Assembly (NCBI RefSeq): GCF_000271405.2
Contig: NC_018081.1
Coordinates: 412,847 to 476,846, forward strand
Reading direction: 5' to 3'
Length of the DNA: 64,000 nt
From: Enterococcus hirae ATCC 9790
Lineage (GTDB): Bacteria; Bacillota; Bacilli; Lactobacillales; Enterococcaceae
The notes beneath the pieces were generated by a model. The model searched no databases. It was given only the letters and a program-made list of their open reading frames with translations, and had not been told where the DNA came from. How positions within the stretch are numbered: the stretch's first letter is position 1; every line of letters begins with the position of its first letter. Positions 1 to 64,000 of this stretch are shown here, piece after piece. A program made the position numbers and the translations under genes.

Positions 1-82
1 CAATACTAGTTCGAATCTCACCTTGTGGATCAATGGTTGGTTTGACACCTAATTCTTGGATAATCTCTTCTTGTAAGCTCAT
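1..82 (-). CDS. nadE: NAD(+) synthetase, N-terminal fragment
   Basis: Only the first 27 codons lie in the window; the gene runs off the left edge. The start ATG has a GGAGG-type ribosome binding site just upstream. The visible N-terminus begins MSLQEEIIQELGVKPTIDPQ, which fits the start of ammonia-dependent NadE, the enzyme that amidates nicotinate adenine dinucleotide to NAD. It follows pncB by 12 bases on the same strand, so the two successive NAD-salvage genes are probably one transcript. The product name rests on the short N-terminus plus this context. Confidence 0.8.
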   Translation of the reverse strand, partial: MSLQEEIIQELGVKPTIDPQGEIRTSI

Positions 83-94
83 TCTTTTTCCTCC

Positions 95-1567
95 TTAATA
101 TTCATTGTATAAAGTAGCTACGTTTTTCTTCATCCGTTCCATCGTAGCCATTTTATGATTCCAACAATCTGTTGATAAATCAACTGGGTATTTTTGTGGA
201 TTAAGGTCACGTTTGTACTCTTCCCACAGTGAATCAAGGTTATCACGTGTATATGCTTTGATTTCATCTAAAGTTGGTAATTCATAGACCCGTTCGCCCT
301 TCACGAAAATATCTTGTAAGATAGGTCGAGCTGTAAAGTCACGCACCGTTTTATTGATAAAGGTATGCACAGGATGAAACATAAAAATCTCTGCTTCCTC
401 TCTAGGATCTTCATCCCAAAGCGTAACGTAGTCTCCTTCTGATTTGCCATCAAAATTGCGAGTGATTCGCCACACTTGTTTCTTGCCAGGAGTTGTTACT
501 TTTTCTGCATTGCTGGAAAGCTTGATTGTATCGATCATTTTGCCCTCTTTATCTTCAATTGAAACCAATTTGAAGACTGCACCAAGCGCAGGTTGGTCAT
601 AGGCTGTAATCAATTTCGTTCCTACACCCCAAACGTCGATTTTAGCTTTTTGCATTTTTAAATTTAAAATCGTTGCTTCATCTAAATCATTTGAAGCATA
701 AATTTTAGCCTCAGTGAAACCAGCAGCATCTAATTGTTCACGAACACGCTTCGAAATATACGCCATGTCGCCACTATCGATACGAACCCCAAGGAAATTG
801 ATTTTATTGCCTAATTCTTTTGCTACACGGATCGCACTAGGCACACCAGATTTCAAGGTATCGTAAGTATCAACTAAGAACACGCAGTCTTTATGAGTTT
901 TCGCATAAGCCATAAACGCTTCATAATCATTTCCATAAGATTGAACAAGTGCATGCGCATGCGTCCCACTTGCAGGAATCCCAAAGATTTTCCCAGCTCT
1001 GACATTACTGGTAGCATCTGCTCCACCGATGTAAGCAGCTCGAGTCCCCCAAACAGCAGCATCCAATTCTTGCGCTCTTCTAGTACCAAATTCTAACAAT
1101 GGATCATCGCCGATCACTGATTTGATTCTTGCTGCCTTCGTAGCGATCAACGTTTGAAAGTTCACCATATTCAGTAGGGCTGTTTCAATCAATTGACAAT
1201 GTGCTAACGGACCTTCCACTTGGATCAATGGTTCATTGGCAAACACTAATTCACCTTCACGCGCCGAGCGGACAGTAGCTTTAAATTTAAATTCTTTTAA
1301 ATATGTTAAAAAACCTTCTGGGTAGATGTCCATTTTGCGTAAGTATTCGATGTCTGACTCACTAAACGTCAAATTTTCTAAGTATTCAACAAGACGTTCT
1401 AATCCTGCAAACACGGCATACCCATGGTTAAATGGCATATCACGGAAATAGCATTCAAAAACAGCGTGGAGATCCGCACGACCTAATTCCCAGTACGTTT
1501 GCATCATGTTGATTTGGTATAAATCAGTATGCAACGTCAAACTGTCATCTGGGTAAATTTTATTCAT
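95..1567 (-). CDS. pncB: nicotinate phosphoribosyltransferase
   Basis: 490 residues, the usual length for Gram-positive PncB. It makes nicotinate mononucleotide from nicotinate and PRPP in the cytoplasm, the first step of NAD salvage. Family features visible are the N-terminal LTLHTDLYQINMMQTYWELG region, the central EFGTRRAQ motif, GTHAHALVQSY and a GVRIDSGD segment of the phosphoribosyl-binding barrel. The ATG at 1565-1567 has a GAGGAGT site about 9 bases upstream and a TATAAT-like box at 1608-1613. nadE follows directly, so this is a two-gene NAD-recycling operon. Nothing unusual is seen. Confidence 0.95.
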   Translation of the reverse strand: MNKIYPDDSLTLHTDLYQINMMQTYWELGRADLHAVFECYFRDMPFNHGYAVFAGLERLVEYLENLTFSESDIEYLRKMDIYPEGFLTYLKEFKFKATVRSAREGELVFANEPLIQVEGPLAHCQLIETALLNMVNFQTLIATKAARIKSVIGDDPLLEFGTRRAQELDAAVWGTRAAYIGGADATSNVRAGKIFGIPASGTHAHALVQSYGNDYEAFMAYAKTHKDCVFLVDTYDTLKSGVPSAIRVAKELGNKINFLGVRIDSGDMAYISKRVREQLDAAGFTEAKIYASNDLDEATILNLKMQKAKIDVWGVGTKLITAYDQPALGAVFKLVSIEDKEGKMIDTIKLSSNAEKVTTPGKKQVWRITRNFDGKSEGDYVTLWDEDPREEAEIFMFHPVHTFINKTVRDFTARPILQDIFVKGERVYELPTLDEIKAYTRDNLDSLWEEYKRDLNPQKYPVDLSTDCWNHKMATMERMKKNVATLYNEY

Positions 1568-1723
1568 CTTTATATTACTCCTCTTGGCAAGTTTTCATTT
1601 CTTATCCATTATAACAAAAAAACGCTGGAGTAGAAGAAATCTTGATTATTTTCTGAAAAAGGACAAATGAAAATAAATTTATAACCCAGAACAATAATGA
1701 ACCAACCTCAAAAAATTTAGACT

Positions 1724-1755
1724 AAAAAGTGACCTTTTTTGGGGTCGACTTTTTT
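1724..1755. terminator. hairpin terminator upstream of pncB
   Basis: Inverted repeat AAAAAGTGACC / GGTCGACTTTTT with a T-run on both strands. It separates the repeat-protein gene at 1990-2712 from pncB, and fits a terminator for minus-strand transcription. Confidence 0.5.
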
Positions 1756-1860
1756 ATGGTTACAGACAATTTTGAAGTGAAATTAAAAGTTGTCCAATCT
1801 TCCATGATTTTTCCGAAAAAACTGAATTTAATCACCGCTTCTCTCATAAAAGACTACAGA

Positions 1861-1919
1861 CATTAGGCTGTTCGCCCTCCGTACAGTGCAGAGGACAAAC
1901 AGCCTATGTCAATTTTTTT
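1861..1919. terminator. bidirectional-looking terminator after the repeat-protein gene
   Basis: A strong imperfect stem (CATTAGGCTGTT pairing with AACAGCCTATG, with inner CCTC/GAGG) is followed by a T-run on the plus strand and by TTTTAT on the minus strand. It sits about 70 bases past the stop of the minus-strand gene at 1990-2712. Confidence 0.65.
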
Positions 1920-1989
1920 ACTTCCCACTTTTAGGTGTCGTGCCTATAGGAATATTTAAAGAAGTGAAAGGTTATAAATTTTCTATTTT

Positions 1990-2712
1990 TTATAAATGAA
2001 CAGATAGTGCTAATAAACTTTCCGCCTTCTTGCATAAATTACTTAAATGAACGATGTCGCATTTTCCTACAGCCTTAAGAATCAGCGTTCTAGCTTCTTT
2101 GATTGTTTCAGTTGTTGTGTTTGGAGATAATGTGGTATATGTATTGTCGGTAAATAAATTGTTTACAGCCTCTACAGCATTTTGGACAGCTGAATCTACT
2201 GAATTGGTACTTTCTAATAACAATTTTTCCGCCTTCTTGCATAAATTACTTAAATGAACGATGTCACATTTTCCTACGGCCTTAAGAATCAACGTTCTAG
2301 CTTCTTTGATCGTTTCAGTTGTTGTGTTTGGAGATAATGTGGTGTATGTATTGTCGGTAAATAAATTGTTTACAGCCTCTACAGCATTTTGGACAGCTGA
2401 ATCTACTGAATTGGTACTTTCTAATAACAAGCTTTCCGCCTTCTTGCATAAATTACTTAAATGAACGATGTCACATTTTCCTGCGGCCTTAAGAATCAGC
2501 GTTCTAGCTTCTTTGATCGTTTCAGTTGTTGTGTTTGGAGATAATGTGGTATATGTATTGTCGGTAAATAAATTGTTTACAGCCTCTACAGCATTTCGGA
2601 CAGTTGAATCTGAGACAGTTACTTGTTGAGCTGCGTTAACGGTCATGGTATTTATTGTCCCAGCACTAATGCACAAAAACGAGGTAAATAATAATAGTTT
2701 ACTATATTTCAT
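1990..2712 (-). CDS. secreted three-repeat protein (Cry1Ac D-VI-like repeats?)
   Basis: About 240 residues with a signal peptide (KYSKLLLFTSFLCISAG, then a VNAAQ cleavage-like end at about residue 30) and three consecutive 69-residue repeats (about 35-103, 104-172, 173-241). Each repeat contains NAVEAVNNLFTDNTYTTL, KEARTLILKA and GKCDIVHLSNLCKKAE, with two conserved cysteines. No LPxTG anchor or membrane segment follows, so it is probably released or loosely bound. The repeat start resembles the 'toxin Cry1Ac domain D-VI-related' surface repeats of Firmicutes; this is recognition by eye and function is unknown. The ATG at 2710-2712 is preferred over an adjacent upstream TTG. Confidence 0.7.
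   Translation of the reverse strand: MKYSKLLLFTSFLCISAGTINTMTVNAAQQVTVSDSTVRNAVEAVNNLFTDNTYTTLSPNTTTETIKEARTLILKAAGKCDIVHLSNLCKKAESLLLESTNSVDSAVQNAVEAVNNLFTDNTYTTLSPNTTTETIKEARTLILKAVGKCDIVHLSNLCKKAEKLLLESTNSVDSAVQNAVEAVNNLFTDNTYTTLSPNTTTETIKEARTLILKAVGKCDIVHLSNLCKKAESLLALSVHL
1993..2613. repeat. three tandem 207-bp coding repeats
   Basis: Three in-frame copies of a 207-bp unit encode the 69-residue repeats. The copies differ by only a few bases (for example KAAGK versus KAVGK, and AESL versus AEKL), much closer than expected for old domain duplications. This implies recent expansion or ongoing homogenisation, and copy number may vary between strains. Confidence 0.9.
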
Positions 2713-2715
2713 CAA

Positions 2716-3173
2716 ATCAATCCTTTTATATTTTATTTTTTATCATGACATCCTAAAGTTCATATTCTCTAACCATTAATAAATGTCGGTATTGATTTTT
2801 CTCCAAGTAATCGGATGATTATGTTTATTCTATAATAGATGTCTGAATGGGTTTAAATTTGATTATCATCTAAATAAATCATCCTTGGATTCAATAGAGA
2901 TCTAATAATACATAGTTACATAAACTTAATTTTCTTTTCCTAAATAAAAATATTACACTTTGCGCTTTCTTATATATTTAACTACCTCCCTTTATCTATA
3001 GTAATAAGATTTATGTAACGTATCTCCCGACACTTAGCATTATATACTGATAAAGAGGTACCATCATAAATTTTTTTTATATTTTAATAAGTATTAGGAA
3101 AGAGTTATAGTTTGATGTTGGAATTGTTGTAATAAACTAGATAAAAAGTGAAGGAAAATCGAGGATTTCTATT
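2716..3173. other. AT-rich intergenic stretch, no gene seen
   Basis: No open frame with coding character or RNA gene is evident. It should contain the promoter of the repeat-protein gene at its left end and otherwise leads into transposase remnants. Confidence 0.4.
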
Positions 3174-3710
3174 ATGCCAAGAGATTCAGTTGATAAAGTA
3201 AGTAAAATTGTTGCCGTCAACCTAATGATCGAAGAATAATTTTTTGTGAAAGAAGTTAGCCTGTAGCTAAAAAAACAGGCTCACCGCTTGTATCGTTGGA
3301 TTCAAGAAGTTAAAAAATATAAAGCAAGTGCGTTTCTTAGAAAAGGGAACGCACTTTTTGATGCTCATGATGACATGAAGAAGTTAGAACAAGAAAAGCA
3401 TTACTTAAGAGAGGAACGAGGCTTATAAAAAAGTTCCTAGTTTTTTTGAAGTCAAACAAGCGTCCGATTTCCAGTTCAAAAAAACAGAAAGAAGTTTTCT
3501 TCTTTCTGTTGAATTTATCCTAAGATTTCTCGTTACCAACCTCGTGGGACAAAGAGACTCAATTCAGAGACATCACCTCAAACTCAGATGGAAATATTTA
3601 AATGTATTAAAACTTACTACAATACTAAAGGGATGCATTTTGCCCTTAGTCATCCATCCCTAGAGACCTGGAAAAAAATTTTTCTCTTATTCTCTGAACC
3701 AAGTATCTAG
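3174..3710 (+). pseudogene. IS3-family transposase remnant (OrfA start and OrfB tail)
   Basis: Reading across frames recovers a decayed IS3-family transposase. It starts ATGCCAAGAGA (MPRDSVDKVSKIVAVNLMIEE, then stop), continues with an OrfA-like helix-turn-helix and zipper part (RLYRWIQEVKKY, ASAFLRKGNALFDA, KKLEQEKHYLREE), and ends near 3610-3700 with an OrfB C-terminal signature, IKTYYNTKGMHFAL. Most of the catalytic OrfB, including the DDE core, is missing, and stops and frameshifts abound. No clear terminal inverted repeats were found. It is a dead element. Confidence 0.75.
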
Positions 3711-3772
3711 TTTTTCTTAACAGCTCCAATTTTGAGACCGGTACACAACTTACTCATTTGCAGAAGACTGTT

Positions 3773-4141
3773 TTATTTTTCCTCCAGTGAACAACCTACT
3801 TTCTGTTCAACAATCACGATATCTTTATTTGGTCGTTTGAATTGGACACCTGCTCGTTCTAAGTCTTGTTTTACACCAATATGGACCTTGACGTCTTCAC
3901 GTTCTGCTTTCAAAATACGACGGATTGCAAAATCAATTTCTTGCTTGGTGATTTTTTTCTTCGTATTAATCATCAATAATTGGGATTTTTCATACGTATC
4001 AATGTATAAAATCTGTGTTCGATCAAGCGAATAAAGTTTATAGTATTTGATGGCTTTACTACTAAAGAAAAAATCTACTACTTTAGGATAAAACGTCTTA
4101 ATATTTAAATTACTTGTAACTGGCGTTTCGATTAATTTCAT
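3773..4141 (-). CDS. DUF1827 family protein
   Basis: 122 residues, cytoplasmic, without membrane segments. The segments IKYYKLYSLDRTQILYIDTY and TKKKITKQEIDFAIRRILKA match the DUF1827 family of enterococci and lactobacilli, whose function is unknown. The start ATG has an AGAGGA site 6 bases upstream. It stands alone, convergent with the transposase remnant and divergent from the MerR gene at 4339. Confidence 0.8.
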   Translation of the reverse strand: MKLIETPVTSNLNIKTFYPKVVDFFFSSKAIKYYKLYSLDRTQILYIDTYEKSQLLMINTKKKITKQEIDFAIRRILKAEREDVKVHIGVKQDLERAGVQFKRPNKDIVIVEQKVGCSLEEK

Positions 4142-4286
4142 CTTATTCCTCTTTTCTATTATTATTTATAACAAGCGCTCAACAAAGGAATCGCTTTCAA
4201 CATGACATATTTAAAGCAGAAAAATTCGTTTTTCTACTTTACTTATTATAACATAAAAATAAACACAAAAAAATATTCAAAATTTC

Positions 4287-4307
4287 TTGACCTTCTAGTT
4301 ACGTCAA
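4287..4307 (+). promoter_or_regulatory. MerR-type dyad at the regulator's own promoter
   Basis: TTGAC and GTCAA flank an 11-base centre, and the left arm doubles as a -35-like TTGACC. It lies about 30 bases before the start codon of the MerR/TipA-like gene. MerR proteins classically bind dyads in promoter spacers, so autoregulation is likely; the -10 is not clear. Confidence 0.5.
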
Positions 4308-4338
4308 GGAATAAGAACATTCTATAAGGAGGTTAAGC

Positions 4339-5097
4339 ATGGAATATACTATAAAAAAAATGGCAGAAATTTCTGGTGTTAGTCCTCGTACCCTGCGTTT
4401 TTACGATCAGATTCACTTACTGAAACCATCACGGGTGACTGAGTCTGGCTATCGGATCTACACTAGCCAAGAAGTTGACCGACTACAACAGATTTTGTTT
4501 TATCGCTCCCTTGATTTTAAGTTAGAACAAATTGCAGAAATTTTAGATAATCCAGCTTTCGATCATCGACAAGCGTTGATCCAACATCAAGAAATGTTAC
4601 AAGAAAAAAGAAAACAGCTCGACACACTATTAATGACTATTCAACATACATTGGAGAGTTACGAAGGAGGAAAACCGATGAAAGATCATGAGAAATTTGA
4701 AGGATTTAAAAAACAAAAAATAATGGAAAATGAAACAAACTATGGACAAGAAATACGAGAAAAATATGGAGACGACACCGTTGAGAAAGCAAATAAAAAA
4801 TGGCAAAATATGTCTGAAGAAAAATTTGAAGAAATGCAGTCTTTAGAAAAACAACTCTTAGCTGATTTGACAGCTTATTTACAATCAGACTCTGATCAAA
4901 AACTAGCATTGAAACTATTTGAAGAACACAAAAAATGGCTTACTTTTAGCTGGCCTTCTTATAGTTCCGAAGCTCATCGTGGCTTAGGCTTATTGTATAT
5001 CTCTGATGAACGATTCACCGCTTACTATGATGAGCGTTGTGGAAACGGAGCTGCCCAAGCATTGAATACGATCACTCAAACATACGCGGTTGAATAA
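4339..5097 (+). CDS. MerR family regulator with TipAS-like ligand domain
   Basis: 252 residues. Residues 1-70 are a MerR winged helix-turn-helix (YTIKKMAEISGVSPRTLRFYDQ, then SGYRIYTSQEVDRLQQILFY), about 75-110 a coiled-coil linker, and about 115-250 a TipAS-type drug-binding domain (KKWQNMSEEKFEEMQ, then a late helix with GLGLLYISDERFTAYYDERC). This is the architecture of TipAL/Mta, which bind hydrophobic drugs or peptides and activate efflux or their own genes. It is monocistronic with an AAGGAGG site. No transporter is adjacent, so its target is unknown. Confidence 0.88.
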   Translation: MEYTIKKMAEISGVSPRTLRFYDQIHLLKPSRVTESGYRIYTSQEVDRLQQILFYRSLDFKLEQIAEILDNPAFDHRQALIQHQEMLQEKRKQLDTLLMTIQHTLESYEGGKPMKDHEKFEGFKKQKIMENETNYGQEIREKYGDDTVEKANKKWQNMSEEKFEEMQSLEKQLLADLTAYLQSDSDQKLALKLFEEHKKWLTFSWPSYSSEAHRGLGLLYISDERFTAYYDERCGNGAAQALNTITQTYAVE

Positions 5098-5205
5098 GTT
5101 GTCTTTGAGTGGACGTTCATTTTAGGAAATAAGTAGCGAAGATCTCACTTTATGATCCATCCTGTCAGAATGCAGATACTACATTCTTTCATAATCCATT
5201 GGCGT

Positions 5206-5270
5206 CAAAAAGAAACCGAAGCAATCACAAAAATAGGAGAAACTATTTTTGGCTATTCGGTTTCTTTTTT
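5206..5270. terminator. convergent terminator between merR and the lacI remnant
   Basis: A long stem: AGAAACCGAA pairs with TTCGGTTTCT, with an inner AAAAATAG/CTATTTTT stem, followed by TTTTTT. It sits between convergent genes and has U-run potential on both strands. Confidence 0.75.
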
Positions 5271-6245
5271 AGGTTTTTGCGTTACTTCGATCTACTTTTG
5301 ATTCCGCATTAAAACCATTTCGACTATCGCACAATAAATCGATAAGGAATTTTGATTTGATCTTTTTTTCTTCGATAAAAAGTAGAAAGGCCGTTTCTCC
5401 ACACTCTCTTAAGCCATGGTCAATCGTAGAAAAAGACATTAGCTCACTGATCAACAGATTATCACGACCAACAAGACGGTTTTTACTTTCTAAGATGGAG
5501 CTTTGCAATATACCGGCAGCAACTGTATCTGAATTAGTGAAGACACCATCTACCTTTTTTCTTTAAAATACGTCGCTGCATTCACCCCTTGTTCATAGTC
5601 AATACAGTTCCAAAAAACATTTTCCTCTTTGAAATCGGGAAATATTTTTTTACAAAGTTCCAACGTCACTTTTGTATTAAAACTAAGACGACCACTTCTT
5701 CCTAAAGTAACGCCAAGCTTTTCCACGCCTTGTTTTTTTAAATACAATAATGCTTCAGTAATAGATTGTTCACGATCGATAAACACGCAACCAGCTTCTG
5801 TTTCTTTTATTTCTTCACAAAAAATGATTGGCCCATACTTTTGATAAGAGAGCAATACATCTAAATTGTTGGCACGAGAAGTAACGATCAAACCATCAAA
5901 TCGTTTACCTGCAAATTCTTCTAAATACATTCTCTCTCTTTCTGCCTGATAATTTGTTGGTAACAAGGTCACCTGATAATCTTCGTTGAAGGCGACTTCA
6001 ATGATCCCACTAAGCAATTGATCGAAATAAGGATGATCCGTATAAGGCAGAATAACACCAATATTTTTTGTTTTTCCATAACTGAGCTGTCTGGCACTTG
6101 CATTAGGAACATACGATAACTCATTAATGACGGATAGAATCTTGGCACGTTTTGTTTCGTCAACATAAGGATGATTATTGATCACCCGTGAAACGGTAGA
6201 GACAGAATAGCCCGTCAGTTTTGCAATATCTCTGATGTTTGTCAT
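5269..6245 (-). pseudogene. LacI family regulator, split by a one-base frameshift
   Basis: Codons from 6245 down to 5550 encode a LacI helix-turn-helix (IRDIAKLTGYSVSTVSRVINN) and most of the periplasmic-binding-like core (KTKNIGVILPYTDHPYFDQL). Translation then hits a stop in KEKR-stop. In the next frame the protein resumes (VDGVFTNSDTVAAGIL onward) and runs to 5269, giving about 327 residues, the normal LacI length. One extra A in the A-run at about 5560-5566 would restore a single gene. The product is a sugar-responsive repressor type, ligand unknown. It lies 16 bases downstream of the small gene at 6262-6534, probably in one autoregulated operon. Confidence 0.8.
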
Positions 6246-6261
6246 GCTTTACTAAAACCAC

Positions 6262-6534
6262 CTATACAAAAAGATTTTCCTGTAAATAGTCTACCACAGC
6301 ATGCCCACATTCAAAAAATTGATAGAACGTTCCATCATATTCAAAGCTAATACGTTGCCCACCCAGATACGTATCTTTTGCCAATCCACTAATTTCATCT
6401 AAAGGAATTTTTTTCATTACCGTTTTATTTAACCCTTGAGGACTAGACAATTCAAGCATTGTTTCTTTAAATTCAACAAAAGCATAAAAATAGTCATTCG
6501 TAGCGCCATTGGTCGTTTTGATATAAGTATTCAT
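6262..6534 (-). CDS. small protein co-transcribed with the LacI regulator
   Basis: 90 residues beginning MNTYIKTTNGATND. I choose this ATG because GGAGGAATTACTG lies directly upstream; a longer reading from 6606 would run through the promoter. It has no membrane segment. Short beta-rich stretches (YFYAFVEFKETMLELSS, GQRISFEYDGTFYQFFECG) suggest a small globular cytoplasmic protein. The family is not recognised. It shares a promoter with the downstream lacI-type gene, so the regulator's ligand or target may relate to it. Confidence 0.65.
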   Translation of the reverse strand: MNTYIKTTNGATNDYFYAFVEFKETMLELSSPQGLNKTVMKKIPLDEISGLAKDTYLGGQRISFEYDGTFYQFFECGHAVVDYLQENLFV

Positions 6535-6561
6535 CAGTAATTCCTCCTTTTTGATGAATTG

Positions 6562-6592
6562 AGTATAGCTTATGAAACGCGTCTCATAGCAA
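6562..6592 (-). promoter_or_regulatory. promoter with LacI-type palindromic operator
   Basis: The near-perfect palindrome TATGAAACGCGTCTCATA (6571-6588, 16 of 18 positions symmetric, central CGCG) fills the spacer between a TTGCTA -35 (6587-6592) and a TATACT -10 (6562-6567), with a 19-base spacing. A central-CG palindrome is characteristic of LacI-family operators. It stands directly before the small gene plus lacI-type operon, so it is probably the regulator's own operator. Confidence 0.65.
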
Positions 6593-6779
6593 GATCTTTG
6601 CTTCACCTTCTAAAAAAACGAGCAATACGATACATACTTTTGTCTTCGAATCTTTAAACTTGTCTTTGAATTTTTAAAAAGTAGAACTTTATTTTAATTA
6701 TCTAGAAAAATAAGTTCAAGTACCTCATTCAAACTCTGCTACTATGCATTTAAAACAGTAACTGAGAGGAGTTTTTCAA

Positions 6780-7121
6780 TTGTATAAAAAGACGAAAAAA
6801 GCAGGTATACTGAAAAGAATACTGAGACTAATAAAGTATAAAATAAAGACCATACTACAACGCAGAAGATTATTAAAAATAATGAGAAGAAAACATCGAA
6901 TAAACGAACGAATGTCTAACCTAGTAAACATTAACGAATACTGCCTAGTAGAGAAACCTATGCCATTAAAAAGTACAAAGGAAAATAATCACTCCTTGTT
7001 GTCTAAGAATGAGAATCTGAAAAATATGAAGAATATAAAGAAGAAAAAGAAAAAAAAGAACAAAAATAGTAGCACATCAAGATCCTCTAGCTTCACGTAT
7101 ATAGGTCGTTCTAGACCATAA
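6780..7121 (+). CDS. very basic Lys/Arg-rich protein, uncertain gene
   Basis: 113 codons from a TTG start with a GAGAGGAG site 9 bases upstream. The product is extraordinarily basic: an N-terminal cationic helix-like part (KKTKKAGILKRILRLIKYKIK), a middle segment, a run of seven lysines near residue 90, and a Ser/Arg-rich tail. There is no signal peptide or recognised domain. Strong AT bias could create such a frame by chance, but the good ribosome binding site argues for a gene. It may be a nucleic-acid-binding or antimicrobial-like peptide; function unknown. Confidence 0.35.
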   Translation: MYKKTKKAGILKRILRLIKYKIKTILQRRRLLKIMRRKHRINERMSNLVNINEYCLVEKPMPLKSTKENNHSLLSKNENLKNMKNIKKKKKKKNKNSSTSRSSSFTYIGRSRP

Positions 7122-7190
7122 GCAACTATCCGCATCGAATGATTGATTAACTAAATATCTCTTAATTTTTTGCCCTTTTACTTAAAACAA

Positions 7191-7232
7191 AAAAAGAAGA
7201 AAGAACCCTTTTATATCAGGGTTCTTTCTTAA
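7191..7232 (-). terminator. groESL operon terminator
   Basis: A perfect 13-bp stem (AAGAAAGAACCCT / AGGGTTCTTTCTT) with an 8-base loop, followed by a U-run on the minus strand, directly after groEL. Confidence 0.9.
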
Positions 7233-7235
7233 TGA

Positions 7236-8867
<1,632 letters not shown>

Positions 8868-8900
8868 TCACCTCATCAAATTTTTTTCGTACTTTTTTAT

Positions 8901-9185
8901 TTATTCAACGATCGCCATGATATCTTTTCCTGCAACGATCAAATATTCTTTTCCTTCAAATTTTACTTCTGTACCGGCATATTTTTCAAACATCACTTGG
9001 TCGCCCGCTTTTACAGCAGCAGGAACTTTTTCTCCGTTTTCCAATAAACGGCCTTCACCGACTGCAACAACTGTTCCTGTTTGTGGTTTTTCTTTAGCGG
9101 ATGAAGCTAAAACAATTCCTCCAACAGTTGTTTCTTCTTCTTTTGCGACTTCGATAATGACGCGATCACCTAATGGTTTTAACAC
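8901..9185 (-). CDS. groES: co-chaperonin GroES (Hsp10)
   Basis: 94 residues from a GTG start, giving [19 protein letters not shown] prefer this start because GGAGGG lies 7 bases upstream; an upstream in-frame ATG at 9227 would begin inside the CIRCE element. The protein has the [16 protein letters not shown] mobile-loop region and the VGEGR and [12 protein letters not shown] segments of GroES. It caps GroEL rings and is the first gene of the heat-shock operon. Confidence 0.97.
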
Positions 9186-9220
9186 GATAAATCCCTCCGA
9201 TAACTCTTTTTTTGGATTCG

Positions 9221-9247
9221 TTAGCACTCTTACACATCGAGTGCTAA
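9221..9247 (-). promoter_or_regulatory. CIRCE element (HrcA operator)
   Basis: Exact match to the classical CIRCE: TTAGCACTC, nine bases, GAGTGCTAA. It is placed between the groES promoter and start codon. HrcA binding here represses groESL until heat shock. No CtsR heptad repeats were seen. Confidence 0.98.
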
Positions 9248-9259
9248 CCTACATTTTTA

Positions 9260-9288
9260 ATAATACTCATACTTTGATTTTTTTGCAA
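9260..9288 (-). promoter_or_regulatory. sigma-A promoter of groESL
   Basis: On the minus strand, TTGCAA (9283-9288), 17 bases, TATTAT (9260-9265). The CIRCE element begins about 12 bases downstream, covering the transcription start, as is usual for HrcA-controlled promoters. Confidence 0.85.
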
Positions 9289-9423
9289 GCTTTTTAAATG
9301 AAAGTACACTAATTTTATCCGTAACCGTTAGAAGTCCCTTAGTAATAGCCTCTAAATTGATCTATGTTATAATTAATTTCTATTCTTGCAGTCTACTTCT
9401 GCCTATCTTTAAGGAGGTATTTT

Positions 9424-10095
9424 ATGTCATTAAAAAAATATAGTTTCGCTAGTATCTTTTGCTATGGACTCATTTTTCTTTCCCCATTGATCCTTTCATC
9501 TATCGGAATCGTCCATACTGTTACTGACGTGATTACAGCAACGACGATTGCCTATATCCTAGGAGCAATTGTTTTAGCTTTCTTTTATTTCAAGCAAAAT
9601 GAACCACTACCACTAGAAGCAGCCATTCCTAGTGCTTCGACACCAAAAATCATCTTATATGGGTTTGTTGGGATTTTCATTGCTTTGATCTTACAGGCAC
9701 TTGCAGTGACGTTGGAAACTCTTTTATTTGGTAACAGCGCTCCTTCTGAGAATACACAAAATATTATTCAAATGATTCTTGAAGCTCCAGCCTTTTTAAT
9801 AGCTACCACAGTTGCTGGTCCAGTCATGGAAGAATTCGTCTTTCGTCGCAGCATCTTAGGTATCGTTGGCAAATATACAAACTTTTGGATCGGGGCAATC
9901 GTTAGTTCCTTATTGTTTGCTTTTGCCCATAACGATGGCCACTTACTGATCTACTTTTTCTTAGGTTTTTTCTTTAGTCTACAATACAAAGCAACGGGAA
10001 GAATCTGGACCTCGATGATCACACATGTGGGAATGAATACATTGGTGGTAGTGGTGCAGATCGCCGTACAAAAGGGCTGGATCGCTGCTTCATGA
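9424..10095 (+). CDS. CPBP family intramembrane metalloprotease
   Basis: 223 residues with several hydrophobic membrane segments (about 10-30, 38-55, 73-100, 120-135, 150-170, 175-195, 205-220). The CPBP/Abi (CAAX protease and bacteriocin-processing) signature is complete: EEFVFRR at about 136-142 and the second motif FAFAHNDGH at about 164-172, supplying glutamate and histidine metal ligands. In lactic acid bacteria such proteins are linked to bacteriocin self-immunity or membrane proteolysis. No bacteriocin gene is adjacent. It is monocistronic, with an AAGGAGG site and its own terminator. Confidence 0.9.
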   Translation: MSLKKYSFASIFCYGLIFLSPLILSSIGIVHTVTDVITATTIAYILGAIVLAFFYFKQNEPLPLEAAIPSASTPKIILYGFVGIFIALILQALAVTLETLLFGNSAPSENTQNIIQMILEAPAFLIATTVAGPVMEEFVFRRSILGIVGKYTNFWIGAIVSSLLFAFAHNDGHLLIYFFLGFFFSLQYKATGRIWTSMITHVGMNTLVVVVQIAVQKGWIAAS

Positions 10096-10141
10096 GCTGC
10101 CAACTAACACCAATCTAAAGACTCGCCTTATCCTATCTACT

Positions 10142-10173
10142 GACCAGCAAATCTTAGTCGCTGGTCTTTTTTT
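10142..10173 (+). terminator. terminator after the CPBP gene
   Basis: GACCAGC / GCTGGTC stem with a 10-base loop followed by TTTTTTT, 46 bases past the stop codon. Confidence 0.85.
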
Positions 10174-10440
10174 GCGTTCTTTCCGATCCTAGCTCATTCT
10201 CTTAACAAATTTTTCCTTCGTAGTTATGAAAAAGATCGATTTATTTAGAGCTATTCATTATGTTTTATCCGCTAGCTACTAGCAGTTTCCATTTATCGTG
10301 ACACTCACCATTTCCTTTTTAACCTTCTCAAAACACTTTGATGTTCTTCTCTAATAGCACACTTATTTTAAATACGACAGAAAACAGCAGTCATTGCCAT
10401 TTGGATTATTTTCAGATCCTATTAAAATCATGTTCATCTA

Positions 10441-10612
10441 GGAGGTTGAGACAAAAGTGTTCAGCATCAAGAAATAAGAAGGAATTTCCGAAAATTGCTT
10501 CTCAAATTTTTGGTAAATTTCGGCTTATTTCCGAAGATGCTACTTTTGTCTCACCGTTTATTCGTTTTTAGAGATACTAGAAGAGACTGAGACAACTTTT
10601 GTCCCAGTCCCT
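10441..10612 (+). repeat. large palindromic intergenic repeat, copy A
   Basis: A two-part element. The first part folds into a long stem: GAGACAAAAG (10448-10457) with CTTTTGTCTC (10543-10552), AGCATC with GATGCT, AAATAAG with CTTATTT, and CCGAAA with TTTCGG. A short linker containing GTTTATTCGTTTTTAGAGA leads to a second stem (AGAGACTGAGACAA with TTGTCCCAGTCCCT). Copies with the same layout lie at 49885-50060 and, inverted, at 19691-19917. It is not coding and lies between genes. Confidence 0.9.
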
Positions 10613-11156
10613 AGTTCATAGAAAAAATTTAACCACATCGACATCGTCTTATGGGCGCCCACAAGAGTTATCAACTTTGCACTAAACCAACTCGTTCCCC
10701 TTCTCATCCAACTAAAGTGTCTTTGCTTTCGTTTTACAAAAATACGCAGTATGAGAGAAAAACAGCCTAACAAAAATGCGATTAAAAAACACTTTATTTA
10801 TAAAAAGATAAATACAAAAGTGATTTTAAAACAATTAATATTGTTTTATTTTTGTTATTAAATGAGGAACTTGCTAATTCATTACATACTTTAATTAATT
10901 TTATCAATCATTACTACTTACGAATGCACCATCTCTTAGAAAAATCATTTAAAAAAAGACATCTCCTTTATATCGGACTGACTGCTGTCATTCACGATTT
11001 TATAAAGAATAAAACAAAAATAAAATTTTTTATTAAAAAACCGCTGTTTTTATTATATATCTATCAGACTATCATTTATTTAACTTTTACAAAAAAGTTA
11101 TTTTATATGTCACAAAATAACATTTTTAGGAACGTATCTTTCAAAAAATAAAGGTA
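10613..11156. other. intergenic stretch with no supported gene
   Basis: A very AT-rich 540-base gap. The one long frame (10852-11151) starts at a TTG with no ribosome binding site and encodes a low-complexity Phe/Ile/Lys-rich product, so I do not call it. Confidence 0.5.
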
Positions 11157-11776
11157 GTGTGTTGCGAAATGAATATCTGGCAAATGATTGATGACTTATT
11201 GAAGAAATATTATCTGACGAATGATAAAGATATCTTAGATTTAATCATTTTAGATTTAGACCCTTATATAAAATCTTGTGCGCATCGTTTTGTATTTAAA
11301 GCACAATCTAACGGAGTATTTATTCCTTTTGAAGACTTCTACAGTAACCTTTGTTTAGCAATTTGGGAAGGCATTGAAGATTTCAAGAGTATCTCAGGCT
11401 CCACGTTTAAAAATGTTACGTTGCGAAGGATTTATATTGCTGAAAAGAAGACTTGGAAACAATATAAAAAATCCGGAAGCAAGGTCTTCAATAAAGATGG
11501 GATTACTTATGACGTGACAAGATGGGAAAACATCGAATCGCTACATCATTCTAAAAATTGCACAGTTAAAAGTGCAGAACGTTCGATCGAGGAAAAACTT
11601 CTAATAGAAAATTTTAAAAACAGGACTTTTTTAGAGGTACCTTCATTGAACTGCTTTATCACGGTTATTCTTGTAAAGAAATTTGTCTCCTTTTAGAAAT
11701 CAGTAAGACTTACGATGCAAAAACCAGAAAAAAATGTCAACGAATCAAAGAATCATTCTGGAAATATATTGCCTAA
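11157..11776 (+). pseudogene. sigma-70 family-like factor, frameshifted in region 4
   Basis: The first frame encodes MNIWQMIDDLLKKYY, then a region-2-like part (DLDPYIKSCAHRF, FIPFEDFYSNLCLAIWEG, then SGSTFKNVTLRRIYIAEKK) and stops at 11696. One frame over, from about 11616, the protein continues as DFFRGTFIELLYHGYSCKEICLLLEIS and KTRKKCQRIKESFWKYIA, a region-4-type helix-turn-helix, to a TAA at 11776. An extra A in the AAAAA run at about 11609 would give one protein of about 200 residues, the size of ComX/SigH-like or element-borne sigma factors. The start is uncertain (GTG at 11157 or ATG at 11169). Confidence 0.65.
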
Positions 11777-12189
11777 TCACTATGTTTTTCTTTCCCTATT
11801 CATCTACTTTGAAAAATAGCAAAGCATTTCAATGGTATGTCTATCGTCAATGTGGATCACATCTGATTATGTTTCCAACTTTGAGTGTTATCGGTATCTC
11901 GCATGGAGAGTGCAAAACAGCGAAACATTTGATATGTTCTAATCATTTTTCTAAAAATTTTTAGCTGGTTTCAACTTTTTGATTATGTAAAAGTAATTGA
12001 TACACCTATTAGGCGTAATAAAAATTTTCATCCTTTTCACTAATACAATAATAATAGGAAGCTAGTTTCACTTTGTATCTGTCTGTTTTGAGCAATGTCC
12101 CTCTTGCCTAGTCTTCTCTATTATATTTTTCATTTACGGTCTAACTATACTTGATCTTTGAATAGCTGTTTCAGCATTTGTCAAAAAAT
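11777..12189. other. intergenic stretch with no supported gene
   Basis: No coding frame with a ribosome binding site or known motif. It ends in the repeat-derived terminator at 12190. Confidence 0.4.
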
Positions 12190-12240
12190 GCCGAAGGGAC
12201 TGGGACAAAACTTGTCTCAACCTCCTTCGGCTAATTTTTT
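12190..12240. terminator. bidirectional terminator built from the repeat's second hairpin
   Basis: GCCGAAGG...CCTTCGGC forms the outer stem around GGGACAA...TTGTCTC, with T-runs on both strands. The inner part (GGGACTGGGACAAAAC, then TTGTCTCAACC) matches the second hairpin of the large palindromic repeats, so this seems to be a partial copy serving as terminator for the lipoprotein gene at 12282-12761. Confidence 0.75.
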
Positions 12241-12281
12241 CGGAAAGGATCCTGTTAATCACAACTATTTTTCCTTATTTA

Positions 12282-12761
12282 TTATTGACCATTCAGCACT
12301 TGTTTTAAACTAGTTTGGATCAACTGAGTATCTGCTGGATTGTCCAATTCCAATTGGCTAGCTTTGGCGTTTGCGGCAGCAGACGGTGTTTGAACAGATT
12401 GTTTCACCTTAGGATCTGTTAACGAGTTGATATATTCAGATTGTTCTTGCCACGCCTGCTTGATTAAACGATAGTATTCATCTGTTTTCTCGCTTTCATT
12501 AGCAATCGTTTCAGTAGTAGTTGAAGAATCCTTTATTTCTTGCACATTTGAATCCTCTGCAGGATTATTTCCCGTCGATTCTACATTACTAATAGGTTGA
12601 TTCTCTTTTTCCTTGGTGGTACTATTTTGTGAATTTTCTGTAGAAGTCTTGGTGATCTGCGTGGAAGTCTGATCCGTGCTGGAAGAGGTACGATCAACTC
12701 CTGAGTTTGAACATCCCGCCAACAATAACAACCCTAAAATAATAAAATAACTATTTTTCAT
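12282..12761 (-). CDS. lipoprotein with Ser/Thr-rich linker
   Basis: 159 residues. The chosen ATG gives a signal peptide KNSYFIILGLLLLAGCSNSG with lipobox LAGC (Cys at about 16); a longer reading from 12830 only adds non-signal sequence. Residues about 20-90 are a disordered Ser/Thr/Glu/Asn linker, and about 90-159 a helical domain (DEYYRLIKQAWQEQSEYINS). It should be lipid-anchored on the outer membrane face. Its family was not recognised. It lies just past the wal operon but is separated from it by a terminator. Confidence 0.75.
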   Translation of the reverse strand: MKNSYFIILGLLLLAGCSNSGVDRTSSSTDQTSTQITKTSTENSQNSTTKEKENQPISNVESTGNNPAEDSNVQEIKDSSTTTETIANESEKTDEYYRLIKQAWQEQSEYINSLTDPKVKQSVQTPSAAANAKASQLELDNPADTQLIQTSLKQVLNGQ

Positions 12762-12942
12762 AAGCACGCCTCTATTAAACAAACATTTATATTTAATTAA
12801 ATATAATAAAAAATCACTATCAATAGCCAATGAACAATATATCTTATCTAAAATTTAAACTATTATAGGCTTATTGAAAGTACACCCCGTTGTTAATAAA
12901 ACGTAACTGAATGAGACAAAAATCCTCTCTGCTTTAAATGAA

Positions 12943-12982
12943 CAAAAAAAACACTCAAAACAAGTTGTTTGAGCGTTTTTTG
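12943..12982. terminator. wal operon terminator
   Basis: AAAAAACACTCAAA pairs with TTTGAGCGTTTTTT, giving a U-run on either strand. It lies 20 bases past the yycJ stop. Confidence 0.8.
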
Positions 12983-13002
12983 GGTTATATAGTTGACTAC
13001 GG

Positions 13003-13812
13003 CTAAATCGAAAATAACTCCGTTGCTTCTGAGGGATCGGTATCATAAATATCAAATTCATAACCGACACCTAGATCTTTTTCTTTTAGGACATTCTCCA
13101 TCGTCAAGTGAGCTAGTTCTTTTAGATTGTTTTCTTTACTCAAGTGACCAAGGTAGATACGTTTGGTACGATCACCAATAACATCTGTCATGACTAAGGC
13201 GCCATCTTCATTGGATAAGTGCCCCCGATCACCTAAGATCCGTTGCTTTAAATTCCAAGGATAAGGTCCCATCCGCAACATCTCTAAATCATGGTTACTT
13301 TCCATCAAATAGCCATCTGCATTTTTGATGATTCCTCGCATATGATCACTGCAATAACCTGTATCAGTTAACATCACAAATGAACGGTTTTCTTTATGGA
13401 AACGATAAAATTGCGGAGCTGCAGCATCGTGAGAAACGCCAAAGCTTTCAATATCTAGATCCCCAAATGTTTGCACCTTCCCCATTTCAAACAAATGCTT
13501 TTGTTCAATAGGAACATTCCCAATTAATGGAGACATTGCTTCCCATGTTTTTTCATTGGCAAACACATCTAAATGATATTTCCTTGCAAGTACCCCTACC
13601 CCATGAATATGATCTCGATGTTCGTGAGTGACTAAAATCCCGTCTAATTGGTCAGGTGTCCGATCAATTTGAGCCAACAAAGAAGTAATTTTTTTCCCGC
13701 TGAGACCAGCATCTACCAAGAGCCTTTTTTTATCACTTTCGATATAAAGTGAATTTCCAGAGCTTCCACTGGCTAGGATACTGATTTTAAAAGCTGGTTT
13801 TTCTTCAGCCAT
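13003..13812 (-). CDS. yycJ: metallo-beta-lactamase fold hydrolase YycJ/WalJ (VicX)
   Basis: 269 residues. The metal-binding motif THEHRDHIHG (about 61-70) and later histidines and aspartates (SHDAAAPQFY, LTDTGYCSDH, MESNHDLEML, LGHLSKENN) define the YycJ/WalJ branch, linked to DNA processing and cell-division coordination. It is the last gene of walR-walK-yycH-yycI-yycJ, with a 50-base gap after yycI. It looks intact. Confidence 0.93.
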   Translation of the reverse strand: MAEEKPAFKISILASGSSGNSLYIESDKKRLLVDAGLSGKKITSLLAQIDRTPDQLDGILVTHEHRDHIHGVGVLARKYHLDVFANEKTWEAMSPLIGNVPIEQKHLFEMGKVQTFGDLDIESFGVSHDAAAPQFYRFHKENRSFVMLTDTGYCSDHMRGIIKNADGYLMESNHDLEMLRMGPYPWNLKQRILGDRGHLSNEDGALVMTDVIGDRTKRIYLGHLSKENNLKELAHLTMENVLKEKDLGVGYEFDIYDTDPSEATELFSI

Positions 13813-13862
13813 TTGACTACTTCCCTTCTTACTTTGTAAACTTTTTTCATTATACTACTTTT

Positions 13863-14734
13863 TTAATGATCTTCCACCTTTGGAATCGTATTATTTGTTA
13901 CAATCGTATTACTAAATGCATTGACCGACTCTACTTGGATCGATTTATCAGGTGTTTCTATCGCCACATACCAGACTGGAACATACACATTCTTTTCTCG
14001 CACTTTCAAAATACAAGAGTAAGCAAGCTGCCTCCAAAGGATTTTTGAACCTCGAGAAATCTTATTATTTACATACAATGTTTTGATTGCATCTTCTTCT
14101 GTGTGTAATTCTGTTTTTTCCCGTAATTGTTCAATATCGGATAAATGTGTCTGCGTGTACTTCGTGACAGCATAACTTTTATCTTGTTTATTCAGTGAAA
14201 ACACAATTTTAGCTGTGTCATCATAAAAAGGTAGACCATCATATTTCTGACTCGCTTGTACTTCCGGCGTTGCACTGTCTAGATCAGAAAAATTCTTCAT
14301 ATAAACATAATCGCTACCAAAGAGTACATTGTTTTTTTTGTTTAAAAAGCTATTCACTGAACTTCCCATTTTATCAGGATCAAAAATACTATTTTCTGAT
14401 TCTGTCTCAGATAAAGTTTTTGTTAAAACATTGTCATTGAAAACAATCCCACTACTCAACAGTCCTTTTTTACTTGTCCCATGACGTTGACTGTCCAGTT
14501 CCTTACTAAGGTCCGTTTCCTCCGCACTTAAATAATACCCTTGTCTACTTTCTGAAGAGATTTTACCAGTATAAGAAATGTCATCACTAGAAAGTCGTTG
14601 TTGAATGGATTCGGTTTGTCCTGATCGGATCACATTATTTTCTTGACTGATCGTTTCTTGATAACTTCTAAATAAAAAACATTTAACCCTAAAAAAGCAA
14701 CGAAAAAAATCCATTCAATTTTTTTGAAATCCAT
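13863..14734 (-). pseudogene. yycI: WalK regulator YycI, frameshifted after about 20 codons
   Basis: The natural start is the ATG at 14732-14734, immediately after the yycH stop, giving MDFKKIEWIFFVAFLGLNVF, an uncleaved membrane anchor. The frame is then lost in the T-run at about 14672-14677. One added T would join it to LFRSYQETISQENNV and the remaining YycI sequence down to VEDH at 13863, for about 290 residues. The reading from 14714 is an artefact without the membrane helix. YycI normally binds YycH and WalK at the membrane to tune WalK activity. If real, the mutation removes YycI; if an assembly error, the gene is intact. Confidence 0.85.
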
Positions 14735-16048
14735 TTAATTCGCCTCCGTTTCAGGTAATCGTCCAAGCAAATCATTGACAGCGTACCATTGACCTTGGTA
14801 TTTTACATACCACTCAGGTAATAAATCGACGACTCGATTCGTTTCCTTGATATTTTGCCACGTGTAGCCAACAATCAACGACTCGATTTTTTCTTTGTCT
14901 GCCCCTTTATCCAAAAGACTCTGGATGACTTTTTCTGTTTGTGGCAATTCAACTTCTTCATCAGATGGAATCGGTACTTGGATCGTATTCAAGCTGGTTT
15001 GGATCTTCACTTGTGAATCTACTTGATCCGCTCCAATTTCAATCTCAACTTTCCCTTTACTGTCTGAACCAAATACAGGAAATCCTTCTACAAATATTCG
15101 ATAATCGATCTGATTGTTCTCTCGATCAAAATAACGCATATTTCCTAATGAATTGCCTAATTTACTAATATATGGAAAACTTTGTGAGAAAATATTCGCT
15201 GTGACGTTGTCTTGTCCGATTTCTCCCCGAAAATCAACGATTTGTGTTTCTGAATGGATCCTCATCGTCTCATTTCCATCATAAAAAAGCAGTTCATTGC
15301 TCTCATTATTTGTTTTGACCTCATCTGGTTTTTGGAAAAAGGCATTTCTAAACAAAGTATATGGTTGTTGTGACAGGATATAACTATATTTTTTTAATTT
15401 GATTTTATCTTTCGTTTCATATTGTGTCTCAACAATCGAAGGCGTTTTTTCCATCTCTGTCCACGTACTATCGGTTGCCTTTAATTCTTTTTCCAACTCT
15501 TTCCAATCAACTGAAAGATTCGATTCGTAAATGGAATCCGTCTCAAAATCAAGGAATCGCACTTTGTTCTCATTTTTATCAAACTGGATACGCATAAAGT
15601 AAATAGAATCTGTCCGATTAGGAAGCGCTGAAAAATCCAAACTTAGATGAAAGGCTTCTTTATACTCACTAAGTAGCAGCGGCGCATTATAAGTAAGCTC
15701 AATGCCTTCTTGAATAGTTTTTAACTTGTCAAATTTCTCTTTATCGCCATTGACGATTTCTGTTACTCTGCCAAATCGAGCGCCCTCGATGACTGTTTGG
15801 AGGCGAGAAACAAGATTTTCACTATTTGTTTCCTTTATTTGTCCTGAATGCAACCAAGTCACATGTAATGGAAGAAAAACTTCAGATGCTTTTCGGTAGT
15901 TTTGTGAATCGATCATCTGTGAATTGGATTCGTCAAAATTAACCGAGGTTTTACCTGCTGGACTTAGCCAAATGGCATATGAGAGGTAGATACTTAAAGC
16001 AATCATTAGGAGTAATCCTATTCGAATAACTTTTTCAGAAATTTTCAT
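14735..16048 (-). CDS. yycH: WalK regulatory protein YycH
   Basis: 437 residues from MKISEKVIRIGLLLM. This ATG overlaps the walK stop as ATGA and has GAGGAGG about 11 bases upstream; a reading three codons longer would sit on the ribosome binding site. One N-terminal membrane helix (about 8-28) is followed by a large extracellular part typical of YycH. With YycI it forms a complex that adjusts WalK kinase activity. It abuts yycI directly (TAAATG). Confidence 0.93.
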   Translation of the reverse strand: MKISEKVIRIGLLLMIALSIYLSYAIWLSPAGKTSVNFDESNSQMIDSQNYRKASEVFLPLHVTWLHSGQIKETNSENLVSRLQTVIEGARFGRVTEIVNGDKEKFDKLKTIQEGIELTYNAPLLLSEYKEAFHLSLDFSALPNRTDSIYFMRIQFDKNENKVRFLDFETDSIYESNLSVDWKELEKELKATDSTWTEMEKTPSIVETQYETKDKIKLKKYSYILSQQPYTLFRNAFFQKPDEVKTNNESNELLFYDGNETMRIHSETQIVDFRGEIGQDNVTANIFSQSFPYISKLGNSLGNMRYFDRENNQIDYRIFVEGFPVFGSDSKGKVEIEIGADQVDSQVKIQTSLNTIQVPIPSDEEVELPQTEKVIQSLLDKGADKEKIESLIVGYTWQNIKETNRVVDLLPEWYVKYQGQWYAVNDLLGRLPETEAN

Positions 16049-17880
16049 TCCCACCATTCCTCCTCATATGGTTCATATGGCAACGAGATATAGAAGGTTG
16101 ATCCTTTTCCTTCTTTACTCTCTGCCCAGATTGCGCCACGGTGGGCTTTGACTACTTCTCTAGAGATAGCCAATCCTAACCCCGTTCCACCTTGGGCTCT
16201 CGCACGCGCTTTATCCACGCGGTAAAATCGTTCAAATACCCGATTCAAATCTTTTTTAGGAATCCCAAGTCCTTGGTCAGTAATACTTAAAATCACATTA
16301 TTGTGTGTTTCCAACAAACGACATGTGATCATTCCACCGTCTGGAGAATATTTGATCGCATTATTCATAATATTATCAATCACTTGGATTACTTTATCGG
16401 TATCAATCTCTACCCAAAGATCTCTTTGGGTAAATTCCCGTTTAATCGTATAGTTCTTTTCTTGGTTACCCACCATCATATCAAAGCGGTCAAGAACAAA
16501 ATTGACTAATTCATTAAAATTGACGTACTCTAACTGTAATTGTGTATTTCCTGTATCCATTCGCGAAAGATTCAACAGGTCATTGATCATGCGGATCATT
16601 CGATCTGTTTCATCTAACGTTACTTTTAGGAAATTAGGAGCAACTTCTTCATCTTTCCAAGCTCCCTCACTTAAAGCTTCAATATAACTACGCATACTTG
16701 TCAACGGTGTGCGAAGTTCATGAGACACGTTCGAGACAAATTCACGACGTTCTCTTTCTGTTTTTTCTTGTTCTGTTACATCATGCAATACGGCTACCAA
16801 TCCACTAATAAAACCTGATTCTCTGCGGATCATGGAGAAATCTACTCGTAAAATCATTTGGTCGCTTTCCATTAATCCAGTTGAACGATCAAGTACCATT
16901 TCATTTGGGTCTTCTAGCAGTTTACGTAATGTATATTCTTCTTCAATATCTAACAAAGTCAAAATCGACTGACCGATTGCATCTTCATTTTTGACATCCA
17001 ATAAAGAAACAGCCATATCGTTGATCGTAATGACTTTACCTCTTCGATCGGTCGCAATGACACCATCTGTCATATGTGACAGGACGCTATCTAACCGATT
17101 CCTTTCCGCTTCCATCGTGTCTTGAGCTTCTTCGATTCTTTCAGCCAGCTGGTTGAATGTATCCGCCAGTTGCCCTAATTCATCTTGTCCATGGACTTTA
17201 ACTTTACGACTATAATCTCCCCGAGCAATCCTAATCGCTTGCTCTCGCATCTCGCCAATTGGCTGAGTGATCGACCGTGCGACTAAGACTGATACGACCA
17301 TGGAGATCAGGGCTGCGATCAACGAAGCTGTGAAGAATATAATCGCAGTATTATTGATTTCAGAATATTTTTGCTCAATATTACTTTTGACGTAAAGAGC
17401 CCCGATAACGGCATCGCCGGTCGGGGACAGGATCGGTTGAATATTGATATTCACTCGCTTATCGTCACTATCTAATGCGACATACCTTTTTGTTGTGAAA
17501 TCATTGATATCTACATAATCGTTTTTCTTACCGATTGAGCTTTGATCACTAACATCCGTTGTCCCACGTATAATCCCTTTTTCATCAATAACTCGAATCT
17601 CTAAAATGTCACTCGAGGCATTGTTTTCAATGAATCGTTTGATATTGGCATTGACTTCTTCAATGTCTGCGTTGTCTTTACGATTTAATTCGGGACTGAT
17701 CGTGGTCGCTAAAGATTCAACTGTTTGATTCATATCTTTGATAAATGTATTGATTGTTGAACGCTCTAACCCTCGGATAAAGTAGGCACCAATAATCTCA
17801 ATCGAAATCAATAAGATCAAAATAAACGTGATCGCAATTTTGAAATTGACTGATCGAAAAAATCGCACTTTTCCTTTCAT
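16045..17880 (-). CDS. walK: sensor histidine kinase WalK (VicK)
   Basis: 611 residues from the ATG (a TTG one codon earlier is possible). Order: membrane helix about 13-33, extracellular Cache-like sensor about 34-180, membrane helix about 181-203, HAMP about 204-256, PAS about 260-370, HisKA with phospho-accepting His in FVSNVSHELRTPLTS (about 387), then an HATPase domain with GQGLGIPK-type and GGTGLGLAIS boxes. WalK controls WalR and thereby peptidoglycan hydrolases, and is usually essential. It starts 3 bases after the walR stop, with an AGGAG site inside the walR end. Confidence 0.97.
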   Translation of the reverse strand: MKGKVRFFRSVNFKIAITFILILLISIEIIGAYFIRGLERSTINTFIKDMNQTVESLATTISPELNRKDNADIEEVNANIKRFIENNASSDILEIRVIDEKGIIRGTTDVSDQSSIGKKNDYVDINDFTTKRYVALDSDDKRVNINIQPILSPTGDAVIGALYVKSNIEQKYSEINNTAIIFFTASLIAALISMVVSVLVARSITQPIGEMREQAIRIARGDYSRKVKVHGQDELGQLADTFNQLAERIEEAQDTMEAERNRLDSVLSHMTDGVIATDRRGKVITINDMAVSLLDVKNEDAIGQSILTLLDIEEEYTLRKLLEDPNEMVLDRSTGLMESDQMILRVDFSMIRRESGFISGLVAVLHDVTEQEKTERERREFVSNVSHELRTPLTSMRSYIEALSEGAWKDEEVAPNFLKVTLDETDRMIRMINDLLNLSRMDTGNTQLQLEYVNFNELVNFVLDRFDMMVGNQEKNYTIKREFTQRDLWVEIDTDKVIQVIDNIMNNAIKYSPDGGMITCRLLETHNNVILSITDQGLGIPKKDLNRVFERFYRVDKARARAQGGTGLGLAISREVVKAHRGAIWAESKEGKGSTFYISLPYEPYEEEWWE

Positions 17881-17883
17881 CAA

Positions 17884-18588
17884 TTACTCCTGTTCCTGGT
17901 TACGTAAATAGTAACCAACACCTCGCCGTGTCACTAAATAATTAGGATGACTTGGATTATCTTCAATTTTTTCGCGTAGACGTCTCACGGTTACATCTAC
18001 AGTTCGCACATCACCAAAGTAATCATAGCCCCACACGGTTTGCAGCAAATGCTCTCGTGTCATCACTTGTCCGATGTGTTTTGCTAAGTAAAAAAGCAAT
18101 TCAAATTCACGATGCGTTAATTCAATTGTTTCGCCTCGTTTCGTTACCATATAAGCATCCGGATGAATCGTCAGGTCACCAATCACGAGTTCAGAAGGGG
18201 CAATTTCTTCTACTTCTTTGGTAGCAGTTGCGCCACGACGAAGATTGGCTTTCACTCGAGCCACTAGTTCACGATTAGAAAAAGGCTTCGTCACGTAATC
18301 ATCAGCACCTAATTCCAGTCCTAATACCTTATCGATTTCAGAATCTTTTGCAGTCACCATAATGATCGGCATGTCGTAGGTTTTCCGTACTTCACGCGCG
18401 ACTTCTAAGCCATCCATTTTTGGTAACATCAAATCTAGCAAGATCAAATCAGGTTCCACCTCAGTGACTTTTTCTAAGGCTTCTTCCCCGTCATATGCAG
18501 TATAAACATCATAGCCTTCCTTGGCTAAATTGAATTTGACGATATCCGAAATCGGCTTTTCGTCATCGACAACTAAAATCTTTTTCAT
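17884..18588 (-). CDS. walR: response regulator WalR (VicR)
   Basis: 234 residues of the OmpR/PhoB type. Receiver domain 1-120 with acidic pocket VVDDE, phospho-acceptor Asp at about 52 ([13 protein letters not shown]), Thr and Lys switch residues (MVTAKD, VTKPFS); winged-helix DNA-binding domain about 130-230 ([32 protein letters not shown]). It is the master regulator of cell-wall turnover and usually essential. It heads the wal operon, with an AGGTGG site upstream. Confidence 0.98.
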
Positions 18589-18627
18589 TAAAGAGCCACC
18601 TCTTTTTTATTATTGTCATACTCTCCC

Positions 18628-18659
18628 ATTATAACGTATTTTCCAAGATGTTTCATCTT
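18628..18659 (-). promoter_or_regulatory. wal operon promoter region with short inverted repeat
   Basis: A TATAAT -10 (18628-18633) lies about 40 bases before walR. Just upstream, AAGATG-TTT-CATCTT (18645-18659) is a perfect 6-bp inverted repeat around the -35 position, whose match is weak. It could be an operator or part of an untranslated structure; no WalR box (paired TGTAAH) was seen. Confidence 0.5.
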
Positions 18660-18743
18660 TGTAAAAAAAGCCTTACAGAAAACATACACTTCTCACTTGA
18701 ATCCTCATTTTGTTTATCCTTTATTTGTTTTTGGTGACAAAAA

Positions 18744-18783
18744 ATAAACGAATCAAAAAATAGCATTTTTTCGATTCGTTTTA
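18744..18783 (-). terminator. terminator after the lipoprotein gene
   Basis: AAACGAATC...GATTCGTTT with inner A/T stem and a minus-strand U-run, 50 bases past the stop of the gene at 18831-19520. It insulates walR from upstream transcription. Confidence 0.8.
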
Positions 18784-18830
18784 CTGATTGATAGGGCTAT
18801 TTTATTTTTTATAGAAAACGACGGTATTCA

Positions 18831-19520
18831 TCAGTTATCTACAACTTGTACCGTAATTAATTCTTTGACATCTTCAGGATTGCCAGTCGGGATCGAAACA
18901 ATCGTTGCTTGATCAAGGATTTCTTGTTCCTGCTTTTTCACTGCTGCTTGATCTCTTGGATCACCTTGAAAATGACTCGGAACAGGATAACAAGTGATCG
19001 TACCGTTATGATTGCTTGAATAAACAACTAAACTTTGATAACCATATTCTCCTGAAAGAGTGACCGTTTCAGTTGGAAAAGTCAAACTCGTGCTATCATA
19101 AGGATTGACTGCTGCTCCAGCAGCTGAATGTGACACATGAAGTTTAAAATTCCCACTGGCTAAATCGGTTTTGTAATGTGTACCCATAACCGCTAACCAG
19201 ACACGGGCATATTCAATTTGGTCGTTTGTATAGCCACTTAGCGGATTGGGAGTGACCATTGTTTCGGTGGTGCTGCTGATTGTCGTTGATGCGCTCGTTG
19301 TTTCATTTTGCGTAGTATTCGTATTTTTCGCGACAGACTGGGAGTTAGTCGTAGTAGATTGGGTTTGTGATGATGCTTGTTTGGCTGAACTTGAAGAGTT
19401 AGTCATTGTTTGAGTTTCACTGGATGAAGCAGCCTTTGATTCTTCTGCTTTATTTCCTTTTGTGCCACAACCAACAAGAAGAAAAGCTGAAATAACCATT
19501 ACAAATCCTACTTTTTTCAT
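18831..19520 (-). CDS. lipoprotein with Ser/Thr-rich spacer
   Basis: 229 residues. Signal peptide KKVGFVMVISAFLLVGCGTK with lipobox LVGC (Cys about 18), a Ser/Thr/Gln spacer to about residue 90, then a globular domain from NPLSGYTNDQIEYARVWLAV to the end. The domain recalls uncharacterised lactobacillales lipoproteins in which a conserved YARVW segment starts the folded part. It should be lipid-anchored outside the cell; function unknown. It is transcribed alone between two terminator or repeat elements. Confidence 0.8.
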   Translation of the reverse strand: MKKVGFVMVISAFLLVGCGTKGNKAEESKAASSSETQTMTNSSSSAKQASSQTQSTTTNSQSVAKNTNTTQNETTSASTTISSTTETMVTPNPLSGYTNDQIEYARVWLAVMGTHYKTDLASGNFKLHVSHSAAGAAVNPYDSTSLTFPTETVTLSGEYGYQSLVVYSSNHNGTITCYPVPSHFQGDPRDQAAVKKQEQEILDQATIVSIPTGNPEDVKELITVQVVDN

Positions 19521-19690
19521 TTATACCACCTCTTTTTATTAATAGTTCGTATTATAACATTTTACGCTGCCAAATACATCGCTACTTAAGCTATATAATA
19601 TTTATCTTTTTTTGTTTAAGTTGTAAGATGTTGATTTTTATCTTTCCTATCGCTCAGAGTCATTCTTAGCTAAACGATCAAAAACGATCA

Positions 19691-19917
19691 AAAAGAGACT
19701 AAGGCAAAACTTGCCTCAGTCTCTTCTAGTATCTCTAAAAACGAATAAACGGTGAGACAAAAGCAGCATCTTCGGAAATAAGCCGAAATTAACCAATAAT
19801 TTGGGAAGTGCCAAGTAGATAACAATTAACAGCAACACTAGTATTTATACTTCTTTTCAATTTCCGAAAATCCCTTCTTATTTCTCGATGCTAAACACTT
19901 TTATTTCAACCTCTTCT
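19691..19917 (-). repeat. large palindromic intergenic repeat, copy C (inverted, longer loop)
   Basis: The reverse complement shows the same order as copy A: AAAGTGTTTAGCATC, AAATAAG, stem, CTTATTTCCGAAGATGCT, CTTTTGTCTCACC, linker with GTTTATTCG, then the second hairpin (AGAGACTGAGGCAA with TTGCCTTAGTCTCT). About 50 extra bases sit in the apical loop. It lies between two minus-strand genes. Confidence 0.85.
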
Positions 19918-19963
19918 TTGCTATTTTAAGCTGTTTGACTTTGTTGAATAGCTATTTTTCTGA

Positions 19964-21376
19964 TTACTTTTCTAATACTTGAACCCCGACGCCTAACAAA
20001 CCAGGACCTGTATGAACAACAAGTGCAGGGGATATTTGACCAAAATAGATTTGTTGCGCTTGTGGAAATTCTTCTTTCAATCTAGCCATCATCTCAGTTG
20101 CTTCTTCTTTGGCGTCTCCATGCGCAACGGCTAAGTTAAAGACTTTAGCTGTTCCAACTCGTTCTTTCACATAGGAAACAGTTCGATCTAGACTTTTTTT
20201 ACGACCTCTTGCTTTGCCCACTGTATAGTAAATGCCTTCATCATTACAAGAAATGATTGGATTTAATTTTAAAGCCGTTCCTAATATAGAAGCAACTAAC
20301 CCAATCCTTCCCCCTTTTTGTAAATATTCAAGGGTTGCCACGTTAAAGAATACTTTGGTCTGTTTGACTAATTCATTGAGTCTTTCAATCAATAATGACC
20401 ATTCCATTCCTTCTTCTAACCATTTAGCTGCTTGAATTGCTGAAAAGCCTGCTCCGATCCCAATGTTCTTAGTATCTAGTACATACGCTTCCAATTCTTC
20501 TTGTTGTTGGGCAATCAACCGAACGATGTTATACGTACCACTTAATCCACTTGAGATTGTTACTGCTAAGATTTTTTCATAGCCGTCCTGTTTGATCTGT
20601 TCAAAAATTTTGGTAATTGTTTCGCCATCAGGTAAAGATGTTCCTGGAATCTCTTGAGGTAATCTTTGATAGATTTCTTCCGGAGTAATATCAACTTTAT
20701 CAGTATATACTCGATCTTTATAAATAATCTTTAATGGAATCACATACATTTGATATTTTTCAATTAGCTCTTGTGGAACGTCTGTCCCAGAGTCTACTAA
20801 AATCGCCACTTTATTTTTCATTTTTTTCTCCTCAATTAAATACTCAGTTTCTAGACTAATCGTTTTTTCTGCCAACAATTTCATCGCAAATGACAAGGTC
20901 GCCGATCGAACTGCGATATATTCTACGGGTATCTCTTGCTCCAATATCTGTGGATAGACTTCTCCTTGAGCCAATTGGCTAACCATTTTGATGGCTTTTT
21001 CTTGTTCGTGACAAAATAGATTGTAGGCTTCACGGATACCAACCGTTTTCCCTTGAAAGAGGATTCCTTCTTTAATTTCCGGAATCGTTAGAACTTGCTT
21101 CAATGATGTAATTGCAATTAAAAATGCAACATGCTCTTTGTTGTATCGTTTTTTGATGGGCGCTGGAACTAGCCCTAATTTCACATAGTTATTTACCATT
21201 GAAGAGGTCAACAATGGATGTTTCTCACCTCGGATAACAGGAGAAAGATAGCGATCAACTAACGTTCTGACCTGATCCATATAAAGTTCTAAATCAGGAA
21301 GTTCATCCCACTGAGGTAAATGATAATTTTCCAGTTCTTTTCCCCATTCAATTAATTGTTGTCGCATTTTTTCCAT
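19964..21376 (-). CDS. DUF1836-DegV fusion protein
   Basis: 470 residues. About 1-180 are a DUF1836 domain with a MerR-like helix-turn-helix part (LTSSMVNNYVKLGLVPAP, then KRYNKEHVAFLIAITSLK). About 186-470 are a complete DegV fatty-acid-binding protein (KVAILVDSGTDVPQELIEKY, PGTSLPDGETITKIFEQ, TISSGLSGTYN, LDTKNIGIGAG). DegV (FakB) proteins present fatty acids to FakA kinase. At the junction a ribosome-binding-like GAGGAG stands 6 bases before the in-frame ATG of the DegV part (about 20819-20821), so DegV may also be made separately. Elsewhere the two domains are usually separate genes. Confidence 0.85.
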   Translation of the reverse strand: MEKMRQQLIEWGKELENYHLPQWDELPDLELYMDQVRTLVDRYLSPVIRGEKHPLLTSSMVNNYVKLGLVPAPIKKRYNKEHVAFLIAITSLKQVLTIPEIKEGILFQGKTVGIREAYNLFCHEQEKAIKMVSQLAQGEVYPQILEQEIPVEYIAVRSATLSFAMKLLAEKTISLETEYLIEEKKMKNKVAILVDSGTDVPQELIEKYQMYVIPLKIIYKDRVYTDKVDITPEEIYQRLPQEIPGTSLPDGETITKIFEQIKQDGYEKILAVTISSGLSGTYNIVRLIAQQQEELEAYVLDTKNIGIGAGFSAIQAAKWLEEGMEWSLLIERLNELVKQTKVFFNVATLEYLQKGGRIGLVASILGTALKLNPIISCNDEGIYYTVGKARGRKKSLDRTVSYVKERVGTAKVFNLAVAHGDAKEEATEMMARLKEEFPQAQQIYFGQISPALVVHTGPGLLGVGVQVLEK

Positions 21377-21690
21377 TACTTGTTCTCCTTTGTTGTTTTC
21401 ACAAACATCTTATTAGAGTTATTAAAAACATCCAATCTAGTTTTTTTAACTAGGTAATTCAATTATAATAAATTTCTCGAGAAAATAAAACAATTTTACT
21501 TGCGAATACCTAAAATAAAACAATCTTTCCCTCCTTAAATAGATATCTTGGTTCTTTGTTTGCTATTTTTTCTTACTTTTCTGATTCCTTAAGACCTACG
21601 GATAGTAACTTGCTTACTTCTAAGCTTATTTGAAACCTTCAGTCCATTCGGCATGGTACACTGAATAAGAGTGAATGGAGGGAAATAAAG

Positions 21691-22635
21691 ATGATTCCAA
21701 CAGATAAATTTTTTCAAGGAGAAAACAAAACCCACCCTTTTTTTGAAGGATGGTATTTTAAACATCAAATCGGAAATAACGTTTATGCTTTCATTCCTGG
21801 CTATTCGATTGCGGAAAATGGCGAAAAGTCTCCCTTTATACAAGTAATCAGTCATGAACATTCCGAGATTTTTTATTTTGATAGTGCGCAACTCTTTATC
21901 GAAAAAGAACATTTATTCATAAAAATTGGTGAAAATATCTTTAGTGAAAAGGGTATTTCTCTTTCGTTAACCAATGGCAATCTGTCGATTCATGGAACGA
22001 TTGATTATGGCGATTTTACACCTATCCATCGGACCTACTATGCTCCTAGTATCATGGGCCCTTTTTCTTATTTCGCTTTTATGGAATGTTACCATGGGAT
22101 ATTAAGCATGAAACATTCACTACAGGGAGAATTAGTCTGGAATGATCAACCCATTGATTTTGATCAGGGGATTGGTTATATAGAAAAAGATTGGGGCTCT
22201 TCTTTTCCTGCAACTTATGTATGGGCCCAGTGTAATCAATTTGAGACGTCCGATGCACGTTTTTTCTTTTCTGCAGCAGAAATTCCATTTCTTGGTGGAC
22301 GTTTTTTGGGAATCATCGCAGTTTTGCAGATCCAGAGCGAAGAATATCGCTTTGCTACTTACTACGGAGCTAAAATTTTATCGATCGTCCAAGAAAAAGA
22401 CTATTTAGTTATCACGATCAAACAACAACAGCTTAAATTAACACTGGCAGTCCTGCAAAAAGACGGACATCCATTAATGGCGCCTCACAAAGGATTGATG
22501 AATCGAGTGATTCGTGAAAAAGCCAGTACAGAAATCTATGTAACGTTACAAAAAAATAATGAAACGCTTTTGGAACAAAAAGGGATCGCAGCAGGATTTG
22601 AGGAAGTGGATCATTTGCATGGTTTTACCTACTAA
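21691..22635 (+). CDS. tocopherol cyclase family protein
   Basis: 314 residues, soluble. The family hallmarks are HPFFEGWYFKHQ at about 15-25 and GYIEKDWGSSFPATYVWAQC at about 155-175, as in plant tocopherol cyclase and its bacterial relatives (PF14249-type). Firmicutes do not make tocopherol, so the substrate is unknown; the fold is a lipocalin-like double beta-barrel that binds hydrophobic molecules. The start ATG has GGAGGGAAATAAAG upstream. It is monocistronic. Confidence 0.85.
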   Translation: MIPTDKFFQGENKTHPFFEGWYFKHQIGNNVYAFIPGYSIAENGEKSPFIQVISHEHSEIFYFDSAQLFIEKEHLFIKIGENIFSEKGISLSLTNGNLSIHGTIDYGDFTPIHRTYYAPSIMGPFSYFAFMECYHGILSMKHSLQGELVWNDQPIDFDQGIGYIEKDWGSSFPATYVWAQCNQFETSDARFFFSAAEIPFLGGRFLGIIAVLQIQSEEYRFATYYGAKILSIVQEKDYLVITIKQQQLKLTLAVLQKDGHPLMAPHKGLMNRVIREKASTEIYVTLQKNNETLLEQKGIAAGFEEVDHLHGFTY

Positions 22636-22644
22636 AATAGGAGA

Positions 22645-22665
22645 CCCGCCATTAAAAATGGCGGG
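22645..22665 (+). terminator. GC-rich hairpin after the cyclase-like gene
   Basis: Perfect CCCGCCATT / AATGGCGGG stem with a 3-base loop, 9 bases past the stop. No U-run follows; instead a ribosome binding site and ATG do, so it may be an mRNA structure. Confidence 0.55.
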
Positions 22666-22676
22666 AAGGAGTAAAA

Positions 22677-22744
22677 ATGAAAAAGTGTTAGGGTTCGTTC
22701 TTTTGCAAGAACTTTTGTTGGTTGGTATGGTTATATCATACTGA
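22677..22744 (+). pseudogene. possible small hydrophobic peptide, start out of frame by one base
   Basis: GGAAGGAG, 5 bases, ATGAAAAAG is followed at once by TGT TAG. In the frame one base over, the sequence encodes VLGFVLLQELLLVGMVISY and then stops, a plausible single-pass membrane peptide. One extra A in the A-run would give MKKVLGF... . It may be a miscalled or mutated small membrane protein, or chance. Confidence 0.25.
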
Positions 22745-22816
22745 GCATTTGTGAATAAACTATGAATGAATTTCTATAAAGACGTAAAGTTTTTTATGAT
22801 TTTTTTTAAGCTAGTC

Positions 22817-22845
22817 TTGCATTTTAAAATCTACAGTGCTACTAT
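22817..22845 (+). promoter_or_regulatory. promoter of tRNA-Lys
   Basis: TTGCAT (22817-22822), 17 bases, TACTAT (22840-22845), about 39 bases before the tRNA. Confidence 0.65.
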
Positions 22846-22883
22846 TATTAAGTAATATTCAGTAAATATTTCATAAATTTATT

Positions 22884-22956
<73 letters not shown>

Positions 22957-22971
22957 TTGGGTGCCAAACCC

Positions 22972-23037
22972 ACGTCATCAGTACATTCTTGGCTACTTCG
23001 GTAGTTTCGAAAAGAGTGTACGTGATGACATTTTTTG
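22972..23037 (+). terminator. terminator after tRNA-Lys
   Basis: CGTCATCA.TACA.TCTT pairs with AAGA.TGTA..TGATGAC over a long stem, then ATTTTTTG. Confidence 0.9.
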
Positions 23038-23374
23038 TTTTTCGGATATATTTTTTTGATTGATCACTTAGTATTGTCCGGGGGAAAACTACGAATGAAT
23101 GAACTCCGCCAAACCGTCAATTAATTAAACCACATTGCTTCCTCTAACAGATCTCTTCATCGCAACTAAATGATAGCGTTTACTTTATTAATAAAGCATT
23201 TATCGTTACAATCTAATTAAAGTTTCAATGAAACAAAGTAAGTCTAGCCCTTTTGACGTATTACCAAAGAAGTTCGTACACCTTGGGATCCTATTTAGTT
23301 GATGAGACAGCCTTTTGCCAACCATTAACTAACTATTGGATCGTTTTATCAACTAGTAATTGGAGGAAAAAATT
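23038..23374. other. intergenic stretch with no supported gene
   Basis: About 340 bases between the tRNA terminator and the SRAP gene. I see no open frame with a ribosome binding site and no structured RNA. Confidence 0.4.
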
Positions 23375-23974
23375 ATGTGTGGACGTTATTTTTTTGATTT
23401 AGCATCCGATGAGCTGAAAAAATATTATGAACAAGTAAAGCCACAGGCGGAAAGTCGGCAAATCCACATTGGAAAAAATGAAATTTTTCCATCGAACCAT
23501 GTAGTAACATTAGGTCTTAATCAAGAATCCGTTGTTGTGCCAGGTATCACTCGTTGGGGCTTTACCGGTTTTAAAAAAGGACAGCTAATGATCAATGCTC
23601 GAGCAGAAACTGTGGAAGAAAAAAAGACATTCTCTCACCCTTTCAAAGAGACTCGTTGTGTTTTCCCAATGTCGGGTTTTTATGAATGGGATTCTGATAA
23701 ACACAAAGTAATGTTCACTGACAGTCAAACGTCCGTCCTTTATGTCGGTGGTTTTTATCGAATCCATAAAAATGAAGCTGGATTTGAAACCGAATCAATC
23801 ATTTTGACCACTCAACCAAGTCAATCAGTGCTTCCCGTTCATGATCGCATGCCCTTAATCCTAGCAAAAGAACAGATTAAAGACTGGCTTAATGATTTAG
23901 ATTTTGCAAGGAGTCAACTGACAGCGAAGATGCCTGAGTTAAGTCGACGAAATGTAGACGAAAACCATATATAA
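23375..23974 (+). CDS. SOS response-associated peptidase (SRAP, YedK/HMCES family)
   Basis: 199 residues beginning MCGRYFFDL. Cys2 is the catalytic residue that forms a thiazolidine crosslink with abasic sites in single-stranded DNA, so the ATG at 23375 must be the start (GGAGG lies 8 bases upstream). Other family motifs are NARAETV, FKETRCVFPMSGFYEW (catalytic glutamate) and PVHDRMPLIL (active-site histidine). It protects abasic sites during replication. It is monocistronic. Confidence 0.93.
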   Translation: MCGRYFFDLASDELKKYYEQVKPQAESRQIHIGKNEIFPSNHVVTLGLNQESVVVPGITRWGFTGFKKGQLMINARAETVEEKKTFSHPFKETRCVFPMSGFYEWDSDKHKVMFTDSQTSVLYVGGFYRIHKNEAGFETESIILTTQPSQSVLPVHDRMPLILAKEQIKDWLNDLDFARSQLTAKMPELSRRNVDENHI

Positions 23975-24139
23975 CCAAAAACAAACATGTACTGAAAAAT
24001 ACAATGAGCAAAATGCTTCTCAGATACTTCGGTTTGTTTTGAAGTGTTGAAGCATCATAACATTATTCAAATATTTACAAAAAATTGAACGAACACCTCA
24101 ATACTAGCTGTCTTGCACAAAAACTTCTAATATATTGGT

Positions 24140-24190
24140 ACAAAAAATGAAGCGTTCCAAAAATAGTAAAGACTATTTTCAGAACACTTC
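24140..24190. terminator. terminator after the betaine transporter operon
   Basis: GAAGCGTTC...GAACACTTC with inner AAAATAG/CTATTTT and a minus-strand U-run (ATTTTTTG), 50 bases past the stop. Confidence 0.85.
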
Positions 24191-24242
24191 ATTATGATTT
24201 ACTAGAGTTTGATCGAACTTTTCGTGATCAGTTACCTAAACA

Positions 24243-25976
24243 TTATTCTTTCCAGCTATCGACTGTTTTTTGATTTTCTTTGATCCAGTCTTGCGCTGCT
24301 TGTTGTGGATCTTTTCCGTTATTGATTTCTAACATGACTTTTTCCATATCTTTTTCTGACCAATGGAAATTATCTAAGACCTTATATGCTTCTGGTTGGT
24401 CTTCTTTTAATCCTTTGCGGACGATCGTATGGATTTCTTCAGCACTTCCCATAGCTTTTTTAGGATCTTCAAGATACTTCAAGTCATATTTAGCAAACAT
24501 CCAATGTGGAGTCCAACCAGTAATAACGATTGGTTCTTTCTTTTTGATGGCTTGACCTAATGCCACTGTCATCGCACCTGAAGAAGAAGTTTCTACGGTC
24601 CAATCTTTTAAGTTGTCATATTGCTTGATTGTATTTTCAGCAGCATTGACGACTCCGGCACCAGGTTCAATACCGGTGATTTTCTTACCTGCTTGATTGG
24701 TTAATTCTTCAATCGAGTTGACATCCATATAGCTTGGAACAGCTAAGCCAACTTTAGCACCAGTTAAATTAGCACCTAGATCATTTATTTGGTCTTTGTA
24801 CTGTGCATATTGAGAACCATGGGTTTTTGGTAACCAAGCAGCTACCATCCCATCTGATTCTCCTTTAGAAACAGATTCCCACATGATGGAATTATCTAAT
24901 GGTGTGATCGACACATCATAGCCCATTCCTTTAAGTACTTCAGCAACTACATTCGTTGAAGCTACTTCAGTATCCCATTCTACATATGAAAGATTGATTT
25001 TTTTTGTTTCTTTGTTATTAGCTAAACTACCTAAGCCAATGGCACCTAAAATCACAACCACTACAGCTCCAATAATGATTCCTTGGCGTTTTTTACTTTT
25101 TTGTTTGTTCGCACCTGTCGCTTTTTTATTATTTGGTTGATTCAAATGTTGCGTAAAACGGTCAATGATGATCGCCAAGATAACTAAAGCTACCCCGTTA
25201 ACAAATCCATTTCCGACTTGTGCACGTTGTAATGCTGACAAGACGCCACGACCTAATCCTGGCGCTCCAATCATTGAAGCAATCACGACCATTGAAAGTG
25301 ACAACATGGTGGTTTGGTTGATCCCCGCCATGATCGTACTTTTAGCCAATGGTAATTCTAACTTGAACAGTTTTTGCCAACTGGTACTACCAAATGAATC
25401 AGATGCTTCCACCAATTCTTTTGGTACTTGGCGAATACCTAGATTTGTGAAACGAACAGTTGGTGGTAACGCAAAGATAACTGAGGCGAATACCCCTGGA
25501 ACCATCCCAATCCCAAAGAATGCAACTGCTGGGATCAAGTAAACAAATCCTGGCATAGTTTGCATAAAGTCAAGGATCGGTTTGATGATACTTTGCGCTT
25601 TGCTGCTTTTTGCCATTAAGATTCCTAATGGTACACCAATAATGATGGAGATCATACTAGACAATAAGACAAGTGTCACAGTATTCATCAAATCAGACCA
25701 TAACCCTTGATTGTAAATAAACCATAGACCGATCAACGTAAACAAGGTCAGTCCTGGACGTTTCTTAGAGATAAAGAATGCAACGACTGTTAATAAAAGG
25801 ATGAACACTGGTGCTGGAATAACTAATAATAAATTAGTGATCCCAGACATCACTGCTTGCCCGATCGTTTGTAGAAAAGCAAATAATCCTGCAAACGTAG
25901 TCGTAAACCATTCTGTCAATTTTTCAACCCAATCTGCTACGGGTAATTGATAGTTTAATAAATTATTCATGTTCAT
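24243..25976 (-). CDS. busAB: glycine betaine ABC transporter, fused permease and substrate-binding protein
   Basis: 577 residues. About 1-290 form the permease with several membrane helices and the EAA loop ([20 protein letters not shown]). After a linker helix (about 300-320) comes a betaine-binding domain (about 325-577; [46 protein letters not shown]). This permease-receptor fusion is the OpuABC/BusAB type, which imports glycine betaine under osmotic stress. It overlaps the ATPase gene by 14 bases. Confidence 0.95.
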
Positions 25977-27156
25977 TCACCTCACCTGATTCTGCTAATG
26001 CTTCAATCACACTTCCTCGAATGACAACCCCTTTAAGTTTACCGTTGTCAACGACTGCTAGTGGCGTAGGTGAATCATAAATAATATTGAAGATATCACT
26101 GACAATCATGTCTTTCCCAATGACAGTGACATTTTCATCTAAGAAATCAATTAACGGCCGTTTTTGGCGTCTGGCTTCTAGCGCTTGATCAGCTGTAATG
26201 ATTCCTTTTAAGTTTCGTTTTCTATCGACTGCCATCAACATACTTACTTCTTCGTTGCGCATTCGAGTCAATGCAACATTCGGACCATCTGATTCAATAT
26301 TGGTAGTCAACGCTGGAACCATGATATTTTGAGCTGTTAAGACTTTGGAGCGATCCACTTCCTCCACAAATTCTCGAACATAATCGTTAGCAGGATTCGT
26401 TAAGATTTCTTCCCCTGTGCCGATTTGCATGATTTCACCATCTTTCATCAATGCAATACGGTCACCGATTCGCAACGCTTCGTTTAGATCATGGGTGATG
26501 AAAATGATTGTTTTTTGGACATTTGATTGTAATTCGAGTAGTTCATCTTGCATTTCACGGCGAATCAACGGATCAAGAGCAGAAAAAGCTTCATCCATCA
26601 ATAAAATCTCTGGATCGTTGGCTAATGCTCGAGCTAGCCCCACACGTTGTTGCATCCCACCAGATAATTGATTTGGATATTGATCTTTAAATGAAAGCAA
26701 ACTTGAGTTTTCAAGTGCTTGTTCTGCTTTTTGTTGGCGTTCTTCTTTCGGAACTCCTCGAACTTCTAAACCATATTCCGTATTTTCTAAGATCGTACGA
26801 TGTGGAAATAACCCAAAGTTTTGGAAAACCATATTGATCTTGTGACGACGAACTTCACGAAGTTCTTCTTTACTCAATTTTGAGATGTCTTCTCCATCGA
26901 TATAGATGTTTCCTGCTGTTGGTTCGATCAAACGATTCAATAATCGAATCAAGGTTGATTTCCCACTACCGGAAAGACCCATGATAACGAATATTTCGCC
27001 TTCTTGAACATCAAAGCTAGCATCGTAAACACCGACCGTTGCGCCGGTTTTTTTCAATATATCTGTCTTCGGTTGATGATTCTTCATCATTTCTAAAGCT
27101 ACTTGTGTCTTTTTACCAAATATTTTTGTTAAATTTTTTACTTCTACCTTTACCAA
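25963..27156 (-). CDS. busAA: glycine betaine ABC transporter ATPase with CBS pair
   Basis: 397 residues from a TTG start ([14 protein letters not shown]) with AAGGAG 9 bases upstream; a longer reading to 27219 would run into the promoter. Walker A is GLSGSGKST, signature LSGGMQQR, Walker [14 protein letters not shown], then a C-terminal tandem CBS module (about 280-390) that senses ionic strength and, in lactococcal OpuA, binds c-di-AMP. Together with busAB it forms the osmoregulated betaine importer. Confidence 0.95.
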
Positions 27157-27207
27157 ACAAATTTCTCCTTTTTTATGTTTATGTAAATTCATTTTACTTT
27201 CTGAAAA

Positions 27208-27249
27208 AAGTGACCACACTATACTAACATCGTGTAGTCACTTTGTCAA
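27208..27249 (-). promoter_or_regulatory. busA promoter overlapped by a BusR-like inverted repeat
   Basis: On the minus strand TTGACA (27244-27249), 17 bases, TAGTAT (27221-27226) is a near-consensus sigma-A promoter. A 12-bp inverted repeat, AAGTGACCACAC (27208-27219) and GTGTAGTCACTT (27232-27243), one mismatch, 12-base centre, exactly spans the spacer and -10. The AGTGACT-type half-sites match those known for BusR, so c-di-AMP-bound BusR probably blocks this promoter. Confidence 0.88.
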
Positions 27250-27286
27250 AAAGGAGACTTTTTTGTTTGCTTCCAAAATAAAAAAA

Positions 27287-27321
27287 CTTGAATAAAGCCC
27301 TAGCGGTTAGGCTTATTCAAG
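27287..27321 (-). terminator. busR terminator
   Basis: CTTGAATAAAGCC / GGCTTATTCAAG stem between busR and the busA promoter; the minus strand continues into TTTTTTTATTTTGG. Confidence 0.8.
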
Positions 27322-27354
27322 ATTAAAATTTGATGATAAAAAATAATTGAAGGA

Positions 27355-27987
27355 CTAGTTTTCTGGATAGAAGAAATTAGTCATTCTTTGTAAGGTAAAT
27401 TCGTTTCCAATGAAATGTACAGTGTCACCCGCTGTGAATTTAGCATACGGTCCAGGTGAAACGAGCAACTCTTCTTTATGGGAAATCGCAATCACTGTCG
27501 CTCCTGTTGCTTGCCAAATATTCAACTCGCTGATGGAGCGGTCAAGATGGGTCGCTTCTTTCGTCAACGTTAATTCAAATGGCAATAAAGGATTCATCTT
27601 ATGTATCCGTTTCGTTTGACTGACTAATTGATCTAATAATTGTGAAAAATGATCCAATTCTTCTTGTTGCTTTTCTACACTTGCCATAATTTCAGCTTTT
27701 GTTTCTTGGATCGATTGAACATCTTGGTATTGTAATAAAAAATCTTTGGCTTTCTCTTTTGAGGCAACGAATGCCCCACTGCCATGGCGAACCTCCATGA
27801 TCCCTAGATCAACTAGCACATTGATTGCTTTTCTTGTAGTTTCAGGAGAAGCATTATATGTACTTGCTAAAGTGGATCTCGCATGGATCTTCTCCCCTAC
27901 CTGATAACGGTTTTCCACGATTCGTTCAGCCAGATCAACTGCGATTTGTTGGTATCTTGGACGAACAATTTTTTTCTTTCCTGCCAT
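27355..27987 (-). CDS. busR: BusR, GntR-type repressor with RCK_C domain
   Basis: 210 residues. About 10-78 are a GntR winged helix-turn-helix (RYQQIAVDLAERIVENRYQVG, TRKAINVLVDLGIMEVRHGSG), about 90-125 a coiled coil, and about 135-208 a TrkA/RCK C-terminal domain (ELTLTKEATHLDRSISEL, GDTVHFIGNE) that binds c-di-AMP in this family. BusR represses the betaine transporter when c-di-AMP is high. It sits directly upstream of busA on the same strand but has its own terminator. The name rests on domain pairing plus context and the adjacent operator. Confidence 0.92.
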   Translation of the reverse strand: MAGKKKIVRPRYQQIAVDLAERIVENRYQVGEKIHARSTLASTYNASPETTRKAINVLVDLGIMEVRHGSGAFVASKEKAKDFLLQYQDVQSIQETKAEIMASVEKQQEELDHFSQLLDQLVSQTKRIHKMNPLLPFELTLTKEATHLDRSISELNIWQATGATVIAISHKEELLVSPGPYAKFTAGDTVHFIGNEFTLQRMTNFFYPEN

Positions 27988-28113
27988 TTATTCTCCTCTT
28001 CCTTCTCTTTTTCAGTTACATCTTACTATGGGAAATCAAAATAAGCAAAAAATCTTAAAAAGGTTTTAAGTCTGTTCCTTGGAGAAAAATCAAAAGAAGC
28101 AGAATCAACCACT

Positions 28114-28165
28114 CAAAAAAACAACGAACGATGAACTGTTTTTCGATCATCACTCGTTGTTTTTA
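28114..28165 (-). terminator. feo operon terminator
   Basis: AAAAACAACGA..GATGA pairs with TCATC..TCGTTGTTTTT; U-run on both strands. It lies just past the small feoB-associated gene. Confidence 0.85.
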
Positions 28166-28179
28166 TCATCTCACATCCG

Positions 28180-28302
28180 TTAGATTTTCTTTACTGGGCA
28201 AGCACTTTTACAGTCATCACACGTTTTTCCTGATTTGATACGTGAAAATATAATATAACCAGCACTGCCAAAGATCAATACACTTAATAAAAAAGTCGCC
28301 AT
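28180..28302 (-). CDS. FeoB-associated Cys-rich membrane protein
   Basis: A 40-residue gene: MATFLLSVLIFGSAGYIIFS gives one membrane helix, followed by a short basic tail with CDDCKSACPVKKI. Its ATG follows the feoB stop with no gap (TAAATG on the minus strand), so it is translationally coupled. Small membrane proteins with a C-x2-C-x3-C tail next to feoB are a known family (PF12669-type), thought to assist ferrous iron transport. Confidence 0.9.
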   Translation of the reverse strand: MATFLLSVLIFGSAGYIIFSRIKSGKTCDDCKSACPVKKI

Positions 28303-30438
28303 TTAATTTCCACCTTCTAATGATAACGTCAAAATTTCTTGTTTCTTCTGCTGCTTTTTCAATAAAGCGTAACCTAATCCAATCAGGACCATACCTGCTA
28401 AATAAGTCGAAAATACGATAGAGCCGCCTTCTAATAAATGAGCGAACTGATAAATCATGAAGCTTACCAAGTAAGCAAACCCACATTGATAACCAACTGC
28501 GATCAGTGTCCATTTCCTTGAATTCATTTCACGATGGATCGCACCGATTGCTGCAAAACAAGGGGCACAAAGCAGATTGAACGACAACAAGGAATAAGCA
28601 GCAGCGGAAGTATACGTACCTTGTAATGCTTGCCAAATCTCTCGACCATTTTCCGCTACTTCTTTGTGCCCAAACAAAATACCAAAAGTCCCAATGACAT
28701 TTTCTTTGGCCACTAATCCAGTGATCGTAGCTACTGTTCCTTGCCAATTCCCCCATCCTAGTGGTTGGAAAAGAGGAGCCACAATCCGTCCAACACTTGC
28801 TAGAATACTTTGATCTTCTGTAACAGGTTGACCAAAAAAGTTATACGAAGAAGTAAACCAAATCAAAATACTTGAAACAAAGATGATCGTTCCTGCTTTT
28901 TTGACGAATGATTTACTGCGGTCATAGGTTTGGCGTAAAATCGTTGTTCCTTGTGGAAAATGATACGCTGGTAGTTCCATAATAAATGGTGCGGTATCGC
29001 CAGCAAATAACTTCGTCTTCTTCAACATGATCCCTGATAAAACGATGGAAGACATACCTAGAAAATAAGCAGAGGGTGCTACCCAAGAAGTATGGGGGAA
29101 AAAAGCTCCTGCAATCAAAGCAATGATTGGTAATTTAGCAGAACATGGCATAAACGTCGTGACCATAATCGTCAAGCGCCGATCTTGCTCATTTTCAATG
29201 GTTCGGCTAGCCATCACCCCTGGAACGCCACAACCTGTAGCAATCAACATAGGAATAAACGATTTTCCTGACAAACCAAATTTCCGAAATAAACGATCCA
29301 TCACAAAAGCGATCCGTGACATGTAGCCACAATCTTCCAAGAAACTTAAACACAAGAACAAGACGATCAGCTGAGGTAGAAAGCCCAACACTGCGCCTAC
29401 CCCTGCTATGATTCCATTGAGGATCAATTGTTGCATCCACTGTGCCACTTGCCAGTTGACCAGTACCTGTTCGACGTGTTGTGGCAACCAGCTGCCAAAT
29501 AACGTGTCATTGATCCAATCAGTTCCCATTGTTCCGATTGTTTGAATCGCTAAATAATAGATCAGCCACATGACAAAAGCAAAAATTGGTAAAGCGAACC
29601 AGCGATTAGTAACGATTCGATCGATTTTATCACTGATGGACAAGCGAAATGAATCCGTAGACACGACACAAAGTTCAGTAAGTTGCGTTAGCCATTCATA
29701 TCGTTCATTAATAACTATTGTTTCGCTATCTTCATCAAATAGTCTCTCTGTCAGACGAATCAGCTGCTCAATTTCTTTTTCTTGTTTTGTCGTTATTGTT
29801 TGTTTTTCCCATAACTGTGGATCACGCTCAAAATATTTGATGGCAGACCAGCGTTGAAAAGGCTGATCTTTTCCTAATATCTCTTCGATTTCATGGATTG
29901 CAGCTTCTAGTCGATCGTCATAATTAGTTAGTAAGGATACCTTCTGTTCTTTTGGCTGCTTGGAGGCATCAATGATTTTCTTCGTGAATTTATCCAATCC
30001 TTCTTTTTTCAATACACTGATAGGAATCACAGGTATGCCTAAACCATAACTTAATTTTTCGACATTGATTTTTTTGCCATTTTTTTTAATGATATCCATC
30101 ATATTCAGTCCGATAATGATGGGGATTCCTAGATCTAATAATTGTGAAGTCAGATAAAGATTTCTTTCTAAATTTGTGGCATCGACAATATTGATGATCA
30201 GATCAGGACATTCGTTGGTCAAATAATCTCTCGCAATTACTTCTTCAGGTGTATAAGGTGACAGGGAATAGATTCCAGGTAAATCTTGAATCTTGATTAT
30301 CGGATTCTTCTTCATTTTTCCTTCTTTTTTTTCCACCGTTACCCCTGGCCAATTCCCTACGTATTGTTTAGCACCAGTTAAGGCATTGAATAAACTACTC
30401 TTTCCACTATTAGGGTTACCGACTAAAGCTACCTTCAT
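28303..30438 (-). CDS. feoB: ferrous iron transporter FeoB
   Basis: 711 residues. The cytoplasmic G domain shows G1 GNPNSGKS, G3 DLPGIYSLSP and G4 GLNMMD within the first 125 residues, then a helical insertion to about 250 and a C-terminal transporter part with gate motifs (GCGVPGVMASRT, CSAKLPIIALI) and about ten membrane helices. It imports Fe2+ powered or gated by GTP hydrolysis. It is the second gene of feoA-feoB-small protein. Confidence 0.97.
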   Translation of the reverse strand: MKVALVGNPNSGKSSLFNALTGAKQYVGNWPGVTVEKKEGKMKKNPIIKIQDLPGIYSLSPYTPEEVIARDYLTNECPDLIINIVDATNLERNLYLTSQLLDLGIPIIIGLNMMDIIKKNGKKINVEKLSYGLGIPVIPISVLKKEGLDKFTKKIIDASKQPKEQKVSLLTNYDDRLEAAIHEIEEILGKDQPFQRWSAIKYFERDPQLWEKQTITTKQEKEIEQLIRLTERLFDEDSETIVINERYEWLTQLTELCVVSTDSFRLSISDKIDRIVTNRWFALPIFAFVMWLIYYLAIQTIGTMGTDWINDTLFGSWLPQHVEQVLVNWQVAQWMQQLILNGIIAGVGAVLGFLPQLIVLFLCLSFLEDCGYMSRIAFVMDRLFRKFGLSGKSFIPMLIATGCGVPGVMASRTIENEQDRRLTIMVTTFMPCSAKLPIIALIAGAFFPHTSWVAPSAYFLGMSSIVLSGIMLKKTKLFAGDTAPFIMELPAYHFPQGTTILRQTYDRSKSFVKKAGTIIFVSSILIWFTSSYNFFGQPVTEDQSILASVGRIVAPLFQPLGWGNWQGTVATITGLVAKENVIGTFGILFGHKEVAENGREIWQALQGTYTSAAAYSLLSFNLLCAPCFAAIGAIHREMNSRKWTLIAVGYQCGFAYLVSFMIYQFAHLLEGGSIVFSTYLAGMVLIGLGYALLKKQQKKQEILTLSLEGGN

Positions 30439-30441
30439 TTT

Positions 30442-30942
30442 TTACACCTCTTTTTGCACAAGGATCAACATTGCTTCTTCTTTACGAAGCGTTAACTCAT
30501 ACCCTCGCAAGGTAATTTCTAACGGGTCTCCTAGTGGTGCTAATTTTCTTACGGTCAAAGGAACATTTTTCGTTACACCCATATCCATCAAACGCCGTTT
30601 AACAGCGCCTTTTCCATGTATCCCTACAACGATTCCTCGTTCTCCAACAGTCAGTTGATCTAATGAAGTCCAGTTATCCTTAGAAAGTTCGTTCTTTTTC
30701 ACTAAAATTTGTTTAAACAACTCTCGATCGATCGCGATCCGATTATTTTTTAGCAGGACGATTCCATTACTTCCTGATCGATTGATAACAACGAGTTTAC
30801 TTCCAACGATTATACCGAGATTTTGCAAATGTTTTTTGACTGCTTCACTCGTTTGCAATTTTTCAATTTGGTAAACAAGATTTAGCTTCGCTTCTTCTAA
30901 AGGGACAGTGGCATCTAAAGATAAAGTAGCATTCAAATTCAT
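30442..30942 (-). CDS. feoA: FeoA with two SH3-like FeoA domains
   Basis: 166 residues, twice the normal FeoA length. Two FeoA/SH3 domains can be seen: about 15-80 (VKKHLQNLGIIVGSKLVVI, GIVLLKNNRIAIDREL) and about 92-165 (VKRRLMDMGVTKNVPLTVRK, LEITLRGYELTLRKEEA). FeoA is a cytosolic partner of FeoB. It is only 3 bases from feoB and is under a Fur-like operator. Confidence 0.9.
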   Translation of the reverse strand: MNLNATLSLDATVPLEEAKLNLVYQIEKLQTSEAVKKHLQNLGIIVGSKLVVINRSGSNGIVLLKNNRIAIDRELFKQILVKKNELSKDNWTSLDQLTVGERGIVVGIHGKGAVKRRLMDMGVTKNVPLTVRKLAPLGDPLEITLRGYELTLRKEEAMLILVQKEV

Positions 30943-31031
30943 AAATCGATTTTCATCTCCTTCTTGTGAAAAACATCATGATAGTTCTTTCTATTTATTT
31001 TCCCTATTATTTACTTCATTTATCAACATAC

Positions 31032-31080
31032 ATTGAGAATCATTCTCAATAAGAATACTCTCGTTACTTGATAAAGTCAA
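31032..31080 (-). promoter_or_regulatory. feoAB promoter with Fur box
   Basis: On the minus strand TTGACT (31075-31080), 17 bases, TATTCT (31052-31057). The perfect 9-1-9 palindrome ATTGAGAATCATTCTCAAT at 31032-31050 lies just downstream of the -10 over the start site. Its TGAGAATCATTCTCA core is the Fur-box type, so iron-bound Fur should repress feoAB. Confidence 0.88.
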
Positions 31081-31226
31081 CGAACGTTGTGATTTTATGA
31101 GCGAACTTTCATTTAACCACTTAATAAGGAGATAAAAAAATCTTTTCGGGGATTTTTCCACAACCTTCACTGTACTAAAACAAGTATTTTTTCCCCTGTT
31201 ACTTGTTTTCAGCTGTTTTTCAAAAA

Positions 31227-31273
31227 CCACAAAACATAGTATTCCACAGTTTCCACAACACAAGATGTAGTGT
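31227..31273 (+). promoter_or_regulatory. paired NrdR boxes
   Basis: ACACAAGATGTAGTGT at 31258-31273 is a near-consensus NrdR box, and CCACAAAACATAGTAT at 31227-31242 is a weaker one. Their starts are 31 bases apart, three helical turns, the usual arrangement. They lie just upstream of the nrdH promoter, so ATP/dATP-sensing NrdR probably represses nrdHEF. Confidence 0.85.
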
Positions 31274-31280
31274 TTGTTGT

Positions 31281-31308
31281 TTGACTTTTTTACTAATAGT
31301 TTTATACT
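31281..31308 (+). promoter_or_regulatory. nrdHEF promoter
   Basis: TTGACT (31281-31286), 16 bases, TATACT (31303-31308), 8 bases past the second NrdR box. Confidence 0.75.
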
Positions 31309-31350
31309 ATTCATTATAGATAAACAAGAGCTGTGGAGGAGGCAATACAC

Positions 31351-31575
31351 ATGAATGTCAAAATATTTTCTAAAAATAATTGTATGCAATGCAAGATGGT
31401 CAAACGCTTTTTAACTGACAACCAAATCGATTTTGAAGAAGTTAATATCGACGAACAACCAGATGCAATTGAATGGTTAAAAGCTCAAGGATTCCAAAGT
31501 GTTCCTGTCATTACGTCAGATGCACAAACGGTGATCGGGTTTCGACCAGATCAACTTCGCAAACTTGCTAGTTAG
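31351..31575 (+). CDS. nrdH: glutaredoxin-like protein NrdH
   Basis: 74 residues from MNVKIFSKNNCMQCKMVKRF, chosen because GGAGGAGG is 9 bases upstream. The redox site CMQC and the C-terminal SVPVITSD and GFRPDQLRKL parts are typical. NrdH reduces the class Ib ribonucleotide reductase. It is followed after 146 bases by nrdE. Confidence 0.95.
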   Translation: MNVKIFSKNNCMQCKMVKRFLTDNQIDFEEVNIDEQPDAIEWLKAQGFQSVPVITSDAQTVIGFRPDQLRKLAS

Positions 31576-31721
31576 TCACCAGTCAATCGAAATGGAAAAG
31601 AACGTAGAATTGGATTTGATGGAATTGAGGCACTTGTTTTTGCCGTAAACTCCCCAAATCCTTTTTTACAGCACGAAACAATATTCACTATCAAAATATG
31701 GAATGAAGGTTGGGCGTACTT

Positions 31722-33881
31722 ATGAGTCTTAAGCAGTTAAAAGATGTTAGTTACTTTAAATTAAACAATGAAATCAATCGACCAGTAAATGGTCAGATCC
31801 CGCTAAATAAAGATAAAGAAGCGCTAACCGCTTTTTTTGAAGAAAATGTCAAACCAAACACGATGACGTTTGCAACAGCAATGGATAAAATCAATTATTT
31901 GATTGAAAACGACTATTTAGAGTCAGAATTTATCCAACTGTACTCTGCTGAATTTATTGAATCACTTTATCAATTTTTAGCAGAACAACACTTTACCTTT
32001 AAATCATTTATGGCTGCCTACAAATTTTATTCACAATATGCGTTAAAAACGAATGATGGTACTGCTTATCTTGAATCTTATGAAGATCGAGTAGCTTTCA
32101 ACGCACTTTATTTTGCTAATGGTGATGAACAATTAGCGTTGTCTTTAGCAGATGAAATGATCCACCAACGTTACCAACCTGCTACCCCTTCTTTCTTGAA
32201 TGCCGGTCGGAAACGTCGTGGGGAACTCGTTTCTTGTTTCTTGACACAAGTAACTGATGATATGAACTCTATCGGTCGTTCGATCAACTCTGCTTTACAA
32301 CTATCACGTATCGGTGGTGGTGTTGGGATCACTCTTTCAAACCTACGTGAAGCGGGGGCACCGATCAAAGGTTATGAAGGAGCAGCAAGTGGTGTTGTCC
32401 CTGTTATGAAATTATTTGAAGATAGTTTTAGCTATTCAAACCAATTAGGTCAACGTCAAGGTGCTGGTGTCGTTTATTTGAACGTCTTCCACCCAGATAT
32501 CATTGCTTTTCTTTCTGCCAAGAAAGAAAATGCAGATGAAAAGATCCGAGTAAAGACACTTTCACTTGGTGTAATCGTTCCTGATAAATTTTACGAGTTA
32601 GCTCGTAAAAATGAAGAAATGTATCTTTTCAGTCCTTATAGTGTGGAAAAAGAATATGGCGTGCCATTTTCTTATGTCGACATCACTGCTGAGTATGATC
32701 ATTTAGTAGCGAATCCTAATATTCGGAAACAAAAAATCAAAGCACGTGAACTTGAAAATGAAATTTCGAAATTACAACAAGAATCCGGTTATCCTTATAT
32801 CATCAATATTGATACAGCTAATCGTGAAAATCCAGTTGACGGAAAGATCATCATGAGTAACTTGTGTTCGGAAATCCTACAAGTTCAAACACCTTCTGTT
32901 ATCAATGGAAAACAAGAATATGAAGTATTAGGAACGGACATCTCATGTAATCTCGGTTCGACTAACATCGTTAACTTGATGGACAGCCCTGATTTTGGTC
33001 AGTCTGTGCGTACGATGACACGGGCATTGACTTACATCACAGATGCTTCCGATATCGATGTTGTCCCTCCAATCCAAAATGGAAACAAATTGAATCATAC
33101 GATCGGACTAGGAGCAATGGGCTTACACACTTTCTTTGCGAAGGAACAAATGGCGTATGGCTCTGAAGAATCCTTAGATTTCACAAATATTTACTTTATG
33201 CTTTTAAATTACTGGACATTAGTTGAAAGTAATACGATTGCTCGTGAAAGAAAACAAGTCTTCCATAACTTTGAAAAATCTGCTTATGCAGATGGAAGCT
33301 ATTTTGATAAATATGTTACTGGAGAATTCCAACCAAAATCTGATAAAGTAAAAGCTTTATTTGAAGGAATCTTTATTCCAACTGCTGAAGATTGGGAAAA
33401 CTTAAAACAAGCGATCATGACCGATGGTTTATACCATCAAAATCGTCTAGCTGTAGCACCGAATGGTTCGATTTCTTATATCAATGACACTAGTGCAAGT
33501 ATTCATCCGATTACACGCATGATCGAAGAGCGTCAAGAAAAGAAAATCGGGAAAATCTATTACCCAGCGCCTTATCTGTCAAATGAAACAATTCCTTACT
33601 ATACTTCAGCTTATGACATGGACATGCGAAAAGTCATTGACATTTACGCAACTGCTCAACAACATGTAGATCAAGGAATGAGTTTAACCCTATTTATGCG
33701 TTCTGAAATCCCAGAAGGTCTATATGAATGGAAAACAACGACTAAACAAACAACACGTGATTTGAATATCTTACGTCACTACGCTTTCCATAAAGGAATC
33801 AAATCAATTTATTACGTTCGGACGTTTACTGATGATGCAGAAGAAATCGGCAGCAATCAATGTGAAAGTTGTGTCATCTAA
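31722..33881 (+). CDS. nrdE: class Ib ribonucleotide reductase, alpha subunit NrdE
   Basis: 719 residues from MSLKQLKDVSYFKLN. Active-site landmarks are SCFLTQVTDDMNS, NLCSEILQ, GLGAMGLHTFF and the C-terminal redox pair in SNQCESCVI. It reduces ribonucleoside diphosphates to deoxy forms. An alternative TTG start four codons earlier lacks a good ribosome binding site. It is co-transcribed with nrdH and nrdF. Confidence 0.96.
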   Translation: MSLKQLKDVSYFKLNNEINRPVNGQIPLNKDKEALTAFFEENVKPNTMTFATAMDKINYLIENDYLESEFIQLYSAEFIESLYQFLAEQHFTFKSFMAAYKFYSQYALKTNDGTAYLESYEDRVAFNALYFANGDEQLALSLADEMIHQRYQPATPSFLNAGRKRRGELVSCFLTQVTDDMNSIGRSINSALQLSRIGGGVGITLSNLREAGAPIKGYEGAASGVVPVMKLFEDSFSYSNQLGQRQGAGVVYLNVFHPDIIAFLSAKKENADEKIRVKTLSLGVIVPDKFYELARKNEEMYLFSPYSVEKEYGVPFSYVDITAEYDHLVANPNIRKQKIKARELENEISKLQQESGYPYIINIDTANRENPVDGKIIMSNLCSEILQVQTPSVINGKQEYEVLGTDISCNLGSTNIVNLMDSPDFGQSVRTMTRALTYITDASDIDVVPPIQNGNKLNHTIGLGAMGLHTFFAKEQMAYGSEESLDFTNIYFMLLNYWTLVESNTIARERKQVFHNFEKSAYADGSYFDKYVTGEFQPKSDKVKALFEGIFIPTAEDWENLKQAIMTDGLYHQNRLAVAPNGSISYINDTSASIHPITRMIEERQEKKIGKIYYPAPYLSNETIPYYTSAYDMDMRKVIDIYATAQQHVDQGMSLTLFMRSEIPEGLYEWKTTTKQTTRDLNILRHYAFHKGIKSIYYVRTFTDDAEEIGSNQCESCVI

Positions 33882-33937
33882 AACAAGTAAGCAAAAAAAA
33901 TGAACAGACAGGTAATTTAAATAAAGGAGCATTTCTC

Positions 33938-34906
33938 ATGTCAGAAACTTACTATGAAGCAATAAACTGGAATGAAATTGAAGATATCATTGATAAATCT
34001 ACGTGGGAGAAACTAACTGAACAATTTTGGTTAGATACCCGTATTCCTTTGTCTAATGATTTAGATGACTGGCGGACACTGTCACAGTTAGAAAAAGATA
34101 CGGTTGGCCATGTCTTCGGTGGACTGACTTTACTCGATACTGTCCAATCAGAAAGCGGAATGGATCAGCTGCGTAAGGATGTCCGTACGCCGCATGAAGA
34201 GGCTGTATTGAACAATATCCAATTTATGGAATCGGTCCATGCAAAAAGTTATTCTTCCATTTTTAGTACATTGAATACAAAAAAAGAAATCGAAGAAATC
34301 TTTGAATGGACGAATACAAATCCTTATTTACAAAAAAAAGCGGAACGTATCAATGAAATCTACAAAAATGGCACAGCTTTAGAAAAGAAAATCGCTAGTG
34401 TGTTCTTAGAAACATTCTTATTTTATTCCGGCTTTTATACTCCTCTTTATTATTTAGGAAATAATAAGTTAGCGAATGTAGCAGAAATCATCAAATTGAT
34501 TATTCGAGATGAATCTGTTCATGGGACTTACATTGGCTACAAATTCCAATTAGGTTACAATGAACTATCAGAAGAAGCACAAGAACAGCTAAAAGACTGG
34601 ATGTATAATTTATTATATGAATTGTACGAAAATGAAGAACGTTATACCGAGGAACTGTATGATCCAATCGGTTGGACGGAAGAAGTAAAAACATTCTTGC
34701 GCTACAATGCCAATAAAGCATTGATGAACCTGGGAATGGATCCACTTTTTCCAGATACAGCGAATGATGTCAATCCAATCGTGATGAACGGTATCTCTAC
34801 CGGTACCAGCAACCATGATTTCTTCTCACAAGTGGGAAATGGCTACCTCTTAGGGCATGTGGAAGCAATGCAAGATGACGATTATTTGATTGGTTTAGAT
34901 GACTAA
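33938..34906 (+). CDS. nrdF: class Ib ribonucleotide reductase, beta subunit NrdF
   Basis: 322 residues from MSETYYEAINWNEIEDIIDK, with GGAG 9 bases upstream. The di-metal ligands lie in DTVQSESG, NIQFMESVHAKSY, FLETFLFYSGF and IRDESVHGTYIGYK. It carries the manganese- or iron-tyrosyl radical used by NrdE. nrdI, which activates the manganese form, is not in this cluster. Confidence 0.96.
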   Translation: MSETYYEAINWNEIEDIIDKSTWEKLTEQFWLDTRIPLSNDLDDWRTLSQLEKDTVGHVFGGLTLLDTVQSESGMDQLRKDVRTPHEEAVLNNIQFMESVHAKSYSSIFSTLNTKKEIEEIFEWTNTNPYLQKKAERINEIYKNGTALEKKIASVFLETFLFYSGFYTPLYYLGNNKLANVAEIIKLIIRDESVHGTYIGYKFQLGYNELSEEAQEQLKDWMYNLLYELYENEERYTEELYDPIGWTEEVKTFLRYNANKALMNLGMDPLFPDTANDVNPIVMNGISTGTSNHDFFSQVGNGYLLGHVEAMQDDDYLIGLDD

Positions 34907-34913
34907 ATAGGAA

Positions 34914-34960
34914 AAGAACGTTTAAGCGTTGGGTTGTCCCCACCTTAAACGTTCTTTTTT
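34914..34960 (+). terminator. nrd operon terminator
   Basis: AAGAACGTTTAAG / CTTAAACGTTCTT stem, then TTTT, 8 bases past the nrdF stop. It also faces the convergent SIS gene. Confidence 0.9.
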
Positions 34961-35001
34961 ATGTGCTTTTTCTCAGTCAATCATTTGATATGTTCATGAA
35001 A

Positions 35002-35706
35002 CTAAATATGGAAAATTCTCTCTGCATACTGGTCTTCGATTTTTAGGTTTCGTTCGTGTCCCCCATCGATATTCGCACTTAAATAAACTGGCGGTTCAAA
35101 ACCTTGAGCAACCATTCGCTCAATGGCTTCTAACATCGTTTGTTGGAGTAACAATGTAGCCGCATATGTCGAAGTCCCGCAGACTTTGGTCTCTAATCCA
35201 TCAACAGGTAATACCGCATCACCATAAACAGAGTGGTTATCTAAAACAACATCCGCAAATTCATACAATAACTTTCCACTTTCATGTCGTGAAGTGGATG
35301 CTTTAGAGGCAGCCAATGCCGTGACCACGATCAATTTATTTCCACGCTTTTTGATTTCCTCAGCCATTTCAATTGCCATGGGGTTTCTCCCAGAATTAGA
35401 AATCAGGAAAAAGACATCATTGGGATGGATGGATACTTTGTGCATGAGCGTTCGTCCGACACCAGCATGTTGTTCGTACATGCCCCCCGCAGGATCTAAA
35501 ATCAGTTTTGACGGTATCAATCCACCTGCACGCCCACTGATTTCTAGCGCTGCTGCATGGGAATGTCCGCTACCAAAAGCCTGCGTAATCCCACCGTTCA
35601 TAATTCCATCGGCTACGATTTGGGCTGCTTTCGTTATATTTTCTGTTTCATACTTCTCTAATGTTTCAGTTAATTTTTTACATTCTTCAAAAAATGCGAG
35701 TGTCAT
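35002..35706 (-). CDS. SIS domain sugar-phosphate binding protein
   Basis: 234 residues with a single SIS fold: [20 protein letters not shown] at about 40-58, [18 protein letters not shown], and [13 protein letters not shown]. It resembles SIS proteins of amino-sugar catabolism. Its place as last gene after the mannose-family PTS suggests it acts on a sugar phosphate brought in with fucose, possibly GlcNAc-derived. Exact reaction unknown. Confidence 0.8.
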
Positions 35707-35750
35707 AAGGCTCTCTCCTTTTTATGATTATTCCTCATTTAGTTAGAAAA

Positions 35751-36551
35751 TCACATGATTCCGAATACTCTTAATAAGATCGATAACACCATGATCGCTA
35801 AAATCGCTCTTGTTGAATTAAAGTATTTTTTGCCTAACAACCAATAAATGACACCCACTAAAAGGGCTGGAATCAGCATCGGCATGATCTGATCTAGTGT
35901 TTCTTGAAGGTTAAGTTCGACATCTCCCGTTTTAAAGGTCCAAGTAATTTGGGCATTGATCACCGATGGAATCATGGCACCAATCACCGTGACCCCTAAT
36001 AAAGTAGCAGCATTGGTCAACGCATTCAAATGTCCGGACATACTAGTCACTAATTTCACGCCTTGAGTATAACCTATTCTTACAGAGAAAAATCGAAAGA
36101 CTAAAATCGCCAGATTTACTAATACCCAAACAGCAACTCCGATCGCGTTTCCTTGTAGAGCTAAATAGGAAGCCACTGAACCAAAAACAGTTGGGAACAA
36201 TACTCCAAAAATCGTATCCCCGACACCAGCAAATGAACCCATTAATCCAGTTTTCAAACTAGACACCGTATCTTTTGATTGTTTGCCTTCCGCTTCTTCA
36301 GTAGCGATATCGATTCCCAAAATAAAACCGCCCATATGTGGTGTTGTATTAAAAAATTGACTTTGCATGTTCATCATGGCAATCTTGGTTTCTTCATCGT
36401 CGCCGTAGAGTTTTTCGATGATCGGTAACATGGAGTACAAATAGCCCCCACCCATCATTCGCTCATAGTTCCAAGACAATTGGCTACCATACAACCAATT
36501 GATACTTACTTTATCTAGGTCTTTTTGATTAATCTTCGTACTCATCAGCAC
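35751..36551 (-). CDS. mannose-family PTS, EIID
   Basis: About 266 residues. Family motifs are SWNYERMMGGGYLYSMLPII and GVGDTIFGVLFPTVFGS, and there are C-terminal membrane segments. It forms the transport channel with EIIC. The ORF overlaps the EIIC gene by 23 bases; a GTG at 36549-36551 (GGAGG five bases upstream) or the ATG at 36543-36545 may be the start. Confidence 0.93.
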   Translation of the reverse strand: MLMSTKINQKDLDKVSINWLYGSQLSWNYERMMGGGYLYSMLPIIEKLYGDDEETKIAMMNMQSQFFNTTPHMGGFILGIDIATEEAEGKQSKDTVSSLKTGLMGSFAGVGDTIFGVLFPTVFGSVASYLALQGNAIGVAVWVLVNLAILVFRFFSVRIGYTQGVKLVTSMSGHLNALTNAATLLGVTVIGAMIPSVINAQITWTFKTGDVELNLQETLDQIMPMLIPALLVGVIYWLLGKKYFNSTRAILAIMVLSILLRVFGIM

Positions 36552-37338
36552 TTAATCCTCCTTTTCCATTTGCATCAGCTTGAGCCACTTGTGTCAGATT
36601 GTTTTGCTTTCCAATCAAATTCTTAAATTGTAAAATGGCTAAAGCCAATCCTAATAAAGCCACGCCAAACATAGGCATCTTTAAGTAAGCAACTGCCAAA
36701 AACCCAATCATCAAGTACGTAATGAAATTTTTAACTGGTAAAAATCTTAATAAAATGGCGATACCGACTGCTGGTAACATGCCTCCTGCAACTGCCAACC
36801 CGCCAGTCAACCATTCTGGAATTACATCTGAAACAATTTGAATCACTCGGTCACCAAAACTAAAGACGATAAAAATAGGAACGCCTCGTGATAATCCCCA
36901 ACTCATTGCTCCCAACAAGTGATAAATTCTTATTTTTTTAGTATCAGCTAAACGAATATTTTTATCGATTCTCTTTTGAAAGAACACATTGCAAAAACGA
37001 GCAAAAATATCTAACTGGATCATCAACAATGCTACTGGTACAGCTAATCCGATACCAAATTCCACACCTCTTCCACTCGTAATCGCAAAAACAGTTCCCA
37101 CGATCGAAGCGGTCATATAATCTGGGACACTTGCTCCTCCATAAGCTTGAATACCCAATCCCATTAATTGCAATGTCGCACCTACTGCCAATCCAGTGGT
37201 CAGATCCCCCATTACTAAACCTGTAATGGTACCTACGATCAGTGCTTGGTTAGCAATCACATTGATCCCTAGATTTTCGATGATGACATAAAATCCTAAC
37301 AGTGATAATACGATGATTTGCCAAATTTCTATATTCAT
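36529..37338 (-). CDS. mannose-family PTS, EIIC
   Basis: 269 residues with about six or more membrane helices; family motifs are MGDLTTGLAVGATLQLMGLG and YGGASVPDYMTASIVGT. It is the sugar-translocating partner of EIID. It follows EIIAB by 9 bases and overlaps EIID. Confidence 0.93.
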   Translation of the reverse strand: MNIEIWQIIVLSLLGFYVIIENLGINVIANQALIVGTITGLVMGDLTTGLAVGATLQLMGLGIQAYGGASVPDYMTASIVGTVFAITSGRGVEFGIGLAVPVALLMIQLDIFARFCNVFFQKRIDKNIRLADTKKIRIYHLLGAMSWGLSRGVPIFIVFSFGDRVIQIVSDVIPEWLTGGLAVAGGMLPAVGIAILLRFLPVKNFITYLMIGFLAVAYLKMPMFGVALLGLALAILQFKNLIGKQNNLTQVAQADANGKGGLSADEYED

Positions 37339-37347
37339 TCGTTCCCC

Positions 37348-38307
37348 CTACTTTCCGTAAAATTGTGAAAATCGTTTTTCTTCTTCCATTGGTACCATTT
37401 GTGCCGTCACAACTATTCCTGCTTTTTCCAACTCTAAAATCTTCGCAATTTCTGCTTCGGTTAAAAAGACGGATTTTTTGATTTGAAGGGTTCCTTCTCT
37501 CGAACTGGCATTGCCTAAATTAAATGATTCAATTGGTACACCCGCATCGATCAAATCAAAGATCGTTTGAATCTTTTTGGTAAGCAACATGATTTTTTGA
37601 TCTTGATAAATCCCTTCTTTTAACCGTTTCGCAGCGGTAACCGTTTTCAATATACTCAATTTGATACCACCTGGAACAGCAGCTTTTAAAGAGGCCTTAG
37701 CAATTGGATCATTGACCACTCCATCATCAACGATCATAACTCTTGTCGTTCCCATTTTCCCTAACCAAAGTGTCGCTACTTGACCATGGATCAACCGTTC
37801 ATCCAATCGGACATGGCTGATCCCCAATTCACTCATTTTGTTGGAAACGGAAGCCACAACTGATGGCTCAGTCTCTGCTGTGTTCGATGGTAAATCCGCT
37901 GCGGTGCTTCCAAGGGACGTTTTAATCCCTTGAACACCGACGGTCGAAATGGTCTGAACGATTTCATTCAGCGAAGCCTTAGGATTAAAGCGTTCGCTAT
38001 AAGCTTGAAGCAGCATCGGAATATTCAAACCAGAAACAATTTCGATTTTTCTGCTTCCTTCTTCTTTCAGCTGGTTCAGCTGATTAAAAGGTGTCCCACT
38101 CCATAGATCAACTAAACACAACAGTTCATCATCAACGGAATACTTCGCTAACACCTGTTCCACTTGGTGGCGAAACTCTTCTGGACTATTTTCAGGCATC
38201 AATACACACACATCTACCTGTTCTTGTTCTCCAAAGATCATGTCTCCCGTTTGCTTTACGCCTAAAGCGAACTCGCCATGGCTTGCAAGAATAATGCCGA
38301 TACTCAT
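37348..38307 (-). CDS. mannose-family PTS, fused EIIA-EIIB
   Basis: 319 residues. EIIA domain about 1-125 with phospho-His10 (IGIILASHGEFALGV), Ala/Ser/Thr-rich linker about 126-160, EIIB domain about 163-319 with phospho-His174 (HVRLDERLIHGQVATLWLG). It passes phosphate from HPr to the incoming sugar. Its ATG overlaps the fucosidase stop as ATGA. Confidence 0.93.
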   Translation of the reverse strand: MSIGIILASHGEFALGVKQTGDMIFGEQEQVDVCVLMPENSPEEFRHQVEQVLAKYSVDDELLCLVDLWSGTPFNQLNQLKEEGSRKIEIVSGLNIPMLLQAYSERFNPKASLNEIVQTISTVGVQGIKTSLGSTAADLPSNTAETEPSVVASVSNKMSELGISHVRLDERLIHGQVATLWLGKMGTTRVMIVDDGVVNDPIAKASLKAAVPGGIKLSILKTVTAAKRLKEGIYQDQKIMLLTKKIQTIFDLIDAGVPIESFNLGNASSREGTLQIKKSVFLTEAEIAKILELEKAGIVVTAQMVPMEEEKRFSQFYGK

Positions 38308-39620
38308 TTTTCTTCCTCCTTTAGTGTTAATTCAATCACTGGGATCAATTCATTTGGTTCTTTAATCGGAATGTTTAGCATCAACATGCTCGGGTCAAGC
38401 GCCTCCTTCACATGAACTTCAGTAATCTCTTTGTATAAATTAGTTGTCGCTTTTCTTTCTCCTCCTAAATGCTTCGTATCGACAAAACGAATCTCGGAAC
38501 CATCATTGAGTAGTTTTGCAAACTTCACTTTCCCACCTAATTCTGGTAATAAAATCGTTCGATAAGGCCAACTAAAAATGTGAAGATATAATTTATTTCC
38601 TTTTTGAGTGTATCGACAATCTTGAGGTGGTGTAAAACTAGATAACCCCGCACCGTAAATCGCTTTTCCATATTTTCGTAGCCATTGACCAACAGAACTT
38701 AAAATGCTATCGCTGTTGTCATCCCACTCTCCTCGTGCGTTTGGTCCAATATTCATCGTGAAATTCCCACCTTTGGAGACAGTATCCACTAGTTGTTTCG
38801 CTACCATTTCACTCGTTTTGAAATTAAGGTTATCCCGATCGTAACCCCAACTATTATTTAAGGTTTGAACGGTTTCCCATACCTCTTCTTCGTTGTCCAT
38901 TGCCTTACTTCTAGCAAATTGTTCTGGGGTAAGTACACCACGATGTAAGTCTAACCGGTCATTAATCAAAATATTGGGTTGAATCTCATGGATCATTTTT
39001 TCTAATTCAACACTACCCCAATCTTGCGCCCCTTTACCGACCGAAGTCCCCCAATCTCTGCTTTTATAAGAAAAATCAAACCATAGATAGTCAATCGTAC
39101 CGTAACTTGTCAATAATTCTCTGACTTGATTCGCCATAAATTGGCGATAATTTTCCATGTTGCCAGGATGTTGTTCGATATAGGTTGGATTATTTCTCAT
39201 TGGATGATAGCCATCTACTAAGAAATCTGGATGATGCCAGTCTAATAGAGAATAATAAAGACCGATCTTGATTCCAACTTGACGAAATGCTTCAATCAAT
39301 TCTCCTAACAAATCTCTCTGATATGGTGTTTTTCCTATATGATATTCTGTTTCTTTCGTATGCCATAAACAAAAGCCATCATGATGTTTTGCTGTAATAA
39401 TGACATACTTAAAACCTGCTTCTTTGGCTTTTTGAGCCCATTCATGTGGATCTAATAAATCAGGATCGAATTGATCCAGATATTTTTGGTAATCTGCTAC
39501 ACTGATTTCTTCTAAAGTCTGGACCCATTCATGTCTTCCTGCCACTGAATACAATCCGAAATGAATAAATAAACCATATCGACTCTCAGAAAACCATTTT
39601 CGTTCACTATTTACACTCAT
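38304..39620 (-). CDS. alpha-L-fucosidase, glycoside hydrolase family 29
   Basis: 438 residues without signal peptide, so cytoplasmic. GH29 marks are RYGLFIHFGLYSVAGRHEWV, YVIITAKHHDGFCLW, and the nucleophile region IDYLWFDFS (Asp). Being inside the cell and co-transcribed with a PTS, it probably cleaves an imported fucosylated disaccharide, as known for AlfB with fucosyl-GlcNAc in Lactobacillus casei. Released fucose would feed FucI-FucK-FucA encoded divergently. Confidence 0.93.
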   Translation of the reverse strand: MSVNSERKWFSESRYGLFIHFGLYSVAGRHEWVQTLEEISVADYQKYLDQFDPDLLDPHEWAQKAKEAGFKYVIITAKHHDGFCLWHTKETEYHIGKTPYQRDLLGELIEAFRQVGIKIGLYYSLLDWHHPDFLVDGYHPMRNNPTYIEQHPGNMENYRQFMANQVRELLTSYGTIDYLWFDFSYKSRDWGTSVGKGAQDWGSVELEKMIHEIQPNILINDRLDLHRGVLTPEQFARSKAMDNEEEVWETVQTLNNSWGYDRDNLNFKTSEMVAKQLVDTVSKGGNFTMNIGPNARGEWDDNSDSILSSVGQWLRKYGKAIYGAGLSSFTPPQDCRYTQKGNKLYLHIFSWPYRTILLPELGGKVKFAKLLNDGSEIRFVDTKHLGGERKATTNLYKEITEVHVKEALDPSMLMLNIPIKEPNELIPVIELTLKEEEK

Positions 39621-39658
39621 TTTTTTCCTCCGTTAACATTTCTATTTGATTTAACCAA

Positions 39659-39688
39659 AGTATAACGAGCAATTTAAAACGTTTCCAT
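39659..39688 (-). promoter_or_regulatory. fucosidase/PTS operon promoter with cre-like site
   Basis: On the minus strand TGGAAA (39682-39687), 17 bases, TATACT (39659-39664). The -35 lies within ATGGAAACGTTTTAA (39674-39688), a cre-like sequence with one mismatch to the WTGNAANCGNWNNCW consensus. CcpA would repress by covering the -35. Confidence 0.75.
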
Positions 39689-39690
39689 AC

Positions 39691-39717
39691 TTGAATAATT
39701 TGTTGACATTTATTCAA
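39691..39717. promoter_or_regulatory. inverted repeat in the divergent fuc intergenic region
   Basis: TTGAATAA and TTATTCAA, perfect 8-bp arms around 11 bases, sit midway between the two operons, with TTGACA embedded (39703-39708). It is a candidate operator for the DeoR-type regulator at 43749-44507. Confidence 0.65.
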
Positions 39718-39737
39718 AAAATGATTCACGCGAAAAT

Positions 39738-39752
39738 ATGTAAGCGTTCTAT
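39738..39752 (+). promoter_or_regulatory. cre-like site before fucK
   Basis: ATGTAAGCGTTCTAT matches the CcpA cre consensus except at one position. It lies just upstream of a TATGATTATAAC stretch that may hold the -10 of the fucK-fucI-fucA operon. Confidence 0.6.
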
Positions 39753-39808
39753 TGTATGATTATAACCGAAGCAGATTTGCTATCCACTTAGAAAATGAGG
39801 AAAAATCT

Positions 39809-41266
39809 ATGAGTACGATCTTAGCCTTTGATTTAGGTGCTACCAGTGCGCGAGGTATCGTTTTTTCCTTAATGAATGGTCAAATCAAGGAAGAAAAAGT
39901 TTATCGTTTCACTGATTACCAAGTGATTGACCCCAACAAAGATGAAATCCATTGGAATATTGAGAAAATCATGACGAATATCAAGGAAATCATTACTTTA
40001 GCAACTACAGAATATGTCATTGAAAGTATCGGCATCGATACATGGGGCTGTGATTTTGGTTTGATAGATAAAAAAGGACAGCTAGTGCTACCACCACTTT
40101 GCTATCAAACTATGCTGAAAGAACCTAATTTACATTATGGTGGGGATTTACCAACTCACTTTCACGAACGTACAGGGATTCCAAATGCATCGATCAATAC
40201 CAGTTCCCAACTACTCTACTTGAAAGAACATTATCCTGAGCAGCTAAATAAAGCAAGTACTCTTTTGATGATGCCTGATCTGATCCATTTTTTATTAACA
40301 GGTACGATCTTAACAGAATCTTCGATCGCCTCAACGAGTCAATTATTCGATATCGATAAACATCAATGGGCATCCGACCTTATTGAACAATTAGGGATTT
40401 CCCCTTCCTTGTTCTCAACGATCGTTCTTCCATATACAAAAATCGGTTTGATAAATCTAGCCGAAAAACAACTTCCGATTCATTCGGTGATGTCCCATGA
40501 TACTGCTAGTGCGATCTTTGCTTTACCAACCAACGATCACTCTTGTTTCTTTTTATCCTCTGGCACCTGGTCTGTTCTAGGAGAAAAATCAGAAAGAGGA
40601 ATTTTGGTCAATCACCCATTAGATACGAACTATTCTTATGAACAAGCCGGTGATGGAAAAATATTAAAACTCAAAAACATGTTAGGAATGTGATTCATTG
40701 AGGAAGCTTTAGCGTTCAGCAATCAAACCCAGTCAATCACGATCCAACAGATCCAAGACATGCTACTTACTGCTGAGCCGATTCATTTTTTCTTTGATAA
40801 CGAACATCCTGAATTTTTGAGTAAAGGTCAATTTGTAAAAAAATTGCAGCAATACGGAAACCAACATCATTTTTCATCAATTGAAGAGCCACAACAATTG
40901 TTTTTAGCCATCTATCAAAATCTAGCATTTAAATACGCTGAAACGTTCGATAAATTAGCAGGTTCCGCTCCTTTCACTAAGCTATATTTATTTGGTGGTG
41001 GGAGTAAATCACACTTTTTGACTCAACTAACAGCCAATTTAACGCAAACGACGATAGAGGTCTGCTATTCTGAAAATTCAGCTTTAGGTAATGCGTTAGC
41101 CCAATTTTTAGCGATCAAAGCAATCAAAAATAGAGAGGAATTGGTGACACTCGTCACAGAAAATTATCAACCAATTTCTTTTTTCCCAGAAGTTTCGACA
41201 CCCTTTGAACAAACGTACATCAACTATAAACAATTTATGAGGAGGAATATCAATGAATTATCCTAA
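39809..41266 (+). pseudogene. fucK: L-fuculokinase (FGGY family) interrupted by an in-frame TGA
   Basis: From MSTILAFDLGATSARG (GAGGAAAAA site upstream) the frame runs to NMLGM then TGA at 40691-40693, and continues in the same frame as FIEEALAFSNQ to the true end at 41266. Together this is 485 residues, normal for FGGY kinases of the rhamnulokinase/fuculokinase group. FGGY members normally have Trp here (GxWLLxE), so TGG to TGA is the likely change. Motifs before the stop include GIDTWGCDFGLID and SHDTASAIF; after it GGGSKSHFLTQLTANL. The enzyme should phosphorylate L-fuculose; as sequenced it is truncated. Confidence 0.9.
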
Positions 41267-43034
41267 AATCGGCATTAGACCTACGATCGATGGCAGACAA
41301 GGAGGCGTCCGTGAATCATTAGAACAACAAACGCTGGACATGGCGCGTCGAGCAAAAGAATTGGTCGAATCATCCCTTTATTACATGGACGGCACTCCAG
41401 TACAGTGCGTTTTACCAGAACAAACGATTGGCGGTTACGCCGATGCCAGCTTTGTTGACGATGATTTTGCCCGTCAAGATGTGGTCGCTACCTTAACGGT
41501 GACACCTTGCTGGTGCTATGGCACAGAAACGATCGATTTACGACCAGATACCTTTAAGGCGATTTGGGGATTTAATGGTACAGAACGACCAGGAGCTGTT
41601 TACTTAGCTGCCGCTATGAGTGGCTATGCGCAAAAAGGAATCCCTGCCTATAAGATCTATGGTGAACAAGTCCAAGATAGTGACGACAAGTCGATTCCAG
41701 CTGACGTCCAAGAAAAAATCTTACTCTTTGCACGTGCGAGTGTGGCGGCTGGGGAAATGAAAAACAAATCTTATGTGAACATTGGTGCTTCTTCGATGGG
41801 AATTGCCGGTAGTCAAATCAATCAAACCTTTTTTGAAAAATATCTAGGAATGCAAGTTGAATATGTGGATATGACTGAAGTCTTACGTCGAATCGAACTA
41901 AATATCTTTGATCCGAAAGAATATGACACCATTAGAACTTGGATCAAACAATATTGTCAGGAAGGAATCGATATCAATGCAGGCAAGTCATTCCCTGAAG
42001 TCATTACAAAATCACGCTATATCGCTGAAGAAGATCAGTGGGACTTTATTGCCAAACAAACCCTAATCGTTCGTGATCTTTTATTTGGCAACCCTGAACT
42101 AGCAAAATTGGGTTGGCTGGAAGAAGCAAAAGGCAGAAATGCCATTGCTGGAGGGTTCCAAGGACAACGACAATGGACCGACTGGCTACCCAATGGTGAT
42201 TTTATGGAATCTATTTTAACCAGTACTTTTGACTGGAACGGCCCTAAACAACCCGTCTCATTCGCTACTGAAAATGATACCTGTAACGCTGCTGCTATGT
42301 TATTTGGCTCTTTATTGACTAATAAAGCACCGATTTTTTCCGATGTCAGAACCTATTGGAGTGCGGAGTCAGTAGAAAGAATCACTGGGCACAAATTAAC
42401 GGGTAAAGCACAACATGGCTTGATCCATCTACTGAATTCAGGTGCGAGTGCTTTAGATGGCAGTGGTGGAAGTATCGATCACGAAGGTAATCCAACGATG
42501 AAAGAATTTTGGAATATGACAAAAACCGATATCCAAGCCTGCTTAGAAAAAACAAAATGGTGTCGTGCTAATTATGAATACTTTAGAGGTGGTGGTTTCT
42601 CCAGTCAATACCATCTACAAGCAGAATTACCTTTAACGCTCATTCGTTTGAATATCGTTGAGGGTGTGGGACCAACTTTACAAGTAGCAGAGGGTTATTC
42701 CTGTGCATTACCTGATGAAGTCCATGACATCTTAAACGAACGAACCGATCAAACATGGCCAACACTCTGGTTTGCACCAAACTTAGGTGAAAAAGGCTTT
42801 GAAGATGTGTATACGATGATGAACCACTGGGGAAGCAACCATGGCGCTAGTGTCCACGGTCACGTAGGCGCAGAACTACTGACATTAGCCAGTATGCTTC
42901 GCATTCCCGTTTCACTTCACAACGTACCTAGTGAAAAAATCTTTAGACCCCACGCCTTTTCTGGTTTCGGAACAAAAGATTTAGAAGCAGCTGATTTCAA
43001 TGCTTGCCAATCATTTGGCCCCTTTTATAAATAA
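41253..43034 (+). CDS. fucI: L-fucose isomerase
   Basis: 593 residues, standard FucI length. It converts L-fucose to L-fuculose with Mn2+. Landmarks are IGIRPTIDGRQGGVRESLEQ at the start, SSMGIAGSQINQTFFEKYLG, then metal-site segments in ATENDTCNAAAMLFGSLL and HWGSNHGASVHGHVGAELL. The ATG has GAGGAGG 8 bases upstream and overlaps the fucK end by 14 bases. Confidence 0.96.
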   Translation: MNYPKIGIRPTIDGRQGGVRESLEQQTLDMARRAKELVESSLYYMDGTPVQCVLPEQTIGGYADASFVDDDFARQDVVATLTVTPCWCYGTETIDLRPDTFKAIWGFNGTERPGAVYLAAAMSGYAQKGIPAYKIYGEQVQDSDDKSIPADVQEKILLFARASVAAGEMKNKSYVNIGASSMGIAGSQINQTFFEKYLGMQVEYVDMTEVLRRIELNIFDPKEYDTIRTWIKQYCQEGIDINAGKSFPEVITKSRYIAEEDQWDFIAKQTLIVRDLLFGNPELAKLGWLEEAKGRNAIAGGFQGQRQWTDWLPNGDFMESILTSTFDWNGPKQPVSFATENDTCNAAAMLFGSLLTNKAPIFSDVRTYWSAESVERITGHKLTGKAQHGLIHLLNSGASALDGSGGSIDHEGNPTMKEFWNMTKTDIQACLEKTKWCRANYEYFRGGGFSSQYHLQAELPLTLIRLNIVEGVGPTLQVAEGYSCALPDEVHDILNERTDQTWPTLWFAPNLGEKGFEDVYTMMNHWGSNHGASVHGHVGAELLTLASMLRIPVSLHNVPSEKIFRPHAFSGFGTKDLEAADFNACQSFGPFYK

Positions 43035-43052
43035 GATGATGGAAGAAGGATT

Positions 43053-43694
43053 ATGATGTATTCAATACAAAAACAAGAATTGATCGATTATGGAAATAAA
43101 TTAATAGCAGATGGCTATACCTTAGGAACAGGCGGAAATTTAAGTACGTATATCCGACAAGATGAAGTGATGCTCATCACGCCTTCTGGAATCCCATTTG
43201 ATAAAATCGAATTACCTGACATCGTGACTATGCGATTAGATGGAACGATCGTTCAAGGTCATCGTCGCCCTTCCAGTGAATGGCGAATGCACGGGATCAT
43301 GTATGAAAAGCGGGAAGATCTAGACTATATCATCCATGGTCACACGATTTATTCCACTGCGCTAGCGGTCCTCAGACAACCATTGCCTGCATCACATTAC
43401 ATGATTGCTGTTGCCGGTAAGGATGTTCGTTGTGCAGACTATGCTTCATTTGGCACGGAAGAATTATCTCTAAATGCCTATGAAGCCATGAAAGATCGAA
43501 AAGCCGTTTTATTAGCAAATCATGGCGTTTTGACTGGTGGAAAGACAATGACTGAAGCCTTTGCCGTTTTAGAAGAATTAGAATATTGTTCAAAAGTCCA
43601 TATCATAGCTTCAAGTGTTGGCAAACCAACCTTGATGTCCGAAGAAGAAATGGCAAATATGGCGATTCGTTTTAAAACATACGGACAAAAATAA
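43053..43694 (+). CDS. fucA: L-fuculose-1-phosphate aldolase
   Basis: 213 residues, class II aldolase. GTGGNLSTYIRQDEVMLITP, RPSSEWRMHGIMYEKR, the Zn ligands in DYIIHGHTIYS and LLANHGVLTGG are typical. It splits fuculose-1-phosphate to DHAP and lactaldehyde. It follows fucI by 18 bases. No fucU mutarotase is nearby. Confidence 0.94.
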   Translation: MMYSIQKQELIDYGNKLIADGYTLGTGGNLSTYIRQDEVMLITPSGIPFDKIELPDIVTMRLDGTIVQGHRRPSSEWRMHGIMYEKREDLDYIIHGHTIYSTALAVLRQPLPASHYMIAVAGKDVRCADYASFGTEELSLNAYEAMKDRKAVLLANHGVLTGGKTMTEAFAVLEELEYCSKVHIIASSVGKPTLMSEEEMANMAIRFKTYGQK

Positions 43695-43748
43695 GTTTCT
43701 TGTGGTACACTTTAGTCATGTTAGACCAGTGGTTAAGGAGGGATAGCC

Positions 43749-44507
43749 ATGACTGAGTCACGAAAAGAACAAATCTTAACTTTGCTAAAAAAATATAAAA
43801 AATTAGATAACTCAGAACTGCAAAAACAGTTGTTTTGCTCTCCTTCGACTTTAAGGCGTGAATTAGTCGCACTTGAAAAAGATGGGATCATCCGTCGTTA
43901 CCGTGGTGGTGTCGTTTTAGAAGTCGAACGAAATCACGTCATCTCAACAAATTATCGTGAAAATGTCATGGTTCAAGAAAAAGAAAAAATTGCGGAGATC
44001 GCTAGCACATTTATCGGACCAGGAATGAGTCTTTTTATTGACTCAAGTTCAACTGTGAAACAGCTGCTTCCCTATTTAGTTAAACTGTCAAATCTCGTTG
44101 TCATAACAAATGGCTTGAAAATCGCCTATGAGCTTTCCCAAGCTTGTACGGAAGATTCCAAAGTTTTTATGCTGGCGGGTGAAGTAATCAAGGATGCCGA
44201 GAGCGTTGTTGGGGACTATGGGAATTCTTTCTTAGACCTTTTTCAAATCGATTTATGTATTTTTAGTTCGACAGGAATTGATTTATCAGGGATCTATGAA
44301 GCTAATTTTGCTCAAGCCTTAGTGAAAAAGAAGGTAATGTCTAGAGGAGATAAAAGTTTGTTATTAGTCGACTATACAAAATTTGATAAAAAACATGCGT
44401 ATAAATTTTCTGATTGGACCTCTTTTGAATACATCGTCACGGATCAACAACCAGCAGATGATTACTTACAACTTGCATTGAAACACGATACCGAATTTCT
44501 CTATTGA
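43749..44507 (+). CDS. DeoR family transcriptional regulator of the fucose locus
   Basis: 252 residues. The N-terminal DeoR helix-turn-helix (LDNSELQKQLFCSPSTLRRE, then IIRRYRGGVVLE) precedes a sugar-phosphate sensor domain (MSLFIDSSSTVKQLLPYL, VVITNGLKIAYELS). It is similar in placement to the FcsR regulator of pneumococcal fucose operons. It has its own AAGGAGG site 55 bases after fucA. It probably binds the inverted repeat at 39691-39717. Confidence 0.87.
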   Translation: MTESRKEQILTLLKKYKKLDNSELQKQLFCSPSTLRRELVALEKDGIIRRYRGGVVLEVERNHVISTNYRENVMVQEKEKIAEIASTFIGPGMSLFIDSSSTVKQLLPYLVKLSNLVVITNGLKIAYELSQACTEDSKVFMLAGEVIKDAESVVGDYGNSFLDLFQIDLCIFSSTGIDLSGIYEANFAQALVKKKVMSRGDKSLLLVDYTKFDKKHAYKFSDWTSFEYIVTDQQPADDYLQLALKHDTEFLY

Positions 44508-44556
44508 TCGATCATTTTTGAGAGATCGTGACAGAGGTACCTAAACCTAAGTACGC

Positions 44557-44620
44557 AAAATAAACCAAAGAATCCAAAAAATAGATTTCCCTATTTTTGA
44601 AGTTCTTTGGTTTATTTTTT
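44557..44620. terminator. convergent terminator after the fuc operon
   Basis: AAAATAAACCAAAGAA / TTCTTTGGTTTATTTT perfect 16-bp stem with inner AAAATAG/CTATTTT, then TTTT; serves both converging operons. Confidence 0.92.
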
Positions 44621-44703
44621 GTTTATATTCTCAGCATTCCTTACACGGGTATTGCAAGAAAAGCGTATTTATTCCCTAAAAGTAATTTTTGATTCTTGTA
44701 TAG

Positions 44704-45420
44704 CTATAGACTGTACGCATTTATACTATTTGATTCGACTGTTTTTCCAGTCATCTCTTCAAAATCTTTTTTCATGATCTCCCAAGAAGTTTTGATATCC
44801 TCATCTAAGCCGAATAATCCGCTACGCCCAATAATATAAATATCTGGATTGGCTTGATCAATTCGCTTAAATGATTGACGGTTAGACGAACCATCCATTT
44901 CGATCAAATAATGATATCCTTTTTCTTGCCGTAATTGTCGTAATGCGGTGATTTTATCTAATGTACTTTCGATAAATCGTTGACCAGCAAATCCTGGATC
45001 AACTGTCATGATCGTTACTTTATCAACTAATTCGATATAAGGAAAAATCGTTTCAATTGGTGTTTCAGGGTTTAAGACTACTCCAGCTTTTAAGCCAGCA
45101 TCATGGATTTGATCAATCAAACGAAAAGCTAAACCGTCAAGTAATTCAGCATGCATACAAATCCACTCACATTTTTGTTGGATTAGTTGATTTACCCAAA
45201 AACTTTGATCGCTGACCATTAAATGAGCAGACATAGGTAATTGACTGATTTTACGTACTTCATCGATGAACCATGGCGATAATGTAATGTTCGGAACGTA
45301 ATGGCCGTCCATGATATCGATATGGTAAGAATCAACATGTTCATTCAAAAATTCGATTTGTTCTTTGAATTTATCTAAATCCATCGTCATTAAGGATGGT
45401 GAAAAAGCTACTTTGCTCAT
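44704..45420 (-). CDS. alsE: allulose-6-phosphate 3-epimerase-like (RPE family)
   Basis: 238 residues, (beta/alpha)8 barrel. SPSLMTMDLDKFKEQIEFL, HIDIMDGHYVPNITLSP, HLMVSDQSFW, VMTVDPGFAGQ-like IMTVDPGFAGQRF and EMDGSSNRQSF carry the metal-binding His/Asp residues. The sequence is closer to AlsE (D-allulose-6-phosphate to fructose-6-phosphate) than to general Rpe. It is the last gene of the fructose-family PTS operon, suggesting that an unusual ketose such as allulose is the substrate. Confidence 0.82.
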   Translation of the reverse strand: MSKVAFSPSLMTMDLDKFKEQIEFLNEHVDSYHIDIMDGHYVPNITLSPWFIDEVRKISQLPMSAHLMVSDQSFWVNQLIQQKCEWICMHAELLDGLAFRLIDQIHDAGLKAGVVLNPETPIETIFPYIELVDKVTIMTVDPGFAGQRFIESTLDKITALRQLRQEKGYHYLIEMDGSSNRQSFKRIDQANPDIYIIGRSGLFGLDEDIKTSWEIMKKDFEEMTGKTVESNSINAYSL

Positions 45421-45490
45421 TGAAAAAACTCCTTTATTCTATAATTTATCTACACTATAGCGACACCTTTTAACTAATTTGCTTTATCGC

Positions 45491-46588
45491 TTAAAAGATT
45501 TGAATGTCATCTAAACGAATGTCTTCCTCTTCTTTTTCTGGGACTGTTGTGACTTCCTCACCAACATCTTTCTTAATGATGGCTAAAACAACCGCTGTCA
45601 CGATCACATTGACTAAAATGGCGATAACGCCTGCCCAAGGACGTGACATCGTTGGGATCATTAAAACGCCTCCAAAAGGAACCGTTGCATCTGCACCTAA
45701 GATCATAGTAGTCGCACCACCAGCAAAGCCCCCGATTGCAGTTGCTACAACCCCACGAACAATATCATTCATCACTAGCGGGATGACCCCTTCAACGATA
45801 TTGATCACACCCATAGGAACTGCTGACTTTAAGGTTTCCACTTCAACCTTTGTATAAATGTTTTTGCGGAAAAGTTTAGCTATGAAATAAGCCAAGCCAA
45901 AACCGATTGGTGTAGCGGTATTCACAAGTTGTAAAGCTGTAATAGGACCGTTCACGCCTTCTGCTTGCATTGTTAACACAAAAGCAAAAACCGTCTTGTT
46001 GATTGGTCCACCATAGTCAACACCGCTTAGTAAACCGATCACTCCCCCAAAGATCAACAAGGAAGAGTTTCCTAATCCATCCAAGAAGTTCGTTAGCAAA
46101 GAAGTGAATGCTGCGACTGGAGCTCCAATCACATAGACCATCACTAATCCACCAATAAATGAAGCAACAAAAGGAATAATCAATGTTGGCATCAAGCCTT
46201 TTGCCCAATTTGGTACTTTGAAATATTTTAAAATTGCTAAAACAAGATAACCAGCTAGATAACCACCTAATATTCCACCAATAAACCCTGCACCGATCGC
46301 ATTAGCTGTTAAACCAATAATAAAGCCAGGAGCAATACCAGGTTTTCCAGCAATGGAGTAAGAGATCCCCGTAGCAATCACGACTGGTAATAAGCCTAAA
46401 CCAGCACCACCCATCGTTGCTAAGGCATCAAAAAATGAAAATTCGCCTTGCACCAAAGTTCCTTGGCTCGTTCCACCAAATGCCATCCCAATCGCAATCA
46501 GAAATCCCGCACCACACACAATGGGAATTAAATAAGAGATGGCAGTTAACAAATGCCCTTTCAGATTCAGCTTCTTTATCTTTTCCAT
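45491..46588 (-). CDS. fructose-family PTS, EIIC
   Basis: 365 residues with about nine or ten membrane segments. The family signature PxxGxxxxxxxPKGT-type cores are visible as GGPINKTVFAFVLTMQAEG and VPFGGVLMIPTMSRPWAG. It transports the sugar that the adjacent EIIA and EIIB phosphorylate. Confidence 0.92.
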   Translation of the reverse strand: MEKIKKLNLKGHLLTAISYLIPIVCGAGFLIAIGMAFGGTSQGTLVQGEFSFFDALATMGGAGLGLLPVVIATGISYSIAGKPGIAPGFIIGLTANAIGAGFIGGILGGYLAGYLVLAILKYFKVPNWAKGLMPTLIIPFVASFIGGLVMVYVIGAPVAAFTSLLTNFLDGLGNSSLLIFGGVIGLLSGVDYGGPINKTVFAFVLTMQAEGVNGPITALQLVNTATPIGFGLAYFIAKLFRKNIYTKVEVETLKSAVPMGVINIVEGVIPLVMNDIVRGVVATAIGGFAGGATTMILGADATVPFGGVLMIPTMSRPWAGVIAILVNVIVTAVVLAIIKKDVGEEVTTVPEKEEEDIRLDDIQIF

Positions 46589-46606
46589 CAGTCTTCCTCC
46601 TTATTT

Positions 46607-46930
46607 TTATGAAATACTTTGCTGTACTAACACTTCTTGCGCTTTTTCAATCAATTTATTGGGTGATTTCACCGCAATCTCAGTTGGTACTTGGATGATT
46701 CTTTTCCCTTCAAAGCGTTCTCGACCACTGATTTTCACGTCAACTGCTAAGATTACCAAATCTGCTTCCTTGATTTGTTCGGGCGTTAATTCATTTTCGA
46801 TCCCGATGGTTCCTTGAGTTTCTACGTGCATCTCATGTCCTGCTTTTTTTGCCGCATTTTCTAGTTTCTCTTGGGCAATATAGGTGTGGGCAATCCCCAC
46901 GGTACAAGCTGCTACTCCAACGATTTTCAT
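46607..46930 (-). CDS. fructose-family PTS, EIIB (copy 1)
   Basis: 107 residues. Phospho-Cys is in VGVAACTVGIAHTYIAQEKL (Cys9). It is about 95 per cent identical to the second EIIB gene at 47424-47735 over the shared region. It lies between EIIC and EIIA copy 1. Confidence 0.92.
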   Translation of the reverse strand: MKIVGVAACTVGIAHTYIAQEKLENAAKKAGHEMHVETQGTIGIENELTPEQIKEADLVILAVDVKISGRERFEGKRIIQVPTEIAVKSPNKLIEKAQEVLVQQSIS

Positions 46931-46951
46931 CTTTTTATCCTCCTTTGATTT

Positions 46952-47404
46952 TTAGCTGAATGCTGCGACCACTTCATCTGCATCTTTTGCTTGGATCAAT
47001 TGCTCGATTACTTCATCATTCCCTAGTTTCCTAGCAAATAGCGAAAGTAACTTCAAGTGTTCTTGTGCCCCTTCATTATCATCCCCCACTGCAAATAAAA
47101 TAATTCCTTTGACTCCCTTACCATCTAATGATTCCCAAGGGATCTCATTTTCTGTAACACCGATTGCCACACCAATTCTATCTACATAAGGACTTTTCCC
47201 ATGAGGAATGGCAATATAATTGCCGATCCCAGTTTGTCCTTCTTCTTCTCGCGCATAGATATCTGCCATGAAGCCATCTACATCTGTAATATAATGATTT
47301 TGCAATAACACCGTTGCCAATTCTTTGAGTACTTCATCTTTCGTTTCCCCCACTAAATTGGTCTTAATATTATTTGGATCAATGATTTTTGCTACTTCTA
47401 CCAT
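46952..47404 (-). CDS. fructose-family PTS, EIIA
   Basis: 150 residues with phospho-His in GIGNYIAIPHGKSPYVDRIG. The ATG at 47404 is chosen over an adjacent TTG; AGGAGTGAAATTTG precedes it. It accepts phosphate from HPr and donates it to EIIB. Confidence 0.92.
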   Translation of the reverse strand: MVEVAKIIDPNNIKTNLVGETKDEVLKELATVLLQNHYITDVDGFMADIYAREEEGQTGIGNYIAIPHGKSPYVDRIGVAIGVTENEIPWESLDGKGVKGIILFAVGDDNEGAQEHLKLLSLFARKLGNDEVIEQLIQAKDADEVVAAFS

Positions 47405-47423
47405 CAAATTTCACTCCTATTCT

Positions 47424-47735
47424 TTACTGTTTTACGACTTCCATGGCTTTCTCAATCAACTTATTTGGTGATTTGATCGCAATTTCAGTCGGTACTTGGA
47501 TGATCCGCTTTCCTTCAAACCGTTCTCGACCACTGATTTTTACATCCACTGCTAAGATCACCAAATCTGCTTCTTTGATTTGTGCAGGCGTTAGTTCATT
47601 CTCGATCCCGATGGTTCCTTGGGTTTCTACGTGTATCTCATGCCCTGCTTTTTTAGCTGCATTTTCTAATTTTTCTTGAGCAATGTAGGTGTGGGCAATC
47701 CCCACGGTACAAGCTGCTACTCCAATGATTTTCAT
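47424..47735 (-). CDS. fructose-family PTS, EIIB (copy 2)
   Basis: 103 residues, Cys9 in IGVAACTVGIAHTYIAQ. It differs from copy 1 at only about five aligned positions (V4I, M34I, E51A, V88I, Q98M) plus the C-terminal tail. Its ATG overlaps the stop of the EIIA-like gene upstream (ATGA). Confidence 0.9.
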   Translation of the reverse strand: MKIIGVAACTVGIAHTYIAQEKLENAAKKAGHEIHVETQGTIGIENELTPAQIKEADLVILAVDVKISGRERFEGKRIIQVPTEIAIKSPNKLIEKAMEVVKQ

Positions 47736-48172
47736 TTGTCATTTCTCCTTTCGTTTCCATCGATTGTTTCCAGTCTTTTTCCTTCTTTTAAAGTTTTGAT
47801 TACTTGTTCATCTGCTAGTAGGCGCATGAAGTTTGCTATTTGACGCTTGGTTTCGATTTTTTCTTGCGGTGCCAGAAATACCGCAAGAATCAACTCGACT
47901 TGTTGGATTGCTGGGTTCCAGTTCGCAATTCTTTGTTCTAATGGCAAAATAATGACTTTTGTTGCTTTGACTAATTGATTTTCAATATGAGGTAGAAGTA
48001 CCCCTTCATCAATTTGAATATCTCCAGTTTCCTCGCGTTCCAACAACGCTTGTACGATTTGTTCTTTTTTTATTCCCATTTCTGAATCGACTTGCTGTGC
48101 TAGCCATTCATAGACTTCATTTCGTGAATGGAATACTGTGGGAGGAACATATTCGAGCCAATCATCTTTCAT
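47732..48172 (-). CDS. EIIA-like protein with regulator-linked position
   Basis: 146 residues from MKDDWLEYVPPTVFHSRNEV; GAGGAAAT precedes this ATG, and the start overlaps the PRD regulator's end by 11 bases. It has the fructose/mannitol EIIA fold with a histidine in IDEGVLLPHIENQLVKATK. It is diverged from the EIIA at 46952. PRD regulators of the MtlR/ManR type often carry such an EIIA domain fused at their C-terminus, so this may be a split-off regulatory EIIA. Confidence 0.8.
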   Translation of the reverse strand: MKDDWLEYVPPTVFHSRNEVYEWLAQQVDSEMGIKKEQIVQALLEREETGDIQIDEGVLLPHIENQLVKATKVIILPLEQRIANWNPAIQQVELILAVFLAPQEKIETKRQIANFMRLLADEQVIKTLKEGKRLETIDGNERRNDK

Positions 48173-49646
48173 TGTATATTTCCTCAATCTTTCGTTGGAT
48201 TCTTAACTGATCATCTGCTGTTAACATGCCGCTAACAAGTAATGTACGTGCAGGCAGCGGATCTTTGATTCCAATGGTGGTTAAAATCAATTCAATTCCG
48301 GGATTTTTTTCTAATGCTGATTGGTAATTCTTGGTGGCAATCACATCAACGACCGCCAGTTCAGGAAACTTCTTATTGATTTTTGCTCTTAATAATTCTG
48401 AAGTACCGATCCCTGTAGTACACATGATCAGTGTTTGAATCGGTAGTTGCTGTGTTTCCAACATCCGTGCAAAATATAATGTGATAAAACCGATTTCATC
48501 TTGATTGATCAAAGGCAGCTGATACTTTTTGCTAACATCTTTAGAAACAACTGATACATTTTTATAAATCTCTTCATAGGTCAATTGAATTTGTTCTAAC
48601 AATCCGTTTTTGACATGGATATGATTTTTTAACCGATTGAGCATTGGTTTGATGTGATTTGCTAGATCAACAAAAATCGCTTCATTCGCCACCTTCAGAT
48701 TGATTTTATCGCCCACCTCTTTCAGGTAATAAGAGGTAATTTCTGATACTTTATCTGGAAAAACCTGTTTCTTTTGCGTTGTTTTTTCCATCCGTGAGGA
48801 TACCAGATATTGATACAAATAATAGACTTCGTTCATCGGTAAGCGAGTAACGAGATAACGTTCCACGTTTTGGATCACGATCATCGCCATCTCATAAATT
48901 GGACTTTCGTGGTCTAACGATTGAAGTTGCTCGGTAGATAACTCGATTTCTTTGATTTGGTAATTCGTCTTTCTGGAACGGCTGATCATGATGTACAGAT
49001 GTGAAAAAATATTGACGTTATAAGGATAAGGGATTCCACCGCCTAATGTTTTTTCAATCAATTTCAATTGTTCTGATACAAACAACACATCGTAACGATT
49101 AAAATTCAACTCTTTTGTTCGATTGATTTCATCAATATCAAGAATATTCATCCGCCAGATGACTTCGGCGATCCCTCGCCGAATATTTGTTTCTGATCCT
49201 TGGATCGCAAGCGTGCGATTTTTACGGATCAGTTCAAGATCAAACTTTTTTATTTTCTTAGCTATCTGCTTTTCATCATTGGCAATAGCAGAATCACCAA
49301 CATAATAATCTCTGAACAGCTCAGTGATTTTAAGTGCTTTAGGTGAAACCATCAGTAATTCTTCCATTACTCGATCTTGACGTTCAGCAGGCGATAGCTC
49401 TACAGAGGGTTTATTCAGTTCATTGGTTTGTTCGATAAACTTCCCATAATCTAATTTGTACCCCCGACCTTTTTCGGCTAGGATCAAGTGACCGTTAGGA
49501 AATTCAAGATTGATTTTCTTTATCAAACGGTAAATTGTTTTGGTCGAAGTTTCTAATAGAATGGCTAGTTCTTCTGAAGTCATATAATCTTTTTGTTTTG
49601 ATAACAAAAGGATCAACTTATTTTCTCGATTCATCTGACTAGTCAT
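48162..49646 (-). CDS. PRD-containing transcriptional regulator with EIIB-like domain
   Basis: 494 residues. N-terminal helix-turn-helix about 8-60 (YMTSEELAILLETSTKTIYR), two PRD-like regions about 170-400 with phosphorylatable histidines (HLYIMISRSRKTN, ANHIKPMLNRLKNHIH), and a C-terminal EIIB-like domain with Cys in LIMCTTGIGTSELLRAKI. PTS phosphorylation of these sites couples transcription to sugar uptake. It heads the operon it should control. Confidence 0.9.
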   Translation of the reverse strand: MTSQMNRENKLILLLSKQKDYMTSEELAILLETSTKTIYRLIKKINLEFPNGHLILAEKGRGYKLDYGKFIEQTNELNKPSVELSPAERQDRVMEELLMVSPKALKITELFRDYYVGDSAIANDEKQIAKKIKKFDLELIRKNRTLAIQGSETNIRRGIAEVIWRMNILDIDEINRTKELNFNRYDVLFVSEQLKLIEKTLGGGIPYPYNVNIFSHLYIMISRSRKTNYQIKEIELSTEQLQSLDHESPIYEMAMIVIQNVERYLVTRLPMNEVYYLYQYLVSSRMEKTTQKKQVFPDKVSEITSYYLKEVGDKINLKVANEAIFVDLANHIKPMLNRLKNHIHVKNGLLEQIQLTYEEIYKNVSVVSKDVSKKYQLPLINQDEIGFITLYFARMLETQQLPIQTLIMCTTGIGTSELLRAKINKKFPELAVVDVIATKNYQSALEKNPGIELILTTIGIKDPLPARTLLVSGMLTADDQLRIQRKIEEIYNER

Positions 49647-49884
49647 GTTTCATCCCCCCTGTGTATCTTTATCATAAGACACATTATTTATTTTGTTTCA
49701 CTGGACTTTGTCCATTGCAACAGACAATTTTGTATGCGTTTTCTTTAACTTCGTTATCCGTTACTTACTTTTTACGAAAGCGTAAGAAAGATTTTGTTTA
49801 TTATAGTCTTTTTTAACTTATTATGGGAAAAAATTACTCATTTTCAAACAATCCCAGGATCCCATAAGAATTTTAACAAAAAAA

Positions 49885-50060
49885 GAGGAGGTTGAGACAA
49901 AAGTGTTTAGCATCAAGAAATAAGAAGGAATTTCCGAAAATTGCTTCTCAAATTTTTGGTAAATTTCGGCTTATTTCCGAAGATGCTGCTTTTGTCTCAC
50001 CGTTTATTCGTTTTAGAGATACTAAAAGAGCCTGAGACAAGTTTTGTCCCAGGCTCTCTC
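49885..50060 (+). repeat. large palindromic intergenic repeat, copy B
   Basis: Nearly identical to copy A at 10441-10612. In the second hairpin, copy A has GACTG pairing with CAGTC where copy B has GCCTG pairing with CAGGC, a compensated change that keeps the stem. It lies between the PTS operon promoter and the AI-2E-type gene, and the second hairpin may act as terminator. Confidence 0.92.
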
Positions 50061-50134
50061 TAATAAATAATAAATGGTGTACAAAATTACTTAGTGACTA
50101 CTGTTGTGCTACCTTCTACTTCTTTATAGTACCT

Positions 50135-51274
50135 TTAATTTTCACGTCCATTCGTTTTTATCTCTTGGATCGTTGGTTCCACACCAGAATCAAACTTTCG
50201 CAATAAGTAAATTTTTCTGATATTCAAGACTAATGTTTTAATGACAGCATACACCGGAATACAAATCAACATTCCTAGAATCCCTGCGACACTGCCAGCA
50301 CCGATCAACACTAAGATAATCGTTAATGGATGCATATTCATGTTTTTTCCAAATAACAACGGTTTGATTACATTTCCATCTAATTGTTGGATAACAAGGA
50401 TCGAAAGCGCCATGTATAATGCTTGGAATGGCGAAACAAATAGACCAACGATCACTGCCGGGACAGCGCCAATAAACGGTCCCACATATGGAATAATATT
50501 GGTGATACCACAAAATACAGCTAACAATAAACTATATGGTTGTTTAAAGATGGTCATAGCAATAAAACTCATGATACCAATGATAACCGCATCAACGATC
50601 GTACTACTGATATATGCCGATAACGTCTCATTTAGTTCTTTGACCGTTTGACGTACTTCACCTCGAATCCCTTGTGGAAAGAATTTTGCTAAAGCATCGA
50701 TAAATTTGTGTCCGTCTTTAAACATGAATAATAGAATAAAAGGCACGGTAAACAGTAAAACAAAAAACTGCATCATAAATGAAAAAACTTTAGAGACACT
50801 GCTGGATAAGCTTACCAATACAATATTGAACAAATTACTCAACGAAAGATTAGCCGAAGCTAATTGTTCTTCAATATTGAAATTTTTGATTTCCTCACGC
50901 TGTGCCAATTCATTGAGCCATTTACTTGTCTCTTCCGCATACATCGGCAAACTTTTAGTCAACTGGATCGTCTGTTCTGCCAATTGAGGAATCACATTCA
51001 TTATCGCTAAAACCGCTAGTACGACTAGAACAACTAGCGTTAATATGTATCCATAAACCCTTGGGATTTTTCGTTTTTCCAAAAAAACAACGACCGGATC
51101 AAACATATAATAGAAAAATCCAGCAACCAGCAATGGCAATAAAATCGCTGATAACATTTTTAACACTGGACTAAAGACATTTGGCATCTGTAAAATAAAA
51201 TATACCCCAATGATCGTTAGTACCAACTCGACAGTCCAAAATAATAATTTTGAATTTTTAAACTTTGCTTGCAT
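50135..51274 (-). CDS. AI-2E transporter family membrane protein
   Basis: 379 residues. There are about eight membrane helices (strong ones near 12-32, 36-56, 60-85, 155-185, 210-260, 270-300 and 305-345). The family signature is in NIIPYVGPFIGAVPAVIVGL. Members include YtvI/YueF-like proteins; substrate unknown, with Na+/H+ or quorum-signal export proposed in some species. It is monocistronic. Confidence 0.88.
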   Translation of the reverse strand: MQAKFKNSKLLFWTVELVLTIIGVYFILQMPNVFSPVLKMLSAILLPLLVAGFFYYMFDPVVVFLEKRKIPRVYGYILTLVVLVVLAVLAIMNVIPQLAEQTIQLTKSLPMYAEETSKWLNELAQREEIKNFNIEEQLASANLSLSNLFNIVLVSLSSSVSKVFSFMMQFFVLLFTVPFILLFMFKDGHKFIDALAKFFPQGIRGEVRQTVKELNETLSAYISSTIVDAVIIGIMSFIAMTIFKQPYSLLLAVFCGITNIIPYVGPFIGAVPAVIVGLFVSPFQALYMALSILVIQQLDGNVIKPLLFGKNMNMHPLTIILVLIGAGSVAGILGMLICIPVYAVIKTLVLNIRKIYLLRKFDSGVEPTIQEIKTNGREN

Positions 51275-51469
51275 ACATCTCCTCCAACACTTGATACTTT
51301 CATTTTATCATTTTATTAGAATTAAAGCGCTCTTTTCTGATAAACAGCTACAAAAATATTCTTTCTTTTTCTAATTACTAGTAGCTAATTTTCAAATTTA
51401 AAAAACTTCTAAGCTTAATGACTGAAATCATTATCTAAACAAATGCAAATAAATCAAAAAAAGACACCA

Positions 51470-51522
51470 AAAACGCTCATTGGCTAAAATAGGAAATACT
51501 CTCTTAGCGAATGAGCGTTTTT
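51470..51522. terminator. terminator between mgtC and the AI-2E-type gene
   Basis: AAAACGCTCATT / AATGAGCGTTTT perfect 12-bp outer stem with inner GCTAA/TTAGC, then TT; it lies about 70 bases past the mgtC-like stop. Confidence 0.85.
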
Positions 51523-51592
51523 TCTTTTGTAACCGACTCTTCATAAAACCAATGTGTGAAAAGCCTTATATTACCAACTGAAAGGAATTGTT

Positions 51593-52306
51593 TCATTGTG
51601 CCACACTAACTAAATGAAGCTTCATGATATTTTTATGGACAGATAACTCTTCAATGACATCTGCATAAGTCATGTCCTTTGGTAAGTCAATTGTATAAAT
51701 ATTTTTATATACCCGATAATCATCCACAAAATCCACATCAAAATTCACGTCTTCAATGAAGATTCCCCGTTGCTCAAAATACTCTGTCAAAAAATCTTTG
51801 GTTTCTTTCCGATGGATATATTGGATTTCTAATTTTTTAGTCGTTGGTACATGGATGATTTGTTTCACCACTGTTAATGCAATGACGATGCCAATAAAAC
51901 TAATGATCGCAATCCAATAAAATCCCATACCAATGGCGATTCCTAGTCCAGCAATTGCCCACAGGGAAGCAGCTGTGGTTAGCCCGGTGACTGATTGTTT
52001 CGTGACAATGATCGTGCCAGCTCCTAAAAACCCAACGCCACTAACGACTTGTGCAATCAAACGTGCTTCATCTGAGCGAATCGTACCAACTAGTTCTGGG
52101 TATTCTAACGCATCACGTAACGCTTTACTTGCAATTTCCACTTGGATCAACGCAATGATACAAGCACCCATACATACTAAAATATGCGTCCGCATCCCTG
52201 CTGGACGATTTTTATATTGCCGTTCAAATCCAATCGCCCCGCCAAAGATCAATGCAATCCCTAGTCGTAAGATGATTTCTGGGACCGATAAGATCATCTC
52301 ATCCAT
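51593..52306 (-). CDS. MgtC/SapB family membrane protein
   Basis: 237 residues from MDEMILSVPEIILRLG; GGAGGGG precedes this ATG. Membrane helices fill residues about 5-150, with the family motifs GFERQYKNRPAGMRTHILVC and AQVVSGVGFLGAGTIIV. A C-terminal ACT-like soluble domain occupies about 160-237. MgtC proteins modulate ATP synthase or Mg2+ homeostasis. It is monocistronic. Confidence 0.92.
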   Translation of the reverse strand: MDEMILSVPEIILRLGIALIFGGAIGFERQYKNRPAGMRTHILVCMGACIIALIQVEIASKALRDALEYPELVGTIRSDEARLIAQVVSGVGFLGAGTIIVTKQSVTGLTTAASLWAIAGLGIAIGMGFYWIAIISFIGIVIALTVVKQIIHVPTTKKLEIQYIHRKETKDFLTEYFEQRGIFIEDVNFDVDFVDDYRVYKNIYTIDLPKDMTYADVIEELSVHKNIMKLHLVSVAQ

Positions 52307-52403
52307 ATAAATCCCCTCCAAACCAATATAGCATGTTTCGCAACTTCAAACAAAGCAAATCACCCCATTGCTTTGTGCGACAGATTAAAAATCTTATTCG
52401 ATC

Positions 52404-52434
52404 AAAAAAGGGAGCTGAAAACGAGCAGCCCCCC
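52404..52434 (-). terminator. nagB terminator
   Basis: On the minus strand GGGGGCTG / CAGCTCCC stem followed by TTTTTT, 20 bases past the nagB stop. Confidence 0.8.
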
Positions 52435-52451
52435 AAAATTTTTATTTATTC

Positions 52452-53153
52452 TTATAGTTTGCTTCCTGCTGCATCATCAATAATCACGATCACGTTGTCG
52501 TGTTCTTGTAAAGCACTTGCTGGCAAATCTGTGGTCATTGGTCCTTGAATCATTCCTTTGATTGCATCTGCTTTGTTTTCACCATAAGCAAGTAAGACAA
52601 TCTCTTTTCCTTTTAAGATCGAACCAATCCCCATTGAGACAGCTTTTGTTGGAACATCTTCTGCCTTTTCAAAGAATCGTTTATTCGCATTGATCGTTGA
52701 TTCTGTTAAGTCCACTACTGAAGTTGTGCCATCAAATGGTGCACCAGGTTCATTGAATCCGATATGTCCATTTTGACCAATTCCTAGAATTTGGATATCG
52801 ATTGGATATTGTTCAAGGATTTCATCGTATTCTTGACAAGCCGCTTCAAGATCAGCAGCTTTTCCATCTGGTACATATGATTCTTTAAATGGTTTTTTAT
52901 CAAACAATTGGCTATTCATAAAATGACGGTAACTTTGATCATCTGAACCGCCTAGTCCAACGTACTCGTCTAAGTTTACAGAAGTCATGTCACTGAAATC
53001 CAGATCGCTTGAAGTCATTTCTTTGTATAAAGTAATTGGCGTACTACCTGTTGCAAGACCTAATACTTTTGCCCCATTTTCCATGCCTTTTTTAATAATT
53101 TCAAAAGCTTTTTTTCCGCCCTCTTCAGCATTTTTCACTCGAATGATTTCCAT
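52452..53153 (-). CDS. nagB: glucosamine-6-phosphate deaminase
   Basis: 233 residues from [20 protein letters not shown], with AAAGGAG 9 bases upstream. [36 protein letters not shown] and [14 protein letters not shown] are the sugar-phosphate and catalytic motifs. It converts glucosamine-6-phosphate to fructose-6-phosphate and ammonia, feeding glycolysis from amino sugars. Confidence 0.96.
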
Positions 53154-53185
53154 AACGACTACTCCTTTGTTTTTGGTATAGCCCA

Positions 53186-53214
53186 ATTATAGCACGACTT
53201 GTCTTTTTTTACAA
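53186..53214 (-). promoter_or_regulatory. nagB promoter
   Basis: Minus strand TTGTAA (53209-53214), 17 bases, TATAAT (53186-53191), about 33 bases before the start codon. Confidence 0.75.
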
Positions 53215-53582
53215 TATTAGTATAGACCAAAACCGACGATTTTCGTTTTCTTGACAATCTTGTCCCTTGCATGTTAGGTTGCATAAGATAACCTATCGCA
53301 TGTCCTTTAAACTGATACTTTTAGTATACGTTTTTTATAATTAAAACATTAAAGACCAAGAAATTTAGAAAACAATCGCTACTTCTCATTAACTGAGAAA
53401 CGATTTTCTAAAAGACGAGCAACTTATTTAAAAATTTTAACTGACATGTTCTCCTAGATTCGTTCGATCATGTCGAATGATCCCATAGTATGTTGAACAA
53501 CTTCAGATCAGCTTTTTTATTTGTTTTGCTTTCTTCTATTAGTCTTCTTAACATGCATAACATTATTAGAAAGGAACAGAAC

Positions 53583-55112
53583 ATGAGTCTTTTAACATTA
53601 ACAAATATCACGCAACAATTTGGAGATAAAATCTTATATGAAAATGTACAACTCCAAGTCAATGCTGGAGAACATCTAGGATTGATCGGACAAAATGGAG
53701 CTGGCAAAAGTACGTTGATCAAGATCATCACAGGAGAAATTCTACCAGATGATGGACAAGTCCATTGGCAAAAAAATATCCATAGAGGCTATTTAGATCA
53801 ATATGTAGCGGTGGATGAAACATTGACCATCGAAGAATTTTTAAAAACAGCCTACTCTGATGAATTTAAAAAAGAAGCATTGATTACCCAACTTTATCAA
53901 GAATACAGCGAAACAATGGAAGAGGAGTTACTCGAAAAAGCGGGAAAACTTCAAACAGAATTAGACCAAGGAGTATTCTATCAAATTGATACCTTAGTCG
54001 CTGAGATGAGTAGTGGTCTAGGCATTGATGTTTTAGGATTGTCCACTCCTCTAAAAAAACTGAGTGGTGGTCAACGTTCCAAAGTGATTTTGGCAAAATT
54101 ACTCTTAGAAAATCCCGATGTTCTGATCTTAGATGAACCAACCAATCACTTAGATGACCAACATATCCAATGGCTTACTCAATTTTTACAATCATTCGAG
54201 GGCGCTTATATCGTGATTTCTCATGACCAGGAATTTTTAGATAAAATCACAACCCATATCGCTGACATAGAATTTGGTAAAATCACCAAATATACGGGTC
54301 ATTTAAAACAAGCATTACGACAAAAAGAACAAAACCGTGAAAGTTATCTACGCCAATTTCATGCCCAACAAAAGCACATCGAAAAAACCGAAGCTTATAT
54401 CCGAAAATATAAAGCTGGTTCTCGCTCTACCATGGCAAAAAGTCGCCAAAAACAATTAGATAAAATTGAGCGATTGACTCCGCCTGCCTCAACAGCTAAG
54501 CCAATCTTTGATTTTCCTTATTCTCCGATCGTAACGACATTGGCTGTTGAAACGACTGATTTAGTTATTGGGTATGACCGACCTTTGCTTTCGCCGATCA
54601 ACCTAACCATCCGCTTTGGTGAAAAAGTGGCGATTCGTGGATTTAACGGTATTGGTAAATCCACACTTTTGAAAACCTTGATTGGCGAAATCGAACAACT
54701 AGCCGGCGAATATCACTTTCCCGACAACACAGCGATCAATTATTTTTCACAAGATCTCATTTGGGAAAAACCTTTAGAAACACCCTTACAATATCTAGGC
54801 GCACAGTTTCCTAAAGCAACCGTTAAAGAATTAAGAAGACAACTAGCCAAATCTGGTTTAGTCAATCAACTAGCTAGTGAACCACTTTCTACTCTTAGCG
54901 GTGGTGAACAAACCAAAGTAAAATTGGCACAACTCACGATGAACCAAGGAAACTTATTAATTCTTGATGAACCAACGAATCATATCGATCATGAAACAAA
55001 AGATAGCTTACAAACCGGTATCAAGCATTTTCCTGGGACGGTAATCATCGTCTCTCATGAACAAGAATTTTACCAGGATTTAGTCGATCGAGTCATTGAA
55101 ATCGAGGGATAA
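53583..55112 (+). CDS. ABC-F family ATPase
   Basis: 509 residues from MSLLTLTNITQQFGDKILYE; the frame is open upstream to 53490 but AAAGGAACAG precedes this ATG. Two ABC domains (Walker A GQNGAGKST and GFNGIGKST; signatures LSGGQRSK and LSGGEQTK; Walker B LILDEPTNHLD and LILDEPTNHID) joined by a basic linker, YIRKYKAGSRSTMAKSRQKQ, and no membrane part. ABC-F proteins act on the ribosome. It looks like a YkpA/YbiT-type housekeeping member rather than Lsa/Msr resistance proteins, but this was not testable. Confidence 0.88.
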   Translation: MSLLTLTNITQQFGDKILYENVQLQVNAGEHLGLIGQNGAGKSTLIKIITGEILPDDGQVHWQKNIHRGYLDQYVAVDETLTIEEFLKTAYSDEFKKEALITQLYQEYSETMEEELLEKAGKLQTELDQGVFYQIDTLVAEMSSGLGIDVLGLSTPLKKLSGGQRSKVILAKLLLENPDVLILDEPTNHLDDQHIQWLTQFLQSFEGAYIVISHDQEFLDKITTHIADIEFGKITKYTGHLKQALRQKEQNRESYLRQFHAQQKHIEKTEAYIRKYKAGSRSTMAKSRQKQLDKIERLTPPASTAKPIFDFPYSPIVTTLAVETTDLVIGYDRPLLSPINLTIRFGEKVAIRGFNGIGKSTLLKTLIGEIEQLAGEYHFPDNTAINYFSQDLIWEKPLETPLQYLGAQFPKATVKELRRQLAKSGLVNQLASEPLSTLSGGEQTKVKLAQLTMNQGNLLILDEPTNHIDHETKDSLQTGIKHFPGTVIIVSHEQEFYQDLVDRVIEIEG

Positions 55113-55453
55113 AATTGACTAAATTCTCTAAAAATAGATTATGTACAGCCTTTAACACCAGCCTGTCTCCTCTACACAAGAACCCTTGTGTGGATGGGGG
55201 CTATTGCTGTTTAGATCATCGTTTTTTACAATCTTCTCTCTTTTCTTAATTGTCTAGGTAAACATCGCCCCAATTTAGAATCATTAAAAAAACGGTAGAC
55301 TCATTAAGTGTCTATTGTATCTTCATTCGCCAAAGTTCGAAGATGGTTACTTTTTTCTACATGGTCAATTATTAGCAAAACCAACGTCGTAAAAGCGATT
55401 AGTAATCTAACTTTTTCTAAAATGGAAATTACTACTTTACCCGTTATCTCCTA
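55113..55453. other. intergenic stretch with weak hairpin only
   Basis: ACACAAG / CTTGTGT at about 55177-55195 may be a weak terminator of the ABC-F gene. No gene supported. Confidence 0.35.
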
Positions 55454-55780
55454 CTAAATAAACATCCTTATCACTTCCACCACTTCAATCCACGTCAACA
55501 AATCACATTGTTCAATTTTTTCAATATTTCTTGTGGTATAATCAACCGATCTTAATTGGTGTATAGCTACTTCACCCACTATTTTCTGCGGGTCTTTTAT
55601 TTCAATATATGTTGCAAAGTTCCTCTTTGTAGAAGTGATAGGACAAACTAAGCAAAAACCTGTACGCTCATTAAACTCGTCTCTACTAACTACTAACGCA
55701 GGTCTACGCTTTCTTATCTCTTTACCTTTAGAAGGGTCAAAGTCGATCCAAATAATATCCTTTTGTTTTGGATATTTCCT
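55454..55780 (-). pseudogene. MazF/PemK-type toxin frame lacking a start codon
   Basis: Right after the antitoxin stop TAG, the same frame reads RKYPKQKDIIWIDFDPSKGK, RRPALVVSRDEFNERTGFCL, VCPITSTKRNFATYIEIK and ends IEVVEVIRMFI. These are the core of a MazF/PemK endoribonuclease, about 108 residues and otherwise complete. No ATG, GTG or TTG occurs before the conserved part; the expected start is replaced by TAGAGG. A two-base loss (TACTA-AT-GAGG becoming TACTAGAGG) would explain it. An ATT start is possible but unlikely to be efficient. Confidence 0.8.
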
Positions 55781-56023
55781 CTAGTATTCCTCGCCTTCAA
55801 GTTTCATGCTATCCCATTCGGATTCTTCGGCTGTAATCGATTCTCTAAAACCTTCCCAAGCCTTTTCGTTTTTAAAAATATCTTCTTTCTTAGGTTTCAA
55901 TATATACGCTTCTCCTACTTTCAAAATAGTAAATATTTCTCCCACTTTTGGAGATATATCCTTCGGGAAAATTGTTCCCACAGAATTACCTATTTTTCTT
56001 GCTACTGTTTCCATATCTTTCAT
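55781..56023 (-). CDS. MazE/AbrB-type antitoxin
   Basis: About 80 residues. METVARKIGNSVGTIFPKDI and GEIFTILKVGEAYILKP form a swapped-hairpin AbrB domain (about 1-48), followed by an acidic toxin-binding tail (EESEWDSMKLEGEEY). The ATG at 56023 is favoured (AAAGGA upstream); 56014 is an alternative. Antitoxin precedes toxin, as in mazEF operons. Confidence 0.85.
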   Translation of the reverse strand: MKDMETVARKIGNSVGTIFPKDISPKVGEIFTILKVGEAYILKPKKEDIFKNEKAWEGFRESITAEESEWDSMKLEGEEY

Positions 56024-56041
56024 CTCCAATCCTTTTGCTAA

Positions 56042-56347
56042 ATTAAGTTAAACTCAGTTTAACGAAATTATCAAAACATATCTTTTAAGTGAATAGATTT
56101 TTATGGAAACAACTCATTTTCATATGAAAATGTTATACAAATTAAATATAAATATTTCTAAGTAGTCTACTGAATATTTTTTTGGATCTTTCATAATATA
56201 ACTGGTACTAAACAAAGTGATTTTATACTATTGAACGTATCCATATTATTTTTTCGTTGGAAGTTGCACGAAATTTTCTAATAACTGCGGTTGATCACGA
56301 AATCAGTTATAGAAACTCCCAAATAAAATAGGATAGAAGTATATTAA
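56042..56347. other. intergenic stretch upstream of the mazE-like gene
   Basis: AT-rich. It should contain the antitoxin promoter; no other gene or structured RNA was recognised. Confidence 0.35.
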
Positions 56348-56400
56348 AAAAGTAAGCGAAAGAATCGAAAAACGACTTTCGAATCCTTCAGCTTACTTTT
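56348..56400. terminator. terminator after the MFS gene
   Basis: AAAAGTAAGC / GCTTACTTTT stem with an inner CGAAAG/CTTTCG stem; U-run on both strands. It lies 15 bases past the stop of the MFS gene. Confidence 0.8.
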
Positions 56401-56414
56401 CAAGTTGGACACTT

Positions 56415-57602
56415 CTATCGCAACCGCTTTTGAAAAATGATGTATTGACAAATATAGGCACATAATTGAAAGGCTAAACCAGTAAGTGTCACACCGAGCC
56501 AACCAAATTGTTGCCACATCGTTGTGCCTAGTAATGAACCAGTAGCACCACCAATAAAATACATAAACATAAATACTGTATTATTCCGATTACTTGCTGC
56601 TTCGCCTAGTCCTTGTACTCGTGTCTGATTTGCCACTTGACCAAATTGATTCCCGACATCTAACAGAATAATTGCCACTAACAAAACGACTAAATGACTC
56701 CCTGCAACTAATAAAGCAACAAAACTGAGCGTTTGCATCGCAAGTCCCATTCCGACAATCTTTCTCTCGGAATAAGAATCAGACAACCGACCAACAATCG
56801 GTGCAGCTACTGCTCCTGATAGTCCAAAAATCGCCAAAATTCCTGCTTCAAATGTTCCCCAATGGTACACCGGACTACTGATATAAAAAATCAATGTTGA
56901 CCAAAAAATCGAAAAAGTTCCAAACATAAAAAAGCCACTAATAGACGCTTCTCTCAATAAGCGTTGTGTTTTCACTAAATAAGGTAAACTTTTTAAGGAA
57001 TCAAGATACGATACAGATGAAGTTGTTTTTATTTGCGTTCTTGGCATTTTCCAATACAATAATCCGGTCAAGATAGCCACTAACACTAAAGCAAAAAGAT
57101 AAATCATCCGCCAAGAAAAGAGGCTTGCTACAATGCCCGAAACCGTCCGTGAAAGTAAGATCCCCACTAATAAACCGCTTAACAAGGTCCCCATCACTTT
57201 CCCTCTAGCCTTGGGTCCTGCCAATACTGCTCCATAGGGAATAATGATTTGAGGCACGATCGATAATAAGCCGATCAAAAAAGAAGCACACGCAAATAAT
57301 GTAAATGACGGTGCAAAAAAGGCCGCTAATAATGAAATCGCAGAGAGTGCAGCCATTCGGATAATCAGCTTCGGACGATCGACTACATCCCCTAATGGCA
57401 CCAAAAACAACAAACCTAACGCATAACCAAGTTGAGTCAACATCGTCAAAATACCAATCGCACTTGTGCTAACCGATAAACTGGTTGCCACTTTCGTACC
57501 GATCGGTTGGATATAATACATATTCGCTACTACCACACCACAAGTAATTGATAAGAGCAAAATCAGTGAAGATGTTAACGTCGTTTTTTCATTTTTATCC
57601 AT
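56415..57602 (-). CDS. MFS transporter, drug-efflux type
   Basis: 395 residues with twelve predicted membrane helices. The motif A-like loops are GDVVDRPKLIIR (after helix 2) and GRLSDSYSERKIVGMG (after helix 8), plus GAVLAGPKARGKVMGT. It belongs to the DHA1-like exporters; substrate not predictable. An AGGGAGAT site precedes the ATG. It is monocistronic. Confidence 0.88.
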   Translation of the reverse strand: MDKNEKTTLTSSLILLLSITCGVVVANMYYIQPIGTKVATSLSVSTSAIGILTMLTQLGYALGLLFLVPLGDVVDRPKLIIRMAALSAISLLAAFFAPSFTLFACASFLIGLLSIVPQIIIPYGAVLAGPKARGKVMGTLLSGLLVGILLSRTVSGIVASLFSWRMIYLFALVLVAILTGLLYWKMPRTQIKTTSSVSYLDSLKSLPYLVKTQRLLREASISGFFMFGTFSIFWSTLIFYISSPVYHWGTFEAGILAIFGLSGAVAAPIVGRLSDSYSERKIVGMGLAMQTLSFVALLVAGSHLVVLLVAIILLDVGNQFGQVANQTRVQGLGEAASNRNNTVFMFMYFIGGATGSLLGTTMWQQFGWLGVTLTGLAFQLCAYICQYIIFQKRLR

Positions 57603-57778
57603 TTATCTCCCTCATTTCCTTTATTAGTTTACAACTTCTTAGAAAAATTGGGAATAGGAAAGTTCAGTGTTTTACTACTTTATTAAACATAAGTTATCGT
57701 GAAATTAAAATAAAAATGAATCTTAAAAGTATAGAACGAAATCAAAGGGATATTTCTTTTAATCATTGATAATATCAA

Positions 57779-58456
57779 TTATTTTACATGTCGTTTTCTA
57801 CGATCCTTGTAAATAATTACCACTAGAAGTGTCAAAATAAGGACACTAGCTACTAACAACAAAGCCGTCTTACTATAGCCATGAAATAACGCTTCGCCTC
57901 CACAAGCATAAAGAATCGAGGAAGGAATCACGCCAATCACGATTGATAAAATGATGTCACGAATTTGTAGATTTAACGTCATCGCTGCAAAGTTGATAAC
58001 GGAAGAAGGGATCACAGGAACCATGTACCCCACCATTACGCCAATTTTGGGATGTTTCATATTGCGGATCGCTGTTACCCAGCGATTGGATTTTTTTGAA
58101 TGATCAAACAGCTTTAAATGTTGCATTAAAAAAATCGATAACATATTCCCAAAAGCATTACCAGAGACATTGATTAAAGTTCCTAGCAACGGACCATAGC
58201 TTAAACCTACCAATACACCGATGACAGAAGTAGGGATACCTGGAACAGCACACATCACGCTGATCAGTAATATCAAAAAGAGCGCTGTCCGAAAGCCATG
58301 TGATCGAATCTGATCCAGTAATGCTTGTCGACTGGTCTTGGGATCCAAAAACATTTGGATATCCGTCTGATACTCCAAATATAAACGATAACCAATAAAT
58401 AGAATCAAAAGGAGTCCAATAATGATTAAGAAAACACGTAGTTTTTTTGTTTTCAT
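57779..58456 (-). CDS. TVP38/TMEM64 (VTT domain) membrane protein
   Basis: 225 residues with five or more membrane segments. The VTT/DedA-like core includes AVPGIPTSVIGVLVGLSYGP, GTLINVSGNAFGNMLSIFLM and YMVPVIPSSVINFAAM. Such proteins are lipid scramblases or transporters in other organisms. Its AGGTGG site and own promoter region suggest a single-gene transcript. Confidence 0.88.
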   Translation of the reverse strand: MKTKKLRVFLIIIGLLLILFIGYRLYLEYQTDIQMFLDPKTSRQALLDQIRSHGFRTALFLILLISVMCAVPGIPTSVIGVLVGLSYGPLLGTLINVSGNAFGNMLSIFLMQHLKLFDHSKKSNRWVTAIRNMKHPKIGVMVGYMVPVIPSSVINFAAMTLNLQIRDIILSIVIGVIPSSILYACGGEALFHGYSKTALLLVASVLILTLLVVIIYKDRRKRHVK

Positions 58457-58566
58457 TTTTCCACCTGCCTAAAATAATCCATCTTCTATTAGAGTATCAC
58501 AAAAATAACTATGAGTCTTTTTTATTCATTTTACGCTTTTTATCACATTGGTAATTATTCAGAAGT

Positions 58567-58847
58567 ATGAGAAAAAGAGTCTGAGGAATCACTTTAAAAA
58601 CGGGTAAACGGTATTCAAAGAGCTGACCTTAGGCGATAAGTCAAAAAATCTCAAAACATGGGCAGCTGTTTCAAAAAATTCTTTCTTATTGTCATTGGAG
58701 CTACCCGATACTCTCACAACCTCATTTCCACGGTATTCCAAATTCTATCAGAAAATAAGCCGTAGAACACCAAAAATAGGGGATGCTATTTTTGGATTCT
58801 CCGGCTTATTTCTCAGAGCTAGACACTTCTGTCACAGCCTCTTCTGT
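58567..58847 (-). repeat. divergent relative of the palindromic intergenic repeat
   Basis: In reverse complement it reads AGAGGCTGTGACAGAAGTGTC, TAGCTCTGAGAAATAAGCCGG, a CCAAAAATAGC/GCTATTTTTGG hairpin, then CGGCTTATTTTC. The order of GTGACA, AGTGTC, AGC and AAATAAG matches the large repeats, but the sequence is diverged. It probably also terminates the gene at 58848-59225 or adjacent transcripts. Confidence 0.5.
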
Positions 58848-59225
58848 TCATTTATTTTCCTTTTTTATGTGTTCAAAAAAGTCTTTTTTTATCGTTAATC
58901 TGGCAAAAAAAATAACCAAAAGGATTCCTAAGATAATTAGATAGGGTATAAATGTAAGTGTTATTTCTTCTAATCCAAAATGATCGAATATTTTTTTTAA
59001 TAAATAATCACTCAAAAAAACGAGAAAAAGCACACGAAACGTTCCCCAACCTTTATCATTTGGCAGCATCTCAACCATACCGACAACAACAATAGGTACT
59101 CTAAAATAAATTTCATTGAGAGTAAATGAGTGATGCCCTTTCAAAATGAATTCTACACTTCCTATTAAAATAAACAATACAAGAAATACACCTATTATAT
59201 ATCTGGAATCGAACTTTTTCATCAT
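58848..59225 (-). CDS. small four-helix membrane protein, unknown
   Basis: 125 residues with membrane helices at about 10-27, 42-55, 62-78 and 92-110 (YIIGVFLVLFILIGSVEFIL, FIPYLIILGILLVIFFARL) and a charged C-terminus. An AGGTGTAAT site precedes the ATG pair. No family was recognised. Function unknown. Confidence 0.6.
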   Translation of the reverse strand: MMKKFDSRYIIGVFLVLFILIGSVEFILKGHHSFTLNEIYFRVPIVVVGMVEMLPNDKGWGTFRVLFLVFLSDYLLKKIFDHFGLEEITLTFIPYLIILGILLVIFFARLTIKKDFFEHIKKENK

Positions 59226-59610
59226 TACACCTTACTTACATTGTTTTATATTCTGTTCCAATAAAAACAGTCTGCGAATCATTCCACATTTCCCGAACGT
59301 ATAATCCAAACCAACCGTTCCCATTTGTATGTAATGCTGCTCTCCAGTTCTTAATCTATCATGATATCTGGCGGGCTATGAGTTGGCAATATGCTTAAAA
59401 ATAAACGATAATGGTCTTTCTCGGCTTCAATTACAATGATAACATACGCAAAAAGAACGAAATAATAGCTATTTAAGACTTCGAGTCCGTTAAAACAACC
59501 TCTCATCCCTACCTCACTATCATCCCACTCCTAAAACGAGCTTTTTCTTTCAGAAAATCTTTAATGTTGGAATAAAAAATAACACCTAATCATTAGCTGA
59601 TTAAGTACTA
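59226..59610. other. gap with possible gene tail
   Basis: On the minus strand a short open frame ends at 59236 (NWRAALHTNGNGWFGLYVRE, then a short tail ending YKTM) without a start codon, immediately before the gene at 59225. It may be the C-terminal remnant of a lost gene; an overlapping frame is equally open, so the call is weak. Confidence 0.25.
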
Positions 59611-59826
59611 TTACCAAATATCTAAGTACAAAATATCTAATGCGTGTCTACCGTCTTCTGAAAGATTATAGTTCTCATCAAAGGATTGAAGGATATGAAA
59701 ATCTTCAATTTTATCGTAAATCTGCACAACTTCATCATCCGTATAATTACGATCTTGAATAATAACGTTCAATTTAGTTTTCAAAAACTGGATAACTGCA
59801 GGGCTTAGCATTTTATAAAGTTCCAT
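59611..59826 (-). CDS. small conserved-looking protein, unknown
   Basis: 71 residues, MELYKMLSPAVIQFLKTKLN to HALDILYLDIW, with AAGGAGTAAAAG before the ATG. Balanced composition and the ribosome binding site make it a credible gene. It may fold as a small winged-helix-like domain (TDDEVVQIYDKIEDF, YNLSEDGRHALDILY), but no family was recognised. Confidence 0.6.
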   Translation of the reverse strand: MELYKMLSPAVIQFLKTKLNVIIQDRNYTDDEVVQIYDKIEDFHILQSFDENYNLSEDGRHALDILYLDIW

Positions 59827-59913
59827 CTTTTACTCCTTATTTCTTTTTTAGAGACATTGGATAGACTGTCATCCTTCAAATATTATCAATCACATAAATT
59901 ATAGAGCCATAAT

Positions 59914-59954
59914 AAAAAAGCATTGAAACCCTATCGTATCAAGGGTCTCAATGC
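59914..59954 (-). terminator. strong terminator at the left end of the accessory region
   Basis: GCATTGAAACCCT / AGGGTCTCAATGC stem; on the minus strand it is followed by TTTTTT. No gene remains to its right for it to end apart from the Fst-type locus, so it may mark a deleted gene. Confidence 0.75.
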
Positions 59955-60087
59955 CAACTAATTTCGAAAAATTATTTAACAGTTTTTATTTTTCCATTTT
60001 TTGACTAATTCTAGTTAATTCTGATTGCTTTAATATCAACGTTTATAAAGTTTTTCAGTTACTAATATTTTCTATATTTTTCTAAAA

Positions 60088-60108
60088 AGTATGGTCAAAG
60101 TATGGTCA
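60088..60108 (+). repeat. direct repeat pair AGTATGGTCA, 11-base period
   Basis: Two copies of AGTATGGTCA start 11 bases apart (60088 and 60099), one DNA turn. They resemble arm-type binding sites of tyrosine integrases. A similar pair of different sequence lies at 62195-62216. Confidence 0.5.
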
Positions 60109-60121
60109 TTTTTCATTACGT

Positions 60122-60149
60122 TTGACACATTTTATTTATCAAGTATAAT
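60122..60149 (+). promoter_or_regulatory. promoter of the antisense RNA (RNA II-like)
   Basis: TTGACA (60122-60127), 16 bases, TATAAT (60144-60149): full consensus boxes, as expected for an abundant antitoxin RNA. Confidence 0.85.
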
Positions 60150-60155
60150 GATAGT

Positions 60156-60222
60156 TGAAAGTGAATTTAAACAAATATACACCATAAACACAACGTACCT
60201 GCGAATACGTTGTGTTTTTTCT
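60156..60222 (+). ncRNA. Fst-type antitoxin RNA (RNA II-like)
   Basis: Predicted from the promoter at 60122-60149 to the terminator at 60186-60222, about 65 bases. Its 5' part, GTGAATTTAAACAAATATAC, nearly repeats the plus-strand sequence at 60350-60370 (GTGAATTCAAACAAATTATAC), which is the complement of the toxin start and ribosome binding site. It can thus pair with toxin mRNA both at the translation start and at the shared terminator, the arrangement of the par/fst system of plasmid pAD1. Confidence 0.8.
60186..60222. terminator. shared bidirectional terminator of the Fst-type locus
   Basis: AAACACAACGTA / TACGTTGTGTTT perfect 12-bp stem with an 8-base loop, then TTT on the plus strand. 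It serves the antisense RNA and, from the other side, the toxin mRNA. Confidence 0.85.
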
Positions 60223-60273
60223 TTTTCAAAAAAAGATGCTTACCGCTGCGAAACAGTAAGCGCCATGTCGGCT

Positions 60274-60363
60274 CTAATGTTTATCTAGCCAATGACTAAA
60301 TAATGCCAACGTTAAACCAATTAACAATGGCAAGAGCACGTGCTCTAAAGTGAATTCAAACAA
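60274..60363 (-). CDS. Fst/Ldr-family type I toxin
   Basis: 29 residues from a TTG start with AGGAGG 8 bases upstream. The peptide is a single membrane helix, LLPLLIGLTLALFSHWLDKH at its C-terminal end, with the family's acidic/basic tail after a Trp. It should insert in the membrane and be toxic when unrepressed. A GTG three codons upstream overlaps the ribosome binding site and is less likely. Antisense control comes from the RNA at 60156-60222. Confidence 0.85.
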   Translation of the reverse strand: MFEFTLEHVLLPLLIGLTLALFSHWLDKH

Positions 60364-60375
60364 ATTATACACCTC

Positions 60376-60399
60376 CTTCCACAAAAATCTCTGTGGAAG
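60376..60399 (-). promoter_or_regulatory. 5' stem-loop masking the Fst-type toxin start
   Basis: In toxin mRNA CTTCCACA (60392-60399) pairs with TGTGGAAG (60376-60383) immediately before the AGGAGG site. Fst mRNA has a similar 5' helix that limits translation. A TATAAT -10 for this transcript is at 60417-60422. Confidence 0.7.
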
Positions 60400-60473
60400 C
60401 GACGAGCCGACATTTTATTATAGCATTATTGAATTTTATTTTTTACAACTTTTTATACAATAATCTATGAATT

Positions 60474-60527
60474 TTCACAACCAAGTTATTTGCAAATAAT
60501 CTAAAAAAGCTACTCTTTCGAGTAGCC
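60474..60527. repeat. 54-base hairpin module, copy 1
   Basis: TTCACAACCAAGTTATTTGC followed by AAATAATCTAAAAAA and the hairpin GCTACTC-TTTC-GAGTAGC. Copy 2 at 62237-62291 is identical except for one inserted T. The hairpin with minus-strand U-run is a terminator. Confidence 0.9.
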
Positions 60528-60534
60528 TTGAACG

Positions 60535-60600
60535 GATGTCATCATCTTGGGGGGGTTCAGAAAAAATTCATTTTTTATAGATTGTGTAAAATGATGACAC
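60535..60600. other. long-range stem TGTCATCAT / ATGATGACA
   Basis: Perfect 9-bp arms about 45 bases apart, just after repeat module copy 1. A stem of the same size but different sequence (TTGTGCTAC / GTAGCACAA) occupies the equivalent place after copy 2. Confidence 0.5.
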
Positions 60601-60654
60601 TGTCATTTTACCACGATTGAAATTATTGTTTCATTACTTTTTTGACGTACAGAT

Positions 60655-60697
60655 AAAAATAAAAAATACCACCCGAAGGTTGGGGGTATGGTGGTAT
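60655..60697 (-). terminator. ATACCACC/GGTGGTAT terminator
   Basis: 8-bp stem and minus-strand U-run (TTTTTTATTTTT). It shares the core CCACCCGAAGGT with the terminator of the Abi gene at 62478-62506. Confidence 0.75.
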
Positions 60698-60914
60698 GAG
60701 TTGGTTTACGGGAGTGTTGTAGTATTTGTATGTAAAAAATTAAATTTATCTCTTGTCAAGTATTTTGTATTTACCAATCAAAATTATTTTGATAGACTAT
60801 ATATACAACAATATATATTAAATGATATCTAACTATATATTTTTTTAGATATATAAATAGATATTTATGTATGTATTATATTTCGCACGCAATATATATA
60901 GGAGGGGGAATCTC

Positions 60915-61095
60915 ATGGCTACTACTATGGTAAATACAGAATTAAAGTTTAATTCTTCTAAAGAGTGTAGCGAATTTTTAAATAATATTTATTCTAAAAA
61001 AAACAAAACCTTCAAATCCTAATATAGCTAGAACTCTAGCTGGAATGAAAAAAATTAAAACTATGAATATTGATGGAAAAAAATATAACATCTAA
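60915..61095 (+). pseudogene. putative antitoxin of a GNAT toxin pair, frameshifted
   Basis: GGAGGGGG lies 6 bases before ATGGCTACTACTATG. The frame reads MATTMVNTELKFNSSKECSE, FLNNIYSKK, then meets a stop; with one A removed from the AAAAAAAA run at about 60999-61006 it continues KPSNPNIARTLAGMKKIKTM to a stop at 61095, about 59 residues. It directly precedes an acetyltransferase gene, the usual order for GNAT-type toxin-antitoxin pairs. Family unrecognised; function inferred from position. Confidence 0.6.
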
Positions 61096-61109
61096 AAATT
61101 GGTGATAAA

Positions 61110-61668
61110 ATGTTATTAGAAGATGAAGTTATCTTTAAAAAAATTTCTAATATTACACCACAAGAAAAAGCCTTGGTCAAGGCTTTTTCTTGTGGAAAAG
61201 ATCATATTGACTCCTATCTAAAAAATGAAGCATTAGAAGAAATAAAATATGGTATTTCAAAAACTTTTCTAATGTTTATAAAACAGAAAAATAATCCTCT
61301 CTTCCTACTTGGATTTTTTTCTCTAACTACAGATAGAGTTCAAATAATTAGAACTTCTAAGTTAACTAATGCGTTAAAAATTTGGGGTAATCCTATTATG
61401 CCACAATCTATACCAGCAATTAGGATTCATTATTTTGCTATTCATAAAGACAAACAACGTAAAAAAATTAGGTAGTGAAATGATGTTCTATACATTCCAA
61501 TATATAAAAAATTTTATTTTACCACATATTGGAGCTTGTTTAATTACTTTACAAAGCGAAAAAGACGTTGTTAAATTTTATGAAGAAATCGGTTTTTGTA
61601 AAACTGGTCAAACAAGAGATAAAAACATTAGCATGGCTGTTTTAACAAATGAGTTTTTTATAGAATAA
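61110..61668 (+). pseudogene. GNAT acetyltransferase (toxin-like), frameshifted
   Basis: The first part runs from MLLEDEVIFKKISNITPQEK to IRIHYFAIHKDKQRKK, where one extra A in the run at about 61459-61465 shifts it into a stop. The second part, KLGSEMMFYTFQYIKNFILP, CLITLQSEKDVVKFYEEIGF and on to FFIE, completes a GNAT domain with the acetyl-CoA loop at the junction (HKDKQRKKLGSEM). Total about 185 residues, similar to TacT/AtaT-like toxins that acetylate aminoacyl-tRNA. Start has a GGTGA site. Confidence 0.78.
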
Positions 61669-61676
61669 TTTATTTA

Positions 61677-61702
61677 GGCTTTCAATTCTTGAAAGTCTTT
61701 TT
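61677..61702 (+). terminator. terminator after the GNAT gene
   Basis: GGCTTTCAA / TTGAAAGTC with a 3-base loop, then TTTTT. Confidence 0.8.
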
Positions 61703-61703
61703 A

Positions 61704-61760
61704 TGTACCCTGTAGGACTCGAACCTACGACCGACGTTTTCCACCGTCTGCTCTGACCAA
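61704..61760 (-). tRNA. truncated tRNA copy (3' two-thirds), att-site candidate
   Basis: It matches the 3' part of the intact CAT tRNA at 63713-63786: acceptor 3' strand, TPsiC arm (one difference) and the D-arm end (GGTCAGAGCAGACGG). The anticodon arm is altered (GACG-GTGGAAAA-CGTC) and the 5' acceptor strand is replaced by AT-rich DNA, so it is not functional. Same orientation as the intact tRNA, as expected for the far junction of an element integrated at a tRNA 3' end. Confidence 0.85.
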
Positions 61761-61781
61761 TATAATTAACATATATATAAA

Positions 61782-61824
61782 AGACTGTAGACAGATTCAA
61801 AATTTAGGGAGCTGTCTACAGTCT
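61782..61824 (-). terminator. perfect 13-bp hairpin
   Basis: AGACTGTAGACAG / CTGTCTACAGTCT with a 17-base loop; the minus strand continues TTTTATATAT. It could end transcription coming through the gene remnant at 61872-62108. Confidence 0.7.
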
Positions 61825-61871
61825 GAAAATTTTAATATTTTGATTCTGGCCTCTTTGTTTTATCATTTTGG

Positions 61872-62108
61872 TTAAAGGATATTAGTAAAAGATAAAATAT
61901 TGTTCTGACCGATGAAACAATCGAAAAAACGAACATAAAAAAACCAAAGTTGCACCGTAAAATTGGCGAAATCAGGATGCGGCTTCATTTTAACTACTGA
62001 TTGTAAAAATATAGTTAAAATTAACAGAATAAAATTACTAATTAATGTTTCTACACTATATCTAAATATAGTTTTATCTCCTCTCCCTTTCTGAAATTCT
62101 GGACAAAT
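61872..62108 (-). pseudogene. remnant of a small membrane protein gene
   Basis: An open frame without any usual start codon before the conserved-looking part: CPEFQKGRGDKTIFRYSVET, LISNFILLILTIFLQSVVKM, DFANFTVQLWFFYVRFFDCF. It shows two likely membrane segments and reads like real protein, but the 5' end is lost behind a stop. No family recognised. Confidence 0.4.
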
Positions 62109-62194
62109 TTAAGAAACAAAAATATCATTTTTATCGCATTAAATCAATATTTTCTTTTTTTAAATAATCTAAGATAGATAAAGAATGACCCAAA

Positions 62195-62216
62195 TTTGTG
62201 GTAATTTTTGTGGTAA
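62195..62216 (+). repeat. direct repeat pair TTTGTGGTAA, 12-base period
   Basis: TTTGTGGTAA at 62195 and 62207. Tandem GTGGTAA copies of this kind often flank integrase att regions; here no integrase gene is left. It corresponds in position to the AGTATGGTCA pair at 60088. Confidence 0.5.
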
Positions 62217-62236
62217 AAAATTGCAAAAAAACATCC

Positions 62237-62291
62237 TTCACAACCAAGTTATTTGCAAATAATTCTAAAAAAGCTACTCTTTCGAGTAGCC
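62237..62291. repeat. hairpin module, copy 2
   Basis: Same as copy 1 at 60474-60527 apart from one extra T. It includes the GCTACTC-TTTC-GAGTAGC terminator stem. Confidence 0.9.
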
Positions 62292-62477
62292 CTAGATAGA
62301 AAAGCGTAGTAAAACACAGGAGATCTTGTGAGGTTGATCGTGGATTACTACAAAAATTATTTTGTGCTACATAATTTTAAACTAAATAATGCGAACACAA
62401 CACAGAATATTTAGTAGCACAATATAATTATAATCTATGAAACTAAGCTTTTTTATTCAATTTTGTTATAGCTGATA

Positions 62478-62506
62478 TAAAAAATAACCACCCGAAGGTG
62501 GATAAT
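62478..62506 (-). terminator. terminator of the Abi-family gene
   Basis: CCACC-CGAA-GGTGG stem within AT-rich flanks, minus-strand U-run, 28 bases past the stop. Confidence 0.8.
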
Positions 62507-62534
62507 TATTAAACTCTTATTTTGCAAGTTAATG

Positions 62535-63563
62535 CTATTTAAATTCTTCTTTGTCTTCAAAAATTTTTAGTAATCCTGAATTCATTTCTATAAAATTCGA
62601 TATTTTATATTCCCAACCTTCAATAAACCCCATTTTTAATTTAATAGTAGTAATTGATATTGTTTCAAAGATACCTAATTTATCATTAATTACCAAAGGA
62701 AAATAAATACTAAGTAAAAGTTGATTTAAATCTTCTAATGATAATACTAGTTTTAGCATTGCTAATAAACCAAAGAGGCTACCTTTTTTTATTTCATTCA
62801 ACACACTATTATCATAATATTTTTTGAAATTTTTTTCTTTAAGTGCTCCAATTTTTTTGGAATATAAAACTTCTTCATGAGCACATATATTTCTATAAAA
62901 GTTAACAGCTTTAATTATTTGCTTCAAAGCACCAACTGATACGTCATTTTTTGTATTATATTCTCTTTTAAATTTTACACTAAAATCTCTAGCAATTTTT
63001 TCTTGTAAATCATTTGTTAAAGAATTAAAAAGATATGATGTTTCGCCAAAAGTTAAATTATTAATTAGTACCCATATTGGTATATGTGAATGATTTTCTA
63101 AATAATGTTTTATTGAATTACTGTATTTTTTCTTTTTTTCTCTCTGAATTATTTTAGATAAATTAGCTATATTTATTAATACATTATCCAAAGAACTAGG
63201 TTCTTTTGTATAGCAATTTGCGTTTAAATACGCATTCTTTTCGGGAAATTTTTCTGCAAATCTATATGCAATAATAGTTTTTAAATTAGTTTCAAACATC
63301 AATAAATATTTAAATATATGGTTTCTAAAGTCTCTATCTAAAGAATACAAACGATAAATTTCATTAAAATTTGTATTTTCAATAAATTTTTCAGAACTAC
63401 CATAGCTTTTATCTAAAAAGATATCTTTGTATCCATTAATAACATTATAGTAATTTTCTCTCAAAAGAATAGACTTAGTTACCTCTTTGTCGGAAACAAC
63501 CAGTCCTCTACTTATCAAAATATCAATCTGATTATCTAATGTTTTAAACGGTTTGCTAATCAT
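62535..63563 (-). CDS. Abi family abortive-infection protein (AbiD/AbiF-like, HEPN motif)
   Basis: 342 residues. The N-terminal KTLDNQIDILISRGLVVSDK and LLRENYYNVINGYKDIFLD are hallmarks of the Abi_2 family (AbiD/AbiF of lactococci). A central helical part carries LYSLDRDFRNHIFKYLLMFE, and near residue 220 FYRNICAHEE supplies the R-x4-H motif of HEPN ribonucleases. Such proteins stop phage growth, probably by cutting RNA. The ATG has a GGTGG site. It has its own consensus promoter with a terminator-like hairpin and a 14-codon leader between promoter and gene. High AT content and its place between tRNA copies indicate horizontal origin. Confidence 0.9.
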   Translation of the reverse strand: MISKPFKTLDNQIDILISRGLVVSDKEVTKSILLRENYYNVINGYKDIFLDKSYGSSEKFIENTNFNEIYRLYSLDRDFRNHIFKYLLMFETNLKTIIAYRFAEKFPEKNAYLNANCYTKEPSSLDNVLINIANLSKIIQREKKKKYSNSIKHYLENHSHIPIWVLINNLTFGETSYLFNSLTNDLQEKIARDFSVKFKREYNTKNDVSVGALKQIIKAVNFYRNICAHEEVLYSKKIGALKEKNFKKYYDNSVLNEIKKGSLFGLLAMLKLVLSLEDLNQLLLSIYFPLVINDKLGIFETISITTIKLKMGFIEGWEYKISNFIEMNSGLLKIFEDKEEFK

Positions 63564-63564
63564 A

Positions 63565-63609
63565 TTACCACCTATACAAAAAACGCCATAACCGCATTCT
63601 GACGATCAT
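63565..63609 (-). CDS. 14-residue leader peptide before the Abi gene
   Basis: ATG at 63607-63609 opens MIVRMRLWRFLYRW, ending in TAA one base before the Abi ATG. The reading frame spans the whole attenuator hairpin and covers the Abi ribosome binding site. A weak AGAAG site precedes it. If translated, it would couple ribosome movement to hairpin formation and to Abi translation. It is predicted only. Confidence 0.4.
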   Translation of the reverse strand: MIVRMRLWRFLYRW

Positions 63610-63612
63610 GGC
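63578..63612 (-). terminator. attenuator-like terminator in the Abi leader
   Basis: In the transcript GCCAUGAUCG pairs with UGCGGUUAUGGC (with G-U pairs) and is followed by UUUUUU, beginning about 10 bases after the predicted start site and ending about 14 bases before the Abi ATG. No second promoter fits between hairpin and gene. Confidence 0.75.
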
Positions 63613-63628
63613 TTAATCTTCTAGAAAA

Positions 63629-63657
63629 ATTATAACAACAAACTAATCCGCATGCAA
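63629..63657 (-). promoter_or_regulatory. promoter of the Abi gene
   Basis: Minus strand TTGCAT (63652-63657), 17 bases, TATAAT (63629-63634); start site about 63622. Confidence 0.82.
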
Positions 63658-63712
63658 CAAAAAATTATTTTTTATAATTTATTCTAGAATAAAACGTTAA
63701 TTTTAAAGTTTA

Positions 63713-63786
63713 TGTACCCTGCAGGACTCGAACCTACGACCGGACGGTTATGAGCCGTCTGCTCTGACCAACTGAGCTAAGGGTAC
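63713..63786 (-). tRNA. tRNA with CAT anticodon (Met or Ile2)
   Basis: 74 bases: acceptor GTACCCT / AGGGTAC with discriminator A, D arm TAGCTCAGTTGGTCAGAGC, anticodon stem GACGG/CCGTC around CTCATAA, TPsiC GGTTCGAGTCC. CCA not encoded. The CAT anticodon fits elongator tRNA-Met or lysidine-modified tRNA-Ile2; I cannot tell which. Its 3' end is the boundary of the accessory segment. Confidence 0.93.
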
Positions 63787-63791
63787 AAGGT

Positions 63792-63857
63792 ATCATGCAA
63801 ATCTGGTAGAGGGCACGAAAGAGAATAGAAAATAACATTCTACCAGATTTGTATGAT
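63792..63857. repeat. 19-bp inverted repeat upstream of the CAT tRNA
   Basis: ATCATGCAAATCTGGTAGA pairs with TCTACCAGATTTGTATGAT (one mismatch) across a 28-base loop, 6 bases before the tRNA 5' end. No U-run follows. Confidence 0.75.
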
Positions 63858-63879
63858 CAGATATTAAAGAAAAATAGAG

Positions 63880-63944
63880 TTGTTATAGAGACTCATTCGC
63901 TTGTATATGAGAGAATAATTTAATAATTGAAATCTCTATAACAA
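63880..63944. repeat. 12-bp inverted repeat at the right end of the window
   Basis: TTGTTATAGAGA / TCTCTATAACAA around 41 bases, next to the 19-bp inverted repeat. Confidence 0.65.
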
Positions 63945-64000
63945 TAATTATGTTACTCCTAACTTACCTGTAATGAATATTTTCTTTTATTATTTTTTAG

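Follow-up and report, generated by a model that had tools for sequence, protein, structure and literature searches.

The abiF gene of C. difficile shares its promoter with the small RNA RCd22, and most transcripts stop at a terminator. RCd22, which contains two RF03085 motifs, binds AbiF and represses it both in cis and in trans (PMC12373285). A PbAbiF dimer bound to its noncoding RNA is seen in structure 8VZ6, which is reviewed together with AbiFr in PMC12737573. For abiD1 of L. lactis, a 50-base transcript that stops at a terminator immediately before the gene has been reported alongside a rare 3.6-kb read-through transcript that does not rise on infection; AbiD1 is described as being activated at translation by the phage protein Orf1 (PMC2661086). 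The AbiD and AbiF proteins have also been linked to Cas13 (PMC12165695).

We analyzed a stretch of 64,000 nucleotides from Enterococcus hirae ATCC 9790, referred to here as the window, in which an Abi gene on the minus strand is preceded by a promoter and a hairpin (Table 1). Very probably, this prophage-borne locus belongs to the RNA toxin-antitoxin modules of the AbiD/AbiF type, with a 45-nt RNA in which the hairpin is also the terminator. The assignment draws on the promoter-RNA-terminator-abi layout, on conservation and covariation of the RNA in relatives, on an intact HEPN motif and on a predicted fold like that of AbiF, all of which we computed here. Accumulation of the short RNA, its binding to the protein, neutralization and toxicity are what homologues would lead one to expect, and a role in phage defense or prophage maintenance may likewise be proposed by analogy with them.

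Table 1. Positions in the window of the Abi module and its flanking tRNA sequences
Feature	Position	Strand	Basis or remark
-35 element TTGCAT, weak (3/6 matches to TTGACA)	63652..63657	-	Sequence; -35 not listed by the sequence scan
-10 element TATAAT, perfect	63629..63634	-	17 nt from TTGCAT; ends 10 nt before GATTA
Proposed antitoxin-type RNA, about 45 nt: GATTA, hairpin, U6	63578..63622	-	Start site inferred from the -10 box
Hairpin, predicted intrinsic terminator: 11 pairs, 6-nt loop, then G and U6	63585..63612	-	Fold, terminator scan
Abi ribosome binding site AGGTGG	63568..63573	-	Duplex energy -7.2 kcal/mol
14-codon ATG frame MIVRMRLWRFLYRW with its stop, taken to be a chance frame	63565..63609	-	Conservation and shuffles
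Abi_2 (AbiD/AbiF) HEPN protein, 342 aa	62535..63563	-	Pfam 1.8e-39; PADLOC AbiD 4.9e-51; 8vz6 by sequence and fold
HEPN RNase motif RNICAH, residues 224-229	62877..62894	-	Aligned relatives
tRNA-Met (CAT), between prophage endolysin region and Abi module	63712..63787	-	
Degenerate 3' part of the same tRNA, other boundary of the Abi segment	61700..61760	-	34-nt repeat, 97% identical, spacing 2009 bp

Reading along the minus strand, tRNA-Met is followed by TTGCAT, 17 nt, TATAAT, GATTA, the hairpin with its U6 (63612-63578), AGGTGG and the Abi ATG at 63563. The terminator-type hairpin, the ribosome binding site and the start codon had all been predicted and were found as claimed. The promoter had been called a consensus promoter: its perfect TATAAT and 17-nt spacing stand, but TTGCAT agrees with TTGACA at only three of six positions and was not listed by the sequence scan, and the term is therefore too strong. 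A terminator scan of 1.6 kb returned four sites, with 0.3 expected from shuffles, and the hairpin in the Abi leader has the most pairs among them. The leader has a folding energy z-score of -2.7, with equally good folding in 2 of 200 shuffles. Judged from the sequence, an intrinsic terminator stands between the RNA and the toxin gene. The idea that most transcripts end early while some read through into abi agrees with this layout, in which the terminator lies close to the promoter.

The protein carries the RNxxxH site of the HEPN RNases, and the R, N, C, A and H of its RNICAH motif are invariant in all 21 aligned proteins. An AlphaFold2 model, built from an alignment of 21 sequences, reached a pLDDT of 90.7. 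Foldseek returned 8vz6 as the sole match at E <= 0.001 (E 2.2e-10, TM 0.65/0.74), and so did a PDB profile search (2.1e-26), where the next match, an unrelated enzyme, stood at 0.068. From predicted structure and profile alike, the Abi protein is a HEPN RNase whose modeled fold matches that of PbAbiF bound to its own RNA in 8VZ6. The two proteins are 19% identical in the fold alignment, a likeness at the protein level that covers the fold and the HEPN site; PbAbiF likewise has an associated RNA.

The closest match in layout is RCd22-AbiF of the C. difficile phages phi027 and phiC2 (PMC12373285), which shares with our locus an Abi_2 HEPN toxin with an RNxxxH motif, a place in a prophage lysis region, and an upstream RNA on the same promoter followed by an intrinsic terminator, with rare read-through reported in C. 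difficile. Our Abi protein is 29% identical to phiC2 AbiF over 249 aa. Full-length RCd22 is described as 132 nt long, with a pair of RF03085 motifs and a terminator separate from them, whereas here a single 45-nt hairpin is merged with the terminator; neither a second motif copy nor a separate terminator was found. The order of RNA antitoxin, terminator and toxin also recalls the type III toxin-antitoxin systems ToxIN and AbiQ, which differ in toxin, RNA structures and repeat arrays (PMC12373285).

A scan of genome contigs gave 64 loci encoding related Abi proteins. Read by eye, 62 of their leaders show a hairpin element a short way ahead of abi, no more than about 70 nt from it. In 39 leaders it is of types related to that of the window (GATY, or GACT in L024, followed by the hairpin), and the other 23 have a third type (CCAGTTTGTCCTCCGG... 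or a near variant); two of the 62, L042 and L065, have no clean U-run. The two exceptions are L020, where the contig ends within the leader, and L049, which has a different and longer hairpin. Automatic picking gave a hairpin in 81 of 85 leaders and chose a non-conserved one in several (for example L028, L035, L042, L055, L065 and L069), and our counts rest on the reading by eye and on curated leaders instead. The curated set of 40 joins the 39 window-related leaders with L076, from the window's own taxonomic family; it is not a set of independent leaders because 20 of the 40 are of one closely similar type. In that family, 14 of the 105 genomes searched, the window's own included, hold an Abi relative at E <= 1e-10. 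Among the more distant loci L077-L092, 12 of 16 have by eye a leader hairpin of other sequence before a T-rich stretch. Further recurring leader RNA types (for example AATCYGG... and AACCCCGCACACCTC...) precede more distant Abi_2 genes of the same taxonomic family in L080, L081, L084, L085, L088, L089, L091 and L092. A descriptor made of GATYW, a hairpin and a U-run is present in 37 of 82 leaders and did not discriminate in the window (two matches against 1.6 in shuffles).

The surroundings of the hairpin bear on two other readings of it. In raw counts, taken without shuffle control, the best -10 box has at least 5/6 matches in 36 of the 40 curated leaders; its end is exactly 10 nt from GAT in 21, as in the window and as the commonest distance, and 9-11 nt from it in 28; a -35 with at least four matches occurs in 28, against three matches in the window. 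The hairpin lies on the same strand as tRNA-Met, 100 nt past its 3' end, and could be imagined mainly to end transcripts coming from that gene or from the prophage lysis genes. We regard this as highly improbable, given the perfect -10 box between tRNA and hairpin and the -10 boxes found before the element in its relatives. Less remote, though still unlikely, is a plain promoter-proximal terminator that yields an inert short RNA and keeps toxin mRNA low, with activation coming from elsewhere as in AbiD1 and Orf1. The window hairpin is by itself a good terminator, and the published account of AbiD1, with its 50-base terminated RNA, translational activation and a full-length mRNA that stays flat on infection (PMC2661086), would fit such a function. 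For this function a stem and U-run would suffice, yet GATY outside the stem is kept in 39 of the 40 curated leaders and the spacing to the -10 box in many. The RNAs of C. difficile and PbAbiF, moreover, are reported to bind and block their protein (PMC12373285, PMC12737573).

The original prediction had assigned the hairpin to a peptide attenuator, in which a ribosome moving along a 14-codon leader frame would keep the hairpin from forming, so that transcription reads through and Abi is translated in a coupled manner. The frame (MIVRMRLWRFLYRW) is present as claimed: it opens in the 5' arm of the hairpin at 63609, and a single base separates its stop from the Abi ATG. ATG frames in L013, L015, L033 and L072 also start at about this place in the stem and end 1-12 nt past the assigned Abi start. 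Counting frames that begin ahead of the 3' arm and extend beyond the U-run, we found one with ATG in 7 of 40 relatives (these four and L027, L029 and L030) and one with any start (ATG, GTG or TTG) in 18 of 40, while L012, L017, L018, L019, L048 and L076 have none. Across 5000 shuffles of the leader, 16% contained an ATG frame of at least 14 codons, and 12% one of at least 10 codons ending no more than 4 nt from the Abi ATG. The Shine-Dalgarno energy of the frame is -2.1 kcal/mol, against -7.2 for abi. A comparison of leaders among Abi homologues, which the prediction had proposed, came out divided: the hairpin and RNA structure are conserved and the frame is not. No conserved translated leader peptide emerged from the conservation and shuffle tests, and ribosome-dependent attenuation is unsupported because the frame is unconserved, its ribosome site is weak and such frames are common in shuffles. 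No antiterminator was seen in the leader folds computed, and the start of the frame sits in the very hairpin that its translation would have to prevent. We rejected the peptide attenuator, to which we give hardly any credence. It had also been thought that no Abi_2 gene controlled in this manner was described; short terminated leaders are in print for both abiD1 and abiF (RCd22).

Returning to the reading as an antitoxin-type RNA, we asked how its stem varies among relatives, in which it is the outer helix that covaries. In alignment A2 (20 leaders, none from the window's own genome) 98.5% of cells are paired and 7 of 10 pairs show two-sided changes, with a covariation score reached by none of 500 shuffles. 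Alignment A8 (16 leaders, without the window) gave 97.9% paired cells and two-sided changes in 6 of 6 pairs, and A4 (the window and 7 near leaders) 95.8% and 4 of 6. The shuffles preserve the make-up of columns and not relatedness, and the loops of A2 and A8 were padded with N. One of five covariation measures, the number of further pair types, showed no excess over shuffles (134 of 500 as high for A2, 230 of 500 for A8). In MAFFT alignments A1, A5 and A6 the gaps were poorly positioned with respect to the stem, and none of the three entered the counts or models.

Model R2 was built from A8, without the window or the window's copy, from rows chosen by hand and N-padded after the window leader had been seen. 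In the 64-kb window it ranks the Abi leader first of 22 (19.4 bits, E 0.083), ahead of a match of 14.3 bits. In a genome-wide search with R2, two other places come before the leader and its copy, which share third rank (E 3.7); an unrelated place, L112:5804-5848, scores 20.9 bits against 19.4 for the leader. The earlier model R1 ranked the leader second of 9 in the 64 kb (13.1 bits, E 2.4), gave it E 0.0057 when searched over 151 nt only, and found no match over the window's own genome. With default filters on 84 loci, R1 missed both L009 and L010; with filters off it recovered the leader site in 3 of 7 relatives from the window's subgroup (L096, L018 and L048) and did not list that of L012, L017, L076 or L093. 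As a model for this subgroup R1 was discarded as too narrow. A structured RNA on the same strand, directly upstream of the gene and conserved with it, is what these analyses point to; the models support the RNA of the window itself moderately, and its position and layout weigh more.

No Rfam family matched the element above its cut-off. The Rfam abiF family RF03085, which requires 37 bits, had no match at E <= 10 in the window's own genome, the leader included, and phiC2, used as a control, matched at 37.6 bits. At the Rfam 15 gathering threshold, 20 loci returned tmRNA only, with no family on the Abi leader RNAs, and in 13 of these loci RF03085 had no match at E <= 10. The only Rfam match of the window leader at E <= 10, a weak one of 12 bits to the S15 leader, was set aside.

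The mechanism that we propose starts from a single promoter, which would produce an RNA of about 45 nt whose hairpin doubles as intrinsic terminator. Most transcripts would end there and accumulate as a small structured RNA, and a minority would read through to yield the HEPN RNase AbiD. The small RNA would bind the AbiD dimer and block its RNase; infection or stress could then shift the ratio of RNA to protein and free the enzyme.

AbiD1 of L. lactis plasmid pIL105 resembles the module in its terminated RNA of about 50 nt directly before the gene and in rare read-through, and differs from it in that its published activation is translational, via phage Orf1 (PMC2661086). The AbiD1 leader on pIL105 was missed by both R1 and R2, and the case for a shared RNA therefore rests on layout only. 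The RefSeq start of AbiD1 (L115:7318, NC_000906.2) falls within the leader, ahead of the U-run of the terminator and of the ribosome site named in PMC2661086. It is probably over-extended, an example of leader frames misleading annotation.

The Abi module lies on the same strand as prophage tail, holin and endolysin genes located beyond the right end of the window. DNA matches were found in 301 phage records, 87 of them Enterococcus phages; the best 20 of the 301 are all from Enterococcus, and the matches, which lie in the endolysin, span only 5-6% of the query. L113, a different region of this genome, has holin and endolysin frames that closely resemble those by the window's Abi module; there, an identical tRNA and a 45-nt 3' half, also identical, flank a type IIG restriction-modification gene instead of Abi. 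The slot after the endolysin (61700-63787 in the window, L113:2920-7646) holds the Abi module in one case and a type IIG enzyme with DRQT repeats in the other, and this tRNA-bounded slot looks like one for defense cassettes. A GNAT acetyltransferase is encoded by two frames in the window (61110-61668) and by one in L113 (2328-2885), and the endolysin is split in L110 and a single frame in L113; these split frames reflect either decay or sequencing errors.

A second copy of the module (L111:9895-10284, about 1919894-1920283 of G000:C2) retains the promoter, the identical 45-nt RNA and the first 50 abi codons, at the start of a remaining frame of 65 codons. There, a tRNA 3' half, the RNA, the 50 abi codons and another short tRNA 3' end sequence follow one another in a region that has an endolysin by PHROGs. 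Both copies sit in prophage regions and have tRNA pieces on either side, and the one in L111 is possibly a free antitoxin RNA. A third Abi_2 gene (L112:3386-4390), with an RNIVSH motif and its own, different leader hairpin, is located between an endolysin-like frame and tRNA-Ile (TAT).

The hairpin most likely belongs to a short RNA that holds the toxic protein in check, and related genes are already known to be arranged in this manner; what sets the module apart from RCd22 is the single hairpin merged with the terminator. Among the literature matches listed, which come mostly from outside the subscription journals, none describes a single-hairpin AbiD antitoxin that doubles as terminator. As a tentative broader proposal, the 45-nt hairpin of the AbiD branch may be at once a dose-setting terminator and an antitoxin, a minimal form that would explain the 50-nt abiD1 transcript; in this genome the module would travel as a cassette in the tRNA-bounded prophage slot, which also takes a type IIG enzyme, and the second copy, with its identical RNA and cut toxin, could supply free antitoxin against loss or firing of the first.

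Taken together, our analysis reassigns what was supposed to be a peptide attenuator to the RNA-antitoxin systems that have been proposed as ancestral to Cas13. It points to a minimal class of RNAs before Abi genes, mostly in Bacillota, lying outside the Rfam 15 families at gathering in the 20 loci searched. Should one hairpin serve as terminator and antitoxin alike, a single fold would couple the control of dose to inhibition. The analysis also suggests a testable new reading of the short AbiD1 transcript of L. lactis.
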